A stretch of 64,000 nucleotides of DNA, from the NCBI RefSeq assembly GCF_014696355.1, contig NZ_JACJQA010000033.1, forward strand, positions 186,001 through 250,000. Reading direction: 5' to 3'. This DNA comes from Pseudanabaena sp. FACHB-1998 (GTDB lineage Bacteria; Cyanobacteriota; Cyanobacteriia; Pseudanabaenales; Pseudanabaenaceae). Within the stretch, counting starts at the first letter, position 1. Each line of letters begins with the position of its first letter. Positions 1 through 64,000 of this stretch are shown here, in pieces. Under the pieces are notes generated by a model. That model saw nothing but the letters and a program-made list of their open reading frames with translations. It was not told where the DNA came from and did no database searches. A program made the position numbers and the translations under genes.

Positions 1-774
1 CTCAAATTCACCACGGTATTTTGTACCCGCCACTAGTAAGCCGATATCTAAGGTAACAACCCGCTTTTCTTGCAAAATGTCAGGGATGTCACTGTTAGAA
101 ATGCGTTGTGCTAAACCTTCAGCGATCGCGGTTTTACCCACACCAGGTTCACCGATCAGGACAGGGTTATTTTTAGTGCGGCGACCGAGGATTTGGATGA
201 CTCGTTCAATTTCTTTTTCACGACCCACTACGGGATCGAGTTTGCCATCTTGGGCAAGCTGGGTCAGGTTTGAGCCAAACTCGTCGAGGGTTGGCGTTTT
301 GGTGCGTCCCGATGAACCACCACCTGCGGATACTTCGGCAGTCTCACCGAGCATCCTGATTACTTGTGTACGAACCTTGGAGAGATCCACGCCGAGATTT
401 TCTAGAACTCTAGCGGCAACACCTTCGCCTTCGCGAATTAGTCCTAGCAATAAATGCTCAGTACCGATATAGTTATGTCCGAGCTGGCGAGCTTCTTCTA
501 AGGACAACTCTAAGACTCTCTTGGCGCGAGGAGTGAAAGGAATTTCGACTGCGACAAAACCAGAGCCGCGTCCGATGATCTTTTCAACCTCAATACGAGC
601 GTCTTTGAGGTTTACACCCATGGACTTAAGTACTTTGGCGGCAACGCCAGTTCCTTCTCCGATTAGACCCAATAGGATTTGCTCTGTGCCGACAAAGTTA
701 TGACCGAGGCGGCGAGCTTCCTCTTGAGCCAGCATGATGACTTTAATTGCTTTTTCTGTAAAGCGTTCAAACAT
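1..774 (-). CDS. clpC: ATP-dependent Clp protease ATP-binding subunit ClpC (N-terminal part)
   Basis: Hsp100/AAA+ unfoldase that feeds substrates to the ClpP protease in the cytosol. Only the first 258 residues are in the window; the gene runs off the left edge. Reading down the minus strand from an ATG at 774, the protein starts [20 protein letters not shown] and carries the two tandem Clp N repeats (about residues 1-70 and 75-145), each with a G-H-N-(F/Y)-(V/I)-G-T-E signature, then a linker and the first AAA+ domain with Walker A GEPGVGKT near residue 220. The match to ClpC of cyanobacteria and plastids is close throughout. It is transcribed away from everything else here, with a long spacer upstream. 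Confidence 0.95.
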
Positions 775-1513
775 GGCGTTTCCCCATACTTTGCTGCGTT
801 CTGGTTAAAGTTAATACTAGCACAGCCTTAACAGCATTCTGTGTGTACGGATCTCACTCCTTTTTACCTAAATTGTTAAGATCTCTCTTAGGGATCATGT
901 TTGCTTCTTACGGGCTGTTTAACCCCATATTTTTAGTTTTTTGTTGCTTGTGAAACCGATTAAAGGAACTGTTTACTGTACCCGAAGGCTAGGGTGGGAG
1001 AAGATTTTTATTTCTAGCGAAAGTATAAGACTCAATATTTAGACTTGGTAATTACTCAAGATAAATTAATTAGCTATGTCCTAAAGCTCTTACCGCAAGA
1101 TATATGAAAATAGGTGTAAGAAAAAAACTGAGGTAGGAATATCTTGCTCAATTTTATTGTCATTACTACTTTTTAATCTTGCAAATGCTGTTAACGTAAA
1201 AGAATAGAAAGAATTAAAAAAGTATCAGTTTCTAGAGCTACTTTTAAAAACTTTTATAGATGGGGTGAGCTATTGCTATTCATTGAGCAATAAATTTTTA
1301 AAACAACGAAGAGGCAATAGAAGACTTTACTACGATCCGAACATTGTATTAAATATAAAATTCTTATTTTGTGTTGAATAGATGATCGCTGAGATTAATT
1401 TTCTCAAGCTATAGGAACCTTGGAATCTTTGCGTTAAAAGAGGCACTCTGTGTCAATAGTTGTTACCCTTAATCCCAAATTAGAGGCATTGCTACTATGT
1501 TAGGACAAAAGAA
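775..1513. other. Long intergenic stretch upstream of clpC
   Basis: About 740 bases, AT-rich, between the clpC start and a palindromic terminator. It should hold the clpC promoter and leader. No open frame with a recognisable protein, tRNA or riboswitch pattern is seen. Confidence 0.5.
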
Positions 1514-1566
1514 AAACCCAGAAGAGAGTTGCGGCGCTTCGCGCCGCAACTCTCTTCTGGGTTTTA
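1514..1566. terminator. Long perfect palindrome, GGCGCTTCGCGCC core
   Basis: Two perfect 25-base arms around a TTC triloop, with A-run and T-run at the ends, so it can act as an intrinsic terminator in both directions. It lies just downstream of the TauE/SafE gene (minus strand). Member of the repeated palindrome family of this window; its stem begins ACCCAGAAGAGAGTTGCGG. Confidence 0.8.
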
Positions 1567-1595
1567 TGTCTTAACTTACTTGGCTATAGCTTTAA

Positions 1596-2510
1596 CTACA
1601 AAACATTTAAAAGTAAACTTCTTTGCTGCCAAAGCATCCATGATCCTCCGATCGCCATAAAAGCAAGCACCACTTGGCGAAATTGCTGGGGACTCATGCG
1701 ACTGAGGAGATATTTGCCAATAAGATTGGCAGGTAGGGCGGCTAAGCCGATCGCTAATCCTGCGACAATTTGTTCCTTAGACATTGCTGCTAGCGCTCCG
1801 TAAGTGATGATTTTCACGACATGGATAATCGTCATATGCATTGCTTTGGTGGCTAGCATTTTCTCCTTGACTAAGCCATAGCCCAGATAAAAGGGATTTA
1901 AGACAGGACCCGTTGTGCCGACTAAGCCCGATACATAGGCTTTGAGGAACCCCGCAGGCATAATGTGCCAAGCCTGAAGTTGAAATTTGGGTTTTACTTC
2001 TTTAGGAATTAAAGCTGATTGTTCGAGAGCACCTAATTCACTTAGTTCCCCTAACTGATTGATCTCGATGAGTTTTTCGATCTCTTCTAACTCTTTGGAA
2101 TCATCGACCAATTTGATCTGTTTTGCCTGATCCTCAGCAACGGTTTTTTCAGGACTTTTTTCTAGTCCCAATAAAACGGCACTCACGATTAGGAAAACTG
2201 CAATCACTATTTGCAACCAATCGAGATGGATTTGGGTAAAGGTATAAGCACCCAAAATTGCGCCTACGATCGCTCCCGGTGCATACCAAGCGGTCAATAC
2301 CCAATCAATATCTCGCCAAAACAGTAAAACCCGATGGGCGTTACCAAAAAACATGCCGATCGTGATTACAGGTGGAACAGCAGCAGATCCCATGAGGAGG
2401 TTAACTAACGGAATTAAGATGAATGGACTGCCCCCACCTGCCAAAGTGCTAACAATCCAAGCAAAAAAGCTAACCACACTGAGATATACAATTGGCATGA
2501 GTTCTGACAT
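1596..2510 (-). CDS. TauE/SafE (DUF81) family membrane permease
   Basis: Predicted cytoplasmic-membrane exporter of small sulfonate/sulfite-like anions; the family name gives the class, not the substrate. The 304 residues contain about eight hydrophobic segments in two halves, with the typical first-helix pattern FFAWIVSTLAGGGSPFILIP and a second GLVGTTGPVLNPFY stretch. A charged, glutamate-rich loop of about 50 residues (roughly residues 120-170) separates the halves. It is divergent from rimI with an 80-base gap that must hold both promoters. The neighbour genes give no clue to the substrate. Confidence 0.85.
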   Translation of the reverse strand: MSELMPIVYLSVVSFFAWIVSTLAGGGSPFILIPLVNLLMGSAAVPPVITIGMFFGNAHRVLLFWRDIDWVLTAWYAPGAIVGAILGAYTFTQIHLDWLQIVIAVFLIVSAVLLGLEKSPEKTVAEDQAKQIKLVDDSKELEEIEKLIEINQLGELSELGALEQSALIPKEVKPKFQLQAWHIMPAGFLKAYVSGLVGTTGPVLNPFYLGYGLVKEKMLATKAMHMTIIHVVKIITYGALAAMSKEQIVAGLAIGLAALPANLIGKYLLSRMSPQQFRQVVLAFMAIGGSWMLWQQRSLLLNVL

Positions 2511-2590
2511 TGATCGATAATCCGTTTGTATCAGGCGAGTTACGGCGCGTTGAGCCGCAAATCCTATGAATGTTTAGATAATTACAACAC

Positions 2591-3130
2591 ATGAGCCTAT
2601 CGACCCGAATCTATCTAAGTGAGATTAATCAAAAATTTTTAGCGCAACTAAAGGCTATTGATTGTGCTTGTCTCGGAAATTTTTGGAGCTTAGAGGCTTA
2701 TCAGCAGGAGATTGATAATCCTAGCAGTTGCGTATTGGGTTTAACCACAGAAAATTATGAATTACTCGGTTTTGGATGTCTGTGGTCAGTCCTTGAAGAA
2801 GCTCACATTACGGTTTTGGCAGTACGCCCCGAATATCAAGGTCAGGGGCTGGGCAAAGCGATTGTTTGGGGATTACTCAAAAAATCTCGCGATCGCCAAT
2901 TAGAATGGGCCACCCTAGAAGTTCGAGCTTCTAACTATGTAGCTATTGGGTTATACGATAGTTTCGGGTTTAAGGAAATTGGTAGACGTACAAATTATTA
3001 TGAAGCTACTGGCGAAGATGCCTTGATTTTATGGTGCAAAAATATTCATACACCTGAATTTGGCTTGTTGCTAGAGCAATGGCATGAGGCAATTTCTATA
3101 AATTTATTAACAAAAGGCTGGAACTTATAG
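2591..3130 (+). CDS. rimI: Ribosomal protein bS18 alanine N-acetyltransferase (RimI-type GNAT)
   Basis: GNAT-fold acetyltransferase of 179 residues, expected to acetylate the N-terminal alanine of ribosomal protein S18. The acetyl-CoA binding motif A is seen as VRPEYQGQGLGKAIV (about residues 80-95), followed by LEVRASNYVAIGLYDSFGF, a RimI hallmark, and the NYYEATGEDALIL ending. RimI and the TsaC protein further on are classic companions in translation-related clusters, which supports the call. The stop codon lies inside the arm of the terminator palindrome that follows. Confidence 0.85.
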   Translation: MSLSTRIYLSEINQKFLAQLKAIDCACLGNFWSLEAYQQEIDNPSSCVLGLTTENYELLGFGCLWSVLEEAHITVLAVRPEYQGQGLGKAIVWGLLKKSRDRQLEWATLEVRASNYVAIGLYDSFGFKEIGRRTNYYEATGEDALILWCKNIHTPEFGLLLEQWHEAISINLLTKGWNL

Positions 3131-3171
3131 AGGTTTTCCCATGAGTATGCACTCTTGGGAAAACCTCTATA
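3126..3171. terminator. Palindromic terminator after rimI
   Basis: Perfect 16-base arms (TATAGAGGTTTTCCCA and its complement) around a 14-base loop. The rimI stop codon TAG is part of the left arm. Confidence 0.7.
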
Positions 3172-3265
3172 GTTAGGATATCAGCCAAATTAACTAGGGA
3201 TTGCTATAGAATTAGTTTAAGTTTAAGAGCAATTAATTCGCTTTAGCATTAAAGGTCTAACGAAA

Positions 3266-3886
3266 ATGCGGATATTTAACTGGGCAAAGCAAACTATACA
3301 AACTGCAACTATAGCGATCGCTAGCTGTGGATTCTGGGCTGTCGCGATCGCCAGTGCTAATGCCCAATCTGGAAATATTCTTGTTTACGTTGCAGGAAAC
3401 AATCCTGTCACCTTAGACATTACGAGACAAGTCGTTACTAATCCTGTGATTGGCTTAGTAAATGGGAGAACATCTATATTGACAGGTTACTTTGATGCTC
3501 CAACCGCAGATTTTGTAACCCGAGAGTTGCAAAGACGAGGTATAGCTGCACAGCAAACCTATCAAGTTGCTCAAAATATTCCTCAGACTAATACCCCCTA
3601 TGTAACACTGCCGACTTATTTGCCAAATAATAATTTGCCAAATAATAATTCCAATATCGGTTTGCAGAACTCCGCCCAATATCGCTATGTTACCGCAGTT
3701 CCCATGAGTGCTGGCGGACTAGGAGCCTTAGCCCAAGTCAAAAAACTCATCCCCAACGCCTTTATTTCCAAATCTTTTCGAGGCGATTATATCTATGCAG
3801 GCGGTTATACCAATCGTGATGCCGCCGAATCTTTGAAACATTTCTTGCGATCGCAAGGACTAGATGCGCGTGTACTCTATTTCTAA
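3266..3886 (+). CDS. Exported protein with two SPOR-like repeats
   Basis: Unrecognised secreted protein of 206 residues. A signal peptide is clear: basic start, hydrophobic stretch, then a cut expected after ASANA near residue 33. The mature part has two similar halves (about residues 38-90 and 133-206) ending in patterns such as SILTGYFDAPTADFVTRELQRRGI and YIYAGGYTNRDAAESLKHFLRSQGLDARV, which look like SPOR-type sequence (a fold that binds bare glycan strands of peptidoglycan). An Asn/Pro-rich linker lies between. The next gene encodes a peptidoglycan-binding protein in the same direction, which fits an envelope role. SPOR assignment is inference from pattern, not a strong match. Confidence 0.6.
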   Translation: MRIFNWAKQTIQTATIAIASCGFWAVAIASANAQSGNILVYVAGNNPVTLDITRQVVTNPVIGLVNGRTSILTGYFDAPTADFVTRELQRRGIAAQQTYQVAQNIPQTNTPYVTLPTYLPNNNLPNNNSNIGLQNSAQYRYVTAVPMSAGGLGALAQVKKLIPNAFISKSFRGDYIYAGGYTNRDAAESLKHFLRSQGLDARVLYF

Positions 3887-3938
3887 ATTTATTTTTAAAC
3901 CTTTCTCGAACTATTAATTTGAAAAAATTGGGCTAATT

Positions 3939-5282
3939 ATGGACGCAATATTAAAACAAGGTAGCAAAGGTAATGCTGTAGCAGAATTGCAGCAACTTCT
4001 TCAAGCCAAAGGATTTTATAGTGGCAAGATTGATGGTGATTTTGGTACGGGTACTGCTAATGCTGTGCTCAAGTTTCAAAAAGCAAATGGTTTAACTGCT
4101 GATGGCATCGTGGGAAATGCTAGCTGGACATTACTGCGGGGGAGTCAATCACCGTCGGCTGCTACGTCTTTGCCAACGTTATTATCTGGTTCTAAAGGGC
4201 AAGCTGTAGCTCAGGCTCAACAACTTCTCAAGGCAAAGGGCTATTACCAAGGTCGCATTGATGGGGATTTTGGAGCAGGCACAAGGGAGGCGATCGCTAA
4301 CTTTCAACGTGCTAATGGGTTAACCGTCGATGGCAAGGTTGGCAACCAAACATGGCAAAAATTGCAAGCCCCCGCGATTCCCAATGCTACGCCTCCCCAA
4401 GCCACAAATCCCACCGAGATCGTGATTGAGCCTCCCACCGCATCGCCAACACCTGCGCCAGTAGCGACACCAACACCCTCGACATCTGCCCCCCCTATAT
4501 CTTCAATTTTTGTTCCCACACCATCACCATCTACTCCCCCAAACCCTTCTCCCCCTTCAACGGCTACACCTGCTTCCCCAAGCGTTACCCCCACTCCTCC
4601 TGAAACTTCTCCTACAACTTCAATTCCAGTAGGAGCAATCAGTTTAATTAGTGCTGCAAATAGCTATGCTCGCGCCAAATTACCCAATCAAACTCTGGCT
4701 ATAAATAATCTACAAGCTAATATTCCTGCGGAAATTTTGCCACAATTTTTTGAGCGCTGGCAAACTGCGTCAGGACAGGTTCCCTCGTCTTTAGCTGATG
4801 CCTTTAGTAGCTACAATGCGGCTCAAATGACAAATCAAAATCTGGCTTTGCAATGGCTACAAGGAAATTTATTACCTCAAGCGATCGAGACCTTCCGTCA
4901 AGATTGGTCAAGGCTAAATACAAGTACTGAATTTGGTACGCCCTTTACACCACCATCATCGACTCCTGCTAGCCCCCCCATTAATAATCTTCAGTTAATT
5001 AGTCTGAGTGGAGCCGTCAAAGTTTATAGTCGCGCCAAATTTCCCAATCAGGTAACTGCTTTAGAAAATTTACAGCGATCGCTCTCTGATGTCATACTTC
5101 AGCAATTTTTTCAACGTTGGGCTTTAGCCTCACAGCAGTCTACGCTTCCTATTTCCTTAGTTGACATCTTTGAAAATTACGAAGACTATAACTTCCCCGA
5201 TCAGCTAACAGCTTTGCAGTGGTTAGAAAAACAGCTAACCGTAACGCAAATCGAGCAGTTCTCGCGAGATTGGCAATCCTAA
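3939..5282 (+). CDS. Peptidoglycan-binding protein, two PG_binding_1 domains and a proline-rich linker
   Basis: A 447-residue protein. Two PG_binding_1 domains sit at about residues 5-68 and 80-142, each with the G-x-I/R-D-G-D-F-G-x-G-T pattern and a closing V-G-x-x-T/S-W. A linker rich in Pro, Thr, Ala and Ser (about 145-225) follows. The C-terminal half has two copies of a unit with the signature (S)YARAKLPNQTxAxxNLQ...ILPQFFERW, near residues 232-320 and 350-447, of unknown role. There is no signal peptide at the chosen start, so how it would reach the wall is unclear. It follows the SPOR-like gene by 52 bases and is probably co-transcribed. Confidence 0.7.
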   Translation: MDAILKQGSKGNAVAELQQLLQAKGFYSGKIDGDFGTGTANAVLKFQKANGLTADGIVGNASWTLLRGSQSPSAATSLPTLLSGSKGQAVAQAQQLLKAKGYYQGRIDGDFGAGTREAIANFQRANGLTVDGKVGNQTWQKLQAPAIPNATPPQATNPTEIVIEPPTASPTPAPVATPTPSTSAPPISSIFVPTPSPSTPPNPSPPSTATPASPSVTPTPPETSPTTSIPVGAISLISAANSYARAKLPNQTLAINNLQANIPAEILPQFFERWQTASGQVPSSLADAFSSYNAAQMTNQNLALQWLQGNLLPQAIETFRQDWSRLNTSTEFGTPFTPPSSTPASPPINNLQLISLSGAVKVYSRAKFPNQVTALENLQRSLSDVILQQFFQRWALASQQSTLPISLVDIFENYEDYNFPDQLTALQWLEKQLTVTQIEQFSRDWQS

Positions 5283-5319
5283 AAGAGAAAGGGACACAAA
5301 GTGTCCCTTTCTCTTTTAG
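5279..5319. terminator. Palindromic terminator after the peptidoglycan-binding gene
   Basis: Perfect 19-base arms around an AAA triloop with flanking A and T runs. The upstream gene's TAA (5280-5282) is inside the left arm. Confidence 0.85.
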
Positions 5320-5344
5320 ATAACTTAGATGGCAAAACGTCCCA

Positions 5345-5401
5345 AGTTTTTAATACAAAGAACAAAATGGCTTAGCCATTTTGTTCTTTGTATTAAAAAC
5401 T
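5345..5401. terminator. Long perfect palindrome at the end of the TsaC gene, TGGC-GCCA core
   Basis: Perfect 27-base arms around a 3-base centre. The right arm includes the last two codons and the stop (5393-5395) of the minus-strand TsaC gene. Second palindrome in a tail-to-tail gene pair, so each gene has its own terminator. Confidence 0.8.
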
Positions 5402-5971
5402 AATTGCTCCTTGACGACGCACTAGCCAACCTTCTGGCTTCCATTCCACAACCGTTGAAGGCAAACCGCTTCCTGTGGTCTCAGCAATATCAATAACATC
5501 ACCTAATGTCCATACACTAGGAAAACTGGTAGATATTTCTAGCATTTTCCTTAATGGTGGCTCATTACTCTTATTGGCACTAGTCGTTAACATCGCCCCC
5601 GTTTGCTGCAAAATCGCGATCGCCATTTTGTTATCAGGAATCCTTACCCCCAGAGTTGTAAAACCTTGATTTAATGTACAACCGCGATCACTGGCAGGCA
5701 AAACTAACGTTATCGCCCCCGGAAAATATTTATGGGCTGTCTGTTCCCACTTAGGCAAGTCAGAATTAGCCCTATCAATAAAAGGTAGTAACTCTTGCCA
5801 ACTAGCCGCCATCAAAATTAGGGGCTTATCGGGCGATCGCTGCTTGAGAGTAAAAATATCACCACTGCGATCGGGGCGAACCGCTAAGGCAGGTACTGTG
5901 TCCGTAGGAAAACTGACTAATTTTCCTGATCTTGCACCTGCAATTAAAGCTGATAAACAAACTAAACCCAC
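5393..5971 (-). CDS. tsaC: Threonylcarbamoyl-AMP synthase (Sua5/YciO/YrdC family)
   Basis: Makes threonylcarbamoyl-adenylate from threonine, bicarbonate and ATP, the first step of the t6A37 modification of ANN-decoding tRNAs. The 192 residues are a single YrdC domain without the extra Sua5 C-terminal domain. Seen motifs are GKLVSFPTDTVPALA near the start (nucleotide pocket), KQRSPDKPLILM, LTTSANKSNEPP and a closing GLPSTVVEW. A tcdA gene, which acts later on t6A, lies at 47.5 kb in this window. Some YrdC-family proteins have other or unknown roles, so the exact function is likely rather than sure. Confidence 0.85.
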   Translation of the reverse strand: MGLVCLSALIAGARSGKLVSFPTDTVPALAVRPDRSGDIFTLKQRSPDKPLILMAASWQELLPFIDRANSDLPKWEQTAHKYFPGAITLVLPASDRGCTLNQGFTTLGVRIPDNKMAIAILQQTGAMLTTSANKSNEPPLRKMLEISTSFPSVWTLGDVIDIAETTGSGLPSTVVEWKPEGWLVRRQGAISF

Positions 5972-6125
5972 TGATTTTACTTATTCCTCACTTTATAGCT
6001 GTTGTTATACCAATTTTCGCAAGCGTGACAACACTTTCGAGAATTAAAAACCAAATCCAGTAAGGGTTTTAAATTAAAAAATGGCGCAGCCGTTTATTAA
6101 TTTGGTATTACTTGTATTAAGACAT

Positions 6126-6180
6126 AAAAGGCAAGGATATAAAGATGGCGCTTCCCGTTATCTTCATATTCTTGCCTTTT
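6126..6180. repeat. Decayed palindrome between the TsaC and DUF2854 genes
   Basis: Imperfect inverted repeat with outer arms AAAAGGCAAG / CTTGCCTTTT and a mismatched middle around GGCGCTTCC. It looks like a worn member of the palindrome family. It lies downstream of the DUF2854 gene and could still end its transcript. Confidence 0.5.
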
Positions 6181-6219
6181 GCTTTTGTTTAAATTAAAGG
6201 TTCCGCCAGTGACAAAGCC

Positions 6220-6810
6220 CTAACTACTTACAGCTAGAGGTTGCTGGGAAATTAATCGTAGATCAAATTCTTTATTTTCTAATTCCTTAACGATCGCGAC
6301 AATTCCAGGACCAAAGAAGCGCGTCAATTTTTCCTGTTTTTGTAGCCAAATCTCAGCCCCCATTAAAGGAGATTTAAATCTCAGAACTAGGCTATAAGCA
6401 CCTCTAGTCTCTTCGTCTTGAGAAATTTCTTCATATATACCGATCAAAACAGGACGTTCTTCATCGGTAGGACTCATACCCAATTTTTCTAACACTTCAT
6501 CTAGATGAGCTTTGATGCCATAGCGATATCTAGTTAAGTCGCGTCGAAGTTGTTTTTGGGTAGGCGTTTCTTGTTGATTGCGTAAAGCAATAACTTCGGG
6601 AGTCTCGGCAACAATGATCGGCGATGGTAAAACCTCCGATGATTTAAAGGCAAATCCACCTAACAAAATAGGAAACCCATAGAAAAAACCTATCAAATTG
6701 AGGGTAGAGTTGCCCTTGGAATAAGCCCAAAACCCAACCAAGAAAAGAACTCCGCCAACAAACAAACCAACCGAAGCAAGAGATATCTTATTAAGCTTAA
6801 GCATAATCAA
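6220..6810 (-). CDS. DUF2854 family membrane protein
   Basis: Conserved cyanobacterial/plastid protein of unknown function, 196 residues. Two adjacent hydrophobic segments lie near the start (about residues 10-30 and 36-54), followed by a soluble part with the pattern RYRYGIKAHLDEVLEKLGMSP and a late GAEIWLQKQEKLTRFFGPG stretch typical of the family. The start used is an ATG two codons before a second one (MIM); either could be correct. Confidence 0.75.
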   Translation of the reverse strand: MIMLKLNKISLASVGLFVGGVLFLVGFWAYSKGNSTLNLIGFFYGFPILLGGFAFKSSEVLPSPIIVAETPEVIALRNQQETPTQKQLRRDLTRYRYGIKAHLDEVLEKLGMSPTDEERPVLIGIYEEISQDEETRGAYSLVLRFKSPLMGAEIWLQKQEKLTRFFGPGIVAIVKELENKEFDLRLISQQPLAVSS

Positions 6811-7101
6811 AATTTAATAATACTTAACAAATGTATCTGTTTTTTAACGCAATATAGCGATCGCTTTCTAGCAAAATTCTTTCAAAAGAGGGCATACCAT
6901 CGCTAGACTATTAAATGTATATCTTAAGGATTACCCTACTAACTCCAAAAGTAAGAATAGAGAAAACACCTTATTAAGACTGTGTTTTCATAATTCTGAG
7001 TAGCCCTAACCACCATTTTTGTGTTTAGCAAGCTACAATCATCTAGGTGTAATTCCCCGTAGACAATAAGTTTAAGACAGTACGGATCTGAGGAATCTGG
7101 C
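6811..7101. promoter_or_regulatory. Divergent upstream region of the DUF2854 gene and the sigma factor
   Basis: A 291-base gap between two divergent genes, so it must hold both promoters. One HIP1 octamer is present near 6857. No element could be assigned with confidence. Confidence 0.4.
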
Positions 7102-8289
7102 ATGAGCAAAGTAGCCATCGACCTACCTATTGATATCAAGTTGCCAGCGAGCAAACTTGATAGAAATCTTGAAGAAATTGAAGAAGACCTTGAAGATATT
7201 GACGATGAAATCGAACTCGAAAAGGACGACTTAATTGATGACTCAGATGAAGACCCTGATCTCGAAGATGACCCTGATAAAACTGGCAAAGCAAGGGGGA
7301 CAAAAAAGAGAGCTAGTCAGACTAAGAAAAAACATTTTACTGAGGACTCAATCCGCCTCTATCTCCAAGAAATTGGTCGAATTCGCCTACTCAGAGCCGA
7401 TGAAGAAATTGAGCTAGCCAGAAAGATTGCCGATCTCTTAGAACTAGAGCTAAAGCGCGAAGAACTTGCTAATGAAGTCGATTGCCATCCCGACGATGTG
7501 CGTGAGCCCGATTGGGCGGTCAAGATGGGTATGCCCCTAGGCGAATTTCGGAAGCGTCTCCACTCTGGTCGTCGAGCCAAAGACAAAATGGTGCAGTCGA
7601 ACCTACGTCTCGTAGTATCGATCGCCAAAAAGTACATGAATCGTGGCTTGTCCTTCCAAGACTTAATCCAAGAGGGTAGTTTAGGCTTGATCCGTGCTGC
7701 CGAGAAGTTCGACCATGAAAAGGGTTACAAGTTCTCGACCTACGCGACATGGTGGATTCGTCAAGCAATTACCCGTGCGATCGCTGATCAATCCCGTACG
7801 ATTCGCCTACCAGTCCACCTTTACGAAACCATTTCGCGCATTAAGAAAACAACTAAATTGCTTTCTCAAGAAATGGGACGTAAGCCAACTGAGGAAGAGA
7901 TTGCCACTCGCATGGAGATGACGATCGAAAAGCTCCGCTTTATCGCCAAATCTGCCCAGTTGCCAATCTCCCTAGAAACTCCTATCGGTAAGGAAGAAGA
8001 CTCTCGCCTCGGTGACTTCATCGAGTCCGAAGGCGAAACTCCTGACGATCAAGTTGCTAAGAGTCTCCTGCGTGAAGATCTCGAAAGCGTACTAGGAACC
8101 CTCAGCCCCAGAGAGCGCGATGTTTTGCGCCTACGCTACGGCTTAGACGATGGACGCATGAAAACCCTTGAAGAGATCGGTCAAATCTTCAACGTCACTC
8201 GCGAACGTATCCGTCAAATCGAAGCTAAGGCTCTCCGCAAGTTGCGCCATCCTAACCGTAATAGCGTTTTAAAAGAGTACATTCGCTAA
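7102..8289 (+). CDS. sigA: RNA polymerase principal sigma factor (group 1, SigA/RpoD)
   Basis: Primary sigma-70 factor that directs RNA polymerase to housekeeping promoters. In 395 residues it has a strongly acidic N-terminal stretch (about 20-60), region 1.2 ([16 protein letters not shown], near 85), region 2 with [21 protein letters not shown] and [17 protein letters not shown], region 3 and region 4 with [14 protein letters not shown] and the helix-turn-helix [19 protein letters not shown]. Regions 2.4 and 4.2 are complete and of the group 1 type, and the protein ends in [14 protein letters not shown] as other cyanobacterial SigA proteins do. Codons in this gene are rich in HIP1 neighbours, as expected for a long-resident core gene. 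Confidence 0.96.
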
Positions 8290-8306
8290 TTTGTTGAGTG
8301 TCTGCT

Positions 8307-8662
8307 ATGACTCAAGCCTTACCTAAACCTTCTAAAACCTCTCTATAAGATCGCGATCTTCATCTTTGGTTAGAATCGGCGATCGCCCAGTTAAAAGCTG
8401 GTGATTTTCATAATCTTGATATTGAAAATTTAGTGGAGGAGTTAGAAGGTTTGTCTGGTAGGGATAGACGGGAAAGCAAAGATTGACTACGCTAATCGAG
8501 CCTTTGCTAAAGCGTTGCTATGCAAAAAGTGAATATGACTATGCAGGGTAGGGGGAGACTATTGATAGAACTCGCAATGCACTTAGGGATATTCTTAAGC
8601 AGTCACCAAGCTTAAAAAATTACGCTATTAGTCAAGACCTAAGAGCTAGTCAAGACTTATGA
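8307..8662 (+). pseudogene. DUF29 family gene, inactivated
   Basis: Conceptual translation from the ATG at 8307 gives MTQALPKPSKTSL, then a stop at 8346-8348, and continues in the same frame as DRDLHLWLESAIAQLKAGDF and DIENLVEELEGLSGRDRRES, a clear DUF29 protein. The stop sits where the family has Tyr (SLYDRDL), so a TAC to TAA change is likely. A frameshift follows near 8487, after which LLKRCYAKSEYDYAG and RTRNALRDILKQSPSLKNYA are read in another frame, with one more stop near 8549. The remnant ends by overlapping the ATG of the next gene (ATGA). DUF29 genes are often mobile or multi-copy in cyanobacteria; function unknown. Confidence 0.85.
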
Positions 8663-9270
8663 GTAGTCCTGTAACCATTGAAGACATTTATAAACTATTT
8701 CAAAGATCTCAAGAAGAAGCCGATCGCCGTTTTGCTGAGAATGATCGCCGTGCCGCAGAATCCAAAGCGGAACTTGAGAGACTTATTGCCGACCGTGAAA
8801 AAAGCTTAGTCAAATTAGAGCGCACAGTTGAACGTACTAGCAAAGCCGTTGATGCTCTAACCACTAGATGGGGACGTTTTGTTGAAGAACTAGTTGAACC
8901 TGCGGTTTTAAGACTTTTTCAAGAAAAAGGCATCGATGTTAAAGAGGTATATCCGCGTGCGCGAACCAAGCGACAAGGTGCGGCAATGGAGATAGACATT
9001 TTAGCCATTGATGACACTGAGTTGGTATTGGTAGAGTGCAAATCTCGACTTTCCAAAGATGATGTTGATGAATTTATTGAAAAACTAAATCGTTTCAAGA
9101 TGTCTTTTCCCCATTACAAATCCTATCAAGCTTATGGGGCAGTGGCAGGCATAGAAATTAATGATGGTATAGATCGCTATGCCTATCGGCAAGGTTTATT
9201 TGTAATTAAGCCATCGGGTGACAGTGTGGCGATCGCCAATGATGAAGATTTTAAGCCATCCTGTTGGTAG
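8659..9270 (+). CDS. DUF3782-like protein with PD-(D/E)XK nuclease-type core
   Basis: A 203-residue protein of unknown role. The first 75 residues are charged and likely form a coiled coil (repeated ADRRFAENDRRAAESKAELE type sequence). The rest resembles the PD-(D/E)XK nuclease fold: an Asp near residue 113 in EIDILAIDD and E-C-K near residues 126-128 in LVLVECKSRLS, the spacing expected for the catalytic D-ExK. Cyanobacterial DUF3782 proteins have this arrangement. It overlaps the end of the DUF29 pseudogene, so both may once have been one transcription unit. Nuclease activity is inferred only. Confidence 0.7.
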   Translation: MSSPVTIEDIYKLFQRSQEEADRRFAENDRRAAESKAELERLIADREKSLVKLERTVERTSKAVDALTTRWGRFVEELVEPAVLRLFQEKGIDVKEVYPRARTKRQGAAMEIDILAIDDTELVLVECKSRLSKDDVDEFIEKLNRFKMSFPHYKSYQAYGAVAGIEINDGIDRYAYRQGLFVIKPSGDSVAIANDEDFKPSCW

Positions 9271-9394
9271 AAAAAGCTGAAAATAAGTTCCTAGAGTGTC
9301 TTATAAAACTATACAGACGCTAAACATAAGTGTTATAGTTAAAAGCCTGTGAAAAAAAGACACCCTTTGAAACTAAATTAAGTAAGTAACGGTT

Positions 9395-9535
9395 ATGACA
9401 AAACGTACTCTACGCGGTAGTGTCCGCAAAAAGAAACGCACCTCTGGATTTCGCGCCAGAATGGAATCCCCCACAGGTAGACGAGTAATTAAAGCTCGTC
9501 GTAGTAGAGGTCGAGTACGTCTAACAACCGTTTAG
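9395..9535 (+). CDS. rpmH: 50S ribosomal protein L34
   Basis: A 46-residue basic protein read from the ATG at 9395: it starts [20 protein letters not shown] and contains [19 protein letters not shown], the L34 signature. It lies 62 bases upstream of rnpA, the usual order in bacteria. Confidence 0.97.
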
Positions 9536-9597
9536 ACTACTATCAGAATTAAACTTTCAACCTAGTCGTACTTAAATTTGTACTTGTTAATTTTCTA

Positions 9598-9948
9598 GTG
9601 CTACCCAATCAAAACCGTCTGCGACGGCGTGAGGACTTTGCAAAGGTATATGCCAAAGGCGATCGCTACAGAGGCACTTACTTAAACTTGAAAGTTCTTT
9701 TTGATAGTAATGTGGCAACATCCCAGATTGGCATAGTTGTCAGCAAAAAAGTCAGCAAGTTGGCGGTAACCCGTAATCGATTTAAGCGCCAACTTCGCGC
9801 CATTTTTCGACAACTTCTGTCACAATTGAAAAATGGATTGCAAATTGTTGTAACAGTAACTACTGTTCAAAGCAAACCAAGTTATCAAGAAATTTGGGAC
9901 GATCTAACTAAGTTACTAACGAAGGCGAAGGTTTTGCATGGCAGTTAA
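9598..9948 (+). CDS. rnpA: Ribonuclease P protein component
   Basis: Protein subunit of RNase P, which cuts the 5' leader from pre-tRNA. 116 residues from a GTG start. The family signature is seen as VSKKVSKLAVTRNRFKRQLR (about residues 49-68), with RLRRREDFAKVYAKG at the start. The start is supported by the LPNQNRLRRREDF pattern that begins most RnpA proteins. The end overlaps the next gene by 11 bases, implying translational coupling. Confidence 0.95.
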   Translation: MLPNQNRLRRREDFAKVYAKGDRYRGTYLNLKVLFDSNVATSQIGIVVSKKVSKLAVTRNRFKRQLRAIFRQLLSQLKNGLQIVVTVTTVQSKPSYQEIWDDLTKLLTKAKVLHGS

Positions 9949-10336
9949 TGAGGAAGTTTATTACGAAGGCGCACCCCATGTTGGCGATCTAATAATTAGC
10001 TTGCTGATGAGTATTTTTGTGATCACAATTCCTTTTGGTATTGCAGCGATCGCCAGAGCGCTATGGGTACGTTATCGCATTACCAATCGTCGTATCACCG
10101 TTACAGGTGGATGGCGCAGTCAGACCCGTACTGACATTGTATATGCGGAAATCGCTAAAATTGTCACGGTTCCTCGTGGTTTAGGCAGTTGGGGCGACAT
10201 GGTATTAACTCTTAAAGATGGTTCTCGCCTTGAACTAAAATCTCTCCCTAAATTTCGCGAAACATACGAATATATCGAATCGAAGCTAACCCTCAAAGCC
10301 CAAGAAGTTAGTGGTGCTATTGGCGGTAGAGCCTAA
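9938..10336 (+). CDS. PH (bacterial pleckstrin-like) domain membrane protein
   Basis: A 132-residue protein of unknown function. Hydrophobic segments lie around residues 16-42, then a bacterial PH-like domain (DUF304/YdbT type) with RYRITNRRITVTGGW and VLTLKDGSRLELKSLP. Cyanobacteria commonly have this gene between rnpA and yidC, so a link to membrane protein insertion or ribosome-membrane contacts is plausible but unproved. It overlaps rnpA. Confidence 0.8.
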   Translation: MAVNEEVYYEGAPHVGDLIISLLMSIFVITIPFGIAAIARALWVRYRITNRRITVTGGWRSQTRTDIVYAEIAKIVTVPRGLGSWGDMVLTLKDGSRLELKSLPKFRETYEYIESKLTLKAQEVSGAIGGRA

Positions 10337-10345
10337 ATTAATTCA

Positions 10346-10381
10346 AGGATCGCTCTCAAAATCAAAAAACAGAGCGATCCT
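10346..10381. repeat. Short inverted repeat between the PH-domain gene and yidC
   Basis: Arms AGGATCGCTCT / AGAGCGATCCT (11 bases, perfect) around a 14-base A-rich loop. Could form a weak terminator or a processing hairpin inside the cluster. Confidence 0.5.
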
Positions 10382-10437
10382 AATTTTCATGAGTGATTAG
10401 TTATCATTCGGATGCAAACCCAACAGTAAAGTAGAAA

Positions 10438-11748
10438 ATGGATTTCGGTGTAGGTTTTCTTTCCAACAACATAATGTTGCCTTTCCTAGATTTTTTTTAC
10501 GGCATCGTGCCGAGCTATGGACTGGCAATTATTGCATTAACGTTAGTAGTGCGTTTTGCGTTGTTTCCTGTGAGTGCTAATCAGCTTCGCAGTATGCGCC
10601 GCATGAAAATTGCTAACCCCGTAATGCAGCAAAGAATTAAAGAAGTTCAAGAACGTTACAAGAGTGATCCTGCTAAGCAGCAAGAAGAGCTAGCAAAGGT
10701 TAACTCGGCTAACTTCAAAGAATTTGGTAATCCTTTGTCTGGATGTTTGCCTGCACTGGTGCAATTGCCAATTCTGTTTGCTTTGTTTGCCACCCTAAGG
10801 GGATCGCCTTTCGCGGACATTAATTATTCGCTCAATTTCCAAATTTCCCCTACAGAAAATCAAGCGCAAATCACTCATCAGGCTTTTACATCACCTAGCC
10901 AAAATGTATACTTTGCCGATCGCGTACATTACCCTGTTTTAGCCACCTCATTAAATGGCACAAGCTTAGCGGTGGGTGAGCAATCAAAAATAATTTTGCA
11001 AACCTCTCAAGGTAAAGACTTTAAAGCTCTAGCTACCGAATATCCCGATATAGATCTAGCTCCTACATGGAAAATCACTAAGGGGCAAGAGTTTGCGGAA
11101 ATTCTAGAAGATGGTACGGTAATTGCCAAGCAAGTGGGTGAAGTTACAGTTCAAGCCACTGTTCCCGGATTAGCATCCAATAAAGGCTTCCTATTTATCA
11201 AAGCTCTTGGTAAGACTGGTGTAACTAATGCAGACGGCAGCATCAACTGGGATATTGTCATCATGGTATTGGGCTTTGGCATCAGCTTATATGCTAACCA
11301 GTCAATATCTAGTGGATCTACACCCAAAAACGATAGCCCTACTCCTGAAGCTTCGCAACAGGACACCATGAACAAACTTACCCCCATTATTTTTTCTGGG
11401 ATGTTTTTGTTCTTCCCCTTGCCTTCAGGTGTAATGCTCTATATGTTAATTGCCAACATTTTCCAAACCTTACAGGCTTTTATCGTTGCTAAAGAGCCTT
11501 TACCCGAAAACTTACAAAAGCTAGTTACAGTTTCGGCTAATGCTGCTGGATCTACAAAAGCTCAGCCTAAATCCGACTCCAAGGCGATCGCCTCCAGCAA
11601 GAGCGAAACCACGAAAATCCCCTTTGATGCCAAGTCAAACAAAGCAACCGTAGTTGATGACAAGGACAAGAATAGTAACGCCCCCACAAAGTCAGCTTTA
11701 CCTTTTGAACCTAATAATAATTCTTCTAAGAAAAAGAAGAAAAATTAG
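10438..11748 (+). CDS. yidC: Membrane protein insertase YidC/Oxa1/Alb3
   Basis: Inserts proteins, including photosynthetic membrane proteins, into cytoplasmic and thylakoid membranes. The 436 residues have a first hydrophobic hairpin (about 1-45), the conserved ALTLVVRFALFPVSANQLRSMRRM and GNPLSGCLPALVQLPILFALF region, then an insert of roughly 140 residues, rich in beta-type sequence, before the last helices (IVIMVLGFGISLYANQ and FLFFPLPSGVMLYMLIANI). The tail is Lys-rich and charged, fit to touch the ribosome. The insert between helices is longer than in Alb3 and is seen in other cyanobacterial YidC proteins. Confidence 0.95.
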   Translation: MDFGVGFLSNNIMLPFLDFFYGIVPSYGLAIIALTLVVRFALFPVSANQLRSMRRMKIANPVMQQRIKEVQERYKSDPAKQQEELAKVNSANFKEFGNPLSGCLPALVQLPILFALFATLRGSPFADINYSLNFQISPTENQAQITHQAFTSPSQNVYFADRVHYPVLATSLNGTSLAVGEQSKIILQTSQGKDFKALATEYPDIDLAPTWKITKGQEFAEILEDGTVIAKQVGEVTVQATVPGLASNKGFLFIKALGKTGVTNADGSINWDIVIMVLGFGISLYANQSISSGSTPKNDSPTPEASQQDTMNKLTPIIFSGMFLFFPLPSGVMLYMLIANIFQTLQAFIVAKEPLPENLQKLVTVSANAAGSTKAQPKSDSKAIASSKSETTKIPFDAKSNKATVVDDKDKNSNAPTKSALPFEPNNNSSKKKKKN

Positions 11749-11820
11749 TATCTGCGATTCAAATTCATAAACAGGATGAAAACGCTGTAGTGAATAGGAA
11801 AAACAAACAGTAACTTTTTC

Positions 11821-11853
11821 AATTCTCAAAATGGCTTTGCCATTTTGAGAATT
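11821..11853. terminator. Palindrome between yidC and the R3H gene, TGGCtttGCCA core
   Basis: Perfect 15-base arms around TTT. Lies inside what would otherwise be a single operon, so it may lower expression of the downstream genes. Confidence 0.7.
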
Positions 11854-11900
11854 TGTTTAAGATTATTCAGTAAAAATTTTAATAAAATATTTATAAATTT

Positions 11901-12407
11901 ATGGAAGATGCTGCAATAAGCGGAAATTGGCTTCAAGAAGTTTTGAGATTGATGGGATATAACACTTCAGTTGAAGTCCTTACCTTAGAAGCATCTCCCG
12001 AAACTAGCTCTAATAATTATTGGCTAGAAATAAAAACTGATAACTTGCAAGAGTCGCAAATTCAAAGATTAACTGGTGAAGATGGCACTTCTTTGGATGC
12101 ACTTCAGTATTTAGCTAATACTCATCTAAATCGGCATTTTTCTCAAGATGCGAGCCAACAGCACACCCATAATTTCTATACAATTGAATTAAATGGTTAT
12201 CGCTCTAAGCGTTTAACTGAGTTGAATTCTTTAGCCGAAAATGCTGTTCAACAGGTTCGAGAAAACCAGAATGAATTTGTAATGAAGCATTTGTCGGCCG
12301 CCGATCGCCGATATATTCACCAGCTTTTAGAAAGCTTTCCTGACATTGAAACCCATAGTCAAGGTAGAGAGCCAAATCGTCATTTAATAGTTAAATTCAA
12401 TAGTTAA
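11901..12407 (+). CDS. R3H domain RNA-binding protein (Jag/KhpB-like)
   Basis: A 168-residue protein. The R3H domain is at the C-terminus, with RLTELNSLAENAVQQVRENQ and the closing SFPDIETHSQGREPNRHLIV pattern (R-x3-H type motif near 161-165). The middle resembles a KH domain (LTGEDGTSLDALQYLANTHLN). Proteins of this kind follow yidC in many bacteria and bind small RNA or regulate the envelope; the cyanobacterial role is not established. Confidence 0.85.
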   Translation: MEDAAISGNWLQEVLRLMGYNTSVEVLTLEASPETSSNNYWLEIKTDNLQESQIQRLTGEDGTSLDALQYLANTHLNRHFSQDASQQHTHNFYTIELNGYRSKRLTELNSLAENAVQQVRENQNEFVMKHLSAADRRYIHQLLESFPDIETHSQGREPNRHLIVKFNS

Positions 12408-12422
12408 AGTGGTGTAGTTCTG

Positions 12423-12923
12423 ATGGAAAAGTTATACATACCCCAAATTGCCAGAGCCGTTGAAGCAACTGAATCCTTTGAGTTTAAAGAATTTATCGAA
12501 GGTTTAGAAACCTTAACTCCCGTCCAAGGAATCATCAGTATTCGCCACGTAGGCTCATTTATCGAAGTTAGTGCCAAAGCCTCAACAATTATGACTTTGA
12601 CCTGCGATCGCACCTTAGTGCAATTTAACTATAGACTAGCGATCAATACCTCGGAAATGATCTGGCTAGCTGAGCCGTTACCCGAAGGCGAATATCCCAA
12701 GGAACGCGAAGTCGAAACAGGAGATTTAGTAGAATCTCTCTCGCCCAATGGATATTTTGATCCCGCAGCATGGCTATACGAACAACTTGTGCTAGCCATC
12801 CCCTATCCGAAAATAGCCCCTGATGCTCCTGCTTTAGACCTAAGCGAATCTCCTCAGACAAACCTAGAGACATCAGTAGATAAACGCTGGGCTGTGCTAA
12901 GCTCTTTGCAGCTATCGGAATAG
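12423..12923 (+). CDS. DUF177 (YceD) family protein
   Basis: A 166-residue protein of the YceD/DUF177 family, linked in plants and bacteria to 23S rRNA accumulation. Seen are the family's VRGxxV-like start (VQGIISIRHVGSFIEV), LTCDRTLVQFNY (the usual CxRCL position here has a single Cys) and YFDPAAWLYEQLVLAIPYPKIAPDAP near the end. The second Cys pair of typical members is absent, which is usual in cyanobacteria. It starts 16 bases after the R3H gene, so the two are likely co-translated. Confidence 0.8.
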   Translation: MEKLYIPQIARAVEATESFEFKEFIEGLETLTPVQGIISIRHVGSFIEVSAKASTIMTLTCDRTLVQFNYRLAINTSEMIWLAEPLPEGEYPKEREVETGDLVESLSPNGYFDPAAWLYEQLVLAIPYPKIAPDAPALDLSESPQTNLETSVDKRWAVLSSLQLSE

Positions 12924-12953
12924 CATCAAGCTTAGAAAGTAAAGCTTAAAAAA

Positions 12954-14084
12954 ATGAAAATCTTACTCACCATCCACCATGAGTTAAATCCTAATTTGGG
13001 CGCACCAGGTGTTACATGGCGATTGGGGCAAGAGTACTTAAAACTAGGGCATGAGGTTTCTTTCTTTTCCTTTGACGATCTCCCTTCCTTTTTGCCACCC
13101 CTCGTCAAGAGCATATTATTTCCAGAATTTGTTGCCCAAAAAGTAGCCTCTTTGGTAAATCTAGGAAAGATCGATGTAGTTGACGCATCCACAGGTGATG
13201 GATGGCTTTGGGGTAAATTAAGCAAAAGCTTTCATAAAAAAACACCTCTTTTAGTAACCCGTAGTCATGGACTAGAACATACGGTTCATTTGCAATTACT
13301 AGAAGAAGTTAAGCGGGGAAACATGAAAATAAGTTGGAAATATCCAATTTATCATGGGGGATTTCACCTGCGGGAAGTCTCAAGCTCTATGCGTCTTGCT
13401 GACTTAGTGCTTTTACTTAACAAACACGATTTAGAGTATTCCGTTAACGAATTAAAAGTCAAACGAGAAAATACATTTATTGTCAAAAATGGAATTTTAG
13501 ACAATCTTTTGAATTTGCCATTACCGCCTGACTTAAAGGATGACAAATTTCGGATAGCCCTCATTGGTAGTTATATTCCTCGCAAAGGCACGCATTACAG
13601 CGTCCCAGCATTGCAGAAAATTTTACGGGACTACCCAAATGTTGAGGTCACTTTTTTAGGAAGCATGATCGAGAAGGAGCAAATTCTCACCGATTTTGAT
13701 CACGATTTAGGCGATCGCATTCATGTAATTCCCAGATATCAAAATGGGGATCTAGCATCATTACTATTGGGTCATGCCATTCATCTTTTTCCATCTCTAT
13801 CAGAAGGATTTGGCTTAGCTGTGGTTGAGGCTATGGCATGTGGATTAGTACCTATAGTTACTGACATCCCAGGTCCAACGGAAATAGTTACCCATGATTT
13901 TGACTCTATTATCATTCCGCCTAGAGATAGTTTAGCGATCAAGGAAGCACTTAGAAAATTAATAACCAATCAAGAGTATTTATCTAAATTAAGACTTAAT
14001 GCTTATCAGACCGCTCAAAAATATTCATGGACAAACATCGCCAAAGATAATTTCAGATTATACGAAGAAGCTTTATCTAGATAA
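12954..14084 (+). CDS. Glycosyltransferase, GT4 family
   Basis: Retaining GT-B glycosyltransferase of 376 residues, cytoplasmic. The N-terminal domain has an early PNLGAPGVTWRLGQEYLKLGH loop; the C-terminal nucleotide-sugar domain has IALIGSYIPRKGTHYSVPALQ, and the E-x7-E signature in FPSLSEGFGLAVVEAMACGLVPIVTD. Substrate and acceptor cannot be told. Its end overlaps the opposite-strand transporter gene by 12 bases. Confidence 0.88.
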   Translation: MKILLTIHHELNPNLGAPGVTWRLGQEYLKLGHEVSFFSFDDLPSFLPPLVKSILFPEFVAQKVASLVNLGKIDVVDASTGDGWLWGKLSKSFHKKTPLLVTRSHGLEHTVHLQLLEEVKRGNMKISWKYPIYHGGFHLREVSSSMRLADLVLLLNKHDLEYSVNELKVKRENTFIVKNGILDNLLNLPLPPDLKDDKFRIALIGSYIPRKGTHYSVPALQKILRDYPNVEVTFLGSMIEKEQILTDFDHDLGDRIHVIPRYQNGDLASLLLGHAIHLFPSLSEGFGLAVVEAMACGLVPIVTDIPGPTEIVTHDFDSIIIPPRDSLAIKEALRKLITNQEYLSKLRLNAYQTAQKYSWTNIAKDNFRLYEEALSR

Positions 14085-15095
14085 AACAGCCCAAATAGGT
14101 ACAGTAAAGGCTAATAAAACGAAACCAATTGAATGAGCCGAAATATTAAAGTTTTTAGATAAGTTAGATTGTTTATAAATTTCTTTACTTAATAATAAAG
14201 GGGGCATGGCTACTTGAAGCAATATTATAATTGTGGGAAAACTAGTAATATTTAATAATAGGAATAATGCAGATATTACCAAAGGAGTAATTAACATTTT
14301 AACTAATAAAATTGTAAAAGATTGATTCCAATTCAATTTAGATTTAGAAAATGAAAGTTGTGCGCCGATCGCTATTAGATTTATACATATAATCAAATAT
14401 CGGACTTGATTGATAGATCCTTCTAGTTTATCAAGGGGCATAAAAATATTAACAAGATAACCTATTAATAAAGCCCAAAATATTTGATTTCTAAAAATTG
14501 ACTTTATAGGGGTAGTTAAGGATTCAAAGTCTAATTTTTCATTATGAAACCTATAAGAAATCATTAAAAGAAAATAGGAAACTAAAGTGCTATTAAACAA
14601 GCTGAATATTACACCCCAAGTAAAATACTGCGTTTGCGTTGAATCTAAAACCAGTAAAATTATTGGAAAAGCTATATAACTTGTATTACCAATAACTCCA
14701 TTTATAATAAGAGATGCTTGGGTTTCACTATTTTTAGGTGTGATTAGAGAACTTAGGCGAGGAGAAGTGTGGGTTATAAAATTAAAATTTTGATTAACTT
14801 TATTGGTATTAGATAATAAATGAATTCGCTCATTTATACATCCCAAGTCAATTATTATGTAAACGAATATAGTACTTATAACAATAGCAGTGATAGCAAT
14901 AAATGGAATAGTCCAAAAATCACTTAAAATATTATTTCTATAGGAAGTAAATACAAGCGTTGGAGTTGCAATCCAAACTGCAAATTGATATGTATAGTTT
15001 GAGAAATATATTGGAAATAGTGTCTTTAAAATATAACCAATTGTAGGAAATCCAATAAGAGTTGCATAGAATAAAAATAGATCGTTCATAATCAA
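14073..15095 (-). CDS. AEC (auxin efflux carrier-like) family transporter
   Basis: A 340-residue membrane protein with about ten hydrophobic segments in two groups of five, as in the AEC/bile-acid transporter superfamily. Supporting patterns are IGFPTIGYILKTLFP at the start, VIGNTSYIAFPIILLVL in the fourth helix region and LLVKMLITPLVISALFLLL late in the protein. A charged loop of about 40 residues is in the middle. Substrate unknown. Base composition is much more AT-rich than the core genes and HIP1 is missing, hinting at later arrival. Confidence 0.7.
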   Translation of the reverse strand: MIMNDLFLFYATLIGFPTIGYILKTLFPIYFSNYTYQFAVWIATPTLVFTSYRNNILSDFWTIPFIAITAIVISTIFVYIIIDLGCINERIHLLSNTNKVNQNFNFITHTSPRLSSLITPKNSETQASLIINGVIGNTSYIAFPIILLVLDSTQTQYFTWGVIFSLFNSTLVSYFLLMISYRFHNEKLDFESLTTPIKSIFRNQIFWALLIGYLVNIFMPLDKLEGSINQVRYLIICINLIAIGAQLSFSKSKLNWNQSFTILLVKMLITPLVISALFLLLNITSFPTIIILLQVAMPPLLLSKEIYKQSNLSKNFNISAHSIGFVLLAFTVPIWAVLSR

Positions 15096-15749
15096 CTCAT
15101 TTTCAAGTCAATAGTATTGCAGAACTTTAAGCTTTTTTAAAATCTAGGATTTTTTAAAATTCATCTAGACTAAACAAAATCTAAATAGAGTGGAAGTGGT
15201 GAAGTTATATCTAGCTAACTAGCCCATAAGTGTTCCCTAAAAAGGAACCGCAAGCTTTTATCAAATTATTAGGTTTATAGTTCCATCACAATAGGAGAGC
15301 GGGTAAGTTTAAATTTGACAGTAACACATGTCAGATTTAAAAATATCCGTCAAATAGCTATTACTAATCTCTAGTAATTAATTTATGATCTGCAAAACTT
15401 ATCCCCCCGCTCCGAGAAAATAATCGCTCCCAATATATAGCCACCCTAAAGGAGTCAGAAGAAACAAAATCTTATAACAAGGGGCTTAAGCCTTTTGCCT
15501 TTCTCACAAATAAAATAAGATTGCTCTATCGAACAATAGTTAACATGAAACTACATTTAAAATACTTATTTAGGCATAAGCTTTTTGTCCTACTTCCTTC
15601 GCTATAAAAGGTAAATTTTATAAAGTTAAAAGTCAAAAATATAAAATCGATAGCAGAGTGTTAAGACTAATAAATGCGATCGATGATATTAAGTTATTAT
15701 CTAAAAAATCCATCTAAAAATATTGAAATAAATTTGAATGAGATAACCA
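15096..15749. other. AT-rich intergenic stretch upstream of the sensor gene
   Basis: About 650 bases between divergent genes. It holds a small inverted repeat (GTTCC / GGAAC, near 15232-15248) and TGACAGTAACACATGTCA near 15317, which could be a dyad operator. No gene or RNA recognised. Confidence 0.4.
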
Positions 15750-18131
15750 ATGAAATACTTATATAAAAGAATTAGCAAAAGTATCAACAAGAGTTTTTTG
15801 TTTAAAATCGTCTTGTCTTTTTTACTGCTTTCTGAACTAACAGGTATATTTATCGTTTATCTTAATAAAATCGGATATAGTGATAACCTCAAAAAATCCG
15901 CCTTAAATCAATCTCTATCTTTAAAATCAGAAAGAGAGGCAAGTTTATATAAGTGGATTTTAGAAAATCAAAATGAATCTTCTACTGTCAGTAACTCTAA
16001 TAACTTTAGGCAAAAACTGGTTAGTTTAACTAAATCAAAAAATGACAATCTAGACTATGCCAAAACTATTAAAGATATAAAGGATATTTTAGATTCAAAT
16101 ATTATTAAAAGCTCAAAGATAGACTCTATATATGTAATAGACAGCTTAGGCAAAGTCATAGTGTCAGCAGAAAATGAGTTAGACACTAAGCGTAAAGAAG
16201 ATGGCAAAACTAGAATTGACTCTTTTGATAATCCTCTAAACACAAGTAAATCAATCAAAGAATCTGAACAGCAATTGTATAGAAAAAGCTCCAGAGATAA
16301 TTCTAGGGTTAATTATTTTTATGTGTCATTTAAAGATAATCGACCAATTATTGTTTTTGTGAATCCTATATTTGATGAGTTGGGAAATCGAGCGGCTAAT
16401 GTATTGATAAATGTCAAAATAGAGGAGATTAATAAAATTTTAGCCATTCCTTCTAACGTTAATTTAAAAGCGGAGGCTTACTTAATTGGGCAGCTAAATA
16501 ATAAGCCTATTGTAGTTGCTGGAGATTTAAGTGAATTTCAAGAGAACAATGAAACTCTTAATAGTCTAGGAATCGATAATGCTCTGAAAGGACAAAGTGG
16601 TAGTAGCAATTATAAAAACTACGGAGCTAGTGAAGTAATAGGTAGCTATGGTTGGATTAAAGATTTGAATGTGGCTTTAATAGTAGAACTTAATCAGCAA
16701 GTTGCTTTATCGCCAGCTAATCGATTATTTCGTGATATGTCTTTAATTGTCACAGGCTTAGTCATATTAATGACTGCTATTTGTTATGCAATTATCAGAT
16801 ATCGTTTTCAGTCAATAGTGGAGATTACGGATGTTGCTGTGGCGATCGCCGATGGCAACCTAGAAGCAAGATTTCCTAATAGTCAAAAAGATGAAATTGG
16901 CGCTTTAGCGATCGCATTTAACCATATGCTTGATCGATTAAAGACTCTTAATCAGGAAGTGGTAGAGTCTGGTGAGTCGGTTTCTCAGCAAATTAATCAA
17001 TCATCGGAAATTCTTCAACATTTTATTGAGCATACGGGTGAAGGTTTTGCGCTATTAGATGGTAACGATTTAGTTTTACAAATTAATTCTAATCTTGCGG
17101 AGATTCTGTCCATATCTATTGCTGATGCTATGGGCGCATCCTATAAGGATGTATTTCCGATAGAGATAGCTAACTTGATTTCGTCAATGCGAGCCCAAAA
17201 GCAAAATATCTATCTATCTGAATTTTCGATCCCTTATCAAAGTACCTATAAAGCCGTAGTATCTAACATCCCTCACAGGAATAACCAAGAGCAATCACAT
17301 TCTTTAGGCACTATTATTGTTGTTTCTGAGTTGGATAAACAGGGTGTAAAGACATCTTTCTTGGAAAAAGATATTTTAGCTACCAGACTAGATTCCAACA
17401 TTTCAAAAGAAGTTTCTATAAAGATTCGTACTCCAATTACTTCATTACTAGGATTTTTAAAGTTAACTCATAAAAAATTTCAAGATTCTGTATTTGCTAA
17501 TTTACCCTCGATGGACTCTAAAACACAGCGTACCATTAGGCAAATTAGCAGTAATTTTGAGATCATGATCTCTGAAGGAACACAGGTTGCTAGATCTATT
17601 GGAGAAATGTTTCCTGAAGAAGGTAAAAATGGCTTAGATACTGAATCTAATCAAAATACAAATCAATTTCTAATATCGGAGCTATTAAATCAAGTCAAGC
17701 AAGAAACTGAGACGATATTTCAAAAAAACAATAGCAAACTTATTGTAAATGTAGACAATGATTCAAGCTTAGTAGAAGGAAATCATGAAGAGATTTTATA
17801 TATTTTGATTAGTTTATTTAATAGAGTTGCGAGTTTTAACGAGTTCCGTTTGGCGATTTGTCACTCTAGGCTAGTTGATAGGCAAGTAGTAATCACTATT
17901 GGCAAAGTTAATTCTTCACTATCTCCAGAACATTTGTTATCCATCGTGAGTAATTTGTATATTTTAATTGGTAAAAATAGCCAGACCAAAGAACTTACAA
18001 AAGGAATGGGTTTAACAGCTTTACAGAAGATTCTGCAAAGATATAGCGGTAATATATCTGTGGAATGGTTTACCAGTAATCGCGACCGCTATAGATTTTA
18101 TGTAGTAACGTTACCCGTAAAAGTTAATTAA
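15750..18131 (+). CDS. Membrane sensor protein with degenerate histidine kinase (pseudokinase)
   Basis: A 793-residue protein with the layout of a sensor kinase: first membrane helix about 20-38, extracytoplasmic Cache-like sensing region about 40-320 (with IDSIYVIDSLGKVIVSA), second helix about 330-350, HAMP about 351-403 (ending NSQKDEIGALAIAFNHMLDRL), a PAS domain about 425-530 and a kinase-like region from about 550. The phosphorylation motif normally read SHE(L/I)RTP is S-I-K-I-R-T-P at residues 556-562, so the His is Ile557. In the ATPase half, the N-box Asn is not found (LISLFNRVASF) and the DTGIG box is replaced by GKVNSSLSP, while a G2-like KGMGLTALQKIL remains. Signalling must therefore be by another route. 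AT-rich, with two HIP1 sites. Confidence 0.85.
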   Translation: MKYLYKRISKSINKSFLFKIVLSFLLLSELTGIFIVYLNKIGYSDNLKKSALNQSLSLKSEREASLYKWILENQNESSTVSNSNNFRQKLVSLTKSKNDNLDYAKTIKDIKDILDSNIIKSSKIDSIYVIDSLGKVIVSAENELDTKRKEDGKTRIDSFDNPLNTSKSIKESEQQLYRKSSRDNSRVNYFYVSFKDNRPIIVFVNPIFDELGNRAANVLINVKIEEINKILAIPSNVNLKAEAYLIGQLNNKPIVVAGDLSEFQENNETLNSLGIDNALKGQSGSSNYKNYGASEVIGSYGWIKDLNVALIVELNQQVALSPANRLFRDMSLIVTGLVILMTAICYAIIRYRFQSIVEITDVAVAIADGNLEARFPNSQKDEIGALAIAFNHMLDRLKTLNQEVVESGESVSQQINQSSEILQHFIEHTGEGFALLDGNDLVLQINSNLAEILSISIADAMGASYKDVFPIEIANLISSMRAQKQNIYLSEFSIPYQSTYKAVVSNIPHRNNQEQSHSLGTIIVVSELDKQGVKTSFLEKDILATRLDSNISKEVSIKIRTPITSLLGFLKLTHKKFQDSVFANLPSMDSKTQRTIRQISSNFEIMISEGTQVARSIGEMFPEEGKNGLDTESNQNTNQFLISELLNQVKQETETIFQKNNSKLIVNVDNDSSLVEGNHEEILYILISLFNRVASFNEFRLAICHSRLVDRQVVITIGKVNSSLSPEHLLSIVSNLYILIGKNSQTKELTKGMGLTALQKILQRYSGNISVEWFTSNRDRYRFYVVTLPVKVN

Positions 18132-18134
18132 AAA

Positions 18135-18173
18135 ATCAAAAAAGAGAGTTGCACCGCAACTCTCTTTTTTGAT
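18135..18173. terminator. Palindromic terminator between the sensor gene and crtB
   Basis: Perfect 18-base arms around ACC, with GAGAGTTGC inner sequence as in the large palindrome family, and A/T runs at the ends. It serves both convergent genes. Confidence 0.85.
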
Positions 18174-18206
18174 GACTGTCATCTATGGGAGGACAAAATC
18201 CATAAA

Positions 18207-19151
18207 TTAGGATGTTTGGGCTTTAAGCCATGCCCAAGGTAGAGCTAGCATTTTTTTAGGTGCTGGAACAAAAGCTCTTTGCATAAATACTTCGTAATGA
18301 TTATTTTCGATCGCCTTTAAAATATTGCGATACAAAATTAAGGACGACCACACTGGCCATCGGGCATCGCGGCAGAGCGCCGAAATGCCATCCTCAGCAT
18401 GTTGATAAAATTCTCGCGCCCTTTGGATTTGGAAACGCATTAACTCAGTCCAGCGATCGTCAACCACACCATTTAATAAATCTTTTTCGGTATAGTCGAA
18501 ATAATGTAGATCCTCAAGGGGTAAATAAATGCGTCCTCTCTGAGCATCTTCACCAATATCTCGCAAAATATTAGTTAATTGCATGGCAATACCTAAGGCG
18601 ATCGCCGCTTCAGTGGCAGTACTAATTACCGAAGGATCTTTCGTCTCAAAGCCCATGATTGCCGCCGACATTAAGCCCACTGTACCCGCGACCCGATAGC
18701 AATATAAATGCAGATCTTCAAAGGTCTGGTAGCGGTCATACTTGAGATCCATTCGCATTCCCGAAATCATGTCTTTGAATGGCTGGATCGGCATGGGGTA
18801 ATGCTTGACAGTATCCGCTAAGGCAATATCTGAAGCATGGATGGGATCACCACGAAACGTCGCTTCTAACTGTTTTTCCCAGTTAAAAAGCGTTTCAGCA
18901 TCGGTGCTTTCCGCCTGCATACCGTCTACAAGCTCATCAGTACGCCGACACCAAGCATAAATCGCCCAAACTGCTCGCCGTTTGGCTTCGGACATCAGCA
19001 TCGTGCCAAGATAAAATGTCTTGGCATACTTTGCCGTGATGCAACGACAAATCTCGTAGGCTTCCTCCAGACTGACTGGCTGACGCATTCCCATCGGCTT
19101 AGGCACTGACGACAGATGGATTTGACTGGTTTTGGTTAGAGGTTCGACCAA
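18207..19151 (-). CDS. crtB: Phytoene synthase
   Basis: Joins two geranylgeranyl diphosphate molecules into phytoene, the first carotenoid step. In the 314 residues as listed, the two Asp-rich motifs are DELVD (72-76) and DIGED (198-202), with [16 protein letters not shown] and [21 protein letters not shown]. The listed start overlaps the end of crtP by 53 bases. An alternative Met at residue 20 (19094) would begin 5 bases after the crtP stop and still keep the whole enzyme ([16 protein letters not shown]). The two genes are an operon either way. Confidence 0.95.
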
Positions 19152-20562
19152 GGACTTTACTTCCAGAAGATTGACTTGCTTTTAGATTTGCGCTTTGACT
19201 TGCGTTATGGATTTCCTGTGCTGTTAGCTTACCAGAAAGTACCGCCCCTTCCATACTGCCAAAAAAGGGCTGAGCTGTATAGCTACCTGATAAAAAGAAA
19301 TTAGCGATCGGCGTGGCTTGCTGCGGACGGAATTGCTCACGGTTAGGAGTTGCGGTATAAATTGAGTGCGGAGTCTTGACTACGTGGGACTTGAGGACTT
19401 TAGCAGGGCTGGGGAGATGCTGGGGAAATAGCTTAGCAAGTTCATTGAGGGTTGCTTCTACTATGTCACTATTGGGGCGATCAATCCAATCGGCAGCAGG
19501 GGCAAATACTAGCTCTAGCATCGATTTGTCAGGGTTCGCATATTCTTTGCAGGAATTACTCATATCTGAGTAAACACTAAGCAGGGGCGATCGCGAAAAT
19601 AGGGTGTGATCAATATCCGTGAGCTTGCGATCGAACCAAAGCTGCACACTAATTACGGGTACGCCTTCGAGATGATCTAGCTGTTTAAAATAGGGTAAAC
19701 CTTGCCAAGTTGTAGGAATATAATTTTTAAATGCGTCCACTGACATCGCCGAAACGTAAGCATCGGCAAAGATTTCGCGACTGGGGGAACCGTCTGTGCC
19801 TTGGATGATTAACTTTTCGACATTGCCATCTTGATCAGTGACGATTTCCTTAAGGGCAACACCTGTATAAACTTCACCACCTCTTGCCACTACATAATCA
19901 ACGATGGGCTGACAGAGACGTTCAGGAGGTGCGCCATCTAGATAAGCAATCTTCGAGCCGTCTTTTTGTTGAAGAAATTTGTTGAGGGCGCGGAGGGGAA
20001 TTGTTGCGGAAATGACATCGGGATCGATAAATTTGAGCGATTTGCAAACGGCAATAAAAATATCGGTGGTAATGTCCTTACCGATCCCACGCATTTCTAG
20101 CCATTCCTCGAAGGTGTATTTGTCCATCGAGACAACATAGTCATCGCCACGCACGATTGCAGGAATTAGCCCGATCGCAAACCGAATCTTTTGATTCCAA
20201 GTGAGCATATCGTTGTTGCGAAGAATCGAGACAATAATATTAAAGGGGGAGGGGATATCAGGTACATCAAACCATGACAGCACTCCCGGCTTTTCAGGTT
20301 GATTAAAAATTAAAGCATGGCGTTTCCATTGCAGGCGATCGAGGATTTCTAGCTCGCCCATAAGTTGCAACATATTCGGATAAGCGCCAAAAAAGTTGTG
20401 TAGCCCAGTTTCGATCCAGTCGCCATCAGCATCTTTCCACGCAGCGACTAGACCACCAAGAACGTTACTGCGCTCTAGCAAAATCGGCTCATGCCCCATG
20501 TCTACTAAATACTTGGCACAGGATAGTCCTGCTAACCCTCCTCCAGCGATCGCCACGCGCAT
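19099..20562 (-). CDS. crtP: 15-cis-phytoene desaturase (plant type)
   Basis: FAD enzyme that converts phytoene to zeta-carotene using plastoquinone. 487 residues start [21 protein letters not shown], with the FAD dinucleotide-binding GGGLAGLS at 7-14 and E-R near residue 30. Typical CrtP/PDS stretches include [32 protein letters not shown] and the late [19 protein letters not shown]. The C-terminus is extended by about 35 residues rich in Ser, Asn and Gln. First gene of the crtP-crtB operon, divergent from menA. Confidence 0.96.
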
Positions 20563-20717
20563 ATTGCTCTAGTACCTGTACGTTTATTTTTTTATTACTA
20601 ATCTCCATCTTACTTTGCAAAGCTTAATAATTTACTAATTTTTATCACCAAAAATCTAAGATGATTGCGTTTTGGGTTTAAGTTTAAGATGGCGCTCTCA
20701 AGTTAATTTTATTCAGT

Positions 20718-21632
20718 ATGGTAAAAAGCCTCATTGATTCTCCTGAGCTATCTTCCAAGACATCTCGTAAGCTATGGATGGCGGCGATTAAGTTACCAAT
20801 GTATAGTGTGGCGATCGTGCCGATTGCTACAGGGACGGCGATCGCCTATCGGGATACTGGGGCAATTAACTGGAGTATTTTCTTTACGTTTTTGATTTCC
20901 GCCATTTTGATTTTGGTCTGGGAAAATCTCTGCAATGATGTATTTGATGCGGAGACAGGGATTGATGTCAATAAGGCGCACTCGGTGGTCAATCTCACAG
21001 GCAAGAAAAATGTAATCTTTGCGATCGCCAATATTTGCTTACTGGCGGGGATTAGTGGCGTATTGGCGATTTCATGGCTACAGCAGGACTTTGTAGTAGT
21101 CAGCGCGATCGCCATTTGTTGCTTTCTAGGCTATATCTACCAAGGACCACCTTTTCGACTGGGCTATCAAGGATTAGGGGAAATTTTATGCTTTTTTGCC
21201 TTTGGTCCTTTAGGAGTTTCGGCAGCCTATTATAGTCAAGCCAAATCTTGGTCAATTGGATCGATATCCGCCGCCATCATTGTCGGAATCATCACCAGTT
21301 TGATTTTGTTCTGTTCCCATTTCAATCAAGTTGCCGATGATCTGGCGGCAGGGAAAAAATCCCCTGTAGTTCGCCTCGGAACCAAACGATCCGCTCAGCT
21401 TTTACCTTGGCTTTGTGGGGTGATTTATGCAATTACGATCGCGGCGATCGCTTGTAACTTTTTCCCTATCTGGACAGCGATCGTGTTAGTCAGCTTACCG
21501 ATCGCATGGAAGCTATGTACCTTCATTAACGAGAATCATGATCAAGCTGATTTATTACTAAATTGTCGATTTATTGCAGTGGGGTTACATTTCGTAGTTG
21601 GCTCATGCTTAAGCATTAGTTTGATTTTCTAG
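20718..21632 (+). CDS. menA: 1,4-dihydroxy-2-naphthoate prenyl(phytyl)transferase
   Basis: UbiA-family membrane enzyme that attaches the phytyl chain in phylloquinone synthesis, needed for photosystem I. 304 residues with about eight or nine hydrophobic segments. The first Asp motif is N-D-V-F-D-A-E-T-G-I-D near residues 72-82, and GYIYQGPPFRLGYQGLGE and FNQVADDLAAGKKSPVVRLG (second Asp motif) mark the MenA branch. HIP1 sites are dense inside it. Confidence 0.9.
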   Translation: MVKSLIDSPELSSKTSRKLWMAAIKLPMYSVAIVPIATGTAIAYRDTGAINWSIFFTFLISAILILVWENLCNDVFDAETGIDVNKAHSVVNLTGKKNVIFAIANICLLAGISGVLAISWLQQDFVVVSAIAICCFLGYIYQGPPFRLGYQGLGEILCFFAFGPLGVSAAYYSQAKSWSIGSISAAIIVGIITSLILFCSHFNQVADDLAAGKKSPVVRLGTKRSAQLLPWLCGVIYAITIAAIACNFFPIWTAIVLVSLPIAWKLCTFINENHDQADLLLNCRFIAVGLHFVVGSCLSISLIF

Positions 21633-21669
21633 AAAACCAAAGATGCATATTCGACCATTGCACTGCTAC

Positions 21670-22791
21670 TCATCTTTTTTGAGTTTTATTGAATCTTGCA
21701 ATCTCGCGATCGTAAATTTTTTGTAATCTACTTGCATGAACAGCTAAGGTAAATTCCTCATGAAACCAAGCATTTCCCTGCAAGCCTAAAGTTCTTGCCT
21801 TTTCAAAATTAGTAGATAGATCGTTGATCGCATCGGCTAAACCCTTAATATGATTTGGCTTGACCAAAATCCCTGTCTCGCGATCGCGTACATGCTCAGG
21901 AATACCACCGACCGCACTTGTAATAATCGGGCGATACCTCGCGTAAGCCTCTAAGGTGATTAAACCCGCAGGCTCTGGCCAAACACTCGGAAACACAACC
22001 GCAAAGCTTTGACGATATAACTCTTCCAGCCTTTCACCATCACACCAACCATGCCAAGTCACGCGATGCTCTAGCTTTAATCGTTTAGCTAGGTTTTGCA
22101 CCCTCTCCAAATCCCAACCATCACCCGCAACATCCAAATGAATACTGGGATTAACTTTCATCATACTTTTCAAAAGCCAATCTAGCCCCTTCTCTGGCAC
22201 AATGCGACCCGCAAACAAAATATGCTGCTGTCCATGAACCTCTTCAGTAAGAGGCTCATGTTTTGATAGGGGAGTCATAATGCCACAGCGCAAAGTAACC
22301 ACTTGTTCTGGCGAAACCCCATTAAAAATTAGTTGCGATCGCACATAATCACTATTAGCAATTACAGTTATTCCCAATCTCTGAATTGCTTCTAGAGCCG
22401 TATAAGCCCGACGAAAATCATAGGAAATTTGCTTAAGTCGGCGACTACCGCAGCCATCGACAATATGCCCCCACGTACACCCAAGTTTAGACATTATGCG
22501 ATCGCATCCCTTCCCTTGTAATGGCAGATATTTAGACCCGCTAGGACAGTAAGGATGGTGATTATGCAAAGTATAGACAGCAGGACATTGATTACAAAGT
22601 TTATCTAATAGCTCTCCTTCATGTACATGAAGAAGAACATATGTAGTTTGGTCAACACTATCAAAAGACGTAATCAAATCACTAGCATACATATCTGGTA
22701 AAGAAGATATTAGTCCATCTATGTATGATTTAACCCCTCCACCTGAAAATGCCAGATAAGCAGCACAATGCCAAATTTTATTCATTGTCAC
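21670..22791 (-). CDS. Glycosyltransferase, GT4 family
   Basis: 373 residues of GT-B type. The C-terminal domain shows HILFAGRIVPEKGLDWLLKS and the E-x7-E signature FPSVWPEPAGLITLEAYARY, with GGIPEHVRDRETGILV after it. The N-terminal half has many His and Cys residues (YTLHNHHPYCPSGSKYLPLQ and a CDRIMSKLGC pair), a pattern found in GT4 enzymes of polysaccharide clusters. Acceptor unknown. First of four glycosyltransferase genes in 21.7-27 kb. Confidence 0.88.
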   Translation of the reverse strand: MTMNKIWHCAAYLAFSGGGVKSYIDGLISSLPDMYASDLITSFDSVDQTTYVLLHVHEGELLDKLCNQCPAVYTLHNHHPYCPSGSKYLPLQGKGCDRIMSKLGCTWGHIVDGCGSRRLKQISYDFRRAYTALEAIQRLGITVIANSDYVRSQLIFNGVSPEQVVTLRCGIMTPLSKHEPLTEEVHGQQHILFAGRIVPEKGLDWLLKSMMKVNPSIHLDVAGDGWDLERVQNLAKRLKLEHRVTWHGWCDGERLEELYRQSFAVVFPSVWPEPAGLITLEAYARYRPIITSAVGGIPEHVRDRETGILVKPNHIKGLADAINDLSTNFEKARTLGLQGNAWFHEEFTLAVHASRLQKIYDREIARFNKTQKR

Positions 22792-23009
22792 ATTCTCAAG
22801 AAATATTGACTTCTATAAATCGCAGTCAAATGTAAAACTAGTTCTAATTCAAATAGAAACTAAAAAGAAAGCCAGAAGTTAATTTAATGTTTTTGATCAA
22901 ACAAGTTTATGATTCACTTGACTGAGAAATCCTACTTATAAACTCTATATCAAACTATAATAAGACGACTTATTTAAAAATTTTCTATACCAAGTAGCAG
23001 ACCTAAATT

Positions 23010-23831
23010 TTAAATTCTGCGCAAATTTAATTTCCAAAGAATATATTTTAATTTTGCTTTTATTTCTAGTAGAGAAATTTTAATGCGTAAATGAATAGGT
23101 AGACTATTACGATAACCCTTCAATAAATTAATTACTCTATTGTGATTTTCTCCTCTCTGCACGTCTTCAAAGGTTTTTGAGTTTGGGATGTATCTGTAGT
23201 TGCCAAAGTCTTCATCCACGTAAAGAGAATTTGCAGATTTAACAGCTCTTAAAATAAAATCTAGGTCTAATACATAATCTTCATCGACTTTATAAAGACC
23301 TATATCTTTATGAAGAGAAGTGTGATAAAAATATGCGGCTGGATTTGTTGGTAGCTGTATATCGTAGTTGATATACATAGATGTCAGTAAGTCAAAATAG
23401 TTCAAGTTATCTGGCTTATTGACAGCATAGATCTTTCCTTCTTGGTCCCACATATTACAGTTTCCAACCAATAAAGTTGGTTCGGGCAAAGATTGAAATA
23501 ATTCTAACACTCTATTTAAAACATTCGGACTGTAGTAATCATCAACATTTAAAAAAGATAAAATCTCACCTTTAGCCATCGCTATCCCCTTATTCATGGC
23601 ATCAGATTGTCCTTGATCTTTTTCCGAAATCCAGCGAATATGGTCATACTTATCGGCATATTCTTTAATGATATCTACAGTCTTATCCGTAGAGTTCCCA
23701 TCCACGATTATATGCTCAACTTGATTGCAGTCTTGTTCAATTACGTTCAAGATACAGTCTTTGATAAATTTCTCGCCGTTATATACTGGTGTAACTACGC
23801 TAATCATTTTTTCCTTAATCGTTAGTTTCAC
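23010..23831 (-). CDS. Glycosyltransferase, GT2 family (GT-A)
   Basis: 273 residues. The first 110 give the GT-A fold: MISVVTPVYNGEKFIKDCI, IIVDGNSTDKTVDIIKEYAD, WISEKDQGQSDAMNKGIA and the DxD-like NVDDYYSP. This pattern is that of colanic-acid-type WcaA glycosyltransferases. A second Met, nine residues in (KMISVV), is a more usual GT2 start. The gene lies alone between two AT-rich gaps; HIP1 is absent. Confidence 0.88.
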   Translation of the reverse strand: MKLTIKEKMISVVTPVYNGEKFIKDCILNVIEQDCNQVEHIIVDGNSTDKTVDIIKEYADKYDHIRWISEKDQGQSDAMNKGIAMAKGEILSFLNVDDYYSPNVLNRVLELFQSLPEPTLLVGNCNMWDQEGKIYAVNKPDNLNYFDLLTSMYINYDIQLPTNPAAYFYHTSLHKDIGLYKVDEDYVLDLDFILRAVKSANSLYVDEDFGNYRYIPNSKTFEDVQRGENHNRVINLLKGYRNSLPIHLRIKISLLEIKAKLKYILWKLNLRRI

Positions 23832-24545
23832 AATCTCTATTAAGTTTAAAACTTAGATTTTAATTTAGCATTATTTATGAATATCTTCATCAATTCTTTT
23901 GATAAAAATTGATGAAGATACAGCAAAAAACATTGTACTTATCCCTATGATTTTTTGCCAAAAAAACTTAAGTAATGCTCTTAGAGCCAGAGTTTATCCA
24001 AACTCAGCAATTATACAGAGTAAAGAAGATACATTTTGGAAAATGCTTTAATCTCTGACAATATCTGATTTATTTATAAAAAAACGACTTAACCTTAGAG
24101 CGGTCGCTTATATTTGTGAATAATCCACGAGCAAACACAAAAGTATGCTATACAAATTATATTAAAGTTTTTAATCAAAATAAATGCACGATACGAAGAT
24201 AACTTCAAAACTTATCGATCGTTTTTTTACTTCACAACTGGCAAGCATAAAACCCTAAAATCTAGTAACTAACCTCTATCTCAAAAACAAATCAAACCAA
24301 AATAGTCAGAAATGTGAGCAAGTTTATCTAAGTTAACCTAAAAACCGCGCTAAGTTCTTCCTAGCTTTTGATAATGTAATTGCTGAAATTGAAAGAAGAA
24401 TCAGTCAGTCTAGAATTAAGTAATATATAAATTTAGAGACTAACATGTTTAAATTATATATTTTTTTGACAGACTTGGTAATTCAAAGATTTTACAACTC
24501 CGAGCAAATCACCTATATTAATTTGTGTATTAATAAGATAGATTT
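23832..24545. other. AT-rich intergenic stretch between divergent glycosyltransferase genes
   Basis: About 710 bases with no HIP1. A short imperfect dyad (ATCTTCATCAATT...AATTGATGAAGAT, 23882-23920) is near the start. Should hold promoters of both flanking genes. No gene recognised. Confidence 0.45.
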
Positions 24546-25802
24546 ATGAAGACTCTTTTCTTGATCAAACAAAATCACTCACTGTATCCTCCTATTGGTG
24601 GCGCTTCATTGCGAAATTGGCAAAACATTAATGTCATGTTGAAATTTGGTGATGTTGGAGTTTTTTTTGTAGTCAATGATGTTGAGCAAAATATTGAAGT
24701 CCCCCCAAGGTTAGCACTGTGGAATGTTCAGCATGTATTTGAACGAAAATTGTCACTTACTGAAAAGCTAGGTCAAATTGGGCAACAGTTCAAATCTCTG
24801 TTAACTCGTGGACATCCATTTACTAATACGAGTTCTATTTGTTCGCCTAAAATGATTGAAGAACTGGAGCGAACGTTAGAGACATTTAAGCCTGATATAG
24901 TGATTTTTTCCCAGATATTTTTAGGCTCTTATCTTCCCATACTTCAAAAATATCCTTGCAAACTTATTCTTGACGCACACAATGCAGAAACTCAATTGTT
25001 TCGAGAAAATATCAAGATTAAGCCTGTAGATGGTCTTAAAGCAAAGCTTAAAACCAATATTGAAATAATTAAAAGTGAGATAATCGAACGCGAGTTAGTG
25101 CGCGATACGGATCAGGTGTGGACTTGTGGAGATCAGGATATTATTACACTGCAAAAACTTACTCCCAAACCAATTAAATCTTTTACAATTCCCAATGGAG
25201 TAAATACAGAATACTATAAAGATCTGCAAGATCTTCTTCCGAATTTGCCAGAGGGATTAAGGTTGTGTCCTTGGAATCTGTTATTTCCTGCAATATTTGA
25301 CTATGAGCCAAACTTTCAAGCAGCTCATCTACTTATAGACGAAATATATCCTCAACTTAAAAAACAGTATCCAGAATGTCAGTTGTTATTAATAGGTTCC
25401 AAGCCAACTGAATATATGCTCTCGATGGCAAAAAAAGATCCATCAATTATTGTTTCAGGAAGAGTTCCTGACATGAGACCATATTTTGCTGCCGCCAGCA
25501 CTGTTATTGTGCCACTTTTGCAGGGTAGTGGAACGCGTCTCAAGATATTAGAAGCTTTTGCTTCAGGTCGTCCTGTAGTCAGTACTTCTAAGGGATGTGA
25601 GGGCATAGAGGCTATTGATGGAGAACACCTGCTCATTGGTGATACTACTGAGGCACTAGTAGCTAGTGTAGGTAAAATATGGGCTGACAGAGATCTAAGC
25701 GAAAAGATTTCTCAATCCGCTTTCAAATTATTTGAACAGCGCTACTCTTGGGAAGCCGTGAGTATAAACGTTGGCAATGCTCTTAAGGATTTAAACATTT
25801 AA
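24546..25802 (+). CDS. Glycosyltransferase, GT4-like
   Basis: 418-residue GT-B enzyme. Start MKTLFLIKQNHSLYPPIGGA is the N-terminal fold with a glycine-rich loop; LILDAHNAETQLFRENI is in the middle; the nucleotide-sugar domain carries PNGVNTEYYKDL, FDYEPNFQAAHLLIDEIYPQ, and GSGTRLKILEAFASGRPVVST. This set is shared with GT4 enzymes of the sucrose-synthase-like group. Substrate unknown. HIP1-free. Confidence 0.87.
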   Translation: MKTLFLIKQNHSLYPPIGGASLRNWQNINVMLKFGDVGVFFVVNDVEQNIEVPPRLALWNVQHVFERKLSLTEKLGQIGQQFKSLLTRGHPFTNTSSICSPKMIEELERTLETFKPDIVIFSQIFLGSYLPILQKYPCKLILDAHNAETQLFRENIKIKPVDGLKAKLKTNIEIIKSEIIERELVRDTDQVWTCGDQDIITLQKLTPKPIKSFTIPNGVNTEYYKDLQDLLPNLPEGLRLCPWNLLFPAIFDYEPNFQAAHLLIDEIYPQLKKQYPECQLLLIGSKPTEYMLSMAKKDPSIIVSGRVPDMRPYFAAASTVIVPLLQGSGTRLKILEAFASGRPVVSTSKGCEGIEAIDGEHLLIGDTTEALVASVGKIWADRDLSEKISQSAFKLFEQRYSWEAVSINVGNALKDLNI

Positions 25803-25909
25803 AATGTAAAGAATAGTATTTAGACATTCATGTCGATCGCGTTTTATATTTTCCCTATCTATTCAGCTATAATCTCTAGCCTTTAAACCTTATTATAATT
25901 CAAGTAAAT

Positions 25910-27055
25910 ATGGGTAGTAACCTAACAGTTCTGGCTATTACTGAATCATCTATGGGACACAAAACTTCTAGTGTTAGGATGAGTAAATATTTTGCATTGT
26001 CGTGCATTCAGGTTGATGTTTACTGCGATAATCAGGATAAAGAGGTATTAGTTCGTGTCATTAATAAGCTACTAAGTTTTAGGATTCCTATCAAATTTAT
26101 AGACGATCGCAACTTAGACTTCTTTCGTATTCGCGCCCAGCTTGGCTATGCCTTATTGACTCGCAGACTAATTGATAGAAAGACTAAACACAAAAAGTAT
26201 AATGTTTTGTACATGCATACTCAACCTTTGGCTTTTCTAGCATTAGATGTGATGAAAAAGATACCTACAGTAGTGAGCATTGATATGACTAATGTTCAAG
26301 CTTCGATAGAGGGGAAACATCATAAATACAATTGGACATATAGTCCGAATATATTTATGGAAAAGTTAGTTTATAACCATGCTACTAAGATCATAACTTT
26401 AACAGACTGGGCTAGAAACTCTGTTATTAATGATTATGGAATCCATCCTGACAAGGTAAAACATTTGCCTCCAGGGGTAGATACAAAGCTAGTAGTTTTT
26501 ACCAATCGTGAAAATAGGTCAAGACAGGTTCCGTATAACCTTCTATTTATTGGAGGAGATTTTAAACGGAAGGGTGGGGAAGATGTACTAGATGTTTTTT
26601 TGAAGAATTTTACTGACAAAGCAATTTTGCATATTGTTACTTCCGAATCAGTTAAGTGTGAACATCCGAATGTGCGAATATACAGCAATGTTCAGGCTTA
26701 CACACCTGAGTGGCTTGATTTATATCAACAGGCTGATGCTTTTGTGATGCCAAGTTATGCGGAGGCGTTTGGATTAGTCTTTATTGAGGCGATGGCATCG
26801 GGTTTGCCTGTGATCGCTTCTAAACTAGTACAGACAACTGAAATTGTGAAGGATGGGGAGACAGGTTTTTTAATTCCTGCTGGCGATCGCGAAGCATTAG
26901 CGAATAAAATCCAGACTTTGATTGATAATCCGAGTTTGAGTCTCGCCATGGGAAAGAGAGCCAGACAAATTGTCGAGTCAGATTTTGATAGTGATAAGAA
27001 CTTTCAAGTTTTGGAATCTATTTTTAGAGAATTGAGTGCAGCTAACAAGCAATAA
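25910..27055 (+). CDS. Glycosyltransferase, GT4 family
   Basis: 381-residue GT-B enzyme. Key stretches are KIITLTDWARNSVINDYGI, LPPGVDTKLV, LLFIGGDFKRKGGEDVLDVF and the E-x7-E signature MPSYAEAFGLVFIEAMASGL. Same direction as the gene before it, 107 bases away, so likely one transcript. The last 19 bases of the coding sequence are part of a long palindrome that reaches into the opposite gene. Confidence 0.9.
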   Translation: MGSNLTVLAITESSMGHKTSSVRMSKYFALSCIQVDVYCDNQDKEVLVRVINKLLSFRIPIKFIDDRNLDFFRIRAQLGYALLTRRLIDRKTKHKKYNVLYMHTQPLAFLALDVMKKIPTVVSIDMTNVQASIEGKHHKYNWTYSPNIFMEKLVYNHATKIITLTDWARNSVINDYGIHPDKVKHLPPGVDTKLVVFTNRENRSRQVPYNLLFIGGDFKRKGGEDVLDVFLKNFTDKAILHIVTSESVKCEHPNVRIYSNVQAYTPEWLDLYQQADAFVMPSYAEAFGLVFIEAMASGLPVIASKLVQTTEIVKDGETGFLIPAGDREALANKIQTLIDNPSLSLAMGKRARQIVESDFDSDKNFQVLESIFRELSAANKQ

Positions 27056-27109
27056 AAAAAGAGAGCCTTGCTAAGCAAGGCTCTCTTTTTTTATTGCTTG
27101 TTAGCTGCA
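27037..27109. terminator. 73-base perfect palindrome spanning the ends of two convergent genes
   Basis: Two perfect 36-base arms with a single base between them. The left arm holds the last 19 coding bases of the glycosyltransferase including its TAA; the right arm holds the last 9 bases of the HesB/IscA gene including its TAA. The inner part (GAGAGCCTTGCT / complement with A and T runs) is a strong bidirectional terminator. Confidence 0.9.
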
Positions 27110-27454
27110 AGCTACAGGTGCGCCAATTTCTTTGGGAGTAGCAAAGGAAGTACCGCAACTGCAAGACTTGCTGGCGTTAGGGTTACGGAAACGGAAGCCT
27201 CCCCCTAATAGATCTTCGGTATAGTCTAGTTCTAAACCTTGTAACTGAGGCAAGTTACTATTGTTAATAACAATTTTCACCCCATTATATTCATACTCGT
27301 TATCATCAGACTCTAGTTGTTCCGCAAAGTCCATCAAGTACGACAAACCAGAACATCCGCCTTGCTTAATGCCTAAACGTAAAGGAGCGGAGGTGGCTCG
27401 TTGAGTTTGAAGATTTTTGACGCGAGCGATCGCTGCATCAGTCAATGTAATCAT
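27101..27454 (-). CDS. HesB/IscA family iron-sulfur cluster assembly protein
   Basis: A-type carrier for Fe-S clusters, 117 residues. The three ligand cysteines are C34 in QGGCSGLSY and C98/C100 in SCSCGTSF. The tail after the CxC motif is 13-17 residues longer than in IscA and ends in Cys-Ser, encoded inside the palindrome. Which of the cyanobacterial A-type proteins (IscA, SufA, HesB-like) it represents cannot be told from sequence alone. Confidence 0.92.
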   Translation of the reverse strand: MITLTDAAIARVKNLQTQRATSAPLRLGIKQGGCSGLSYLMDFAEQLESDDNEYEYNGVKIVINNSNLPQLQGLELDYTEDLLGGGFRFRNPNASKSCSCGTSFATPKEIGAPVACS

Positions 27455-27493
27455 ACGAAATTTCTCTATATACTAATCGTGCTACGTGCCATC

Positions 27494-27706
27494 TTAGTCT
27501 TCTAGTAAGACAAGTGCAATACTCGCTAAGGAAACATTAGTGTAACCAGCAACTTTGACCGCTTTGTAAAGAGGTTTAGTAAGAGGACATTTATGCACGC
27601 CAAATAGACGTATACCCTGATCGAGAAGAAGTCCTGTTTTGAAATGAAAGTTGCGATGTAACTTTACGGCTTTTGCTAGTTTTGACTTGGCTTTACAGCA
27701 ACCCAT
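27494..27706 (-). CDS. Small hypothetical protein
   Basis: 70 residues, not recognised. It starts MGCCKAKSKLAKAVKLHRNF, very basic in the first half, with a CC pair near the start and another Cys near residue 40, then a hydrophobic end (VSLASIALVLLED). It is 39 bases upstream of the HesB/IscA gene in the same direction and could be its operon partner. Coding status is likely but not certain. Confidence 0.5.
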   Translation of the reverse strand: MGCCKAKSKLAKAVKLHRNFHFKTGLLLDQGIRLFGVHKCPLTKPLYKAVKVAGYTNVSLASIALVLLED

Positions 27707-27752
27707 AGATTTTCTCCAATTAAGTTTGATTTATGACCACTACTCCCTCTCC

Positions 27753-27799
27753 CCAAGGATTAGCGTTGCGGCGCTTCGCGCCGCAACGCTAATCCTTGG
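27753..27799. repeat. Perfect palindrome, GGCGCTTCGCGCC core
   Basis: 22-base perfect arms around TTC. The stem (CCAAGGATTAGCGTTGCGG) differs from other copies in both arms at once. Lies upstream of the small hypothetical gene, so it is not a terminator for that gene. Confidence 0.75.
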
Positions 27800-27902
27800 A
27801 TTTTAATGTCTATTTTTATACTGGAAAGGTAGTATCTCTATGTTAACGCAAGCAAAAAAGAGTTGTGGGATCTATGGCAATGCAAGAGATCGGCTAATTA
27901 TT

Positions 27903-27941
27903 AAAGATAAATGGCGGCGCGAAGCGCCGCCATTTATCTTT
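27903..27941. repeat. Perfect palindrome upstream of the aminotransferase
   Basis: 18-base perfect arms around GAA (reverse of the TTC core). Both neighbouring genes start rather than end nearby, so this copy is not at a gene end. Confidence 0.75.
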
Positions 27942-27999
27942 CGGGTTTTAGAAAGTTAGTTAGCGTAAGATTGTTTGTACAACGATTTATTCCTACCCT

Positions 28000-29181
28000 A
28001 TGCAATTTGCCGATCGCCTTCAGCCTTTACAATCAAATGTGTTTGCCGATATGGACAATGCCAAAATCCGTGTCAAAGCTACAGGCAGGCAAGTAATTGA
28101 TTTATCTCTGGGTTCGTCGGACTTACCCACTGATCAATTTATTTTAGAGGCGATCGCCGAATCACTAAATGATACGAGTACTCACGGTTATTCTCTATTT
28201 AGCAGCACGCAGGATTTTCGGAAAGCCGTAGCCTCATGGATCCAAAGCAAATTTGACGTAATTGTCGATCCTGAAACGGAAGTATTACCTCTCATAGGTT
28301 CACAGGAAGGAACCGCTCATTTACCTCTAGCATTGCTTAATCCTAATGATTTTGCGCTCTTACAAGATCCCGGATATCCTTCCCACTATGGTGGTATCCA
28401 TATGGCTAGTGGTCAAGTTTATGGAATGCCATTACTAGCAGAAAATAATTTTTTACCAGTACTTGAAGATATTCCTGAAGCAGTATTGGCTCAGTCGAAA
28501 ATGATGGTTTTGAGCTATCCTCATAATCCGACGACGGCAATGGCTTCCCTTGATTTTTTCGAGTCGGCAGTCACTTTTTGCAAGAAGCATAATCTTGTAT
28601 TAGTTCATGATTTTCCCTATGTGGATTTGGTCTTTGACGGCTCGCCTCAGCCTTCTGTTTTACAAGTAGATCGCGATCGCCAAGTTAGCATTGAATTTTT
28701 TACAATGTCTAAGTCCTACAACATGGGCGGCTTTCGAGTCGGTTTTGCGGTCGGCAATCGGGAATTAATTAAAGCTCTCCGCCAAGTCAAAGCCGTAGTT
28801 GATTTTAATCAATACCAAGGCATCATGCGCGGAGCCATCAAAGCCCTAGCAGGCGATCGCGCTCCGATTGAGAGGATGGTCAACACATTTAAAGAACGTC
28901 GTGATGTCATGCTCGAAGCTTTGAATGCGATCGGTTGGCAAATTCCTAACCCAACTGCCACGATGTATCTCTGGGCAAAGCTACCTGAACGCTATACCCA
29001 TGACTCAGTGAAATTTTGTCTAGATATGATCGAATCTACGGGTGTAGCCCTTTCTCCGGGGGCAGGATTTGGCAAACATGGGGAAGGCTATGTACGTTTT
29101 GCATTAGTACATCCACCCGAAGTTTTACGTGAAGCTGTGACTAAAATTAAACAGTTTTTTGACAAAGAAAAATCGATATAA
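28000..29181 (+). CDS. PLP-dependent class I/II aminotransferase (LL-diaminopimelate/aspartate aminotransferase-like)
   Basis: 393-residue fold-type I enzyme. The PLP lysine is K238 in SKSYNMGGFRVG; N176 (SYPHNPTTA), D204 and Y207 (HDFPYVDL) are the other cofactor contacts; an Arg near the end lies in GEGYVRFALV. The start MQFADRLQPLQSNVFADMDN is like that of LL-diaminopimelate aminotransferases and related cyanobacterial enzymes. Substrate is open. An in-frame start 20 codons or so upstream is not supported. Confidence 0.88.
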   Translation: MQFADRLQPLQSNVFADMDNAKIRVKATGRQVIDLSLGSSDLPTDQFILEAIAESLNDTSTHGYSLFSSTQDFRKAVASWIQSKFDVIVDPETEVLPLIGSQEGTAHLPLALLNPNDFALLQDPGYPSHYGGIHMASGQVYGMPLLAENNFLPVLEDIPEAVLAQSKMMVLSYPHNPTTAMASLDFFESAVTFCKKHNLVLVHDFPYVDLVFDGSPQPSVLQVDRDRQVSIEFFTMSKSYNMGGFRVGFAVGNRELIKALRQVKAVVDFNQYQGIMRGAIKALAGDRAPIERMVNTFKERRDVMLEALNAIGWQIPNPTATMYLWAKLPERYTHDSVKFCLDMIESTGVALSPGAGFGKHGEGYVRFALVHPPEVLREAVTKIKQFFDKEKSI

Positions 29182-29190
29182 AAATACTCC

Positions 29191-29245
29191 CCAGTGAATC
29201 ATTAATGATGCACGGCAGAGCAGTGCATCACTAATGATTCACTGG
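29191..29245. terminator. Palindromic terminator after the aminotransferase
   Basis: 23-base arms with one G-T mismatch around a 9-base loop, just after the stop. It has no GC core of the common types. Confidence 0.75.
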
Positions 29246-29535
29246 ATAATATCTTGCTTAGTCAAGGCACTTGATACAAAGCAATTTGGCTTTTGTTAAG
29301 ATTATCTTAAGTTTTGCAAGGGTTTACAGTATTGATGCAGATAAAAGTCTAAAATGCAGTCTTCTCTAGGCTTTAGCTAAAAAAACTTAGACAGAAATGT
29401 TTAAGTTCTGTTGAAATCGTAATGATGTTGTTGCTAAGCTATAGATTGGATAATCACATATAAATGAAACAATGTGATCTAACAGCTCAAAGTGCCTAGT
29501 GGTGCAAGCCCGAAAATAAAGGTGAGGATTGATTC

Positions 29536-32500
29536 ATGGCTTCTAACGGAAATAGCCCAAACAAAGGACAAGGCGCTAACGAACCAGATCATCAGCCATT
29601 GGAAACTGATGCTGCAAACGTTGACTGGATGATTATATCCGATATTAGTACGCGAATTGGCGTACCTTCAAAGGCAAAAAAAGAAGCTACTCCTCCCCCT
29701 AATAATTCACCTGTTCCATCAGCTAAAACTCAACAATTAAATGATGATTTAGAAGATCTCGAATGGTTAAAATCTATAGGATTAGACGAACCCATCGAGC
29801 GATCGCCTAATTCCAAGATAACGGCAAATAGTCAAAATAAAAGTGACGATGTAGGTAACATTGACTGGCTGATTGTAACCGATCTCAAAACTCGAATGGA
29901 CGAGCCGAATGTTCCATCCCAAGTCATCACACCTCCCGCAGAATTAAACTTAGCTGACGAATTAGGCGACGCTCTAGGCATAAACGAGCTAGATTTTTTT
30001 GGAGATTCTAATTTGTCAGAATTAGAATCTTTAGATTTTGGAGATTCTGATTCTCCCGTAGATGATTTTGATGTTAACGACTTACTTAATGAAATTGATA
30101 TTACTGAAGGTAAAATTAGAGAGCTTTCTCAATTAGCCGAGGAACATTCAGGCAATGATTTATTCGATTTAAATAATGCGTCTTTAGATAATCTGTCAAC
30201 TGATAATGATTGGGATCAAATTGCTAATCTCTCTAATGAATTTAATTTTCAGCAAGATCTTCAAACCTTTGAAAATGATAGCTTAGACAGTGTCAGTGAT
30301 TCTTTTGTTAGACCCACTAAACTTGCAAAAATTGGTAAGCCTGAGTTAGACAATTCGGTAAATTCAGCAGAAGAATTTATTGATAGCTCTACACCTGACA
30401 ATGTTTATGAAAATTTTGATGATTTCCAAAATGAATTCATTGGTGATGAGGTAGCAGACGAGTTAGTAAATGAATTAGCTTTAGACCAATCAGTTGCTGA
30501 TGACTATGCTGACAAAGTTTCTCTGGACAGTTTCGTAGCTGATAACGAAGCATTTGTTGAACCTCAAGAATTAGGTGAATCCCCTGTCAGTGAAGACCTT
30601 GACGGCTGGGTTGAAAACGATCTGGGGAGTGAAGATATTGACGGCTGGGTTGAAAACGATCTGGCAGAAGAAATTGTCGGGAAGCGTGATGAATTCGATG
30701 ATTTTGAACAAGTTCAACTTTCTGCTCCAGTAGATTCCCTTGCGATCGATGATGAGATTTGGGCTAGCTCATCTACCTTGGAAAATGAGTCAAGTTATAT
30801 TGATGCTGATGCTGATAACCCTTTTGCCAGTGCGTGGGAAGCTAATAATATTGACCATGGGGGCAATGTAGATGATGCCATCTGGAATACATCTTCTAGT
30901 AATGACTCTGATGACCTATCTCATACAGCTATTGAAAATGTCTTCGCCTCATCGGAAGAGTATATCGGTGGAGAAACTAATGATTTAGAAGACTGGAGTG
31001 CTGCCATAGAGGCTGAAATCAGTGTCAATAATGAAGCTAGTGTTGAGTGGAATCAAGAATATAACGAGCCACAGGATTACTCAGTCAATAATGAAGCTAG
31101 TGTTGAGTGGAATCAAGAATATAACGAATCAGCAGAATACTTTACTCCCCCCGATGAATCTGTTATCCCAGAATCCGCAGGAGACTTACTAGAAAACAAT
31201 TTAATAGAAGATATAGCTGATTTTTCAGAGGCTGCGAATGAGCCTGAAAATTTACATGTTTCCGAAGAAACTTATCCCGACTATTCAATTAGTCAAGATT
31301 ATAACCTCAGTAACCTTGATAATGAGATAGACTCCAATTCCGATTGGGAAAATTTTAGCGATGCTATCGGTGAGCAGTTTACGCCCTCAGAGTTTTCTAC
31401 AAGTCTTGAGACCTTTGATAATCAAGCTCTCGAACCTATATCAGAAGATATCGCTTCAAGCGATCGCTTAACCGATGATCTAGATAGCAGTCTTACTAGT
31501 TATAATGATTTAGGGAGCATCGATAGTTTTATTGATGAGAATTTCGATCTTGATGCTTTTGACGAAGAAAGTTTTCCAGAAGTAACCTCATCAGATCTTA
31601 GTAATCCCAATATCGCGACAACCCTAACTTCTAACCGCAGTAATCCACCAGTCGATGACTTCCAAGATTCTGTAGAGTCACCTGATATGGCGATCGCTAG
31701 AGAATATATCGGTGATGTTGAGATCGCCATTGAAGAATCATTAGAAACCGATCCTTTTGAAGAAGCTTTAGCAATTGATTTATTAAATGGAGATATATCT
31801 GGAATAGATAATTTTAAGCAACCTCCTGTAGGCATGGGACTTCCACCAGTTCCTCCATCTCCCAATTTGGTTCCAAACTCAGCTTCATCGGCGAGTTTTG
31901 CTATAGATACTAACGATCACGACTTTTTAGATAATTTTGATCTTGATAGCTTAGATACCGAGTTAACTGGAGATGATTTTGACTCTGGTTTTGCTCCCGC
32001 CAAAATCTCTACGGGGCTTAACGTCCAATCTCCACCTCCTCCTATTGCTCCTTTAGCGCCTCCTGTAATTAAGCAGGAGAATATAACTTCACCTTCACTC
32101 ATTAATCCGCCACCGCCACCACCTTTTCTACCACCCCTACCCCCCAAGCGATCGCCCCATCAAAGTAAGCCGCTTTCTCAACCTCCAACTAGCCCTAATT
32201 TATTAAGTAATCCTCCTGTGAGTGGATTGGGGCATGATGACTTTGATAGTTTTCATGGGCAATCCCTCAGTAGCAGGTCAGAGGGTGCAATTGACGAAGG
32301 TTGGACGGATTTACTGGATGCCGATACTGTACTTTCGGGAGTCTTAAACACACCTACTCAGCCCTATGGTGATATGGGTGGAAGTATGCCACCTAGTAGT
32401 GGTAATAGTCGCGGTAGGAGTGCTGGTAATTCTACTGGTAGCTCTCCACAGGCAAGAGAACATCGCCCGTCTCCCAATCCGAAGCGGAAAGATACAGGTT

Positions 32501-33693
32501 TACCTAATCTAAACGATCTGGGATTGGAAATTCATGATGACAATACGGATTGGTCGGGATTACTTGACTCAGGGGATTTGTCAGACAATATTACAAGCAT
32601 CAGTAATACTAGTACTCAATTACCTCCGCGCAGTCGCCAGGTTCCCGTCCGTTCAGATTTGACGGGAGTTAGTGAAACCAGAGAATTACCACGCGATCGC
32701 CGCCCTATGTCTAGTTTTGGCGATGCGACTCAGGCGAGAATGTCAGCACCTCCCGATCAAATAGATTTTAATCGATTTACTGAAGATAACTATGGTTCCT
32801 ATGGTAGCGAACCACCCGTAGAGAAAGATCCAGCCCCAAGTCCGAGTCGGACAAAAATCACGATACCCAGTGTTAGCATTGAATCACTGTGGCAAGATTA
32901 TCTCAAATTTCCTGTGATTGGCTTAGGGGCGATCGCTGGGGCGTTTTTACTTTATAGTCTTGTCAATAGACCCATTTTTGACTTGGGATTACGTTGGGGA
33001 CTATTTAAGGATGCGAGTGGAAAAGACTTCAGCAATGCTGATTTCAAAGGCGCAAAGCTAGATAATGTGGACTTTAGCAAGGCAATTCTCACGGGTGCAA
33101 AGATGCAGGACGCTAGCCTCATCGGTGCAAATCTCCAAGAAGCAAATCTGGATGGAGTGAATTTTACCAATGCCAACTTAAGCCGAGCAAGGTTAATTCA
33201 AAGCAGTGTGATTTGGTCAGAATTCAAAAATGCCCAAATGAACTTGGTTGATTTAGCGGGGGCAGATTTGACCCGTTCTAATTTTAGCGGTGCGAAAATG
33301 GAAGGAGCCAATCTAAAGGGTACAAAAATTGGCGCTCAAGGCACGGAGAAAGCAACTAAATTTAGTCCTACCACTCTATTAGCTTGGCAAATTGTGAACG
33401 AGCCAAAGGAAGGTCGCAACCTTGCTGATCAGGATTTATCAGGCTTAAATCTTAGCTTCACCAGTTTAAGACGGGCTAATCTTACTAATGTGAAGCTTAA
33501 TTACACTGATATGACTGGAACGGATTTGAGTGGAGCAAATCTCAGTGGTGGTCAGATTAATGGGGCAAACTTAAGTGGCTCAAAACTGAATGGGATCAAC
33601 CTTAGTGGGGTGAATTTTGATAAGAATAAGCTGCCAAAAACCGATGAGGAAACGGTTTGCCCTAATGGTAAAAAAGGTCCTTGCAAATTCTAG
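29536..33693 (+). CDS. Giant acidic membrane protein with C-terminal pentapeptide repeats
   Basis: 1385 residues, function unknown. Residues 1 to about 1115 are very acidic (Asp, Glu, Asn, Ser) with proline-rich stretches near 840-880 and no signal peptide. A single membrane helix lies near 1125-1143 (FPVIGLGAIAGAFLLYSLV). From about 1160 to 1362 there are two blocks of A(D/N)LxG/S pentapeptide repeats, for example GKDFSNADFKGAKLDNVDF. The acidic part has a repeated motif, DWMIISDISTRI (near 30) and DWLIVTDLKTRM (near 113), a 13-residue duplication (DGWVENDL, DNA 30601-30664, period 39) and a 20-residue duplication (NNEASVEWNQEYNE, 31021-31140, period 60). The repeats are recent, since their DNA is almost identical. 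Confidence 0.8.
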   Translation: MASNGNSPNKGQGANEPDHQPLETDAANVDWMIISDISTRIGVPSKAKKEATPPPNNSPVPSAKTQQLNDDLEDLEWLKSIGLDEPIERSPNSKITANSQNKSDDVGNIDWLIVTDLKTRMDEPNVPSQVITPPAELNLADELGDALGINELDFFGDSNLSELESLDFGDSDSPVDDFDVNDLLNEIDITEGKIRELSQLAEEHSGNDLFDLNNASLDNLSTDNDWDQIANLSNEFNFQQDLQTFENDSLDSVSDSFVRPTKLAKIGKPELDNSVNSAEEFIDSSTPDNVYENFDDFQNEFIGDEVADELVNELALDQSVADDYADKVSLDSFVADNEAFVEPQELGESPVSEDLDGWVENDLGSEDIDGWVENDLAEEIVGKRDEFDDFEQVQLSAPVDSLAIDDEIWASSSTLENESSYIDADADNPFASAWEANNIDHGGNVDDAIWNTSSSNDSDDLSHTAIENVFASSEEYIGGETNDLEDWSAAIEAEISVNNEASVEWNQEYNEPQDYSVNNEASVEWNQEYNESAEYFTPPDESVIPESAGDLLENNLIEDIADFSEAANEPENLHVSEETYPDYSISQDYNLSNLDNEIDSNSDWENFSDAIGEQFTPSEFSTSLETFDNQALEPISEDIASSDRLTDDLDSSLTSYNDLGSIDSFIDENFDLDAFDEESFPEVTSSDLSNPNIATTLTSNRSNPPVDDFQDSVESPDMAIAREYIGDVEIAIEESLETDPFEEALAIDLLNGDISGIDNFKQPPVGMGLPPVPPSPNLVPNSASSASFAIDTNDHDFLDNFDLDSLDTELTGDDFDSGFAPAKISTGLNVQSPPPPIAPLAPPVIKQENITSPSLINPPPPPPFLPPLPPKRSPHQSKPLSQPPTSPNLLSNPPVSGLGHDDFDSFHGQSLSSRSEGAIDEGWTDLLDADTVLSGVLNTPTQPYGDMGGSMPPSSGNSRGRSAGNSTGSSPQAREHRPSPNPKRKDTGLPNLNDLGLEIHDDNTDWSGLLDSGDLSDNITSISNTSTQLPPRSRQVPVRSDLTGVSETRELPRDRRPMSSFGDATQARMSAPPDQIDFNRFTEDNYGSYGSEPPVEKDPAPSPSRTKITIPSVSIESLWQDYLKFPVIGLGAIAGAFLLYSLVNRPIFDLGLRWGLFKDASGKDFSNADFKGAKLDNVDFSKAILTGAKMQDASLIGANLQEANLDGVNFTNANLSRARLIQSSVIWSEFKNAQMNLVDLAGADLTRSNFSGAKMEGANLKGTKIGAQGTEKATKFSPTTLLAWQIVNEPKEGRNLADQDLSGLNLSFTSLRRANLTNVKLNYTDMTGTDLSGANLSGGQINGANLSGSKLNGINLSGVNFDKNKLPKTDEETVCPNGKKGPCKF
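30601..30664 (+). repeat. 39-base tandem duplication in the acidic gene
   Basis: The 25-base string starting GACGGCTGGGTTGAAAACGA occurs at 30601 and 30640 with near-identical lead-in. It adds 13 residues in frame. Confidence 0.85.
31021..31140 (+). repeat. 60-base tandem duplication in the acidic gene
   Basis: Two adjacent 60-base units, identical over about 43 bases from GTCAATAATGAAGCTAGTGT on. Adds 20 residues in frame. Confidence 0.9.
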
Positions 33694-33698
33694 AATCC

Positions 33699-33735
33699 CC
33701 TAAATAAAGAGACGTTTTACGTCTCTTTATTTAGG
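33699..33735. terminator. Palindromic terminator after the acidic gene
   Basis: 16-base perfect arms (CCTAAATAAAGAGACG) around TTTTA, six bases after the stop codon. Confidence 0.8.
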
Positions 33736-33751
33736 CTAAGGAGCGAACTAT

Positions 33752-34162
33752 ATGTTCTATGTTGTCATTTATGACGGAAATTGTAATCTCTGTGCTAACT
33801 TTGTGAGCATTTTAGAGAGAAGCGATCGCGGTAATCTGTTTAGCTATATTCCGATGCAGGACGAAGAAGGTTTGCAGCAGTTTAATGTCACTGCTGCGGA
33901 TTGTGAAATGGGAATGATTTTAATAGATGGCAATCATCCTGAGAGAAGATGGCAAGGCAGTGAAGCCGCCGAAGAAATTTTGCAGTTATTGCCATTAGGT
34001 AAATCTCTGATTACCGCTTATCGCGCAATTTCTCCACTCAAAGCTTTAGGAGATGCGACATATATTCAAATTCGTGATCATCGCTATAGGCTATTTGGAA
34101 AACGCGATCGCACTTATCACACGGCTTATCCTGTTGGTTGTGCCGCCCAAAAAAAGGTATAG
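33752..34162 (+). CDS. DUF393 (DCC family) thiol-disulfide oxidoreductase-like protein
   Basis: 136 residues. The family motif is seen at the start as YDGNCNLCANFVSILERSD (D-G-x-C-x-x-C), and PLGKSLITAYRAISPLKALGDATY with an ending of RYRLFGKRD is usual. DCC proteins are thioredoxin-like; substrate unknown. Starts 16 bases after the terminator of the previous gene. Confidence 0.88.
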   Translation: MFYVVIYDGNCNLCANFVSILERSDRGNLFSYIPMQDEEGLQQFNVTAADCEMGMILIDGNHPERRWQGSEAAEEILQLLPLGKSLITAYRAISPLKALGDATYIQIRDHRYRLFGKRDRTYHTAYPVGCAAQKKV

Positions 34163-34169
34163 AAATGCA

Positions 34170-34285
34170 AGCCTTGCTTAGGAATAAAAGTGACGGAGCG
34201 AAGCGCCGCCACTTTGAATATTGGTTTTTGAATTGCTACTGCAAAACACCTAATGACGTAGCCATTTTGTGTTTTGCTATAAAGT
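34170..34285. repeat. Two decayed palindromes between the DUF393 and epimerase genes
   Basis: AAGTGACGGAGCGAAGCGCCGCCACTT (imperfect GGCGC type, near 34187) and GCAAAACAC...GTGTTTTGC around GACGTAGCCATT (near 34243-34278) both look like worn family members. Confidence 0.5.
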
Positions 34286-34320
34286 GGAAAATTACCCAAT
34301 AAAGTTACAAGGTAAAATTT

Positions 34321-35190
34321 GTGTATACAGTTTCCTCTCAGCAAAAGCAATACAAAACTTACGTTCTGGCGGATGATGCGGCAAATTCGCAAATCGAAGT
34401 TGTCCCTGAACGAGGTGGCATAGTCATTAGCTGGCGCATTAATGGGCAAGAAGTTTTTTATCTTGATACGGAACGCTTTGCACATCCCGATCTCAGTGTG
34501 AGAGGGGGGAATCCGATTCTATTTCCTCTCTGCGGTAACTTACCCAATGACACCTATAGTGTCGAAGGTCAGGAATACAAAATTAAACAGCATGGGTTTG
34601 CCCGTGAGCTACCTTGGACAGTTACGTCTCAGAGCAATGATGGCAAGGCAAGTCTAACGATCGCTTTGTCTAGCAATGAACAAACTAAGTTAGTTTATCC
34701 CTTTGATTTTCAATTGGCTTTTACCTACGAATTGCAAGGCAATACGCTCACAATTCAGCAGGAATATCAAAACCTCTCAGCGATTCCAATGCCCTTTTCT
34801 TCGGGATTTCATCCATACTTTTTATGTGGTGATAAGAATCAGATCGAGGTGGAAATTCCTTCTGCTAAATATGAAGACAATCGCACCAAAGAGAACTTTG
34901 ATTTTGATGGCAAGTTTAACTTCGATCAAGATGAGATTGATTCCGTATTTGGGAATTTGTCGAGCCGTTCTACCTCTGTGACCGATCACGATCGCAAATT
35001 GAAAATTGCGATTGATTATGATGATTTTTATACCTATCTCGTTTTTTGGACTGTGAAGGGCAAAGACTTCTATTGTTTAGAGCCTTGGACTGCTACCCGC
35101 AATTCCTTAAATACGAAGGAATATTTAACGGTGTTAGCTCCTAATGATAGCTGTAGCACCAAAGTCAGCATCACTGCTAACTTTTTCTAA
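34321..35190 (+). CDS. Aldose 1-epimerase (galactose mutarotase-like) family protein
   Basis: 289 residues from a GTG start. The mutarotase fold is supported by RGGNPILFPLCGNLPND, KQHGFARELPW, SSGFHPYFLCGDK (catalytic His region) and an ending with FYCLEPWTATRNSLNTKE (Glu of the active site). These features match the YihR/hexose-6-phosphate mutarotase-like group in cyanobacteria. Substrate not determined. Confidence 0.85.
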   Translation: MYTVSSQQKQYKTYVLADDAANSQIEVVPERGGIVISWRINGQEVFYLDTERFAHPDLSVRGGNPILFPLCGNLPNDTYSVEGQEYKIKQHGFARELPWTVTSQSNDGKASLTIALSSNEQTKLVYPFDFQLAFTYELQGNTLTIQQEYQNLSAIPMPFSSGFHPYFLCGDKNQIEVEIPSAKYEDNRTKENFDFDGKFNFDQDEIDSVFGNLSSRSTSVTDHDRKLKIAIDYDDFYTYLVFWTVKGKDFYCLEPWTATRNSLNTKEYLTVLAPNDSCSTKVSITANFF

Positions 35191-35199
35191 GCTATTTAA

Positions 35200-35219
35200 T
35201 ACAGCGCTTTACGCTCAAA
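35200..35219 (-). repeat. Conserved flank element GCGCTTTGCGC type (copy 1)
   Basis: TACAGCGCTTTACGCTCAAA next to a palindrome. Three more copies occur at 45960, 47413 and 63462, always on one side of a palindrome. Confidence 0.7.
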
Positions 35220-35230
35220 CCCAAACCAAG

Positions 35231-35273
35231 AAAAGATGTAAAAGCGTTGCTTTGCAACGCTTTTACATCTTTT
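35231..35273. terminator. Palindrome after the epimerase gene, GTTGCtttGCAAC core
   Basis: 20-base perfect arms around TTT, ending in a T run. Downstream of the mutarotase-like gene. Confidence 0.8.
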
Positions 35274-35296
35274 TGTAAATGTAATTTGTAAATGTA

Positions 35297-35321
35297 AGTG
35301 GCGGCGCTTCGCGCCGCCACT
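35297..35321. repeat. Perfect palindrome, GGCGCTTCGCGCC core
   Basis: 11-base perfect arms around TTC. Second of three palindromes in the 260-base gap before mtnA. Confidence 0.75.
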
Positions 35322-35371
35322 AATTTTTTCATGGGGCGACAGCTATACTTAGTTAACTTGAGTTCGATCTA

Positions 35372-35406
35372 GCCATTTTCTCCCTGCTTTACAGGGAGAA
35401 AATGGC
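35372..35406. repeat. Perfect palindrome before mtnA
   Basis: 15-base perfect arms (GCCATTTTCTCCCTG) around a 5-base loop. Lies 44 bases upstream of the mtnA start. Confidence 0.75.
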
Positions 35407-35449
35407 GCAAAATTGACTTTAATTAACGAAATTATCTGAAAGAGGGTTT

Positions 35450-36541
35450 ATGAACTCGACATATAAAGCATTTTGGTTGGAAGGTGGCGATTTGGTGGTG
35501 ATCGATCAGACGCTACTTCCCTTTAAATTGGCGACAAAAACCCTCAAAACTAGTGCCGACGCGACATTGGCGATTCAAGATATGACTGTGCGGGGCGCAG
35601 GCGTAATTGGTAATGTGGCAGCTTTTGGTGTTTACTTGGCGGCGCGAGAAAGTCAAGGCGATCTGGAAAAAATTAAGAATCTCGCTGCGGTAGTGAGATG
35701 CGCCCGCCCCACGGCGGTGAATTTGATGTGGGCGGTCGATCGCATGATTACAGTTTTAGAAAAGGCGGCTAGTAAAAAGCTTGATTTAATCGAAGTTGCT
35801 CTCAAGGAGGCGATCGCCATCGCTGATGAGGATGTCATAGGTACGCGCAACATCGGTAAATTCGGCTGTGAGTTAATTGAGGCGATCGCCAAAACTAAGC
35901 CCAAGGGTGAACCCGTAAATATTCTTACCCATTGCAATGCAGGATGGTTGGCGATCGTCGATCGCGGCAGTGCCTTAGCGCCAATTTATGAAGCTAGCGA
36001 TCGGGGTCTCAATATTCATGTATGGGTTGATGAAACCCGTCCACGCAATCAAGGCGCAAATTTGACCGCTTGGGAACTTGGACAATCCAAGATTCCCCAT
36101 ACCCTGATTGCGGATAATACGGGTGGTTTATTAATGCAATATGGCAAGGTGGATCTGTGCATCGTAGGAACCGATCGCGTAACTCGCAGTGGCGATGTTG
36201 CAAACAAAATCGGGACTTATTTAAAAGCTCTAGCCGCCTTTGATAATCAAGTTCCCTTTTATGTGGCATTGCCCAGTTCCACCTTTGACATGCACATTGT
36301 GGATGGCCTTAAGGAAATTGCGATCGAAACCCGTAGTGCGGACGAAGTGCTTTATATGCAAGGTTTACAGGATAATGGTGAACTGGGCAAAGTGAGAGTT
36401 GCACCTTTAGAAACCTCAGCTTTGAATTATGGATTTGACATTACTCCTGCCAAATTAGTGACAGGTCTAATTACCGAACGCGGTATTTGTGAAGCCGCCG
36501 AAACTGCAATTTCGGCAATGTTTCTGGATTTGATTCCCTAG
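35450..36541 (+). CDS. mtnA: S-methyl-5-thioribose-1-phosphate isomerase
   Basis: Methionine salvage enzyme that turns methylthioribose-1-phosphate into methylthioribulose-1-phosphate. 363 residues of the eIF-2B alpha/MtnA family. The catalytic Cys is C162 or so in THCNAGWLA, and the acid Asp is in CIVGTDRVTRSGDVANKIGTY. RGAGVIGNVAAFGVYLAA and DETRPRNQGA are further family marks. Some members act on ribose-1,5-bisphosphate instead; the length and THCNAG form favour MtnA. Confidence 0.93.
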   Translation: MNSTYKAFWLEGGDLVVIDQTLLPFKLATKTLKTSADATLAIQDMTVRGAGVIGNVAAFGVYLAARESQGDLEKIKNLAAVVRCARPTAVNLMWAVDRMITVLEKAASKKLDLIEVALKEAIAIADEDVIGTRNIGKFGCELIEAIAKTKPKGEPVNILTHCNAGWLAIVDRGSALAPIYEASDRGLNIHVWVDETRPRNQGANLTAWELGQSKIPHTLIADNTGGLLMQYGKVDLCIVGTDRVTRSGDVANKIGTYLKALAAFDNQVPFYVALPSSTFDMHIVDGLKEIAIETRSADEVLYMQGLQDNGELGKVRVAPLETSALNYGFDITPAKLVTGLITERGICEAAETAISAMFLDLIP

Positions 36542-36578
36542 AAAGTTTTTCAAAAACCTTACTGAATTTGCTTTAGCA

Positions 36579-36613
36579 AAACGAAAAAAGCCGCTTTGCG
36601 GCTTTTTTCGTTT
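36579..36613. terminator. Palindromic terminator between mtnA and the pentapeptide gene
   Basis: 16-base perfect arms around TTT with A and T runs. Its right arm touches the stop codon of the minus-strand gene (36612-36614). Confidence 0.85.
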
Positions 36614-37097
36614 AATCACATTCCAAAGATTCTCTCGTACTAACACCTGTTTTAGAATTTATTCCCTTCGCCTTAGAGCATAACCACTTGCGCTGACTGC
36701 CATCCATGATGGCATCCGTAAAATCAGCACCATCAATATTCACAAAGTCAAAGGTACTCCGCAGAAGAATTGTCTCGACTAAGAGCGCATCCGTTAAATC
36801 GGCTTTAGCAAAATCCGCTTGATCTAACAATCCGCTAGAAAAATCAGCCCCCTTAAGTTTGGCATTGCGTAAAATTGAAGCACTAAAAACCGAGCCTCGT
36901 AAGTCCGCATTTTCAAAATTTGCCCCTTCCATATTGGCATTGGCAAAGCCCGACCCCGCTAACATTCGTCCCGAAAAATCTCGTCCTTTTAACTGAGCAT
37001 GGCTAAAGGATAAGGTTTCAGCTTGAGTATCAAGAGGCGCAATCAATAAACAGGCGATCGCCACTAAAGTCGTAATTGCCAAGCGAAGGTAGGACAT
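36612..37097 (-). CDS. Exported pentapeptide-repeat protein
   Basis: 161 residues. A signal peptide ends near residue 26 (LIAPLDTQA), then A(D/N)LxG-type pentapeptides fill about residues 30-135 (SGFANANMEGANFENADLRG and on). A C-terminal tail has two Cys residues about 21 residues apart. Likely a thylakoid-lumen or periplasmic protein of the right-handed beta-helix type. Role unknown. Confidence 0.8.
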   Translation of the reverse strand: MSYLRLAITTLVAIACLLIAPLDTQAETLSFSHAQLKGRDFSGRMLAGSGFANANMEGANFENADLRGSVFSASILRNAKLKGADFSSGLLDQADFAKADLTDALLVETILLRSTFDFVNIDGADFTDAIMDGSQRKWLCSKAKGINSKTGVSTRESLECD

Positions 37098-37179
37098 AGA
37101 TGTAAGACAAAATATAATCTCTTTATATTACTCCTTAGCAAAAACAAAGAAATACTGCGCGAAGCGCCGCTTTTCTTCA

Positions 37180-37230
37180 GACCCAAGAAGCAAGTGACGA
37201 CACGAACCGCCGCTACTTGCTTCTTGGGTC
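37180..37230. repeat. Imperfect palindrome upstream of the pentapeptide gene
   Basis: 16-base perfect outer arms (GACCCAAGAAGCAAGT) with a mismatched GGCGCTTCG-like middle. The right flank carries the TATAGCTGT-type conserved element at 37246. Confidence 0.7.
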
Positions 37231-37245
37231 TTAGTTTGTCCCAAT

Positions 37246-37264
37246 GCAAGTGACTACAGCTATA
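37246..37264 (-). repeat. Conserved flank element TATAGCTGTRGTCACTTGY (copy 1)
   Basis: Reads TATAGCTGTAGTCACTTGC on the minus strand, next to a palindrome. Copies at 40036 and 50255. Confidence 0.7.
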
Positions 37265-37266
37265 AA

Positions 37267-37316
37267 AAACCAAAAGAGAGATGCCGTGCAAAGCACAACA
37301 TCTCTCTTTTTGGTTT
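37267..37316. terminator. Imperfect palindrome downstream of psaI
   Basis: Arms of about 23 bases with a bulge and a mismatch around AAA, GTGC-GCAC core, A and T runs at the ends. Next terminator downstream of the psaL-psaI operon (minus strand). Confidence 0.65.
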
Positions 37317-37406
37317 AGGCGATCGCCTAGAAAATATTGAATATGTAATAAAAACGATTTACAGATTACAAATTACTGTAAAAACTATCTCTCAATTAGC
37401 TCTCAA

Positions 37407-37517
37407 TTAGTTCTCAATGTAGTTGAGAAGTAAACCCATAGTTGCGATGGGAAGGATTACGCCAATAAGAGGCACAAAAATGAAAGAAACGTAATAATGT
37501 GCGTAGTATCCAGTCAT
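37407..37517 (-). CDS. psaI: Photosystem I reaction centre subunit VIII
   Basis: 36 residues in one membrane helix: MTGYYAHYYVSFIFVPLIGV followed by ILPIATMGLLLNYIEN. The FVP-x-x-G-x-x-xP pattern and N-terminal context are those of PsaI. It is 113 bases downstream of psaL on the same strand, the usual cyanobacterial psaL-psaI pair. PsaI helps PsaL in trimer formation. Confidence 0.93.
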   Translation of the reverse strand: MTGYYAHYYVSFIFVPLIGVILPIATMGLLLNYIEN

Positions 37518-37630
37518 GGTTATGATTTCCTTGAATAAGATGAAATTATTGTGGGAATTGATCGGGCTTAAATTTAGAAAAATTTTGAGTTAACAGGATT
37601 AACACCAAAAAATCAAACCTAAAATCAAAC

Positions 37631-38104
37631 CTAAGACCAGAGCAAACCGCCAAACTTTTGGAAAGGCTCAAGGTAGTTAAGGAAGTATGCAAATGCAGCA
37701 CCACCAGCGCCACCAAGCAAGAAACTACCAGCAAATTCACTCCAACCAGCAGCAGAGCTTAATTCTTCAGGAGCATCCACAGCAGAGCTAGATTGCAACT
37801 TAGTTACAGTCTGACCATATAAGGACAAGCCAAGGGTCAAAAGCACCACAGAGGCAACAGTTGCCAACAAACCAGCAAGGCTACCTAATTCGGTATTTCT
37901 GAGGGGACCAAGTAAAGCAAAAGGTCCATAGATGAAGTAGCCATGAGCCATGCCAATTTCTAGACCGCGACGGCTAGCAGACAAGCCTTTACGGTAAGCA
38001 GGAAGGTTACCGATAAAAGCTTTAACAATTGCCGAATCGCTGATTGGGGTAGACAAATTCCCTAGTTGGGGATCGTTCTTGAAGGGTTTTACAAAATCTG
38101 TCAT
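37631..38104 (-). CDS. psaL: Photosystem I reaction centre subunit XI
   Basis: 157 residues, thylakoid membrane. The start VKPFKNDPQLGNLSTPISDS, the GNLPAYRKGLSASRRGLEIGMAHGYF stretch (chlorophyll-ligand His, Glu) and GPFALLGPLRNTELGSLAGLL are PsaL. Three membrane helices follow. PsaL forms the core of the PSI trimer. Confidence 0.97.
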   Translation of the reverse strand: MTDFVKPFKNDPQLGNLSTPISDSAIVKAFIGNLPAYRKGLSASRRGLEIGMAHGYFIYGPFALLGPLRNTELGSLAGLLATVASVVLLTLGLSLYGQTVTKLQSSSAVDAPEELSSAAGWSEFAGSFLLGGAGGAAFAYFLNYLEPFQKFGGLLWS

Positions 38105-38225
38105 AACTCTTTATTAAGTAAAGATTGCAGGGAGAATTTTGTCTTCATTTTAGGGAATAAGCGCTGATGTCACAGCATAAAAGATAGTTATCTTTAGAAA
38201 ACTTCACAACCAATGCTTGTGAGTA

Positions 38226-38267
38226 CCAAATAAAAGAGGCGGCGCGAAGTGCCGCCCTTTTATTTGG
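38226..38267. terminator. Palindrome at the end of nth
   Basis: About 19-base arms with one bulged base around GAA. The right arm includes the nth stop codon and last Lys codon. Confidence 0.75.
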
Positions 38268-38919
38268 GGATTGCTACCGATGGGCATAAATCCGCAAGCT
38301 CGCAGCGATCGCAGGCTGGCTTACGGGCCTTGCAAACGGCTCGACCGTGATAAATCACTCTGATTGACCAATTTTCCCAGTCCCGTTGGGGCAGTAACGA
38401 CATCAGATCGCGTTCAACCTTCACAGGCTCATCAAATTTAGTCAGCCCCAATTTTTTGGTAAGACGCTTTACATGGGTGTCCACGGTGACACCTGCATTA
38501 ATTCCGAAGGCATGAGCCAAAACTACATTGGCAGTTTTGCGGGCTACTCCCGACAACTTGAGCAGGGAATCCATGGTGTTCGGGACTTGTCCATTAAAGT
38601 CTCGCACAATCATTTCACAAGCCCCACGAATATTTTTGGCTTTATTGCGATAAAAACCTGTGGAATGAACTAATTCCATTAATTCATCCAGATCGGCATT
38701 CGCAAGGGCGATCGCATCGGGAAATCTCGCAAATAACTTAGGCGTTACCATATTCACCCGTTCATCGGTGCATTGAGCAGAGAGAATCACCGCAACTAAT
38801 AGCTGGACAGGTGTTTCATAATCTAGCGAGCAGGTTGCGTCAGGATATAGCCGCTTGAGACGGATCAAAATTTCATTAGCTCGAATTTTTTTAGATGAAC
38901 GTTTGGTAATAATTCCCAT
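38260..38919 (-). CDS. nth: Endonuclease III
   Basis: Base-excision repair DNA glycosylase and AP lyase for oxidised pyrimidines. 219 residues. The helix-hairpin-helix with catalytic Lys128 (LSGVARKTANVVL), Asp147 in TVDTHVKRL, and the 4Fe-4S loop C196-x6-C203-x2-C206-x5-C212 are complete. Confidence 0.95.
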   Translation of the reverse strand: MGIITKRSSKKIRANEILIRLKRLYPDATCSLDYETPVQLLVAVILSAQCTDERVNMVTPKLFARFPDAIALANADLDELMELVHSTGFYRNKAKNIRGACEMIVRDFNGQVPNTMDSLLKLSGVARKTANVVLAHAFGINAGVTVDTHVKRLTKKLGLTKFDEPVKVERDLMSLLPQRDWENWSIRVIYHGRAVCKARKPACDRCELADLCPSVAIPK

Positions 38920-38969
38920 AATTAGCGCATTACACCGATAATTCGCAGTTTAGCATTCGCCCATGTCTG

Positions 38970-39010
38970 AATAGATAGTTAATAGGGCGTTGCCCTGTTA
39001 ACTATCTATT
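38970..39010. terminator. Palindrome at the end of the SPFH gene
   Basis: 19-base arms (one G-T pair) with GGGC-GCCC core and a 3-base loop. The SPFH stop codon begins in the right arm. Confidence 0.75.
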
Positions 39011-40013
39011 TATGCCATTCCTTTGTTGGGGAATCGCCCTGATCAGGACTATCCACCATTGATTTCAGCCCCTCTAGAGTCGCAGGGATCGCACGAGGGT
39101 CCATAAACATAACTTTGCTACTGCCGCTAGAACCGATCGCTGTACCCATCGAGATATAGCTTTGCGCTAGCAAAAATTGCAGAGCCTCTTGAGCTTGGGG
39201 ATTGCCCTTCATGGATTGCAAAAGTACCTGCATCGCCTGAGCCGTACCTTGCGCCTTTAGCACCTGTTCCTGACGCTCCGCCTCCGCCCGCAAAATCCGT
39301 GATTGCTTCTGACCTTCAGCTTCAAGGATCGCCGCCTTTTGTGAAGCTTCGGCATTGAGCAATTGCGAATCCGCTAAACCTCGCGCCTTATTAATCGCCG
39401 ATTCCCTTTCCCCTTCGGAAGTTAGAATTGCGGCTCTTTTTTTGCGTTCGGCAGTCATTTGCAATTCCATTGATTCTTGCACCGCTTTAGCTGGCAGAAT
39501 GTCCCGTAGCTCTACCCGCGTCACTTTTACACCCCAAGGATCGGTGGCATCATCGAGATCTCGCAATAAAATTTCGTTAATTTTGCTTCTGGCGGTAAAG
39601 GTTTCGTCCAGCTCTAGGCTACCTAGCTCAGCGCGAATCTGGGTAAGGACAATATTGGTCATCGCTTGGCGCAAATTTTCCACCCGATAAAAGGCTTTTT
39701 CCATATCGACAACTCGCCAATAGACGACTGCATCCGCAGTAATGGCTACGTTGTCACGGGTGATGCATTGCTGGGGTGGAATATCTAATACTTGCTCTTT
39801 GATGGAGCCTCGATAGGAAACCGTATCAATAAAAGGAACGATGAAGTGCGGCCCCGCAGGTAATTTGCGTTTGTATTTACCAAAGGATGCGACCAATGCT
39901 TCTTCGCCTTGGTTAACTATTTTAAAGGAGGTACTGCCTAAGCCAAAAAATACACTTGTCCCAACGACAAAGCTAAACAAGAAGTCAATCATATTTTTCC
40001 TGCATTTGCTCAA
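39006..40013 (-). CDS. SPFH/Band 7 (stomatin/prohibitin-like) protein
   Basis: 335 residues. One membrane anchor near the start (about 9-29), the SPFH domain about 32-190 ([40 protein letters not shown]), then an Ala/Glu-rich coiled coil (about 190-265) and a tail. These proteins form ring assemblies in membrane microdomains and affect membrane protein quality control. The charged coiled coil [20 protein letters not shown] is classical. Confidence 0.92.
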
Positions 40014-40035
40014 TTTCCATCAATAATACCCCTTA

Positions 40036-40054
40036 TATAGCTGTAGTCACTTGC
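40036..40054 (+). repeat. Conserved flank element TATAGCTGTRGTCACTTGY (copy 2)
   Basis: TATAGCTGTAGTCACTTGC, 15 bases before a palindrome, same order as copies 1 and 3. Confidence 0.7.
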
Positions 40055-40068
40055 TTGAGGACAAATCA

Positions 40069-40104
40069 AAACCCCAGAAGCGAGTTGCGGCGCTTCTGGG
40101 GTTT
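40069..40104. repeat. Palindrome, shortened GGCGC copy
   Basis: 14-base perfect arms (AAACCCCAGAAGCG) around AGTTGCGG, as if half the core (one GAGTTGCGG arm) had been deleted from a larger palindrome. Confidence 0.75.
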
Positions 40105-40131
40105 AAGAAAGCCTGAAAGGCAAAATAAATT

Positions 40132-40184
40132 ATCCAAACCCATAAAGTTACGCCCCTGCGGGGCGTAACTTTATGGGTTTGGAT
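40132..40184. repeat. Perfect palindrome, GCCCC-GGGGC core
   Basis: 25-base perfect arms around TGC. Not next to a gene end. Confidence 0.8.
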
Positions 40185-40260
40185 TTGTAATTAGTTATGC
40201 TCATCTACTTCCTTACAAAAAACAGCATTTTCTGACATTTACTGATTTTTTCCATACAAT

Positions 40261-40377
40261 ATTTATAGGGCTTAAGCAAGTCCAAAGAAATTATTAGCTT
40301 TGGGTTTAGACATGGCGCGAGCAAAGCCCACGCCATGTCTGAAAGTCTCGAATAATTTATAGGGCTTAAGCAAGTCC
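40261..40377. repeat. 23-base direct repeat with palindrome between
   Basis: ATTTATAGGGCTTAAGCAAG (first 20 bases of 23) occurs at 40261-40283 and 40355-40377. A worn palindrome (AGACATGGCG / CGCCATGTCT, 40308-40340) lies between, as if an insertion had duplicated its flank. Confidence 0.7.
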
Positions 40378-40434
40378 CACAAAGTTATTAAATTTTGATG
40401 AACCTGTTGGCATTTTTTAGAGAGGCGGAATTGT

Positions 40435-41304
40435 ATGGAACTTGTTGCTTATCTCCATAGTGAAATGCTTTGCGAACGTTTACAGCAAGGCGAATCTATC
40501 GATCAGAACTTAGATTGTCAAATGCTCGATGCGATCGCCAAATCTTCGCACCATGCTAAATCAGTCTTGTGTGTAGGATTAGCCGCAGGAGCGATCGCCA
40601 TGAACGTGATGCCGATCGCAGCCTTTGCCTATAGCCAAGGAATTGCTGACGTACAGCAGCTATTAGCTCGACGTGGTTTTAATCCAGGAGCTATTGATGG
40701 AATTAAAGGATCAGCCACTACGGAAGCGATCATTGCCGCCCAAACATTTTATAAATTAGAAGCCGATGGAGTCGTTGGAGCGCAAACCTTGGCAGCTTTA
40801 GATAACGATACCTACGAAGCTGAATCTGTGGCTGTAGCAATTCCTGTTAGCCAAGTTACATCTAGCAATTTCGATGCAGTGAAGAACTTGCAGCAATTGC
40901 TAAGCGATCGCGGTTTTTATGGTGGTGCGATCGATGGAATTTCGGGTCCAATGACCCAAGAGGCGATCATTCTGGCTCAGAAAACCTATGGGCTAATCGC
41001 GGATGGTGTTGCTGGTTCTTTGACGATTCGCGCATTAGAAGCGGATACCAATGTCGATGCTAACAATGTAGCGAAGGTGGAAGTTAGCTATAAAGAAGCC
41101 AACAATTCCCAAGGATCTGAAGTTTCTTCTTCTTCGATCAAAGAAGGTCAAGTCCTTTTGAGTAATCTCGGTTTCTATGATGGCGCAATTGACGGCATTC
41201 AAGGCTCAAAAACTACGGCTGCTATTAAAGAGGCTCAAGCCTTTTATGGCATACCCGTCGATGGAGTGCTTGGTTCTCAAACCTTAGGTGCATTGCAGTC
41301 ATAG
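40435..41304 (+). CDS. Peptidoglycan-binding protein, three PG_binding_1 domains
   Basis: 289 residues. A cytoplasmic start of about 40 residues, a hydrophobic segment (about 43-65, VLCVGLAAGAIAMNVMPIAA) and then three PG_binding_1 domains at about 70-122, 145-200 and 235-288, each with (G)-(G/N/Y)-A-I-D-G-I-x-G and V-(L/V)-G-x-x-T-L-x-A-L. Likely a wall-binding protein on the outer side of the membrane. No catalytic domain. The same fold as the gene at 3.9 kb, but with a membrane segment. Confidence 0.82.
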   Translation: MELVAYLHSEMLCERLQQGESIDQNLDCQMLDAIAKSSHHAKSVLCVGLAAGAIAMNVMPIAAFAYSQGIADVQQLLARRGFNPGAIDGIKGSATTEAIIAAQTFYKLEADGVVGAQTLAALDNDTYEAESVAVAIPVSQVTSSNFDAVKNLQQLLSDRGFYGGAIDGISGPMTQEAIILAQKTYGLIADGVAGSLTIRALEADTNVDANNVAKVEVSYKEANNSQGSEVSSSSIKEGQVLLSNLGFYDGAIDGIQGSKTTAAIKEAQAFYGIPVDGVLGSQTLGALQS

Positions 41305-41305
41305 G

Positions 41306-41346
41306 AAAAGAGAGAGGATGGTGCGAAGCGCCATCCTCTCTCTTTT
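41306..41346. terminator. Palindromic terminator after the PG-binding gene
   Basis: 19-base arms with one G-T pair around GAA, A and T runs, two bases after the stop. Confidence 0.8.
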
Positions 41347-41376
41347 ATAATTGCATGGATACATAATGCTCCTTCT

Positions 41377-42156
41377 ATGAATGCAGTCATCGATCTGAAT
41401 ATTCCCAAAATGGCGATCGCCCTTGGCATGGTAGCGATCGCCATTAGTTTTTCTGTCTGGCAAAAGTTGGCGATCGAAAAGAATCTCTTAATTGCCACTT
41501 TTCGCAGCATTATCCAATTGATTGTCGTGGGATTTTTGCTAGATGCTGTATTTGAGATCAAGCAACCTGTAGTAATCCTGTTCATTATTTTATTGATGAG
41601 CTTGATGGCGGCTCGCGAAGCTAAAAATCGGGTGCGGGAGAAAGTGCCTTACATTTTGCCGATCATGTGGGTATCAGTAATCGTTGGCACTTTAGCAATT
41701 CTTTTCTACACTACTTTTTTAGTAGTTCAGCCCAGCACTTGGTACTCGCCGCAATATTTAATTCCGTTGGCGGGAATGATTTTAGGAAATTCGATGAACG
41801 GAGCAGCGATCGCAGCCGAGCGCTTTACGCAGGATTTAGTCAAGCGATCGCAAGAGATTGAGACACATTTATGTCTAGGAGCAACACCCCAGCAGGCGAT
41901 CGCTAATTACCAATTCGATGCAATCCGAGCCGCGATGATTCCAACCATTAACGTGATGATGGTGGCGGGAGTTGTTTCTTTACCGGGCATGATGACAGGG
42001 CAAATTTTGGGCGGGGTTTCGCCTTTATTAGCTGTGCGCTATCAATTGGTAATTTTATTCGCGATTACTACAGCAAATTTAATTACTGCTCTAATTCTCA
42101 CTAATTTGGTAAGTCGTCAGTTTTTTACTACATCCCAGCAACTCAAATTACCGTAG
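41377..42156 (+). CDS. fetB: FetB-like (UPF0014) ABC transporter permease
   Basis: 259 residues with about seven membrane segments. The UPF0014 family pattern is clear: RSIIQLIVVGFLLDAVFE, YLIPLAGMILGNSMNGAAIA, ERF...EIETHLCLGATPQQA and MMVAGVVSLPGMMTGQILGG. In E. coli FetB works with the ATPase FetA in iron export and stress resistance. No FetA gene is next to it here. Gene symbol is by family. Confidence 0.88.
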   Translation: MNAVIDLNIPKMAIALGMVAIAISFSVWQKLAIEKNLLIATFRSIIQLIVVGFLLDAVFEIKQPVVILFIILLMSLMAAREAKNRVREKVPYILPIMWVSVIVGTLAILFYTTFLVVQPSTWYSPQYLIPLAGMILGNSMNGAAIAAERFTQDLVKRSQEIETHLCLGATPQQAIANYQFDAIRAAMIPTINVMMVAGVVSLPGMMTGQILGGVSPLLAVRYQLVILFAITTANLITALILTNLVSRQFFTTSQQLKLP

Positions 42157-42210
42157 TCAATAAAATAGATTTTGGTGCGGCAAAGTCGCACCAAAATCTA
42201 TTTTATTGAC
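42156..42210. terminator. Palindromic terminator after fetB
   Basis: 26-base arms with one G-T pair around a 3-base centre; the last base of the fetB stop is the first of the arm. Serves the convergent gene as well. Confidence 0.85.
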
Positions 42211-42225
42211 ATATTTTTATAGCAA

Positions 42226-42771
42226 TTAAACTCCCACAGTTTCTCGATTAATTTGCTTGAACTTGCGCCGCACAAATCTCAAAAAAGTCAACCATTTTTG
42301 AGCAGGATAATCATAGAAAGAAAAAATATCTCCATAGGCTGCAAAAGCATTTTGGTGATGTAGCCAATGCCTTTCAGGAGTTGTAATAAATAATAAATCG
42401 CAAAAATATTTAACTGGTTCAGGAGTTTTCCATTCGAGAATCGAAACATGTCTCCAAACCACATGAAACTCGCCTAGCAAAAGTCCAATTACCGTACCGA
42501 TCGCGGAAAATTGCCAAAGCCAAGGTGTAAATATAAAGTAGGGAACGGCTCCCAAAATACCGTCTAATAATACGAGAGGATTTCTAGTTAAAACCGCATA
42601 ATGAAGAAAACTGCGATTTTTACCGTGATGCACAATGGTATGAAATTTACCAAATACATGTTCGGGAACATGATAGAAAAATGTTGAAAAGAAGTCGCCT
42701 AGCAGAAGTAACAACAATGTTGTTGAAATAGCTTTAATCAATTCTAGAGTAACTTCTAAAATAACTTCCAA
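42226..42771 (-). CDS. Fatty acid hydroxylase/sterol desaturase superfamily protein
   Basis: 181 residues, about four membrane segments. The di-iron His pattern is seen as H44-x3-HH (48-49), H103-x4-H108 and H135-x2-HH (138-139). Shorter than sterol desaturases; like the cyanobacterial carotenoid/alkane-type hydroxylase-like proteins. Substrate not told by sequence. Confidence 0.8.
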   Translation of the reverse strand: MEVILEVTLELIKAISTTLLLLLLGDFFSTFFYHVPEHVFGKFHTIVHHGKNRSFLHYAVLTRNPLVLLDGILGAVPYFIFTPWLWQFSAIGTVIGLLLGEFHVVWRHVSILEWKTPEPVKYFCDLLFITTPERHWLHHQNAFAAYGDIFSFYDYPAQKWLTFLRFVRRKFKQINRETVGV

Positions 42772-42911
42772 AGTAAATCCTCAAAACTTGGTTTAAGCCT
42801 AAAAGATGAAGTTAAAGTTCGGTTTATAGCAAGGTTAAGAATCGAATTGAGGGGAGCAAATGTACTTGAATCGACCATAAATCGTTAAATTAATCTTTAG
42901 ATCGCCTTAAC

Positions 42912-42966
42912 ACAACTTAACAAAAAGAAGTCTGTGCAAAGCACAGACTTCTTTTTGTTAAGTTGT
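42912..42966. repeat. Perfect palindrome, GTGC-GCAC core
   Basis: 26-base perfect arms around AAA. Confidence 0.8.
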
Positions 42967-42991
42967 TGCCATTCTTGTTAGGACACCAGAT

Positions 42992-43032
42992 CAGAAGCGA
43001 GTTGAGGCACTTCGCGCCTCAACTTGCTTCTG
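42992..43032. terminator. Palindrome downstream of the hypothetical membrane gene
   Basis: 17-base arms, one G-T pair, around a 7-base loop. Stem CAGAAGCGAGTTGAGG is a sister of the 1514 copy with paired changes. Confidence 0.8.
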
Positions 43033-43042
43033 GAGTTTTAAT

Positions 43043-43489
43043 TCACAAAGTGTCGTCACCCTTTTGTGAATTGGTATTAGCTAGGCGATCGCTTAAAAAG
43101 CGATACCACTTTGCAGCAATATCAATATCTGTAAATTGAATGCTGGGCATTTCGCCAGTTTTAAGTACTAATTCCAACAAGATTTTTTTTGCTTTTAAGG
43201 GGAATTCCGCATCCTGTTCATCAAAGAACTTACTATCAATCCGAAATCTAATTCGAGCTATATCTTGCAGTAAAACCGTTTGTAAATCTTTGGGATCTTT
43301 GCGAGTAGGTTTGCCCCAAGTAAGGCGATCGCCGTGCTGTCCCAATACGGCATAAATATCATATTTATGTCGTTCAAATTGAGTTGCCCATCTTTTATAG
43401 GACTCGATTTTTTGGTATTCATTCCAGCCTGACCACGCTAGCCAAAAGAAAACTACTAGCAGGGGCAACCACAATAATCCACGTTCCAT
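43043..43489 (-). CDS. Hypothetical membrane-anchored protein
   Basis: 148 residues, not recognised. One membrane segment at residues 5-21 (LWLPLLVVFFWLAWSGW), followed by a soluble part with ILLELVLKTGEMPSIQFTDIDIAAKWYRFL near the end. The end of the gene also forms a small inverted repeat (AATTCACAAA / TTTGTGAATT, 43041-43073). The neat ATG start and codon use support a real gene. Confidence 0.65.
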   Translation of the reverse strand: MERGLLWLPLLVVFFWLAWSGWNEYQKIESYKRWATQFERHKYDIYAVLGQHGDRLTWGKPTRKDPKDLQTVLLQDIARIRFRIDSKFFDEQDAEFPLKAKKILLELVLKTGEMPSIQFTDIDIAAKWYRFLSDRLANTNSQKGDDTL

Positions 43490-43533
43490 TGTTTCAGCTT
43501 ATCAAAGTCAAAGCCATGATACCAAAACCCAAG

Positions 43534-43569
43534 AAGAGAGTTACGCCGCTTTACGGCGCAACTCTCCTT
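43534..43569. repeat. Imperfect palindrome, ACGCCG-CGGCG core
   Basis: About 15-base arms with mismatches; flanked by ACCCAAGAAGAGAG as in the 1514 copy. Confidence 0.65.
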
Positions 43570-43572
43570 TAG

Positions 43573-43603
43573 TACAAAAAAATGGCGTAGCCATTTTTTT
43601 GTA
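43573..43603. terminator. Palindromic terminator after tRNA-Arg, TGGC-GCCA core
   Basis: 14-base perfect arms around GTA with A and T runs. Lies 8 bases after the tRNA 3' end. Confidence 0.8.
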
Positions 43604-43610
43604 TTAGTAA

Positions 43611-43684
43611 CGAGTATGGAGGGACTCGAACCCCCGACCCTCAGAACCGGAATCTGATGCTCTATCCAACTGAGCTACATACCC
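43611..43684 (-). tRNA. tRNA-Arg, anticodon CCG
   Basis: 74 bases on the minus strand. Acceptor stem GGGTATG pairs with CATACTC (one G-U pair), D-loop CTCAGTTGGATAGAGC, anticodon stem TCAGA/TCTGA around loop TTCCGGT (anticodon CCG), T-loop GGGGGTTCGAGTCCC. CCA is not encoded. Discriminator base G. Confidence 0.95.
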
Positions 43685-43717
43685 ATATTGCTAGCAATCA
43701 TACCACAGCAGCAGGCT

Positions 43718-43843
43718 ATGGGATATAGCGCAATTATTGATTCTGACATAGCTTTTCAACTACGAGATGCTCTGCCCTGTGAACCCGTTTTGGTTAAGGG
43801 AAAACAGGAGGCGATCGCAATTTGGCGAATCTTTGTTAATTAA
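43718..43843 (+). pseudogene. Remnant of an adenylate/guanylate cyclase-type C-terminus
   Basis: An open stretch of 41 codons from the ATG at 43718 gives GYSAIIDSDIAFQLRDALPC followed by EPVLVKGKQEAIAIWRI, which is like the end of class III cyclase catalytic domains (the VKGK-x-x-x-AIYRI pattern). No cyclase core is upstream. It is an orphan 3' fragment between tRNA-Arg and ftsX. Identification is by pattern only. Confidence 0.55.
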
Positions 43844-43847
43844 TTTG

Positions 43848-44762
43848 CTAGTTAAAGGAAAAACGCCTTACCGCAAGCAAACTACCGACTACACCAATCA
43901 TTGCTCCAAAAATAGCTAAGATTGCAGGTAGGAGGAACTGCACTCGTAAATCTGTAGTTAAGCCTAGAGCTAGGGATTTAATTAGTTCAGGTTGATTCAT
44001 GATCGTCTCACCCAAGAGATTTAAACTCAACATCAACATGAGATAGGCTGTCCCTGCACCCGCCACCCCAAAGACCACACCTTGCAAAACAAAGGGGAAA
44101 TAGATCCAAGTTGAGGTCGCTCCCACCAATTGCATCACCTCAATTTCGCGTCGTCTTGCCAACACGATCAGACGGATAGTAGTGGTAATTACGGCGATCG
44201 CAATGACTGTAAAGATAGCGACGATCGCCACACTGCTATTACTCACTGCACGGCGTAATTGTCCAATGCGCTCCACCACCTCATTGGTGTACCACACCTC
44301 ATTAACCCCCTTTAATCCCGAAATCCGCTTCGCAATATCAGGCACGCGATCGCTAGATACCGCCCGTACTTTAAATTCATCCACCAACGGATTTCCACCT
44401 AATTGTTGGGTCGCTTGACTGAGATCGGTTTTACCCAGATCCTTCATCAGATTTTGCCATGCGTCTTCTTTAGGAATTAACTTGGCTGAAGCAACGCCTT
44501 CCACCAGCAATAGACGCGACTGCATCGACTCGCCGACCGTATTTTCATCTAAATATACTGAAATTTCTAATTGGCTGCCTAACTGCCCTAGGACATTTTC
44601 CAATTGCCAAGAAATTTGTAAACTTGCCCCAAACAAAAACAACAACACCGCCACAGTGCTTACTGCTGCCCAATTCATCCAGCCACCGCGCCGCAAGCCG
44701 AGCAGAGTCTCGCGTAACAAATAGTCAATTTTCGTAAAGAAGCGAACGACGTTTTGAACCAT
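43848..44762 (-). CDS. ftsX: Cell division protein FtsX (permease-like)
   Basis: 304 residues. One helix near the start (about 33-52), a periplasmic domain about 60-170 with LEISVYLDENTVGESMQ and WYTNEVVERIGQLRR, then three helices (about 177-200, 225-250, 280-300). Matches FtsX, which with FtsE controls wall hydrolases in division. It follows ftsE by 40 bases in the same direction. Confidence 0.92.
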   Translation of the reverse strand: MVQNVVRFFTKIDYLLRETLLGLRRGGWMNWAAVSTVAVLLFLFGASLQISWQLENVLGQLGSQLEISVYLDENTVGESMQSRLLLVEGVASAKLIPKEDAWQNLMKDLGKTDLSQATQQLGGNPLVDEFKVRAVSSDRVPDIAKRISGLKGVNEVWYTNEVVERIGQLRRAVSNSSVAIVAIFTVIAIAVITTTIRLIVLARRREIEVMQLVGATSTWIYFPFVLQGVVFGVAGAGTAYLMLMLSLNLLGETIMNQPELIKSLALGLTTDLRVQFLLPAILAIFGAMIGVVGSLLAVRRFSFN

Positions 44763-44802
44763 AGCGTTGGGGAAGGAAAAAGAAAAAAGTCAAAAGCTAA
44801 GC

Positions 44803-45576
44803 CTAAACAATATAACCATTTTGCAAATGCAACACAGGATGATTAGCGGCTCGCACCAACTGCTCATCGTGAGTAGTTAACAGCACAGTCACACCAAAGG
44901 AATTTAGCTTTTTTAAAATCTTAATTACTTGCCATGCATTGTCGGGGTCGAGATTACCCGTTGGCTCATCGGCAAGAACGAGAGGTGGCGTATTCACGAT
45001 CGCCCTTGCAATACTAGTCCGTTGTTGCTCGCCGCCTGATAGCTCTTCAGGGAAACAATTAGCTTTATGTGATAAGCCCACCATCTTTAGCGCAGGTTGA
45101 ACACGGCGCTGAATTTCTTTGTAGGTATAGCCTTGCGCCATCAACACAAAGGCTACATTCTCGGAAACAGTACGACGCGGCACCAGCTTATAGTCTTGAA
45201 AAACGATGCCAATTTTGCGGCGCAGCATCGCTAAATTATTACCCTTTAAGCCATTGAGGTTAAAGCCATTTACCAGCACCTCCCCATCGGTAGCTTGCTC
45301 TGCGCCATAAAGCAGTTTTAGTAATGTCGATTTACCCGATCCTGAATGACCAGTAATAAATTTAAAATCCCCTTTATATAATTCGAGATTGACATCTCTT
45401 AAACCGACTGCGCCGTTCGTGTAAGTCTTACGCACATTTTCTAGTTTGACGATCAGTGGCTTTTGTCCATTGGGCTTGGGGCTTTCTGGCTGATGATTAG
45501 TGGGGCGATCGTCGTTATTCTGAGTTGTACCAGATTTATTAGATAAGGGATTTACTTTAGTTGGCAGTTTTAGCAT
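44803..45576 (-). CDS. ftsE: Cell division ATP-binding protein FtsE
   Basis: 257 residues, ABC ATPase. Walker A is GHSGSGKST (about 76-84), signature LSGGEQQRTSIARAI, Walker B LVLADEPT and the H-loop TTHD. FtsE-like are VRKTYTNGAVGLRDVNLELYKGDF and GIVFQDYKLVPRRTVSENVAF. About 40 extra residues at the N-terminus (Ser, Asn, Pro-rich) are not part of the domain; a later start is possible. Confidence 0.92.
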   Translation of the reverse strand: MLKLPTKVNPLSNKSGTTQNNDDRPTNHQPESPKPNGQKPLIVKLENVRKTYTNGAVGLRDVNLELYKGDFKFITGHSGSGKSTLLKLLYGAEQATDGEVLVNGFNLNGLKGNNLAMLRRKIGIVFQDYKLVPRRTVSENVAFVLMAQGYTYKEIQRRVQPALKMVGLSHKANCFPEELSGGEQQRTSIARAIVNTPPLVLADEPTGNLDPDNAWQVIKILKKLNSFGVTVLLTTHDEQLVRAANHPVLHLQNGYIV

Positions 45577-45692
45577 GGGCGATCGCTTTTATATTCTTTA
45601 AAAGCTGAGCATAGTTAACCATGCCCAATCTTGGTACTTGAGATTATACAGACCTCGTCAAGCGATCGGCATCGGCTATACAGCTTTTTGAA

Positions 45693-45751
45693 TAGGAATA
45701 ATACCAAAACCCAAAATGGCAAAGCCATTTTGGGTTTTGGTATTATTCCTA
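45693..45751. repeat. Perfect palindrome, TGGCaaaGCCA core
   Basis: 28-base perfect arms around AAA, one of the longest here. A smaller AGAGTTGCGGCGCAACTCT palindrome follows at once (45757-45775). Confidence 0.85.
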
Positions 45752-45900
45752 AAAGTAGAGTTGCGGCGCAACTCTCTTTTAGATTAGCCAGAAAATTGTG
45801 GCAACTTTGCCATGACAAGGGCTGTATGTGCTAAATTATTGCGGTTAAATTATTACCTGCTCTAGATTCCTATTCCAGCAATTTCCGAACAAACAAAGCA

Positions 45901-45951
45901 CAAGAACTTTTTTGAAAGGGTTGCTTTGCAACCCTTTCAAAAAAGTTCTTG
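45901..45951. repeat. Perfect palindrome, GTTGCtttGCAAC core
   Basis: 24-base perfect arms around TTT. Nearly the same stem as the copy at 47358, with paired changes (CTTTTTTGAAAGGG vs TTTTTTAAAGGG). Confidence 0.85.
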
Positions 45952-45959
45952 ATTCAGAT

Positions 45960-45979
45960 TTGAGCGCAAAGCCCTGTAA
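45960..45979 (+). repeat. Conserved flank element GCGCTTTGCGC type (copy 2)
   Basis: TTGAGCGCAAAGCCCTGTAA, 8 bases after the palindrome at 45901. Confidence 0.7.
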
Positions 45980-46140
45980 TCAGCCGCGATCTGTAGTTGA
46001 ATTGTCCTGAGCATGAGATATCATGAGCCAAATTTAACAAAAACTAGTAAGCTTTTATTCATCTGGTACTTTTACCTTAAAATCAAAGACTTGCGATCGT
46101 TTAAATAGATTCGCTATCAGTGGGCAATGTAGTAACCGAA

Positions 46141-46168
46141 GGAACCATCTCATAGGAACCAGCTCATA
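46141..46168 (+). repeat. 14-base tandem repeat upstream of the response regulator
   Basis: GGAACCATCTCATA then GGAACCAGCTCATA, one mismatch, 44 bases before the gene. May be a pair of operator sites. Confidence 0.6.
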
Positions 46169-46211
46169 ACATATATGTCTATTCACCAAACCAACTAAGG
46201 GGTTATCAGCA

Positions 46212-46784
46212 GTGGCAGCTCACAAGATACTAGTGATTGATGATAGTCGCGTAATCCGTAATATGGTGCGTGATATGCTCCCGCCCGCAAATTTTGAGGT
46301 ATTAGAAGCCGCCGATGGCATCAAAGGCTTAGAGATGATTCATCAGGAAAAGCCTTGGATGATCATGCTCGACTTTTTATTGCCTCGCATGAGTGGCTTT
46401 GAAGTTTATGAAACCTTGCAGCAGAGTCCCGAATTAAGCCGTATTCCCTTAGTCTTGATGTCTGGACGTAAGGAAGAAGTAACGAGCAAAATTTCCGAGC
46501 CTTTTGAAGATAAGTATTTAGTATTTATTGAAAAGCCTTTCGAGCAGAAGGAACTAATTACAGCCATTAAACGGGCTATGGTTTTAGTCCAAAAACGTCC
46601 TCCTGTTTCCGTAGTTCCCACAAGTACAACTGTAGATACCCCTGCCACCGAAAAGACTGATGATGCGTTGATTAAGCGGATTGAAGAGCTAGAAGCAAAG
46701 TCCAAGATTTTGGAACAGCAAATAGCTACCCAACAAAAGCAATTCCAACAACTCGTAGACTTTATCAAGAAAAAAATAAAATAA
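46212..46784 (+). CDS. Response regulator with C-terminal coiled coil
   Basis: 190 residues from a GTG start (no ATG in frame nearby). Receiver domain about 4-125: D10, D11 acid pair, phospho-Asp D54 in IMLDFLLPRMSG, S84 in LMSGR and K108 in FIEKPF. After a Pro/Thr-rich linker (128-150), a coiled coil follows (about 155-188, RIEELEAKSKILEQQIATQQ). There is no DNA-binding or enzyme domain. Partner kinase not in the window. Confidence 0.88.
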   Translation: MAAHKILVIDDSRVIRNMVRDMLPPANFEVLEAADGIKGLEMIHQEKPWMIMLDFLLPRMSGFEVYETLQQSPELSRIPLVLMSGRKEEVTSKISEPFEDKYLVFIEKPFEQKELITAIKRAMVLVQKRPPVSVVPTSTTVDTPATEKTDDALIKRIEELEAKSKILEQQIATQQKQFQQLVDFIKKKIK

Positions 46785-46796
46785 AAATTGGTAAAT

Positions 46797-46841
46797 CACC
46801 AATAGAAAAGGGAGGTAAAACTTACCTTTTTCTATTGGTGG
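46797..46841. terminator. Imperfect palindrome between the response regulator and pentapeptide genes
   Basis: Outer arms CACCAATAGAAAA / TTTTCTATTGGTG and inner AGGTA/TACCT. The pentapeptide gene's stop is in the right arm. Confidence 0.75.
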
Positions 46842-47221
46842 ATGGAGCCATCAGGCATAGTTGCACCTGATAATTTTGCCTTTTCTAGTTTGGCAAGACT
46901 AAGATCGGCTTTGAGAAGATTTGCTCCCTGTAGGTTGGCATGACTAAGATCGGCTCTGGTTAAAATAGCTCCTCTCAAATCTACTTTTTCTAAATTGGCA
47001 TGGCTGAGATCTGCCCATGCGAGGTCGGCTCCTCGCAAATCAGAGCCACTAAAGTTAATTTTGGCTAAGATGGATTCGCTAAGATCGATGCCATGCAGCG
47101 ATATGTTTTGCATATCCGATTCATGGAGATGGGTTTGCTCAAAGTTACGATCGCCTTTGGTGTAGCGATCAAGCAATTCAGCTTTAGTTAAGGCGGCATG
47201 AGAAGGGAATGTCATATGCAA
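46832..47221 (-). CDS. Pentapeptide-repeat protein
   Basis: 129 residues, cytoplasmic (no signal peptide). After about 35 residues, the protein is made of A(D/N)L-type pentapeptides (SGSDLRGADLAWADLSHANL and on to residue 122). Function unknown. One of three pentapeptide proteins here. Confidence 0.82.
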   Translation of the reverse strand: MHMTFPSHAALTKAELLDRYTKGDRNFEQTHLHESDMQNISLHGIDLSESILAKINFSGSDLRGADLAWADLSHANLEKVDLRGAILTRADLSHANLQGANLLKADLSLAKLEKAKLSGATMPDGSIHQ

Positions 47222-47276
47222 AAGTTTTATATTTAGTTTTATATTTAATTTTATATTTAATTGTTCAGGCTACTGC

Positions 47277-47335
47277 CTCCCCCTAAGAATTAGTAATGCG
47301 ACGCTTCACGTCGCATTACTAATTCTTAGGGGGAG
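47277..47335. repeat. Perfect palindrome, ATGCGACG core
   Basis: 27-base perfect arms around CTTCA. Stem contains CCTAAGAATTAG, like the copies at 27753 and 50193 but changed in both arms. Confidence 0.85.
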
Positions 47336-47357
47336 CAATTACCAAGTTAATGAAACA

Positions 47358-47404
47358 CAAGAATTTTTTAAAGGGTTGCTTTGCAACCCTTTAAAAAATT
47401 CTTG
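47358..47404. repeat. Perfect palindrome, GTTGCtttGCAAC core
   Basis: 22-base perfect arms around TTT. Sister of the 45901 copy with the same flank element following. Confidence 0.85.
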
Positions 47405-47412
47405 GTTCTAGG

Positions 47413-47432
47413 TTGAGCGCAAAGCGCTGTAA
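47413..47432 (+). repeat. Conserved flank element GCGCTTTGCGC type (copy 3)
   Basis: TTGAGCGCAAAGCGCTGTAA, 8 bases after the palindrome at 47358, as in copy 2. Confidence 0.75.
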
Positions 47433-47468
47433 GGTTACAGCCATCCATAAATATTACTAACTTTGGTC

Positions 47469-48191
47469 ATGACGGACTGGTTACAACGCACGGAATTATT
47501 AATTGGCAATCATGGAATCGCCAAGCTCAAGCAGGCGAATGTCTTAGTGGTGGGCATGGGGGGCGTGGGGAGTTTTGCCGCCGAGTTTTTATGTCGGGCG
47601 GGGATCGGACGGATGACAATTGTGGATGGCGATCGCGTTGATCCTTCTAACAAAAATCGCCAGATTGTGGCTCTCGATAGTACGGTTGATGTGCATAAAG
47701 CGGATGTGATGGCGGCGAGAATGCAAGACATTAATCCTGAGTTGCAATTAACGTCAATGAAGGAATTTCTTACCCCTGATTTGATGATGGAATTGGTGAC
47801 AACCAAATTTGACTGGGTTTTAGATTGCATTGATAGTTTGCAACCTAAGTTATATTTTCTGGGGGCGGCGGTGACTAATGGCGTGAAGGTGGCGAGCAGT
47901 ATGGGGGCTGGTGGACGTGTTGATCCCCAAAAGGTGAGAATTGCGCCAATTTTTGAGACGGATTGCTGTCGCTTTGCTTATAAGGTGCGGAAGGGTTTGC
48001 GCCGCAAGGGTTTTGCTAATGCTCAGATTATGGCGGTGTATTCGGAGGAGTTGGTCAATCGCGATTCTTTGCAGTTAACCGATGGCAGTAATTTCAAGCG
48101 ATCGTATTACGGCACGATTTCCTATATTCCTGCGTTGTTTGGGATCAATATGGCAAGTATCGTCATTCGTGATTTGATTGCCGAATTTTAG
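47469..48191 (+). CDS. tcdA: tRNA threonylcarbamoyladenosine dehydratase (TcdA/CsdL, E1-like)
   Basis: ATP-using enzyme that cyclises t6A37 in tRNA. About 240 residues of the ThiF/MoeB/HesA fold. Seen are VLVVGMGGVGSFAAEFLCRAG (ATP loop), DGDRVDPSNKNRQ (catalytic Arg, Asn), GAGGRVDPQKV and the KVRKGLRRKG region with a CC pair just before. The ATG at 47469 is preferred over a TTG two codons earlier. Its last bases are part of a palindrome shared with the next gene. Confidence 0.9.
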   Translation: MTDWLQRTELLIGNHGIAKLKQANVLVVGMGGVGSFAAEFLCRAGIGRMTIVDGDRVDPSNKNRQIVALDSTVDVHKADVMAARMQDINPELQLTSMKEFLTPDLMMELVTTKFDWVLDCIDSLQPKLYFLGAAVTNGVKVASSMGAGGRVDPQKVRIAPIFETDCCRFAYKVRKGLRRKGFANAQIMAVYSEELVNRDSLQLTDGSNFKRSYYGTISYIPALFGINMASIVIRDLIAEF

Positions 48192-48233
48192 ATAAATTAA
48201 GGCGCTTTGCGCCTTAATTTATCTAAAATTCGG
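48181..48233. terminator. Perfect palindrome spanning both convergent stop codons
   Basis: 25-base perfect arms around TTT, GGCGC-GCGCC core. Each arm contains the end of a gene, so both proteins finish in Glu-Phe-stop with identical DNA (CGAATTTTAG). Confidence 0.9.
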
Positions 48234-50025
48234 GTTTGGTGGGTGGTGGGGTGATAAAAATAGCGATCGCATTGTGGACGGGCGCAATTTCGGTAATCGA
48301 ACGATTGAGAATATTCCCGCCTAAAAATAGGGTTGATGAACTGCCGCCATCAAGATTTAGGGCTTCAACTGCGCCAATTTTTTTGAGAACTTCCGCAGTT
48401 TGTAAGAGATTGGGTGCAACTCCATTGGGAGCCTCTTGGACGGTGACCAGCAGCAGTTTACCTTTATCTTTAGTGGTGGCGATCGCACTGCGATCCGCCG
48501 CTTGTGTATCAAAACCTGCTTGAAAATTCTCCGCTTTGCCATCAAGAACAAGATTCCCATTCTTGAGTAATAGGGGGCCTGCACCGATGAGGTTAGGGAA
48601 GTTGGCAAATTTTTCAGGGACAAAGGCTTGACGACCCTTGACCGTCATGCCCACAGGTAATTGCTTCGCGGCTTCGGGCGATTGCCTTGCTACTAAAACA
48701 TAGCCATCACTGGGGATCGTCACTTGACCAACACCGACTACGCCTCCTTGATATTGAGCAACAACGCGATCGCCTCTGACCACAATAATCAGTTCATTTT
48801 CGGTGAGGGGGGTGTAGCCACTGCCCCAGTTGGGCGTATACCGAGCTATCCCTCGTTGCACATAGGCACTATTGAGATTTGTGAGCGCGATTTTAGTTTG
48901 ATTGGCAGTAATTTCTTCCGTAAAATTCAGGCGATCAATCAGGGTTTCGCCCTTCTCATTCCAAGCGATCGCCCCCCGTACTAACGCTGTCCCTGCAATC
49001 CAGCGATTACCTTCCCGAATTGCGCCAACGGGTAACTGGCGAATCCGATTAAAAAATCCCCCATTGATCGCTCCCACAGCTTGGGCTTGTTCCACCATTT
49101 GCGGCACAGGACTTAGTCCAAGAATGCCATTGGGAGAGCCATCGGGATTGCTCCAAATCGGGCGGACTTTTAGGCGTGGTTGTTTCAGATCCACCTCTAG
49201 GGCGGTTACGGAAAACTTAATAGTTTTAGGATCTTGGGGATTTTTCGGCTTATGGGGAATTTCGACAATTTTTTCAATTCTTCGTAAACCATCCGCCCAT
49301 TGCACCGTCAGGCTAGGCGGTACATAGTCACGCCGTAAATCAATGACCATCCGAGGTGTAGGACTACTTAGCATTTCGATCGCAGGATTAATCGAATCAT
49401 TGGTTTGAATCTGAATCTGCGTTAGTTTTCCCTGCGGCTGAATGGTGACGGACTTCACGAGATTGCCAGCAATAGAATTAAGCCCAATGGGTAAATCTGA
49501 AGCCACTTCTGCGGAAACGATCAGATTAATGACATTGCCCTGCCGACTAACTCGCCAAGGTGTCCGTCGATTGAGATCGATTACAAGGCGATCGCCCCAA
49601 GGTTGTTTGCTACGGCGCACCGCTTGCATCAAAGTGTCAGGAGTATAAATATTGAGAGCATTACCTGAAATCTCTGTCCGCCATTGATCCGCAAAGGGGG
49701 TGAGATCCAGATAGCGAAATCTCCCCGTACTATCAAAGGCTACCCTAGAAAAAGTGGGACTAGAAAACCAGCGTAATCGTTGGCGATCGCTTTTTTCCGA
49801 ATCCAGCATCTGTACGCCCAAACCGCCAGTGAGCCAATCCTCTTGCACATAGAGATTTTGCTGTCCCTGTTCCACTTTTCGGAGCCAACGTCCTGACCAA
49901 GGCTGTCCATTTAGCTGAATCACAGTTCCGCTATTAGGAGTGGCGGATGGGGCGCTATCGGCGATGACAAATTGACAGCAAGCGGCAAGAATCGGAATTA
50001 GCGTTTTACGGTATGTCATTTTCAT
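48223..50025 (-). CDS. NAGPA-type phosphodiester glycosidase-domain protein (DUF2233), exported
   Basis: 600 residues with a signal peptide about 1-25. The middle (about 150-245) resembles an AMIN-like region (DRLVIDLNRRTPWRV and VIDLRRDYVPP). The C-terminal part, about 320-590, is the NAGPA/DUF2233 domain: AINGGFFN, VGAIREGNRW, IGAGPLLLKNG and the closing LNLDGGSSSTLFLGG. In other bacteria such proteins act on cell-surface polysaccharide. Substrate unknown. Confidence 0.85.
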   Translation of the reverse strand: MKMTYRKTLIPILAACCQFVIADSAPSATPNSGTVIQLNGQPWSGRWLRKVEQGQQNLYVQEDWLTGGLGVQMLDSEKSDRQRLRWFSSPTFSRVAFDSTGRFRYLDLTPFADQWRTEISGNALNIYTPDTLMQAVRRSKQPWGDRLVIDLNRRTPWRVSRQGNVINLIVSAEVASDLPIGLNSIAGNLVKSVTIQPQGKLTQIQIQTNDSINPAIEMLSSPTPRMVIDLRRDYVPPSLTVQWADGLRRIEKIVEIPHKPKNPQDPKTIKFSVTALEVDLKQPRLKVRPIWSNPDGSPNGILGLSPVPQMVEQAQAVGAINGGFFNRIRQLPVGAIREGNRWIAGTALVRGAIAWNEKGETLIDRLNFTEEITANQTKIALTNLNSAYVQRGIARYTPNWGSGYTPLTENELIIVVRGDRVVAQYQGGVVGVGQVTIPSDGYVLVARQSPEAAKQLPVGMTVKGRQAFVPEKFANFPNLIGAGPLLLKNGNLVLDGKAENFQAGFDTQAADRSAIATTKDKGKLLLVTVQEAPNGVAPNLLQTAEVLKKIGAVEALNLDGGSSSTLFLGGNILNRSITEIAPVHNAIAIFITPPPTKPEF

Positions 50026-50081
50026 GATGCTAGGGCTTTATCAGCTATGGCGAATAATTGTACTCGCAAGAAGCCAAATAA

Positions 50082-50128
50082 GTAGTTAGGTTCAAAAAAT
50101 GGCGATGCCATTTTTTGAACCTAACTAC
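50082..50128. repeat. Perfect palindrome, TGGC-GCCA core
   Basis: 22-base perfect arms around GAT. Both flanking genes start here (divergent), so it is not at a gene end. Confidence 0.8.
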
Positions 50129-50192
50129 CAGTGAATTTATAGCTATCGCCATTCTTGTTACGCCCTTCCAGCTTATAAAATAGATATTAAAA

Positions 50193-50241
50193 CCCAAGAA
50201 TTAGCTGTGCGGCGCGAAGCGCCACACAGCTAATTCTTGGG
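50193..50241. repeat. Palindrome, GGCGC core, upstream of the Rieske gene
   Basis: 23-base arms with one mismatch around GAA; stem CCCAAGAATTAGCTGTGC. Followed by a TATAGCTGT-type flank at 50255. Confidence 0.8.
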
Positions 50242-50254
50242 GAAAGAGTAGGAC

Positions 50255-50273
50255 ACAAGTGACCACAGCTATA
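50255..50273 (-). repeat. Conserved flank element TATAGCTGTRGTCACTTGY (copy 3)
   Basis: Reads TATAGCTGTGGTCACTTGT on the minus strand, 13 bases beyond the palindrome at 50193. Confidence 0.7.
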
Positions 50274-50345
50274 CTATGGCTATAATTGGAGCAGACTTAG
50301 TTCTGTCAACTAAGCCTATTAACAACATATAAATAAACAACAAAT

Positions 50346-50795
50346 ATGGATCGCCGTAAATTACTTTCATGGTTCGGTTTAGGTTGGTTAATCAGCTTTT
50401 TGCCATCCTCCCTAAGTGGTTGTAGTGATACAAATTCAGTGAGTAACTCTTCTTCTCCTGCCGCACCTGAAAGCGTTGCTGCTGCTCCTCGTGGAGAGTT
50501 TAAAGCGATCGGTTCAGTTGCCCAGCTTGATAAAGACGGCAAATTGATATCTACCGATAAAAAAATTTTAGTGGTACGCGATCCTAAAAATTCTAATAAA
50601 GTCTTAGCCGTTAATTCAGCATGTACTCACAAAGGTTGTGTGGTGGAATGGCAAAAAAGTAGTCAAGAATATGTTTGCCCTTGTCATGATGCCAAGTTTG
50701 CAGCTAATGGCTCCGTAAAACAAGGACCTGCGAATAAGGCTTTGCCTACCTATGCTGCCAAAATCGAAAAAGGTCAAGTATTAGTTAGTTCCTAA
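50346..50795 (+). CDS. Rieske [2Fe-2S] lipoprotein
   Basis: 149 residues. The start MDRRKLLSWFGLG has a twin-arginine pair and a hydrophobic segment ending in LSGC, a lipobox with Cys26, so a Tat-exported lipoprotein is likely. The Rieske boxes are C93-T-H95-K-G-C98 and C111-P-C113-H114: four cluster ligands (C93, H95, C111, H114) and a disulfide pair (C98, C113). Not the PetC of cytochrome b6f, which is longer and has no lipobox; a periplasmic electron carrier of unknown partner. Confidence 0.85.
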   Translation: MDRRKLLSWFGLGWLISFLPSSLSGCSDTNSVSNSSSPAAPESVAAAPRGEFKAIGSVAQLDKDGKLISTDKKILVVRDPKNSNKVLAVNSACTHKGCVVEWQKSSQEYVCPCHDAKFAANGSVKQGPANKALPTYAAKIEKGQVLVSS

Positions 50796-50838
50796 TAAAA
50801 GTTAAGAGGTGTGGCTTAGCCATACCTCTTAACTTTTA
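50796..50838. terminator. Palindrome between the Rieske and subtilase genes, TGGC-GCCA core
   Basis: 20-base arms with one G-T pair around TTA, one base after the Rieske stop. Confidence 0.8.
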
Positions 50839-50865
50839 CAACTTTTTGTCAAAGGTCTTAAAGCA

Positions 50866-52683
50866 ATGAAAAAGTTTTTGCTGGCGTGCTTATTTTTCGC
50901 AGGTATATTTTGGGCGCTCTCCACTTATCAAGGATTGGCGGTGGAAGGTCAGTATGACTCGATGGTATTGAATTTTCGGGATAGCCTATCGCCAGCCCAA
51001 GTGGATCGCGAACTCAAGGCGATCGCCTCTAAATATGGATTAGCGGCTAAATTTAATAGTGCTTTTTCTAAGACGGATAAGCTTTACGTTGTCAAGGGAG
51101 ATGCCCAAGTCCTCGAAAAGCTTAAGCAATCAGAAGAACTTCGCAACTTGACGGAATATGTCGAAGCTAACTATGTCTATTCGATGGACTTTATCGGCGG
51201 TACGACTCCCAATGATCCGATGTATGGTCAGCAGTGGAACTTGAGAGCGATCGATGTGGAGAAGGCTTGGCAAAAGACCAAGGGTAAAGGTATTACGATC
51301 GCCGTTATCGATACAGGTGTAAGCCGCGTTGAAGATCTTAAAAACACAAAGTTTGTTAAGGGCTACGATTTTGTGAACGATCGCGAAGATGCTAGTGATG
51401 ACAATGGGCATGGAACCCATGTAGCTGGCACGATCGCCCAATCAACTAATAATAATTTTGGTGTAGCAGGTATTGCCTACGAAGCCAGTATCATGCCCCT
51501 TAAAGTCCTCTCAGCGTCAGGGGGAGGCACGATTTCCGATATTGCCGAAGCAATTATCTTTGCGGCGGACAATGGCGCAAATGTCATTAACATGAGCTTG
51601 GGTGGGGGCGGCGAAAGCAAGCTCATGCAAGAGGCGATCGATTATGCCTACAAAAAAGGTGTAGTGGTTGTGGCGGCGGCTGGTAACTCTAACCGCAACG
51701 CCGCCTTCTATCCTGCTCGCTATCCTAAAGTAATTGCAGTATCGGCTACCAGTGCCACAGGCGAAAAAGCCCCCTACTCTAATTACGGGGCGGGCGTAGA
51801 TGTAGCGGCTCCGGGTGGGGCGATCGCTAGAGCCAAAAATGGAGAGAAAGGCGATATTTCAGGCGGTATCCTCCAAAATACAATCGATCCGAAAACCAAG
51901 GAATCCGTATTCCGCTCTTTTCAAGGAACGAGTATGGCAGCCCCTCACGTTGCGGGTGTGGTGGCTTTAATCGAAGCTTCGGGTGTGAAAGATCCCGAAA
52001 AAGTGATGCAAATCGTCAAACAGTCGGCGCGTAAAGTTGCTGACGACACCCAAAATTACTACGGTGCTGGACATTTAAATGCAGCCACCGCAGTCACGTT
52101 AGCTTCCGAAGGTCAACTGGGAGTCCCTGACTTCTTGAGATGGGCGCGAGACAATGGCTATTTGAGTCCTCGCTTTTGGATTGATGGTGGAGCGGTGGCG
52201 CTAATTCCTAAATTAATTATGGTCATTGGTTCCTATCTCTTAGCTTGGCTACTCAATAGCTGGTTTCCTTTCCGTTGGAATTGGTCTTTTTCTAATGGAG
52301 TTTTCTTTGGTGGTGCGGGTTTGTTTTTCCTACGCGGATTTTATGTATTTGACCTAACCCAAGTTCCCTTCCGTATCGCAGGGAGTTCTTTGGCAGAGTT
52401 AGGCAATGCATTTTCTAACACAAATGCCCTTAATCCAATTACGGCGAGTGTATTACTTCCCCTTGGCTTATTGATTATTCTTTTAGGTCATCCTCAATGG
52501 AAATGGTTTGCCATTGGTTCCGCGATCGGGACGACGGCTTGCTTAGCAACCAGTGCCGTACTTGCGCCGCAATTGATGTGGATTGGCGAAGGGATGCCCG
52601 CGATCGCCTTCCTAAGCATCAATGCCATTCTCTGTTTTGGTTGTGCCTATCTATCGATCAAGTCAGAAACCGCTACCATTTAA
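50866..52683 (+). CDS. Membrane-anchored subtilisin-like (S8) serine protease
   Basis: 605 residues. Signal peptide or anchor about 1-25, propeptide-like part about 28-95, catalytic domain about 115-415 with Asp149 (VIDTGV), His182 (GHGTHVAGT), the oxyanion AAAGNSN and Ser356 (GTSMAAPHVAG). The last 160 residues hold about four or five membrane segments (from about 445), which is not usual for secreted subtilases. The catalytic domain would face outside and stay bound. It follows the Rieske lipoprotein in the same direction. Confidence 0.9.
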   Translation: MKKFLLACLFFAGIFWALSTYQGLAVEGQYDSMVLNFRDSLSPAQVDRELKAIASKYGLAAKFNSAFSKTDKLYVVKGDAQVLEKLKQSEELRNLTEYVEANYVYSMDFIGGTTPNDPMYGQQWNLRAIDVEKAWQKTKGKGITIAVIDTGVSRVEDLKNTKFVKGYDFVNDREDASDDNGHGTHVAGTIAQSTNNNFGVAGIAYEASIMPLKVLSASGGGTISDIAEAIIFAADNGANVINMSLGGGGESKLMQEAIDYAYKKGVVVVAAAGNSNRNAAFYPARYPKVIAVSATSATGEKAPYSNYGAGVDVAAPGGAIARAKNGEKGDISGGILQNTIDPKTKESVFRSFQGTSMAAPHVAGVVALIEASGVKDPEKVMQIVKQSARKVADDTQNYYGAGHLNAATAVTLASEGQLGVPDFLRWARDNGYLSPRFWIDGGAVALIPKLIMVIGSYLLAWLLNSWFPFRWNWSFSNGVFFGGAGLFFLRGFYVFDLTQVPFRIAGSSLAELGNAFSNTNALNPITASVLLPLGLLIILLGHPQWKWFAIGSAIGTTACLATSAVLAPQLMWIGEGMPAIAFLSINAILCFGCAYLSIKSETATI

Positions 52684-52691
52684 CCCCAGTC

Positions 52692-52736
52692 TCAAGAAGC
52701 TAATTCTCCCGCGAACGGTGAGAATTGGCTTCTTGA
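52692..52736. terminator. Palindromic terminator after the subtilase
   Basis: 17-base arms with one G-T pair around an 11-base loop. Confidence 0.75.
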
Positions 52737-52760
52737 AGCCTTTTACTTAAAGTAAAAATC

Positions 52761-52985
52761 ATGAATACTCAGATTGTCGGAACTGTTGAATATATTGACA
52801 TTGGCACGGGAACTTGGGCGATCGCTACGGATACCGACGAGCAGTATGAGATTTGGCAGCCTGCGCCAGAAGCCATTTTGCGAGAAGGCTTGAAATTAAG
52901 TGTGACCGCCAAAATTCGGGATGATGTAATGTCGATCGCCGCGATCGGTGATGTTATTGAAATTGAAGATTTTCAAATCCTTTAA
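52761..52985 (+). CDS. Small hypothetical protein, possible OB-type fold
   Basis: 74 residues, not recognised. The pattern GTVEYIDIGTGTWAIATDTDEQYEIW, then a charged middle and VTAKIRDDVMSIAAIGDVIEI, suggests a small beta-barrel with alternating residues. It ends 7 bases before the next gene's preferred start. Confidence 0.6.
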   Translation: MNTQIVGTVEYIDIGTGTWAIATDTDEQYEIWQPAPEAILREGLKLSVTAKIRDDVMSIAAIGDVIEIEDFQIL

Positions 52986-52992
52986 AATTGTG

Positions 52993-53505
52993 ATGACAAA
53001 AAATATAAGGTTCCCAAAGATTACTCATGGCGATCGCTACTTTAGCCTTATGGCGACCGTTGCCATTACTTTTACGGTTACTTGTTCGGCATTTTGCGCT
53101 GCTCAGTCAGTCCAAGCCAATGAAGTGAAATCCATTGCGGGAAAAGAAAAGCAATCTAAACCAAGGGTTGTCAAAATTGCTGGTACTTACAAAGTGATCT
53201 TAGATGCTCAGGCTCTAGCGGAGGCAAAAAAAGAAGGATTTGTATCAATTACGGGGCAGTGGACAATTAGTCCGAATGGCGCGTTTGCGGCTGCTTTAAA
53301 ACTGGTTAAGAGTAATGGTGAGATCTCAAACATTAACACCGCAGGTCGAGTCAGAATTATTAATGGGAAAGTCGTTTCGCAAGTAGAAATTTTAAATGGA
53401 GAAAAGCCCACTGAAGCTATTCCCACTCAGTCCTATACATTATTGTCCGATGGCATAACCTTGCAAGCCGACGATCAACCAGTAAAGCTGGTGAGAACAA
53501 ATTGA
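52993..53505 (+). CDS. Exported hypothetical protein
   Basis: 170 residues from the ATG at 52993; an upstream in-frame ATG at 52948 would overlap the previous gene and precede the signal peptide with basic and Phe-rich sequence, so the later start is preferred. The signal peptide has a hydrophobic core about 22-37 and a cut expected near AQSVQANE. The mature part (about 115 residues) is of beta type with GQWTISPNGAFAAALKLVKS. Function not known. Confidence 0.65.
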   Translation: MTKNIRFPKITHGDRYFSLMATVAITFTVTCSAFCAAQSVQANEVKSIAGKEKQSKPRVVKIAGTYKVILDAQALAEAKKEGFVSITGQWTISPNGAFAAALKLVKSNGEISNINTAGRVRIINGKVVSQVEILNGEKPTEAIPTQSYTLLSDGITLQADDQPVKLVRTN

Positions 53506-53507
53506 AA

Positions 53508-53540
53508 ATAAAAAAGCGGCGCTTCGCGCCGCTTTTTTAT
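53508..53540. terminator. Bidirectional palindromic terminator, GGCGCTTCGCGCC core
   Basis: 15-base perfect arms around TTC with six-base A and T runs, right between two convergent stop codons. The clearest terminator use of this core. Confidence 0.9.
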
Positions 53541-53542
53541 GA

Positions 53543-54586
53543 CTATGACAAGAGCGATCGCATTTGTTTAGCAATCCGATCGGGATATTCCGCTTTCATG
53601 AGAGCGCGAACGATCGCCACTCGCTTTGCCCCTGAAGCGATCGCCTCGGCTAAATTATGTTCATCAATTCCGCCGATCGCAAACCAAGGAATACTAATAT
53701 TTTGCGCCGCATAGTTAACATATTCGTAGCCTGCGGCAGCTTTATTAGGCTTGGTCGGTGTAGCATGAACGGGACCAACCCCCACATAGTCCACCTGATT
53801 ATTCAAAGCGATCGCTAATTCTTGAGGATTAGTCGTGGACTGACCGATGATGTATTGCGAAGCATCGCCACCATTCGCATTCAAAATTTGACGCACCGCC
53901 GACACAGGCAAATCTGTTTGCCCCACATGAATACCATCGGCTCCCACCGCGATCGCAATATCCACGCGATCATTCACCAAAAATAGCGCCTCGTATTTAT
54001 GGCAAAGATCACAAAGCTGCTGGGCGATCGCTAAACGAGTCCCATCTTCCCCCTCCTTTTGACGGTACTGCACGATCTGAACTCCCCCTTGCAAAGCCAA
54101 ATCGACAACAGAGACAATATCATCTACAGGAGTGGTCACCAAATATAAGCTTGCCTCCTGTAGCTTTTGGCGGCGCACCTGACCCAGATTTGATGATTTA
54201 ACTAGCTCACTTTCTAGTATGTAAACCTGATAGCGCATTTGTTTCATCGCTTCCCCTAAATGGGGATCAACAACTTTGCCATATTCCTCCAAAACCCTCA
54301 AAGCCTCTTGCAAACGCCCCATATTAGCCCTTAACACCGCTTGCACATCGGCACGACTGACCTCTTGAGCATGGCTCAGCCCCGTGGCGGGATCATCGGT
54401 AGTATTGCGGGCGCGACGAAATTCTTCGCGATGCCATTGAGCTAATTCTTGCCGCATTTGTTTGCAGCGATCGCATAGATCGACATTTTCTAAACCAAAG
54501 CGACACCATTCTTCGATGGTGCGAATCGCTTCACGGGCGCGATCAAGATTAGCATCAAGGATGCGATAAACAATTTGTTGAGACAT
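53543..54586 (-). CDS. thiE: Thiamine-phosphate synthase
   Basis: Joins the thiazole and pyrimidine phosphates into thiamine phosphate. 347 residues. The C-terminal part (about 145-347) is the TIM-barrel ThiE: VQIVQYRQKEGEDGTRL, LFLVNDRVDIAIAVGADGIHVGQTDLP, GQSTTN and YVGVGPVHATPTKP, all as in ThiE. The N-terminal 125 residues are an extra helical domain typical of cyanobacterial ThiE (YRILDANLDRAREAIRTIEE). No TPP riboswitch is seen upstream. Confidence 0.94.
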   Translation of the reverse strand: MSQQIVYRILDANLDRAREAIRTIEEWCRFGLENVDLCDRCKQMRQELAQWHREEFRRARNTTDDPATGLSHAQEVSRADVQAVLRANMGRLQEALRVLEEYGKVVDPHLGEAMKQMRYQVYILESELVKSSNLGQVRRQKLQEASLYLVTTPVDDIVSVVDLALQGGVQIVQYRQKEGEDGTRLAIAQQLCDLCHKYEALFLVNDRVDIAIAVGADGIHVGQTDLPVSAVRQILNANGGDASQYIIGQSTTNPQELAIALNNQVDYVGVGPVHATPTKPNKAAAGYEYVNYAAQNISIPWFAIGGIDEHNLAEAIASGAKRVAIVRALMKAEYPDRIAKQMRSLLS

Positions 54587-54600
54587 ATACTTCTTTCCCA

Positions 54601-54649
54601 GTCAAGAAATGTTGGTGCGGGGCAAAGCCCCACACCAACATTTCTTGAC
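54601..54649. terminator. Palindrome between thiE and the DUF6930-like gene
   Basis: 23-base arms with one mismatch around AAA, GGGGC-GCCCC core. Ends transcription of the upstream 561-residue gene, both on the minus strand. Confidence 0.8.
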
Positions 54650-54653
54650 TTTA

Positions 54654-56339
54654 TCAGAAATCAAAATCAAAGGCTGGTTCAGCCCGTAATTTGCCTAAAC
54701 CTAGCTCCTTCTCATCCATGAGATTTATTTCGTAATAGCCCAAAATGTGATGGGGAGCAGGATTTCCGCGAGAAGCGCCCGTAATTCCCATCGCAATAAT
54801 CACACAGATATGCCCTTGAGTAGTCTTGGCTCTTTGCTTCCACCGCTTGTGATGCTCACTGCTGAGGGCTTTTTTGTCAAATTCGCCAAACAGATGCAAG
54901 TCATCATTGCCCATCACCATTAAGCCCAATTGACAGCTATTACCAAGGATGTCTTCCGCAGGATTAAAGCACAAAGCCCTGATCCCATCCAAGTCATTAA
55001 TTTGCTCAATTAATTCCAACGCCTTGGGGCGAGAAGTCTGGATCATTAATCCTGCCAAACCTTCACCTTTTTGAGCAGCTTTAGCCGTCACAGGTTGCTC
55101 TGATATTTGATGATGAATATTAGCTCTGCGTAAGAAATCCACCTGCGCCCAAGGAATCGTCATCATATGAATGAGAGCATTCTCTGGCCAAAGATCTTCA
55201 TTAATTAATGGTGAATCATCATCGTCCATATCCTCTTCATCGACCAGTTGATGCAACTCATCGGCTAACTCAGGCAAAGTCTGGACAACAACCTTTACTT
55301 TCTCCTCCACATCACTATCAAGGCTAGGGGCATATACATCATACGTGCCTGTCAAATTACCAAAACTGGACTTGAGGCGATTACTGTACTGCTCCCAAAA
55401 TTTATTTAAAGCTTCAAGGGCAACAGTGAGGGCGATCGCCTCTTCATCGTATAAATAGGGTCTACCACCTTCTAAGGGATGTAAAGCCCCATAAATTGGC
55501 TTGATTGGAGTATTTACAACTGGCAAAGAACGGACTTTGCCGCGAAACGGAAGTGGCGGGAAATCATCTTCCATTTCCAACTCAGGGGTTTCAAATAGAT
55601 TAAACAGGCAATCTTGATGTAAAAAAGTTTCTTCAATTTCATCATCAGAATTACCTGAGACAATCCGATGGCGAAATTTGACTAGAGATTCTTCATTACG
55701 ATAAAAAATTACACCCTGCTCCAGCCCCATTTTGCCCATAACGATCGCATAGAGGGTTTCGAGATCCCAGTTATCGAGCTTAATCGAAATCACCTGATGA
55801 TCCCAAAGGCTATTCCAAGGAGCATTACGCCATAATTGTTCAGACTGTTGATTAAGAGCCGCAGCATAGCGTTCAGGCACAACAGGGGGATTGGTCGAAA
55901 AGCTTTCTAAAATATGAGAAAAAATCTCATCAATTAATGGCAAGCGTTCCACATATTCCACAGATATGCCCAAATCCTGTAAAACACCTCGCAAATAAAA
56001 CTGGAGTTCGCGATCGCATACTAGAATTTTTTGCGGCAACGATGGTTGAGCGGGACTCTGGGGATGCTCGATGGCTTGCAATAAAGCACGTACAAATGCT
56101 TCCTGCCCCACGACAGAATCGACTACATCCATAGATCGCACCATCCCCATCGAGCCATCTACCCACAAAATGCAGTGGGGCTTGGACTCTTCATCATGGG
56201 CATGAAGGGGAATAATATTTGAAGAGTCTTGGGGTTGACGGATTTTAGCGGGTAAAGCACGGCGATCGCCTTCCCAAACGGCAGATGACTGCTTGAGTTT
56301 TTTGAGGCGACGAAGAGTAGATCGGTTTAGCGTGGTCAT
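54654..56339 (-). CDS. Conserved cyanobacterial protein of unknown function (DUF6930-like)
   Basis: 561 residues, cytoplasmic, no membrane segments. It starts MTTLNRSTLRRLKKLKQSSA with a basic stretch and WEGDRRALP. The body has an acidic stretch near 355-385 (EEDMDDDDSPLINEDLWPEN). Family name is recalled from general similarity to large cyanobacterial proteins of this start and length, and is not certain. No motif for an enzyme was found. Confidence 0.6.
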   Translation of the reverse strand: MTTLNRSTLRRLKKLKQSSAVWEGDRRALPAKIRQPQDSSNIIPLHAHDEESKPHCILWVDGSMGMVRSMDVVDSVVGQEAFVRALLQAIEHPQSPAQPSLPQKILVCDRELQFYLRGVLQDLGISVEYVERLPLIDEIFSHILESFSTNPPVVPERYAAALNQQSEQLWRNAPWNSLWDHQVISIKLDNWDLETLYAIVMGKMGLEQGVIFYRNEESLVKFRHRIVSGNSDDEIEETFLHQDCLFNLFETPELEMEDDFPPLPFRGKVRSLPVVNTPIKPIYGALHPLEGGRPYLYDEEAIALTVALEALNKFWEQYSNRLKSSFGNLTGTYDVYAPSLDSDVEEKVKVVVQTLPELADELHQLVDEEDMDDDDSPLINEDLWPENALIHMMTIPWAQVDFLRRANIHHQISEQPVTAKAAQKGEGLAGLMIQTSRPKALELIEQINDLDGIRALCFNPAEDILGNSCQLGLMVMGNDDLHLFGEFDKKALSSEHHKRWKQRAKTTQGHICVIIAMGITGASRGNPAPHHILGYYEINLMDEKELGLGKLRAEPAFDFDF

Positions 56340-57117
56340 CGAAAATGTTCTCTAGATTAGCCACTCTCCCGAAATTCGGAAGAGTGCATTGATCGATTTA
56401 ACTACGATATGGCTAGAAATTACTAGATAAGATCAGAAATTGTAGCAAGCATTTAGAATAAGGCTCAACACAGTCAAACTTTAAGGCTTAATAACTAAGC
56501 TAGACTGACAGCGTAAATTATTTATCTCATTCTTAATTGCCATTACAAGTTTTAAATTAATCTACACATATTGCCTTAGTGTAAATTGATGACGAAATAT
56601 AAAACTTTTCTGATTAAGATTATCACACTACATATTCAACCTAAACAATGAGATGTTCATCCTACAAGGCAACCGCGTAAAAAATCAAAGGGTAAGGAGA
56701 TGGTTTAAATAAGCAAAATCCCAAGCCGCCTTATTACAGAGCTACCCAAACAAAAAACAAAAGGCTTACCCAGCAAGGATTTTAATCACAAGTGTCTTTA
56801 CTTACTGATTTTCAGATTGTTTAATGGGTAAGGATCGCTATTTTTTTATACGGTAGTCTTACAATTTCCACAACAAGATCAATTATAATTTAGCCACTAA
56901 TGTCTGAAGATCAGGATAACAGTGTGAAAAGTTGGAATCCTTAGTTGTCAAGCAATTCGGGATTTAGAGTTAGCAAGTAAAAACATGTGGAATTGAAATC
57001 CTTACTGGGTAAGCTCTTTATCTTTATTAGTCGGTTGGTTTGATGTTAGGATAATTAGGGATTTTGTTATTAAATAATAGATATTAGTAAATATTAATTT
57101 AATTATTAAGGAGATGC
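56340..57117. other. Long AT-rich gap before the polysaccharide island
   Basis: 778 bases with no gene recognised and no HIP1. It holds a pair of 23-base inverted repeats (56764 and 56992) and further GGGTAAGGA strings near 56690 and 56825. The downstream gene's promoter must be here. Confidence 0.5.
56764..57014. repeat. 251-base element bounded by 23-base inverted repeats
   Basis: GCTTACCCAGCAAGGATTTT at 56764 and its complement at the far end (56992-57014), 21 of 23 positions alike. No coding capacity inside. May be a small non-autonomous mobile element or a remnant. Confidence 0.5.
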
Positions 57118-58182
57118 ATGTCAATTGTTTTAGTAACTGGTTCTGCTGGACTGATTGGTTCTGAGTCAGTTCATTTTTTTTGTAAACTGGGATTCACTGT
57201 TGTTGGCATAGACAACGACATGCGCCAAGTTTTTTTTGGAAAAGAAGCCTCGACACAATGGAATCGAGACTCGCTCATACAAAGTTATGGCAATCAATAC
57301 ATTCATCACAATGTTGATATTAGAAATCACGAAGAAATATCTCAAATATTTAAAACATACAATAAAGATATAGCTCTCATTATCCATACAGCGGCTCAAC
57401 CCTCTCATGATTGGGCTGCCAGTGATCCCTACACCGACTTTTCAGTTAACGCTAATGGGACACTCGTTCTACTGGAAAACACTCGGCAAAATTGCCCCGA
57501 CGCTTCTTTTATATTTTGTTCTACTAATAAAGTTTACGGAGATACTCCCAATAACTTACCGCTAATTGAACTTGAAAAGCGCTGGGAAATCGACGATAAA
57601 CATTTCTATCTTCAAGGAATTGACGAAAATATGAGCATTGATGCTAGCAAGCATTCTTTGTTTGGAGCATCAAAGGTGGCGGCTGATATTTTAGTTCAAG
57701 AATATGGTCGGTATTTTAATATTAAAACGGCTTGTTTTAGAGGTGGCTGTCTTACAGGTCCGAGCCACTCAGGAACTAAATTACATGGTTTCTTATCGTA
57801 TTTAATGAAATGTACTATGACTGGGAATCCATATCAAATATATGGTTACAAAGGAAAACAAGTAAGAGATAACATCCATAGCTATGATTTAGTTAACGCT
57901 TTCTATAATTTTTATCAAGCTCCTCGGATAGGAGAAGTTTATAACATAGGCGGCAGCAGATATAGTAACTGCTCAATGCTAGAAGCAGTTCAAAAGTGTG
58001 AAGAAATTGCTGATAAAAAATTAGACTGGAGCTACGTTGAGACTAATCGAAGTGGAGATCATATCTGGTGGATTAGTGACATTCAAAAATTCAAAAAACA
58101 CTATCCTAATTGGCATCTCAAGTACGGCATATCCGATATTCTCCAAGAGATTTACTTTCAGAACTTAAACAGGTGGATCTAG
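57118..58182 (+). CDS. NAD-dependent epimerase/dehydratase, CDP-paratose 2-epimerase-like
   Basis: 354 residues of the extended SDR family. NAD loop GSAGLIGSE (8-16), acid D32, active-site Ser/Thr in CSTNKVYG (134-141), and the usual YxxxK position reads F182-G-A-S-K186. [10 protein letters not shown]-type sequence ([15 protein letters not shown]) and [10 protein letters not shown] are those of the CDP-paratose/tyvelose epimerase group. The Tyr to Phe change at the catalytic place is unusual for SDRs, though members of this subgroup may share it. First gene of the polysaccharide island. Confidence 0.82.
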
Positions 58183-58221
58183 TGACTCAGTTTCAACAAC
58201 CTATGACTATAAAAAATACAG

Positions 58222-59367
58222 ATGAACTTCGCTAAATTAACTCTCGATAATTTAAAACTAAAAATCAATAGGCTCTCGATTTTTACATTTTTAAGCTCAA
58301 CAGTCACAGTTTCCATTTTATTGAGCCTATTCTTTTTTTCTCCCCGATTTATAAATTGGGATTTGAGTAGATCAGGCTCCTTTGAGGTCGCTAGGGCTAT
58401 CTCGTTTCTGCAACAGGTTGATAATCCTTGGGAATCTTCAATAGAAAGTGCCTTGAAGTGGAGATTATTAATACCGAGTATTGCCCATTTTTCTGGTATT
58501 AGAGGATGGGCAGCATTATCTATATCTTGGCTTGGGGTTGTAGTTTTATTAGCCCAAACAACTTGGACAATTCTTAGCAGTACGAGAGATAGGTGGCTTG
58601 CTTTCACAGGATGTGTCTTAGTAGCAAGCAGTTCAGCCGTTGTAGTATCTACGGGCTGGCTCGGAATAAATGATGCTTGGTATTTATCAGGACTCCTGAC
58701 TGTAGCTTTTGCAAAAAATCCTCTATGGTTACTCGGAGCCTGCTTGATCTCTCCTTGGTTTGACGAAAAGTTTTTAATAGCGCTGCCAATCGCAATTCTT
58801 ACCCGATGGCATCAAGATATCCAAAGTAATACTAAAGACGCTATTTTTAAATTAATTTCCCTCATAACCTTTGGGATTATTCCATACGTCGCAACTCGTC
58901 TTTACGTAACTTTTTTCTATAGTGATCCCTCATCGGCCTCCTTTTTTAAGAGTGTTTTGACTGGATTTACAACATGGCTACCTTGGGCTCATTTAGGTTG
59001 GTGGATGGCATTTAGACTAGGATGGATTTTTATTGGTGTTTCCTTTTGGCTAATATTGAGGGTAGGAGGCTTACGTTATCTATTTATAACTTTGTTCTTA
59101 TTTTTAAGCTCATTTTTAGCTATTACTATTTTGGCGGCTGATATGAGTCGTTCGGCTGCAATGGTACTACCATTACTAGTATGGGGATGGAGTAATGCAC
59201 CTAGCAATACCGTTTTTGGCAACCCCAATATGAGAAACATAATTGTTCTTAGCAATCTTTTGATTCCTAGTATGCACGTAACCTATACTAAAGCATCGTT
59301 AATCAGTCCCTTACCTCTAGAAATATTTCGGGTGTTGAAATGTGTAGGATCTGCATGTTTTTTGTGA
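58222..59367 (+). CDS. Hypothetical multi-pass membrane protein
   Basis: 381 residues with about eight or nine hydrophobic segments. An early loop NWDLSRSGSFEVARAISFLQ and a WFDEKFLIALPIAILTRWHQD stretch (acidic residue at a helix start, then TRW) recall membrane glycosyltransferases of the GT-C type or polymerase-like proteins, but no family is recognised. Starts 39 bases after the epimerase gene, so probably in the same operon. Confidence 0.7.
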   Translation: MNFAKLTLDNLKLKINRLSIFTFLSSTVTVSILLSLFFFSPRFINWDLSRSGSFEVARAISFLQQVDNPWESSIESALKWRLLIPSIAHFSGIRGWAALSISWLGVVVLLAQTTWTILSSTRDRWLAFTGCVLVASSSAVVVSTGWLGINDAWYLSGLLTVAFAKNPLWLLGACLISPWFDEKFLIALPIAILTRWHQDIQSNTKDAIFKLISLITFGIIPYVATRLYVTFFYSDPSSASFFKSVLTGFTTWLPWAHLGWWMAFRLGWIFIGVSFWLILRVGGLRYLFITLFLFLSSFLAITILAADMSRSAAMVLPLLVWGWSNAPSNTVFGNPNMRNIIVLSNLLIPSMHVTYTKASLISPLPLEIFRVLKCVGSACFL

Positions 59368-59452
59368 CGCGAATTTTTCTCAGGACTAAGACTAATTACA
59401 ATATTCTGAGCAGAAGACTAGGCATAAAATATAAATTTAAAGGTATGAATTA

Positions 59453-60139
59453 GTGGAAAACCCTAAAATAGAACAGCATGAATATCTACAAAAGTTATAT
59501 AACAATCGCTTTAATTTAAATCAAAGAAAAGCCAAGCTTGTTCTTTGGCGTACTCTAGTTGATAATTTTTTACAGAATTATATAAATCCTAATTCTGTTA
59601 CATTAGATATAGGTGGAGGTTACTGTGAATTCATCAATAATGTTAAATCTAGAGAGAAGTATTTAATTGATCTTAATCCTGATGCCAAACTATTTGCCAA
59701 TCCTGAAGTTACAGTATTAAACCTGAATATACTAAATATTAATGACAGAGAGCGAATAAACAAAAGTTTTGACGTTATTTTTGTTTCTAATTTTTTTGAA
59801 CATCTCGCCAGTAAAGAAGATTTATTTGAGGTTTTATCTTTTTGCTTTCAATATCTTAACCCCAATGGTTCTTTGTTAATAATACAGCCTAATTTTAGGT
59901 ACTCTTATAAAGAATATTTTGATTTTATCGATCATCAGCTTCCCATTACTCATTTATCACTTCAAGAGGTATTAGAAAGCATCGGATTCAATATAGATGT
60001 ATTAATTCCTAGATTTCTTCCATATTCTACAAAAGGGAGACCATCGTCGCCAATTTTATTAAAAATTTATCTAAACTTACCATTTATATGGAATTTTTTA
60101 GGTGGACAGATGTTCATCAAAGCTTCTAAACCCATATAA
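59453..60139 (+). CDS. Class I SAM-dependent methyltransferase
   Basis: 228 residues from a GTG start. Motif I is LDIGGGYCEFINNV (near 52-65), then YLIDLNPDAKLFANP (motif II) and FDVIFVSNFFEHLASKEDL (motif III/IV, near 106-124), with LNPNGSLLIIQPN. Typical of sugar or lipid methyltransferases in polysaccharide loci. Acceptor unknown. Confidence 0.85.
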   Translation: MENPKIEQHEYLQKLYNNRFNLNQRKAKLVLWRTLVDNFLQNYINPNSVTLDIGGGYCEFINNVKSREKYLIDLNPDAKLFANPEVTVLNLNILNINDRERINKSFDVIFVSNFFEHLASKEDLFEVLSFCFQYLNPNGSLLIIQPNFRYSYKEYFDFIDHQLPITHLSLQEVLESIGFNIDVLIPRFLPYSTKGRPSSPILLKIYLNLPFIWNFLGGQMFIKASKPI

Positions 60140-60187
60140 GAAATCCAACAATTATATGGGTTTAATGAGCATTTATATATAACTCCT

Positions 60188-60290
60188 TAAGTAACTAGAC
60201 ACAATTAAATATAAAATCTCAAAATCTATAATGAACGTGCAGAATACACTCCAAGTTTTGATTCTAAATTTAATTGTGCCTAGCTACTTA
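60188..60290. mobile_element. 103-base MITE-like element with 23-base terminal inverted repeats
   Basis: TAAGTAACTAGACACAATTAAAT at the left and ATTTAATTGTGCCTAGCTACTTA at the right; 21 of 23 match. The ends start with TA, as for IS630/Tc1-type insertion. A related, worn copy is at 61706. No coding capacity. Family by pattern only. Confidence 0.55.
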
Positions 60291-60328
60291 GATGATTCTT
60301 TATATTTTGAATTTTGTGTTATTTAATT

Positions 60329-61591
60329 ATGTTAATAAAAATATTTAAATCCAAAGTATTTAAATTTCTTATAGGAGGAGGTGTCACATCAGCAATCAAT
60401 TTATTTTTAATATTTTTCTTGATTGACTATGTAGGACTAGACACACCAATATTACGCAATATAGCTAATATTATATCTCTGGAAATTTCACTGGTTTGTG
60501 GTTTTTTTATCTATAGAAATTTAGTATGGACGGGTGGTAATTGGAATATTAAAGAAGTCCTTCTAAGACAGCTACCTTTGTATCATGTATCAGCAGGATT
60601 TTCTGTATTAGCCCGCATTTTCTTTATTTTTCCTGTCTTAGATTTTCTAAAAATCAATTATGTGATTAACACGTTAATAGGTGTTCTGCTTAGTGCAGTT
60701 ATTAACTATACAATTAGCGATCGCTTTGTTTTTAAAACTTACAATAAAGATAAACGAGTTCCAGAAGAAGTCTACTATCCAGAGGGTTTATCTCCCACAT
60801 TAAAAAATAATTCAATAGTCTCGAAGCAAGATATAGATATAAATAGCCTTGAACTTAATCTATTTTCTATAGTCATCCCAGCCCATAACGAAGAAGGTTC
60901 AATTACTGAAACCATTCAATCAATTACAGAAGTGTTAGAAACAGAAAAAATTAATTATGAAATATTAGTTGTTAATGACAACAGTCAAGATTGTACGGAA
61001 GATATACTCCAAAACTTAAGTAGGCAAAATAATAAAATACGTTACATTAACAATTACTACCCTAATGGGTTTGGCTTTGCAGTACGTTGTGGTCTAGAAA
61101 ATTTCCAAGGTGATGCAGTTGCTATAGTGATGGCAGATTGTTCGGACTCACCTCAAAACATAGTGGATTACTACTATAAACTTCAAGAAGGTTATGATTG
61201 TGTTTTTGGTTCTCGATTTGTTAAAGGAGGTAAAGTAATAGACTATCCTGCATATAAACTTATTATTAATAGGTTAGCTAATTTATTTATTCAAATTATA
61301 TTTGGTCTTAAATTTAATGATATTACTAATGCTTTTAAGGCGTACAGAAAGCATGTAATCCATGAGATGTCTCCCTTTATATCTCATCATTTTAACTTAA
61401 CTGTTGAACTCCCTCTTAAAGCAATTGTAAGAAATTATTCCTATGACACTATACCAATTACATGGAGTAATCGTAAGTCTGGCATATCTAAATTAAAGCT
61501 CAAGGAGATGGGAAGTCGTTATCTATTTGTTGTTTTATACATTTGGCTAGAAAAACATCTGTCAATGGGTGATTACAAAAAAAAGTTATAA
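60329..61591 (+). CDS. GtrA-like membrane domain fused to GT2 glycosyltransferase
   Basis: 420 residues from the ATG at 60329; an upstream TTG is not needed. Residues about 8-135 are a GtrA-type domain with four membrane helices (FLIGGGVTSAINLFLIFFLI, ANIISLEISLVCGFFIYRNL, ending NYTISDRFVFK). After a charged linker, the GT2 domain starts near 178: FSIVIPAHNEEGSITETI, ILVVNDNSQDCTEDIL, AVAIVMADCSDSPQNI, and GSRFVKGGKVIDYPAYKLII. The GT2 part is of the dolichol-phosphate mannosyltransferase type. It probably loads a sugar on a polyprenyl carrier and moves it across. The GtrA-first order is the reverse of the common fusion. Confidence 0.88.
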   Translation: MLIKIFKSKVFKFLIGGGVTSAINLFLIFFLIDYVGLDTPILRNIANIISLEISLVCGFFIYRNLVWTGGNWNIKEVLLRQLPLYHVSAGFSVLARIFFIFPVLDFLKINYVINTLIGVLLSAVINYTISDRFVFKTYNKDKRVPEEVYYPEGLSPTLKNNSIVSKQDIDINSLELNLFSIVIPAHNEEGSITETIQSITEVLETEKINYEILVVNDNSQDCTEDILQNLSRQNNKIRYINNYYPNGFGFAVRCGLENFQGDAVAIVMADCSDSPQNIVDYYYKLQEGYDCVFGSRFVKGGKVIDYPAYKLIINRLANLFIQIIFGLKFNDITNAFKAYRKHVIHEMSPFISHHFNLTVELPLKAIVRNYSYDTIPITWSNRKSGISKLKLKEMGSRYLFVVLYIWLEKHLSMGDYKKKL

Positions 61592-61960
61592 CAAAGTTAA
61601 TTTTGATATCCTAAAATTAGACAAAAAAAATAATTTTATCGAAGTTCTTTTTTATCTAATAGAATAGATTTAAGAATACTAAATCAATCCTTATGATATA
61701 TACATTAAGTGGCTAGGCAGGATCAAATATCAAGTCTTGCAATCTGTGGCACAATCCACGCCTACGTCACAGAATTTAATTGTGCTTTTTAATTATGTTC
61801 AGTTAATTAAAGAATATGCAATATACAGGTAAAATCCTGAAGATACTGATTTGTCATACTTTGGTAATAAAGAGTTTTAATTCTCTTTAAGATCCAATAA
61901 TCTTAACCAATAGCTAAAAATAGTTATATAGCACGTAAAAAACCGATTCAATACAGAATT
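61592..61960. other. AT-rich gap with a worn MITE copy
   Basis: 369 bases. Contains the worn copy of the element at 60188 (61706 to about 61792) and the promoter of the next gene. No gene seen. Confidence 0.45.
61706..61792. mobile_element. Worn copy of the MITE-like element
   Basis: Left end TAAGTGGCTAGGCAGGATCA and a shortened right end ATTTAATTGTGC match the ends of the 60188 element; the inside does not. Moderate support. Confidence 0.4.
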
Positions 61961-63028
61961 ATGAGTAAAAAAGTTTTAATTACTGGAGGAGCTGGTTTTG
62001 TTGGGAGTTCCTTGGCGTTAGGTTTGGCTTATAGATACCCTAGTTGGAGTATCACTATTTTGGATAATTTAAAGAGAAGAGGTTCGGAATTAAATTTATC
62101 TCGATTAAAGGAAGCAGGAATTGAATTTATTCATGGTGATGTTAGAAATCCTGAAGATTTAGATAGCTCTAATCTAAGTCCAGATCTAATTTTAGAATGT
62201 TCGGCAGAACCATCAGTACTAGCAAGTTATGATTCCCCTAACTATGTATTGCAAACTAATTTGGTTGGCACAATTAATTGTCTAGAGTTATCTCGCAAAA
62301 CTAATGCAGATTTCATTTTCTTTTCTACCAGTAGAGTCTATCCAATTTCATATCTTAATTCTCTACAATTTGAAGAATTGCATACTCGCTTTCACCTCTC
62401 AGAAAATCAAAAAATGCAAGGTGTCTCTAACCACGGAATATCTGAACAATTTCCCTTAGACAAACCACGATCTCTATATGGTGCTACCAAACTCGCTTCT
62501 GAATTATTAATTGCAGAGTATGGTGATGCTTATGGGATTAGGACAGTAATTAACCGATGTGGGGTATTAACAGGTCCTTGGCAAATGGGCAAAGTTGATC
62601 AAGGGGTATTTGCCTTGTGGATGGCATTTCATTACTTCCAGAAACCTCTTAGATATATTGGTTATGGAGGCACGGGTAAACAAGTTAGAGATTTCTTGCA
62701 TATTGATGACTTAGTTGATTTAGTCGAAATTCAAATTCAAAGCTTAGATCTGATTAAAGGAGAGACGTTTAATGTGGGCGGTGGAGTCAGTAACTCTCTC
62801 TCACTTTTGGAGACAACTACACTATGTGCAGAAATTACAGGAAATAAGATTCCAATCACGTCTGACACTAATACTAGGTTGGGCGATATACCTATTTTTA
62901 TTACCGATTCTCGTAAAGTGATTGAGGCTACAAATTGGTATCCCAAAAAAGATGCCAAACAGACTCTGCTGGATATTTATGAATGGATTGATCTATATTC
63001 TGATACGGTGAAGAATATTTTCATTTAG
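61961..63028 (+). CDS. NAD-dependent epimerase, CDP-paratose 2-epimerase-like (RfbE type)
   Basis: 355 residues. NAD loop GGAGFVGSS (9-17), D35, FSTSRVY (121-127), catalytic Y173-x3-K177 in SLYGATKLASELLI, and RDFLHIDDLVDLVEIQI. The close fit to CDP-tyvelose/paratose epimerases includes the CSAEPSVLASYDSPN loop. It keeps the catalytic Tyr that the gene at 57118 lacks. Last gene of the island. Confidence 0.86.
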   Translation: MSKKVLITGGAGFVGSSLALGLAYRYPSWSITILDNLKRRGSELNLSRLKEAGIEFIHGDVRNPEDLDSSNLSPDLILECSAEPSVLASYDSPNYVLQTNLVGTINCLELSRKTNADFIFFSTSRVYPISYLNSLQFEELHTRFHLSENQKMQGVSNHGISEQFPLDKPRSLYGATKLASELLIAEYGDAYGIRTVINRCGVLTGPWQMGKVDQGVFALWMAFHYFQKPLRYIGYGGTGKQVRDFLHIDDLVDLVEIQIQSLDLIKGETFNVGGGVSNSLSLLETTTLCAEITGNKIPITSDTNTRLGDIPIFITDSRKVIEATNWYPKKDAKQTLLDIYEWIDLYSDTVKNIFI

Positions 63029-63176
63029 TCACCATACTTAAAGCGGCTCATTAAAGCGGCTCAATAAATTAAGATTGCGATACAATTGTAGTAGGTAATT
63101 CTTTCAGCCTTTGGCGTAGTTACTAAATATTTCTATTATTTTCTATTATCTAACCCAAATTACAATTCCTGCACTT

Positions 63177-63383
63177 ATGGACGAGCTAAAACCGATTCTC
63201 AATGAGTTCTTAGGGCAACCCGTTGCATTTTTTGGTGGACTCGTTTCGGGCTTTCTTAAGCTCGATCTCCAACAAGATCCGTTAAAGGGTTGGCTAGAAA
63301 AGCAAGGAGCAACACCGACTACGGTATCTTCTGCTAGCAATAGTGGCAAGAGTGATGGGCCACAATCGATCTCCATCGACTAA
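63177..63383 (+). CDS. Small conserved hypothetical protein
   Basis: 68 residues, MDELKPILNEFLGQPVAFFG at the start, LKLDLQQDPLKGWLEKQGA in the middle and a Ser/Thr-rich tail. No motif; the amphipathic first half could lie on a membrane. Clean start and stop, good codon use, followed by a terminator. Confidence 0.65.
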   Translation: MDELKPILNEFLGQPVAFFGGLVSGFLKLDLQQDPLKGWLEKQGATPTTVSSASNSGKSDGPQSISID

Positions 63384-63386
63384 ATA

Positions 63387-63433
63387 CTAAATAAATTTTA
63401 AGGCTCGCTAAGCGAGCCTTAAAATTTATTTAG
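63387..63433. terminator. Palindromic terminator after the small gene
   Basis: 23-base perfect arms around a single base, GGCTCGC core, four bases after the stop. Confidence 0.85.
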
Positions 63434-63461
63434 CCCAAATCAAAAAAATTTTGGTTTGGTT

Positions 63462-63481
63462 TTAAGCGCAAAGCGCTGTAA
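63462..63481 (+). repeat. Conserved flank element GCGCTTTGCGC type (copy 4)
   Basis: TTAAGCGCAAAGCGCTGTAA, 28 bases after the palindrome at 63387. Confidence 0.7.
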
Positions 63482-63526
63482 TTTAGCTGTAATTTATTTT
63501 AGTATTACGCCTTTTAGATATAGCTT

Positions 63527-64000
63527 ATGTGGTTTCCTTATCTGTTGCTTGCGATCGCTTACTTCTTAGGCTCCTTCCCCACGGGCTATCTAGTGGGACG
63601 GATGGCAGGTATGGATATTCGTGAGCATGGCTCTGGCTCGACGGGAGCAACTAATGTATGGCGCAACGTGGGCAAGTTTGCAGGAATTAGCGTTTTTACC
63701 GTAGATTTTGCTAAGGGCGCATTAGCCATCTACATGATGATGCAGGCTAATTTGTTAGTCAGCAATTTGGGCTTAGCCGAAAATATTTCCTCTAATAATT
63801 TGTCATTTTTTGTAATTGGCGCAGGTATGTTGGCTCTGCTCGGTCACAGTCGCCCAGTGTGGCTAGACTTTAAGGGTGGTAAGTCAGTAGCGACTGGCTT
63901 GGGAATTTTGTTTATGTTGAGTTGGGCTGTGGCGATCGCCGCCTTTAGTGTGTGGCTAGGTACGATGGCAATTTGGCGCACGGTGTCTATTAGTTCCATT
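63527..64000 (+). CDS. plsY: Acyl-phosphate glycerol-3-phosphate acyltransferase PlsY (N-terminal part)
   Basis: Membrane enzyme that adds the first acyl chain to glycerol-3-phosphate in phospholipid synthesis. The first 158 residues are in the window; the gene runs off the right edge. MWFPYLLLAIAYFLGSFPTG, REHGSGSTGATNVWRNVGK (motif 1) and GHSRPVWLDFKGGKSVATGLG (motif 2) are all present. Confidence 0.95.
   Translation, partial: MWFPYLLLAIAYFLGSFPTGYLVGRMAGMDIREHGSGSTGATNVWRNVGKFAGISVFTVDFAKGALAIYMMMQANLLVSNLGLAENISSNNLSFFVIGAGMLALLGHSRPVWLDFKGGKSVATGLGILFMLSWAVAIAAFSVWLGTMAIWRTVSISSI

Follow-up and report, generated by a model that had tools for sequence, protein, structure and literature searches.

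Known systems of palindromes and template switching

Cyanobacterial genomes carry small dispersed repeats, which comprise many short repeated palindromic elements. Palindromes are over-represented in most prokaryotic phyla (PMC4060949, in which the word Pseudanabaena does not occur). Several described systems resemble what is reported below. REPINs also are many short repeated palindromic elements (PMC3116915), long perfect inverted repeats occur in the coding DNA of Nematomorpha mitochondria (PMC6649704), and imperfect inverted repeats are template-switch hotspots that give quasipalindrome mutations in E. coli (PMC7202029). The closest parallels come from two studies of template switching. 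In RNA genes, Monttinen and Loytynoja (2022; PMC8794818) described reverse-complement copying that yields perfect stems; several compensatory changes at once, longer stems and inverted loops go with it. For inverted repeats in yeast, Abraham and Hazkani-Covo (2021; PMC8604942) described arm homogenisation, spacer inversion, recurrence and amino-acid changes. Homogenised arms, lengthened stems and inverted loops are published footprints of the process, and inversions point to switching between strands, self-folding of the nascent strand keeping the loop as it was (PMC8794818, PMC8604942).

As a rule, template switching at such repeats is deduced from isolated events. The window analysed here, a stretch of 64,000 nucleotides from Pseudanabaena sp. 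FACHB-1998, contains a perfect palindrome that spans the ends of two convergent genes. Judging from the sequences compared below, template switching at a hairpin quite probably lengthened this palindrome and wrote the end of a hesB gene onto a glycosyltransferase gene.

A palindrome made of two gene ends

The preliminary description of this DNA had reported a perfect 36-base inverted repeat with arms one base apart, holding the last 19 bases of a glycosyltransferase gene and the last 9 of a HesB/IscA gene with both stop codons. All of this is borne out by the alignment of the arms and by the coordinates of the open reading frames (Table 1). The arms (27037-27072 and 27074-27109) are 100% complementary over 36 nucleotides with a single nucleotide between them. 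The coding part of the left arm, stop counted in, consists of the last base of a Ser codon followed by GCA GCT AAC AAG CAA TAA of the glycosyltransferase, and that of the right arm is Cys-Ser-stop of HesB/IscA. The window has 55 inverted-repeat pairs with arms of at least 16 nt lying at most 200 nt apart, and this palindrome is the longest perfect one among the 25 longest of the 55. Folded as single-stranded DNA it reaches -42.1 kcal/mol, against a mean of -11.8 for shuffled sequences (z = -15). A known RNA family is rejected as its identity, Rfam at gathering thresholds finding only a tRNA in the window.

Table 1. Coordinates of the convergent genes and palindromes (window positions unless a locus is named)
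Feature	Position	Strand	Remarks
Perfect palindrome	27037..27109	.	36-nt arms, 1-nt centre, 73 bases in all
Core, predicted bidirectional terminator-like hairpin	27054..27092	.	A and T tracts (AAAAAAAGAGAGCCTTGC...GCAAGGCTCTCTTTTTTT)
Outer arm, putative recipient side	27037..27053	+	Apparent reverse-complement copy of HesB end; encodes tail AANKQ and first stop base
Outer arm, putative donor side	27093..27109	-	HesB Cys-Ser-stop and 8 downstream bases
Group 1/family 4 glycosyltransferase gene, probable recipient	25910..27055	+	Pfam PF00534 and others
HesB/IscA (Fe-S_biosyn) gene, probable donor	27101..27454	-	Pfam PF01521
Second convergent-pair palindrome	48181..48233	.	25-nt arms; both genes end Glu-Phe-stop
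ThiF-family gene	47463-48191	+	Converges on NAGPA-domain gene at 48181..48233
NAGPA-domain gene	48223-50025	-	Converges on ThiF-family gene at 48181..48233
Third convergent-pair palindrome	L118 955-1009		sat ends GFEI*, csaB-like gene ends KIFEI*

The core of the palindrome looks like a bidirectional terminator. This prediction comes from a GC-rich stem with a T tract behind it, whichever strand is read (2 terminator-like consensus matches, against an average of 0.7 in shuffled sequences), and a hairpin is present at the same position in most relatives. For the 17 bp of the arm that lie past the T tract, the probability of a chance match is, by simple arithmetic, about 4^-17.

Tails of the two proteins

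The preliminary description had suggested that template switching at a hairpin wrote the end of one gene onto the facing gene, and that comparison with orthologues should reveal which tail differs from its family. The HesB tail is the conserved one. This ending is VACS* in every one of the 24 other genus copies read, and five copies from other genera of the family have VACS* or VSCS*. The HesB query aligns through its last residue in each of the 24 other genomes of the genus that have a full-length match, as well as with a fragment in G005. The last nine bases, TGCAGCTAA, are exact in five of the 24 other genus copies and differ synonymously in the remainder.

The glycosyltransferase is rarer; with a limit of E<=1e-60, it has matches in 4 of the 25 other genomes of the genus (5 of 26 counting Pseudanabaena sp. 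FACHB-1998). The four orthologues share 61-65% identity with it and align to residue 377-378 of 381, and they end LSTCLKN, LSTKYISRVLPK, LSQT and VSQVK, where the window copy ends LSAANKQ. Past the Leu/Val-Ser their tails are thus TCLKN, TKYISRVLPK, QT and QVK; all four differ from AANKQ, and they also vary among themselves. The best Pfam stretches in the glycosyltransferase end by residue 367 of 381, so that the AANKQ tail lies outside them. Since the HesB tail is kept and the glycosyltransferase tail deviates, HesB is probably the donor of the copied end and the glycosyltransferase the recipient. The outcome that would have spoken against copying, namely both tails retained in genomes lacking the neighbour, is absent for the glycosyltransferase; the proposal is therefore supported, the event at this locus being inferred.

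Several observations limit the case. The glycosyltransferase comparison has no more than four orthologues, with tails unlike one another, and just 9 nt of the arm belong to the HesB coding sequence; both count against copying. In addition, none of the four other glycosyltransferase-bearing genus genomes has the hesB/glycosyltransferase pair, the gene lying on another contig or more than 200 kb from hesB, and the event at 27037 is therefore reconstructed without a before state. The shorter hairpin expected in sister strains does occur: in most of them the corresponding site behind hesB has a hairpin with shorter arms, though without the glycosyltransferase neighbour.

Other convergent pairs

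Both genes of a convergent pair are caught by four palindromes in the 284 kb sampled from the window's contig (window 27037, window 48181, L113 11382 and L118 955). At 48181, ThiF ends IRDLIAEF* in the window, and in 22 relatives the reading is IRDLI plus one residue, IRDLT*, IRDLMQ* or similar. In 20 of these 22 relatives the aligned part reaches no further than residue 237 or 238 of 240, and in the other two it runs through a stop; the window protein is longer than its relatives by Glu-Phe. For the NAGPA-domain protein, 23 relatives have the ending ..QF*, and the window has ..EF*. On this comparison of tails, the roles of the NAGPA-domain gene as putative donor and of thiF as putative recipient appear clear. 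At window 48223-48234 the NAGPA side thus has Glu-Phe where the 23 relatives have Gln-Phe, the donor end being altered inside the arm too; this change from Q to E might be a later point change or copying back. Among the 22 relatives (G000 left out), four (G011, G012, G016 and G018) carry a copy of ThiF's own end downstream.

The pair in L118 associates sat, encoding ATP sulfurylase, with a gene that matches PF04230 in Pfam. The latter is a csaB-like pyruvyl transferase gene. Sat ends FEI* or FQI* in 26 of 26 genomes, and the csaB ends of most relatives are KILS, KILN, KILL, KILG, KILA, KIFG and the like. The convergent pair is retained in G005 with a csaB end of QQILST and a shorter hairpin. 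In G024 the two genes adjoin, csaB ending KILEI* and sat FQI* (L167), and both gene ends share AAATTTAA; the Glu-Ile-stop of csaB may be older than the copy in L118, or G024 may have an older copy of its own. Because of this csaB end in G024, donor and recipient are less clear and the sat/csaB pair is support of lesser weight. The csaB loci of G003, G014, G015 and G024 had no tail motif and were unscored in the strain comparison; read separately, their ends are KILSS in G003, KQIL in G014 and KILEI in G024, that of G015 being cut by the contig end.

Taking as a copy at least 8 nt of the sat end, stop counted, with up to 3 mismatches and 1 gap, the sat end lies inside a hairpin arm in 9 of 26 strains (G000, G003, G004, G008, G009, G011, G013, G015 and G019); the other 17 lack the extension, which counts against the process. 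The outer junctions of these copies are of five kinds (TATTTT; TTTACG; GCATAA; GTGACAC; AGGACTT), which speaks for several separate histories, and similar copies with an identical junction are common to several strains, GCATAA to G004, G011, G015 and G019 and GTGACAC to G008 and G013. The copy in G003 is of that strain's own variant of the sat end, TTGAAATATAA. Its sister G014 has flanks that remain alignable beyond the copied stretch, and the sat end is copied in G003 only; the loop of the G003 hairpin is inverted relative to G014. In G016, csaB's own end is copied. Parsimony on a four-protein tree of 26 strains requires at least 8 state changes for the sat copy and 4 for thiF.

Density and placement of hairpins

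The preliminary description treated the palindrome as a singular case, a view that does not hold: the pattern is genus-wide, and the window has 24 others of its type. The 25 perfect repeats of the window (arm at least 12, loop at most 8) compare with none in each of five first-order Markov simulations, which rules out chance as their origin. In 284 kb of the same contig, window counted in, there are 146 perfect hairpins with arms of at least 14, or 514 per Mb, of which 101 have a 3-base loop; if the sampled density holds, the whole genome would have about 2,000 intergenic hairpins. G023 has 38 in 180 kb (211 per Mb), and in nine further genus genomes, each sampled over 20-74 kb, the density lies between 50 and 500 per Mb. 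Hairpins of the same type number 0 in 160 kb sampled from four other genera of the family and 4 in 240 kb from twelve genomes of other families. The spread within the genus is about tenfold, from 50 per Mb in the small samples L248, L249 (G002) and L267 (G001) to about 500 in G019 and G000, and might help in tracing a genetic cause.

Hairpins lie mainly between genes. Of the 146, 107 are intergenic, 9 are inside an ORF, 33 overlap 3' ends and 2 overlap 5' ends; the sum is 151 because five palindromes are counted at two ORFs, and the genes are long ORFs, uncurated. In 12 of the 146 the palindrome includes 6 nt or more from the 3' end of an ORF, stop counted, and in the four named above it does so for both genes of a convergent pair.

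The 3-base loops in the window and in L110-L120 are mostly TTC, TTT, AAA and GAA, and the inner arms GGCGC, ATGGC and GTTGC recur. GC-closed triloops form very stable DNA mini-hairpins. Such stable triloops might prime fold-back. Elsewhere on the window's contig, two unlike ORFs, L110:7257-8304 (alpha/beta-hydrolase-like, as named from its sequence) and L119:11231-13353 (likewise named DNA-ligase-like), both end ..PPKN*, because their 3' ends sit in hairpins with the same outer arm, CCCAAGAATTAG. A dispersed hairpin family thus seems to supply stop codons and tails.

Loss of a hairpin nuclease is rejected as the cause of this abundance. Matches to SbcD (TIGR00619) occur in 57 of 58 genomes and exceed the cut-off in all 26 genus genomes, and exonuclease VII (PF02601) is likewise matched in all 26. 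Of the four family outgroups sampled for hairpins, all with zero, G027 and G029 have exonuclease VII, which G026 and G028 lack. This distribution of the two nucleases therefore does not explain hairpin abundance. A second SbcD-like match (G000:C41:45209-45970) is over the cut-off in 25 of 26 genus genomes, and 7 of 9 family outgroups have exactly one match. As a cause the second match looked promising, but G012 is rich in hairpins with a single match.

Compensated changes and loop inversion

Changes in the arms were counted in 122 hairpin comparisons (arm at least 14, same anchor gene, aligned strain pairs), from which G025, a near copy of G023, arms below 14, differing anchor genes and hairpins with more than half of their pairs gapped were left out. 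At a divergence of up to 12%, 2057 pairs are unchanged, 146 are compensated, 20 are double-changed and unpaired, and 203 are changed on one side. With independent arms, 6.2 compensated and 373 one-sided changes are expected. The excess of compensated changes is thus about twentyfold, on a rough expectation, as divergence was taken over whole aligned stretches including coding DNA and so understates intergenic divergence; the rows include both directions of strain pairs and related strains, and the counts are therefore non-independent. Since one-sided changes outnumber compensated ones and 20 doubles are unpaired, homogenisation is incomplete. Among 69 three-base loops compared, 23 are the same, 21 are exact reverse complements, some between identical arms, and 25 are otherwise different.

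Mechanism and alternatives

Under the preferred reading, the starting point would be a terminator hairpin downstream of hesB. During DNA synthesis, a nascent strand that already held the hesB end and the first arm would quit its template at the hairpin, copy itself or the opposite strand for about 36 nt, thereby laying down the reverse complement of the hesB end, and rejoin the template within the 3'-terminal part of the convergent glycosyltransferase gene. The arms would thus become perfect and take in both stop codons; behind its Leu-Ser, the glycosyltransferase would receive Ala-Ala-Asn-Lys-Gln-stop in place of its former tail. The polymerase step, the direction of synthesis and the choice between a within-strand and a between-strand switch are what we infer; fold-back within a strand and switching between strands may both act here. 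Three kinds of observation argue for such copying: a multi-base change in one arm can be explained by copying of the other arm at hesB, at NAGPA/thiF and at sat in G003/G014, compensated changes are in excess, and 21 of the 69 loops are inverted.

Could selection by itself produce the same picture, a bidirectional terminator being favoured between convergent genes and compensating point mutations keeping its stem perfect? The terminator-like core on both strands, the hairpin behind hesB in most strains and the 33 overlaps with ORF 3' ends against two with 5' ends would all suit it. It is nonetheless very unlikely, for the arms continue for 17 bp after the T tract and so reach the coding ends of the two genes, which a terminator does not need, the letters of the copied arms follow each strain's own gene, and inversion of 3-nt loops is nearly as frequent as retention. 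Inverted loops and coding ends copied past the T tract are hard to explain by selection on an RNA stem. Processing of an extruded cruciform, by Holliday-type resolution or arm recombination and by mismatch repair in the stem, would account for flipped loops and homogenised arms, and the second SbcD-like match in most genus genomes fits with it. Such processing does not readily lengthen arms past the end of matching, however, and 74 kb of G012, where SbcD is matched only once, contain 22 hairpins, so that we regard it as unlikely.

Insertion of a mobile palindromic repeat between the genes, supplying both tails, has a precedent of sorts in the dispersed hairpins with similar arms and the two ORFs ending ..PPKN*. 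Yet the outer arm, CAGCTAACAAGCAAT, is found exactly nowhere in the genome beyond the two arms of 27037-27109 (one further place has 1 mismatch and 11 have 2), none of the off-locus matches among those listed in 26 genus genomes covers the whole palindrome, and the HesB tail is ancestral and was therefore not brought by an insert; this origin is highly improbable. Still less credible is a snap-back chimera of assembly or amplification. The source genome is indeed a draft of 64 contigs, but palindromes of the same class occur in the single-contig genomes G023 and G002, several strains share sat copies with the same outer junction, and both ORFs at 27037-27109 remain open. Template switching thus remains the preferred reading of the locus. 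For the genus as a whole, we give about even chances to a broader proposal, that a lineage-specific and highly active hairpin copying keeps the intergenic hairpins of Pseudanabaena perfect, flips their loops and overwrites convergent gene ends. If this were true, unrelated proteins would gain shared or antisense-derived C-termini, and template switching would be a dominant force on gene ends across a bacterial genus.

Comparison with known systems

The mutation process is already known. A published account of such a density of it in a bacterial genus, or of the writing of a gene end onto a convergent neighbour, was not found in the literature searched, which lay outside most subscription journals. 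In most Pseudanabaena samples there are hundreds of hairpins per megabase, with intermediates strain by strain, and copy length, polarity, loop choice and rate are measurable from these genomes alone. A protein may gain a new C-terminus in one step from its neighbour's antisense. The data also call for caution, as compensatory changes in bacterial hairpins need not mean selection on RNA structure.

In contrast with REPINs (PMC3116915), the outer arms of 27037-27109 have no exact copy elsewhere in the genome. The inverted repeats of Nematomorpha are embedded within mitochondrial genes (PMC6649704), and the topic of the E. coli study is small molecules that promote quasipalindrome mutations (PMC7202029). 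The template-switch hairpins of Monttinen and Loytynoja (PMC8794818) concern RNA genes and show few loop inversions, whereas those of Pseudanabaena are mostly intergenic, number hundreds per Mb, invert their loops frequently and appear to be copied into protein-coding ends. The yeast events lie in 39 protein-coding genes of S. cerevisiae, and a word search of that paper (PMC8604942) finds neither "convergent" nor "C-terminal"; in Pseudanabaena, by comparison, the end of one gene appears to have been written onto its convergent neighbour.
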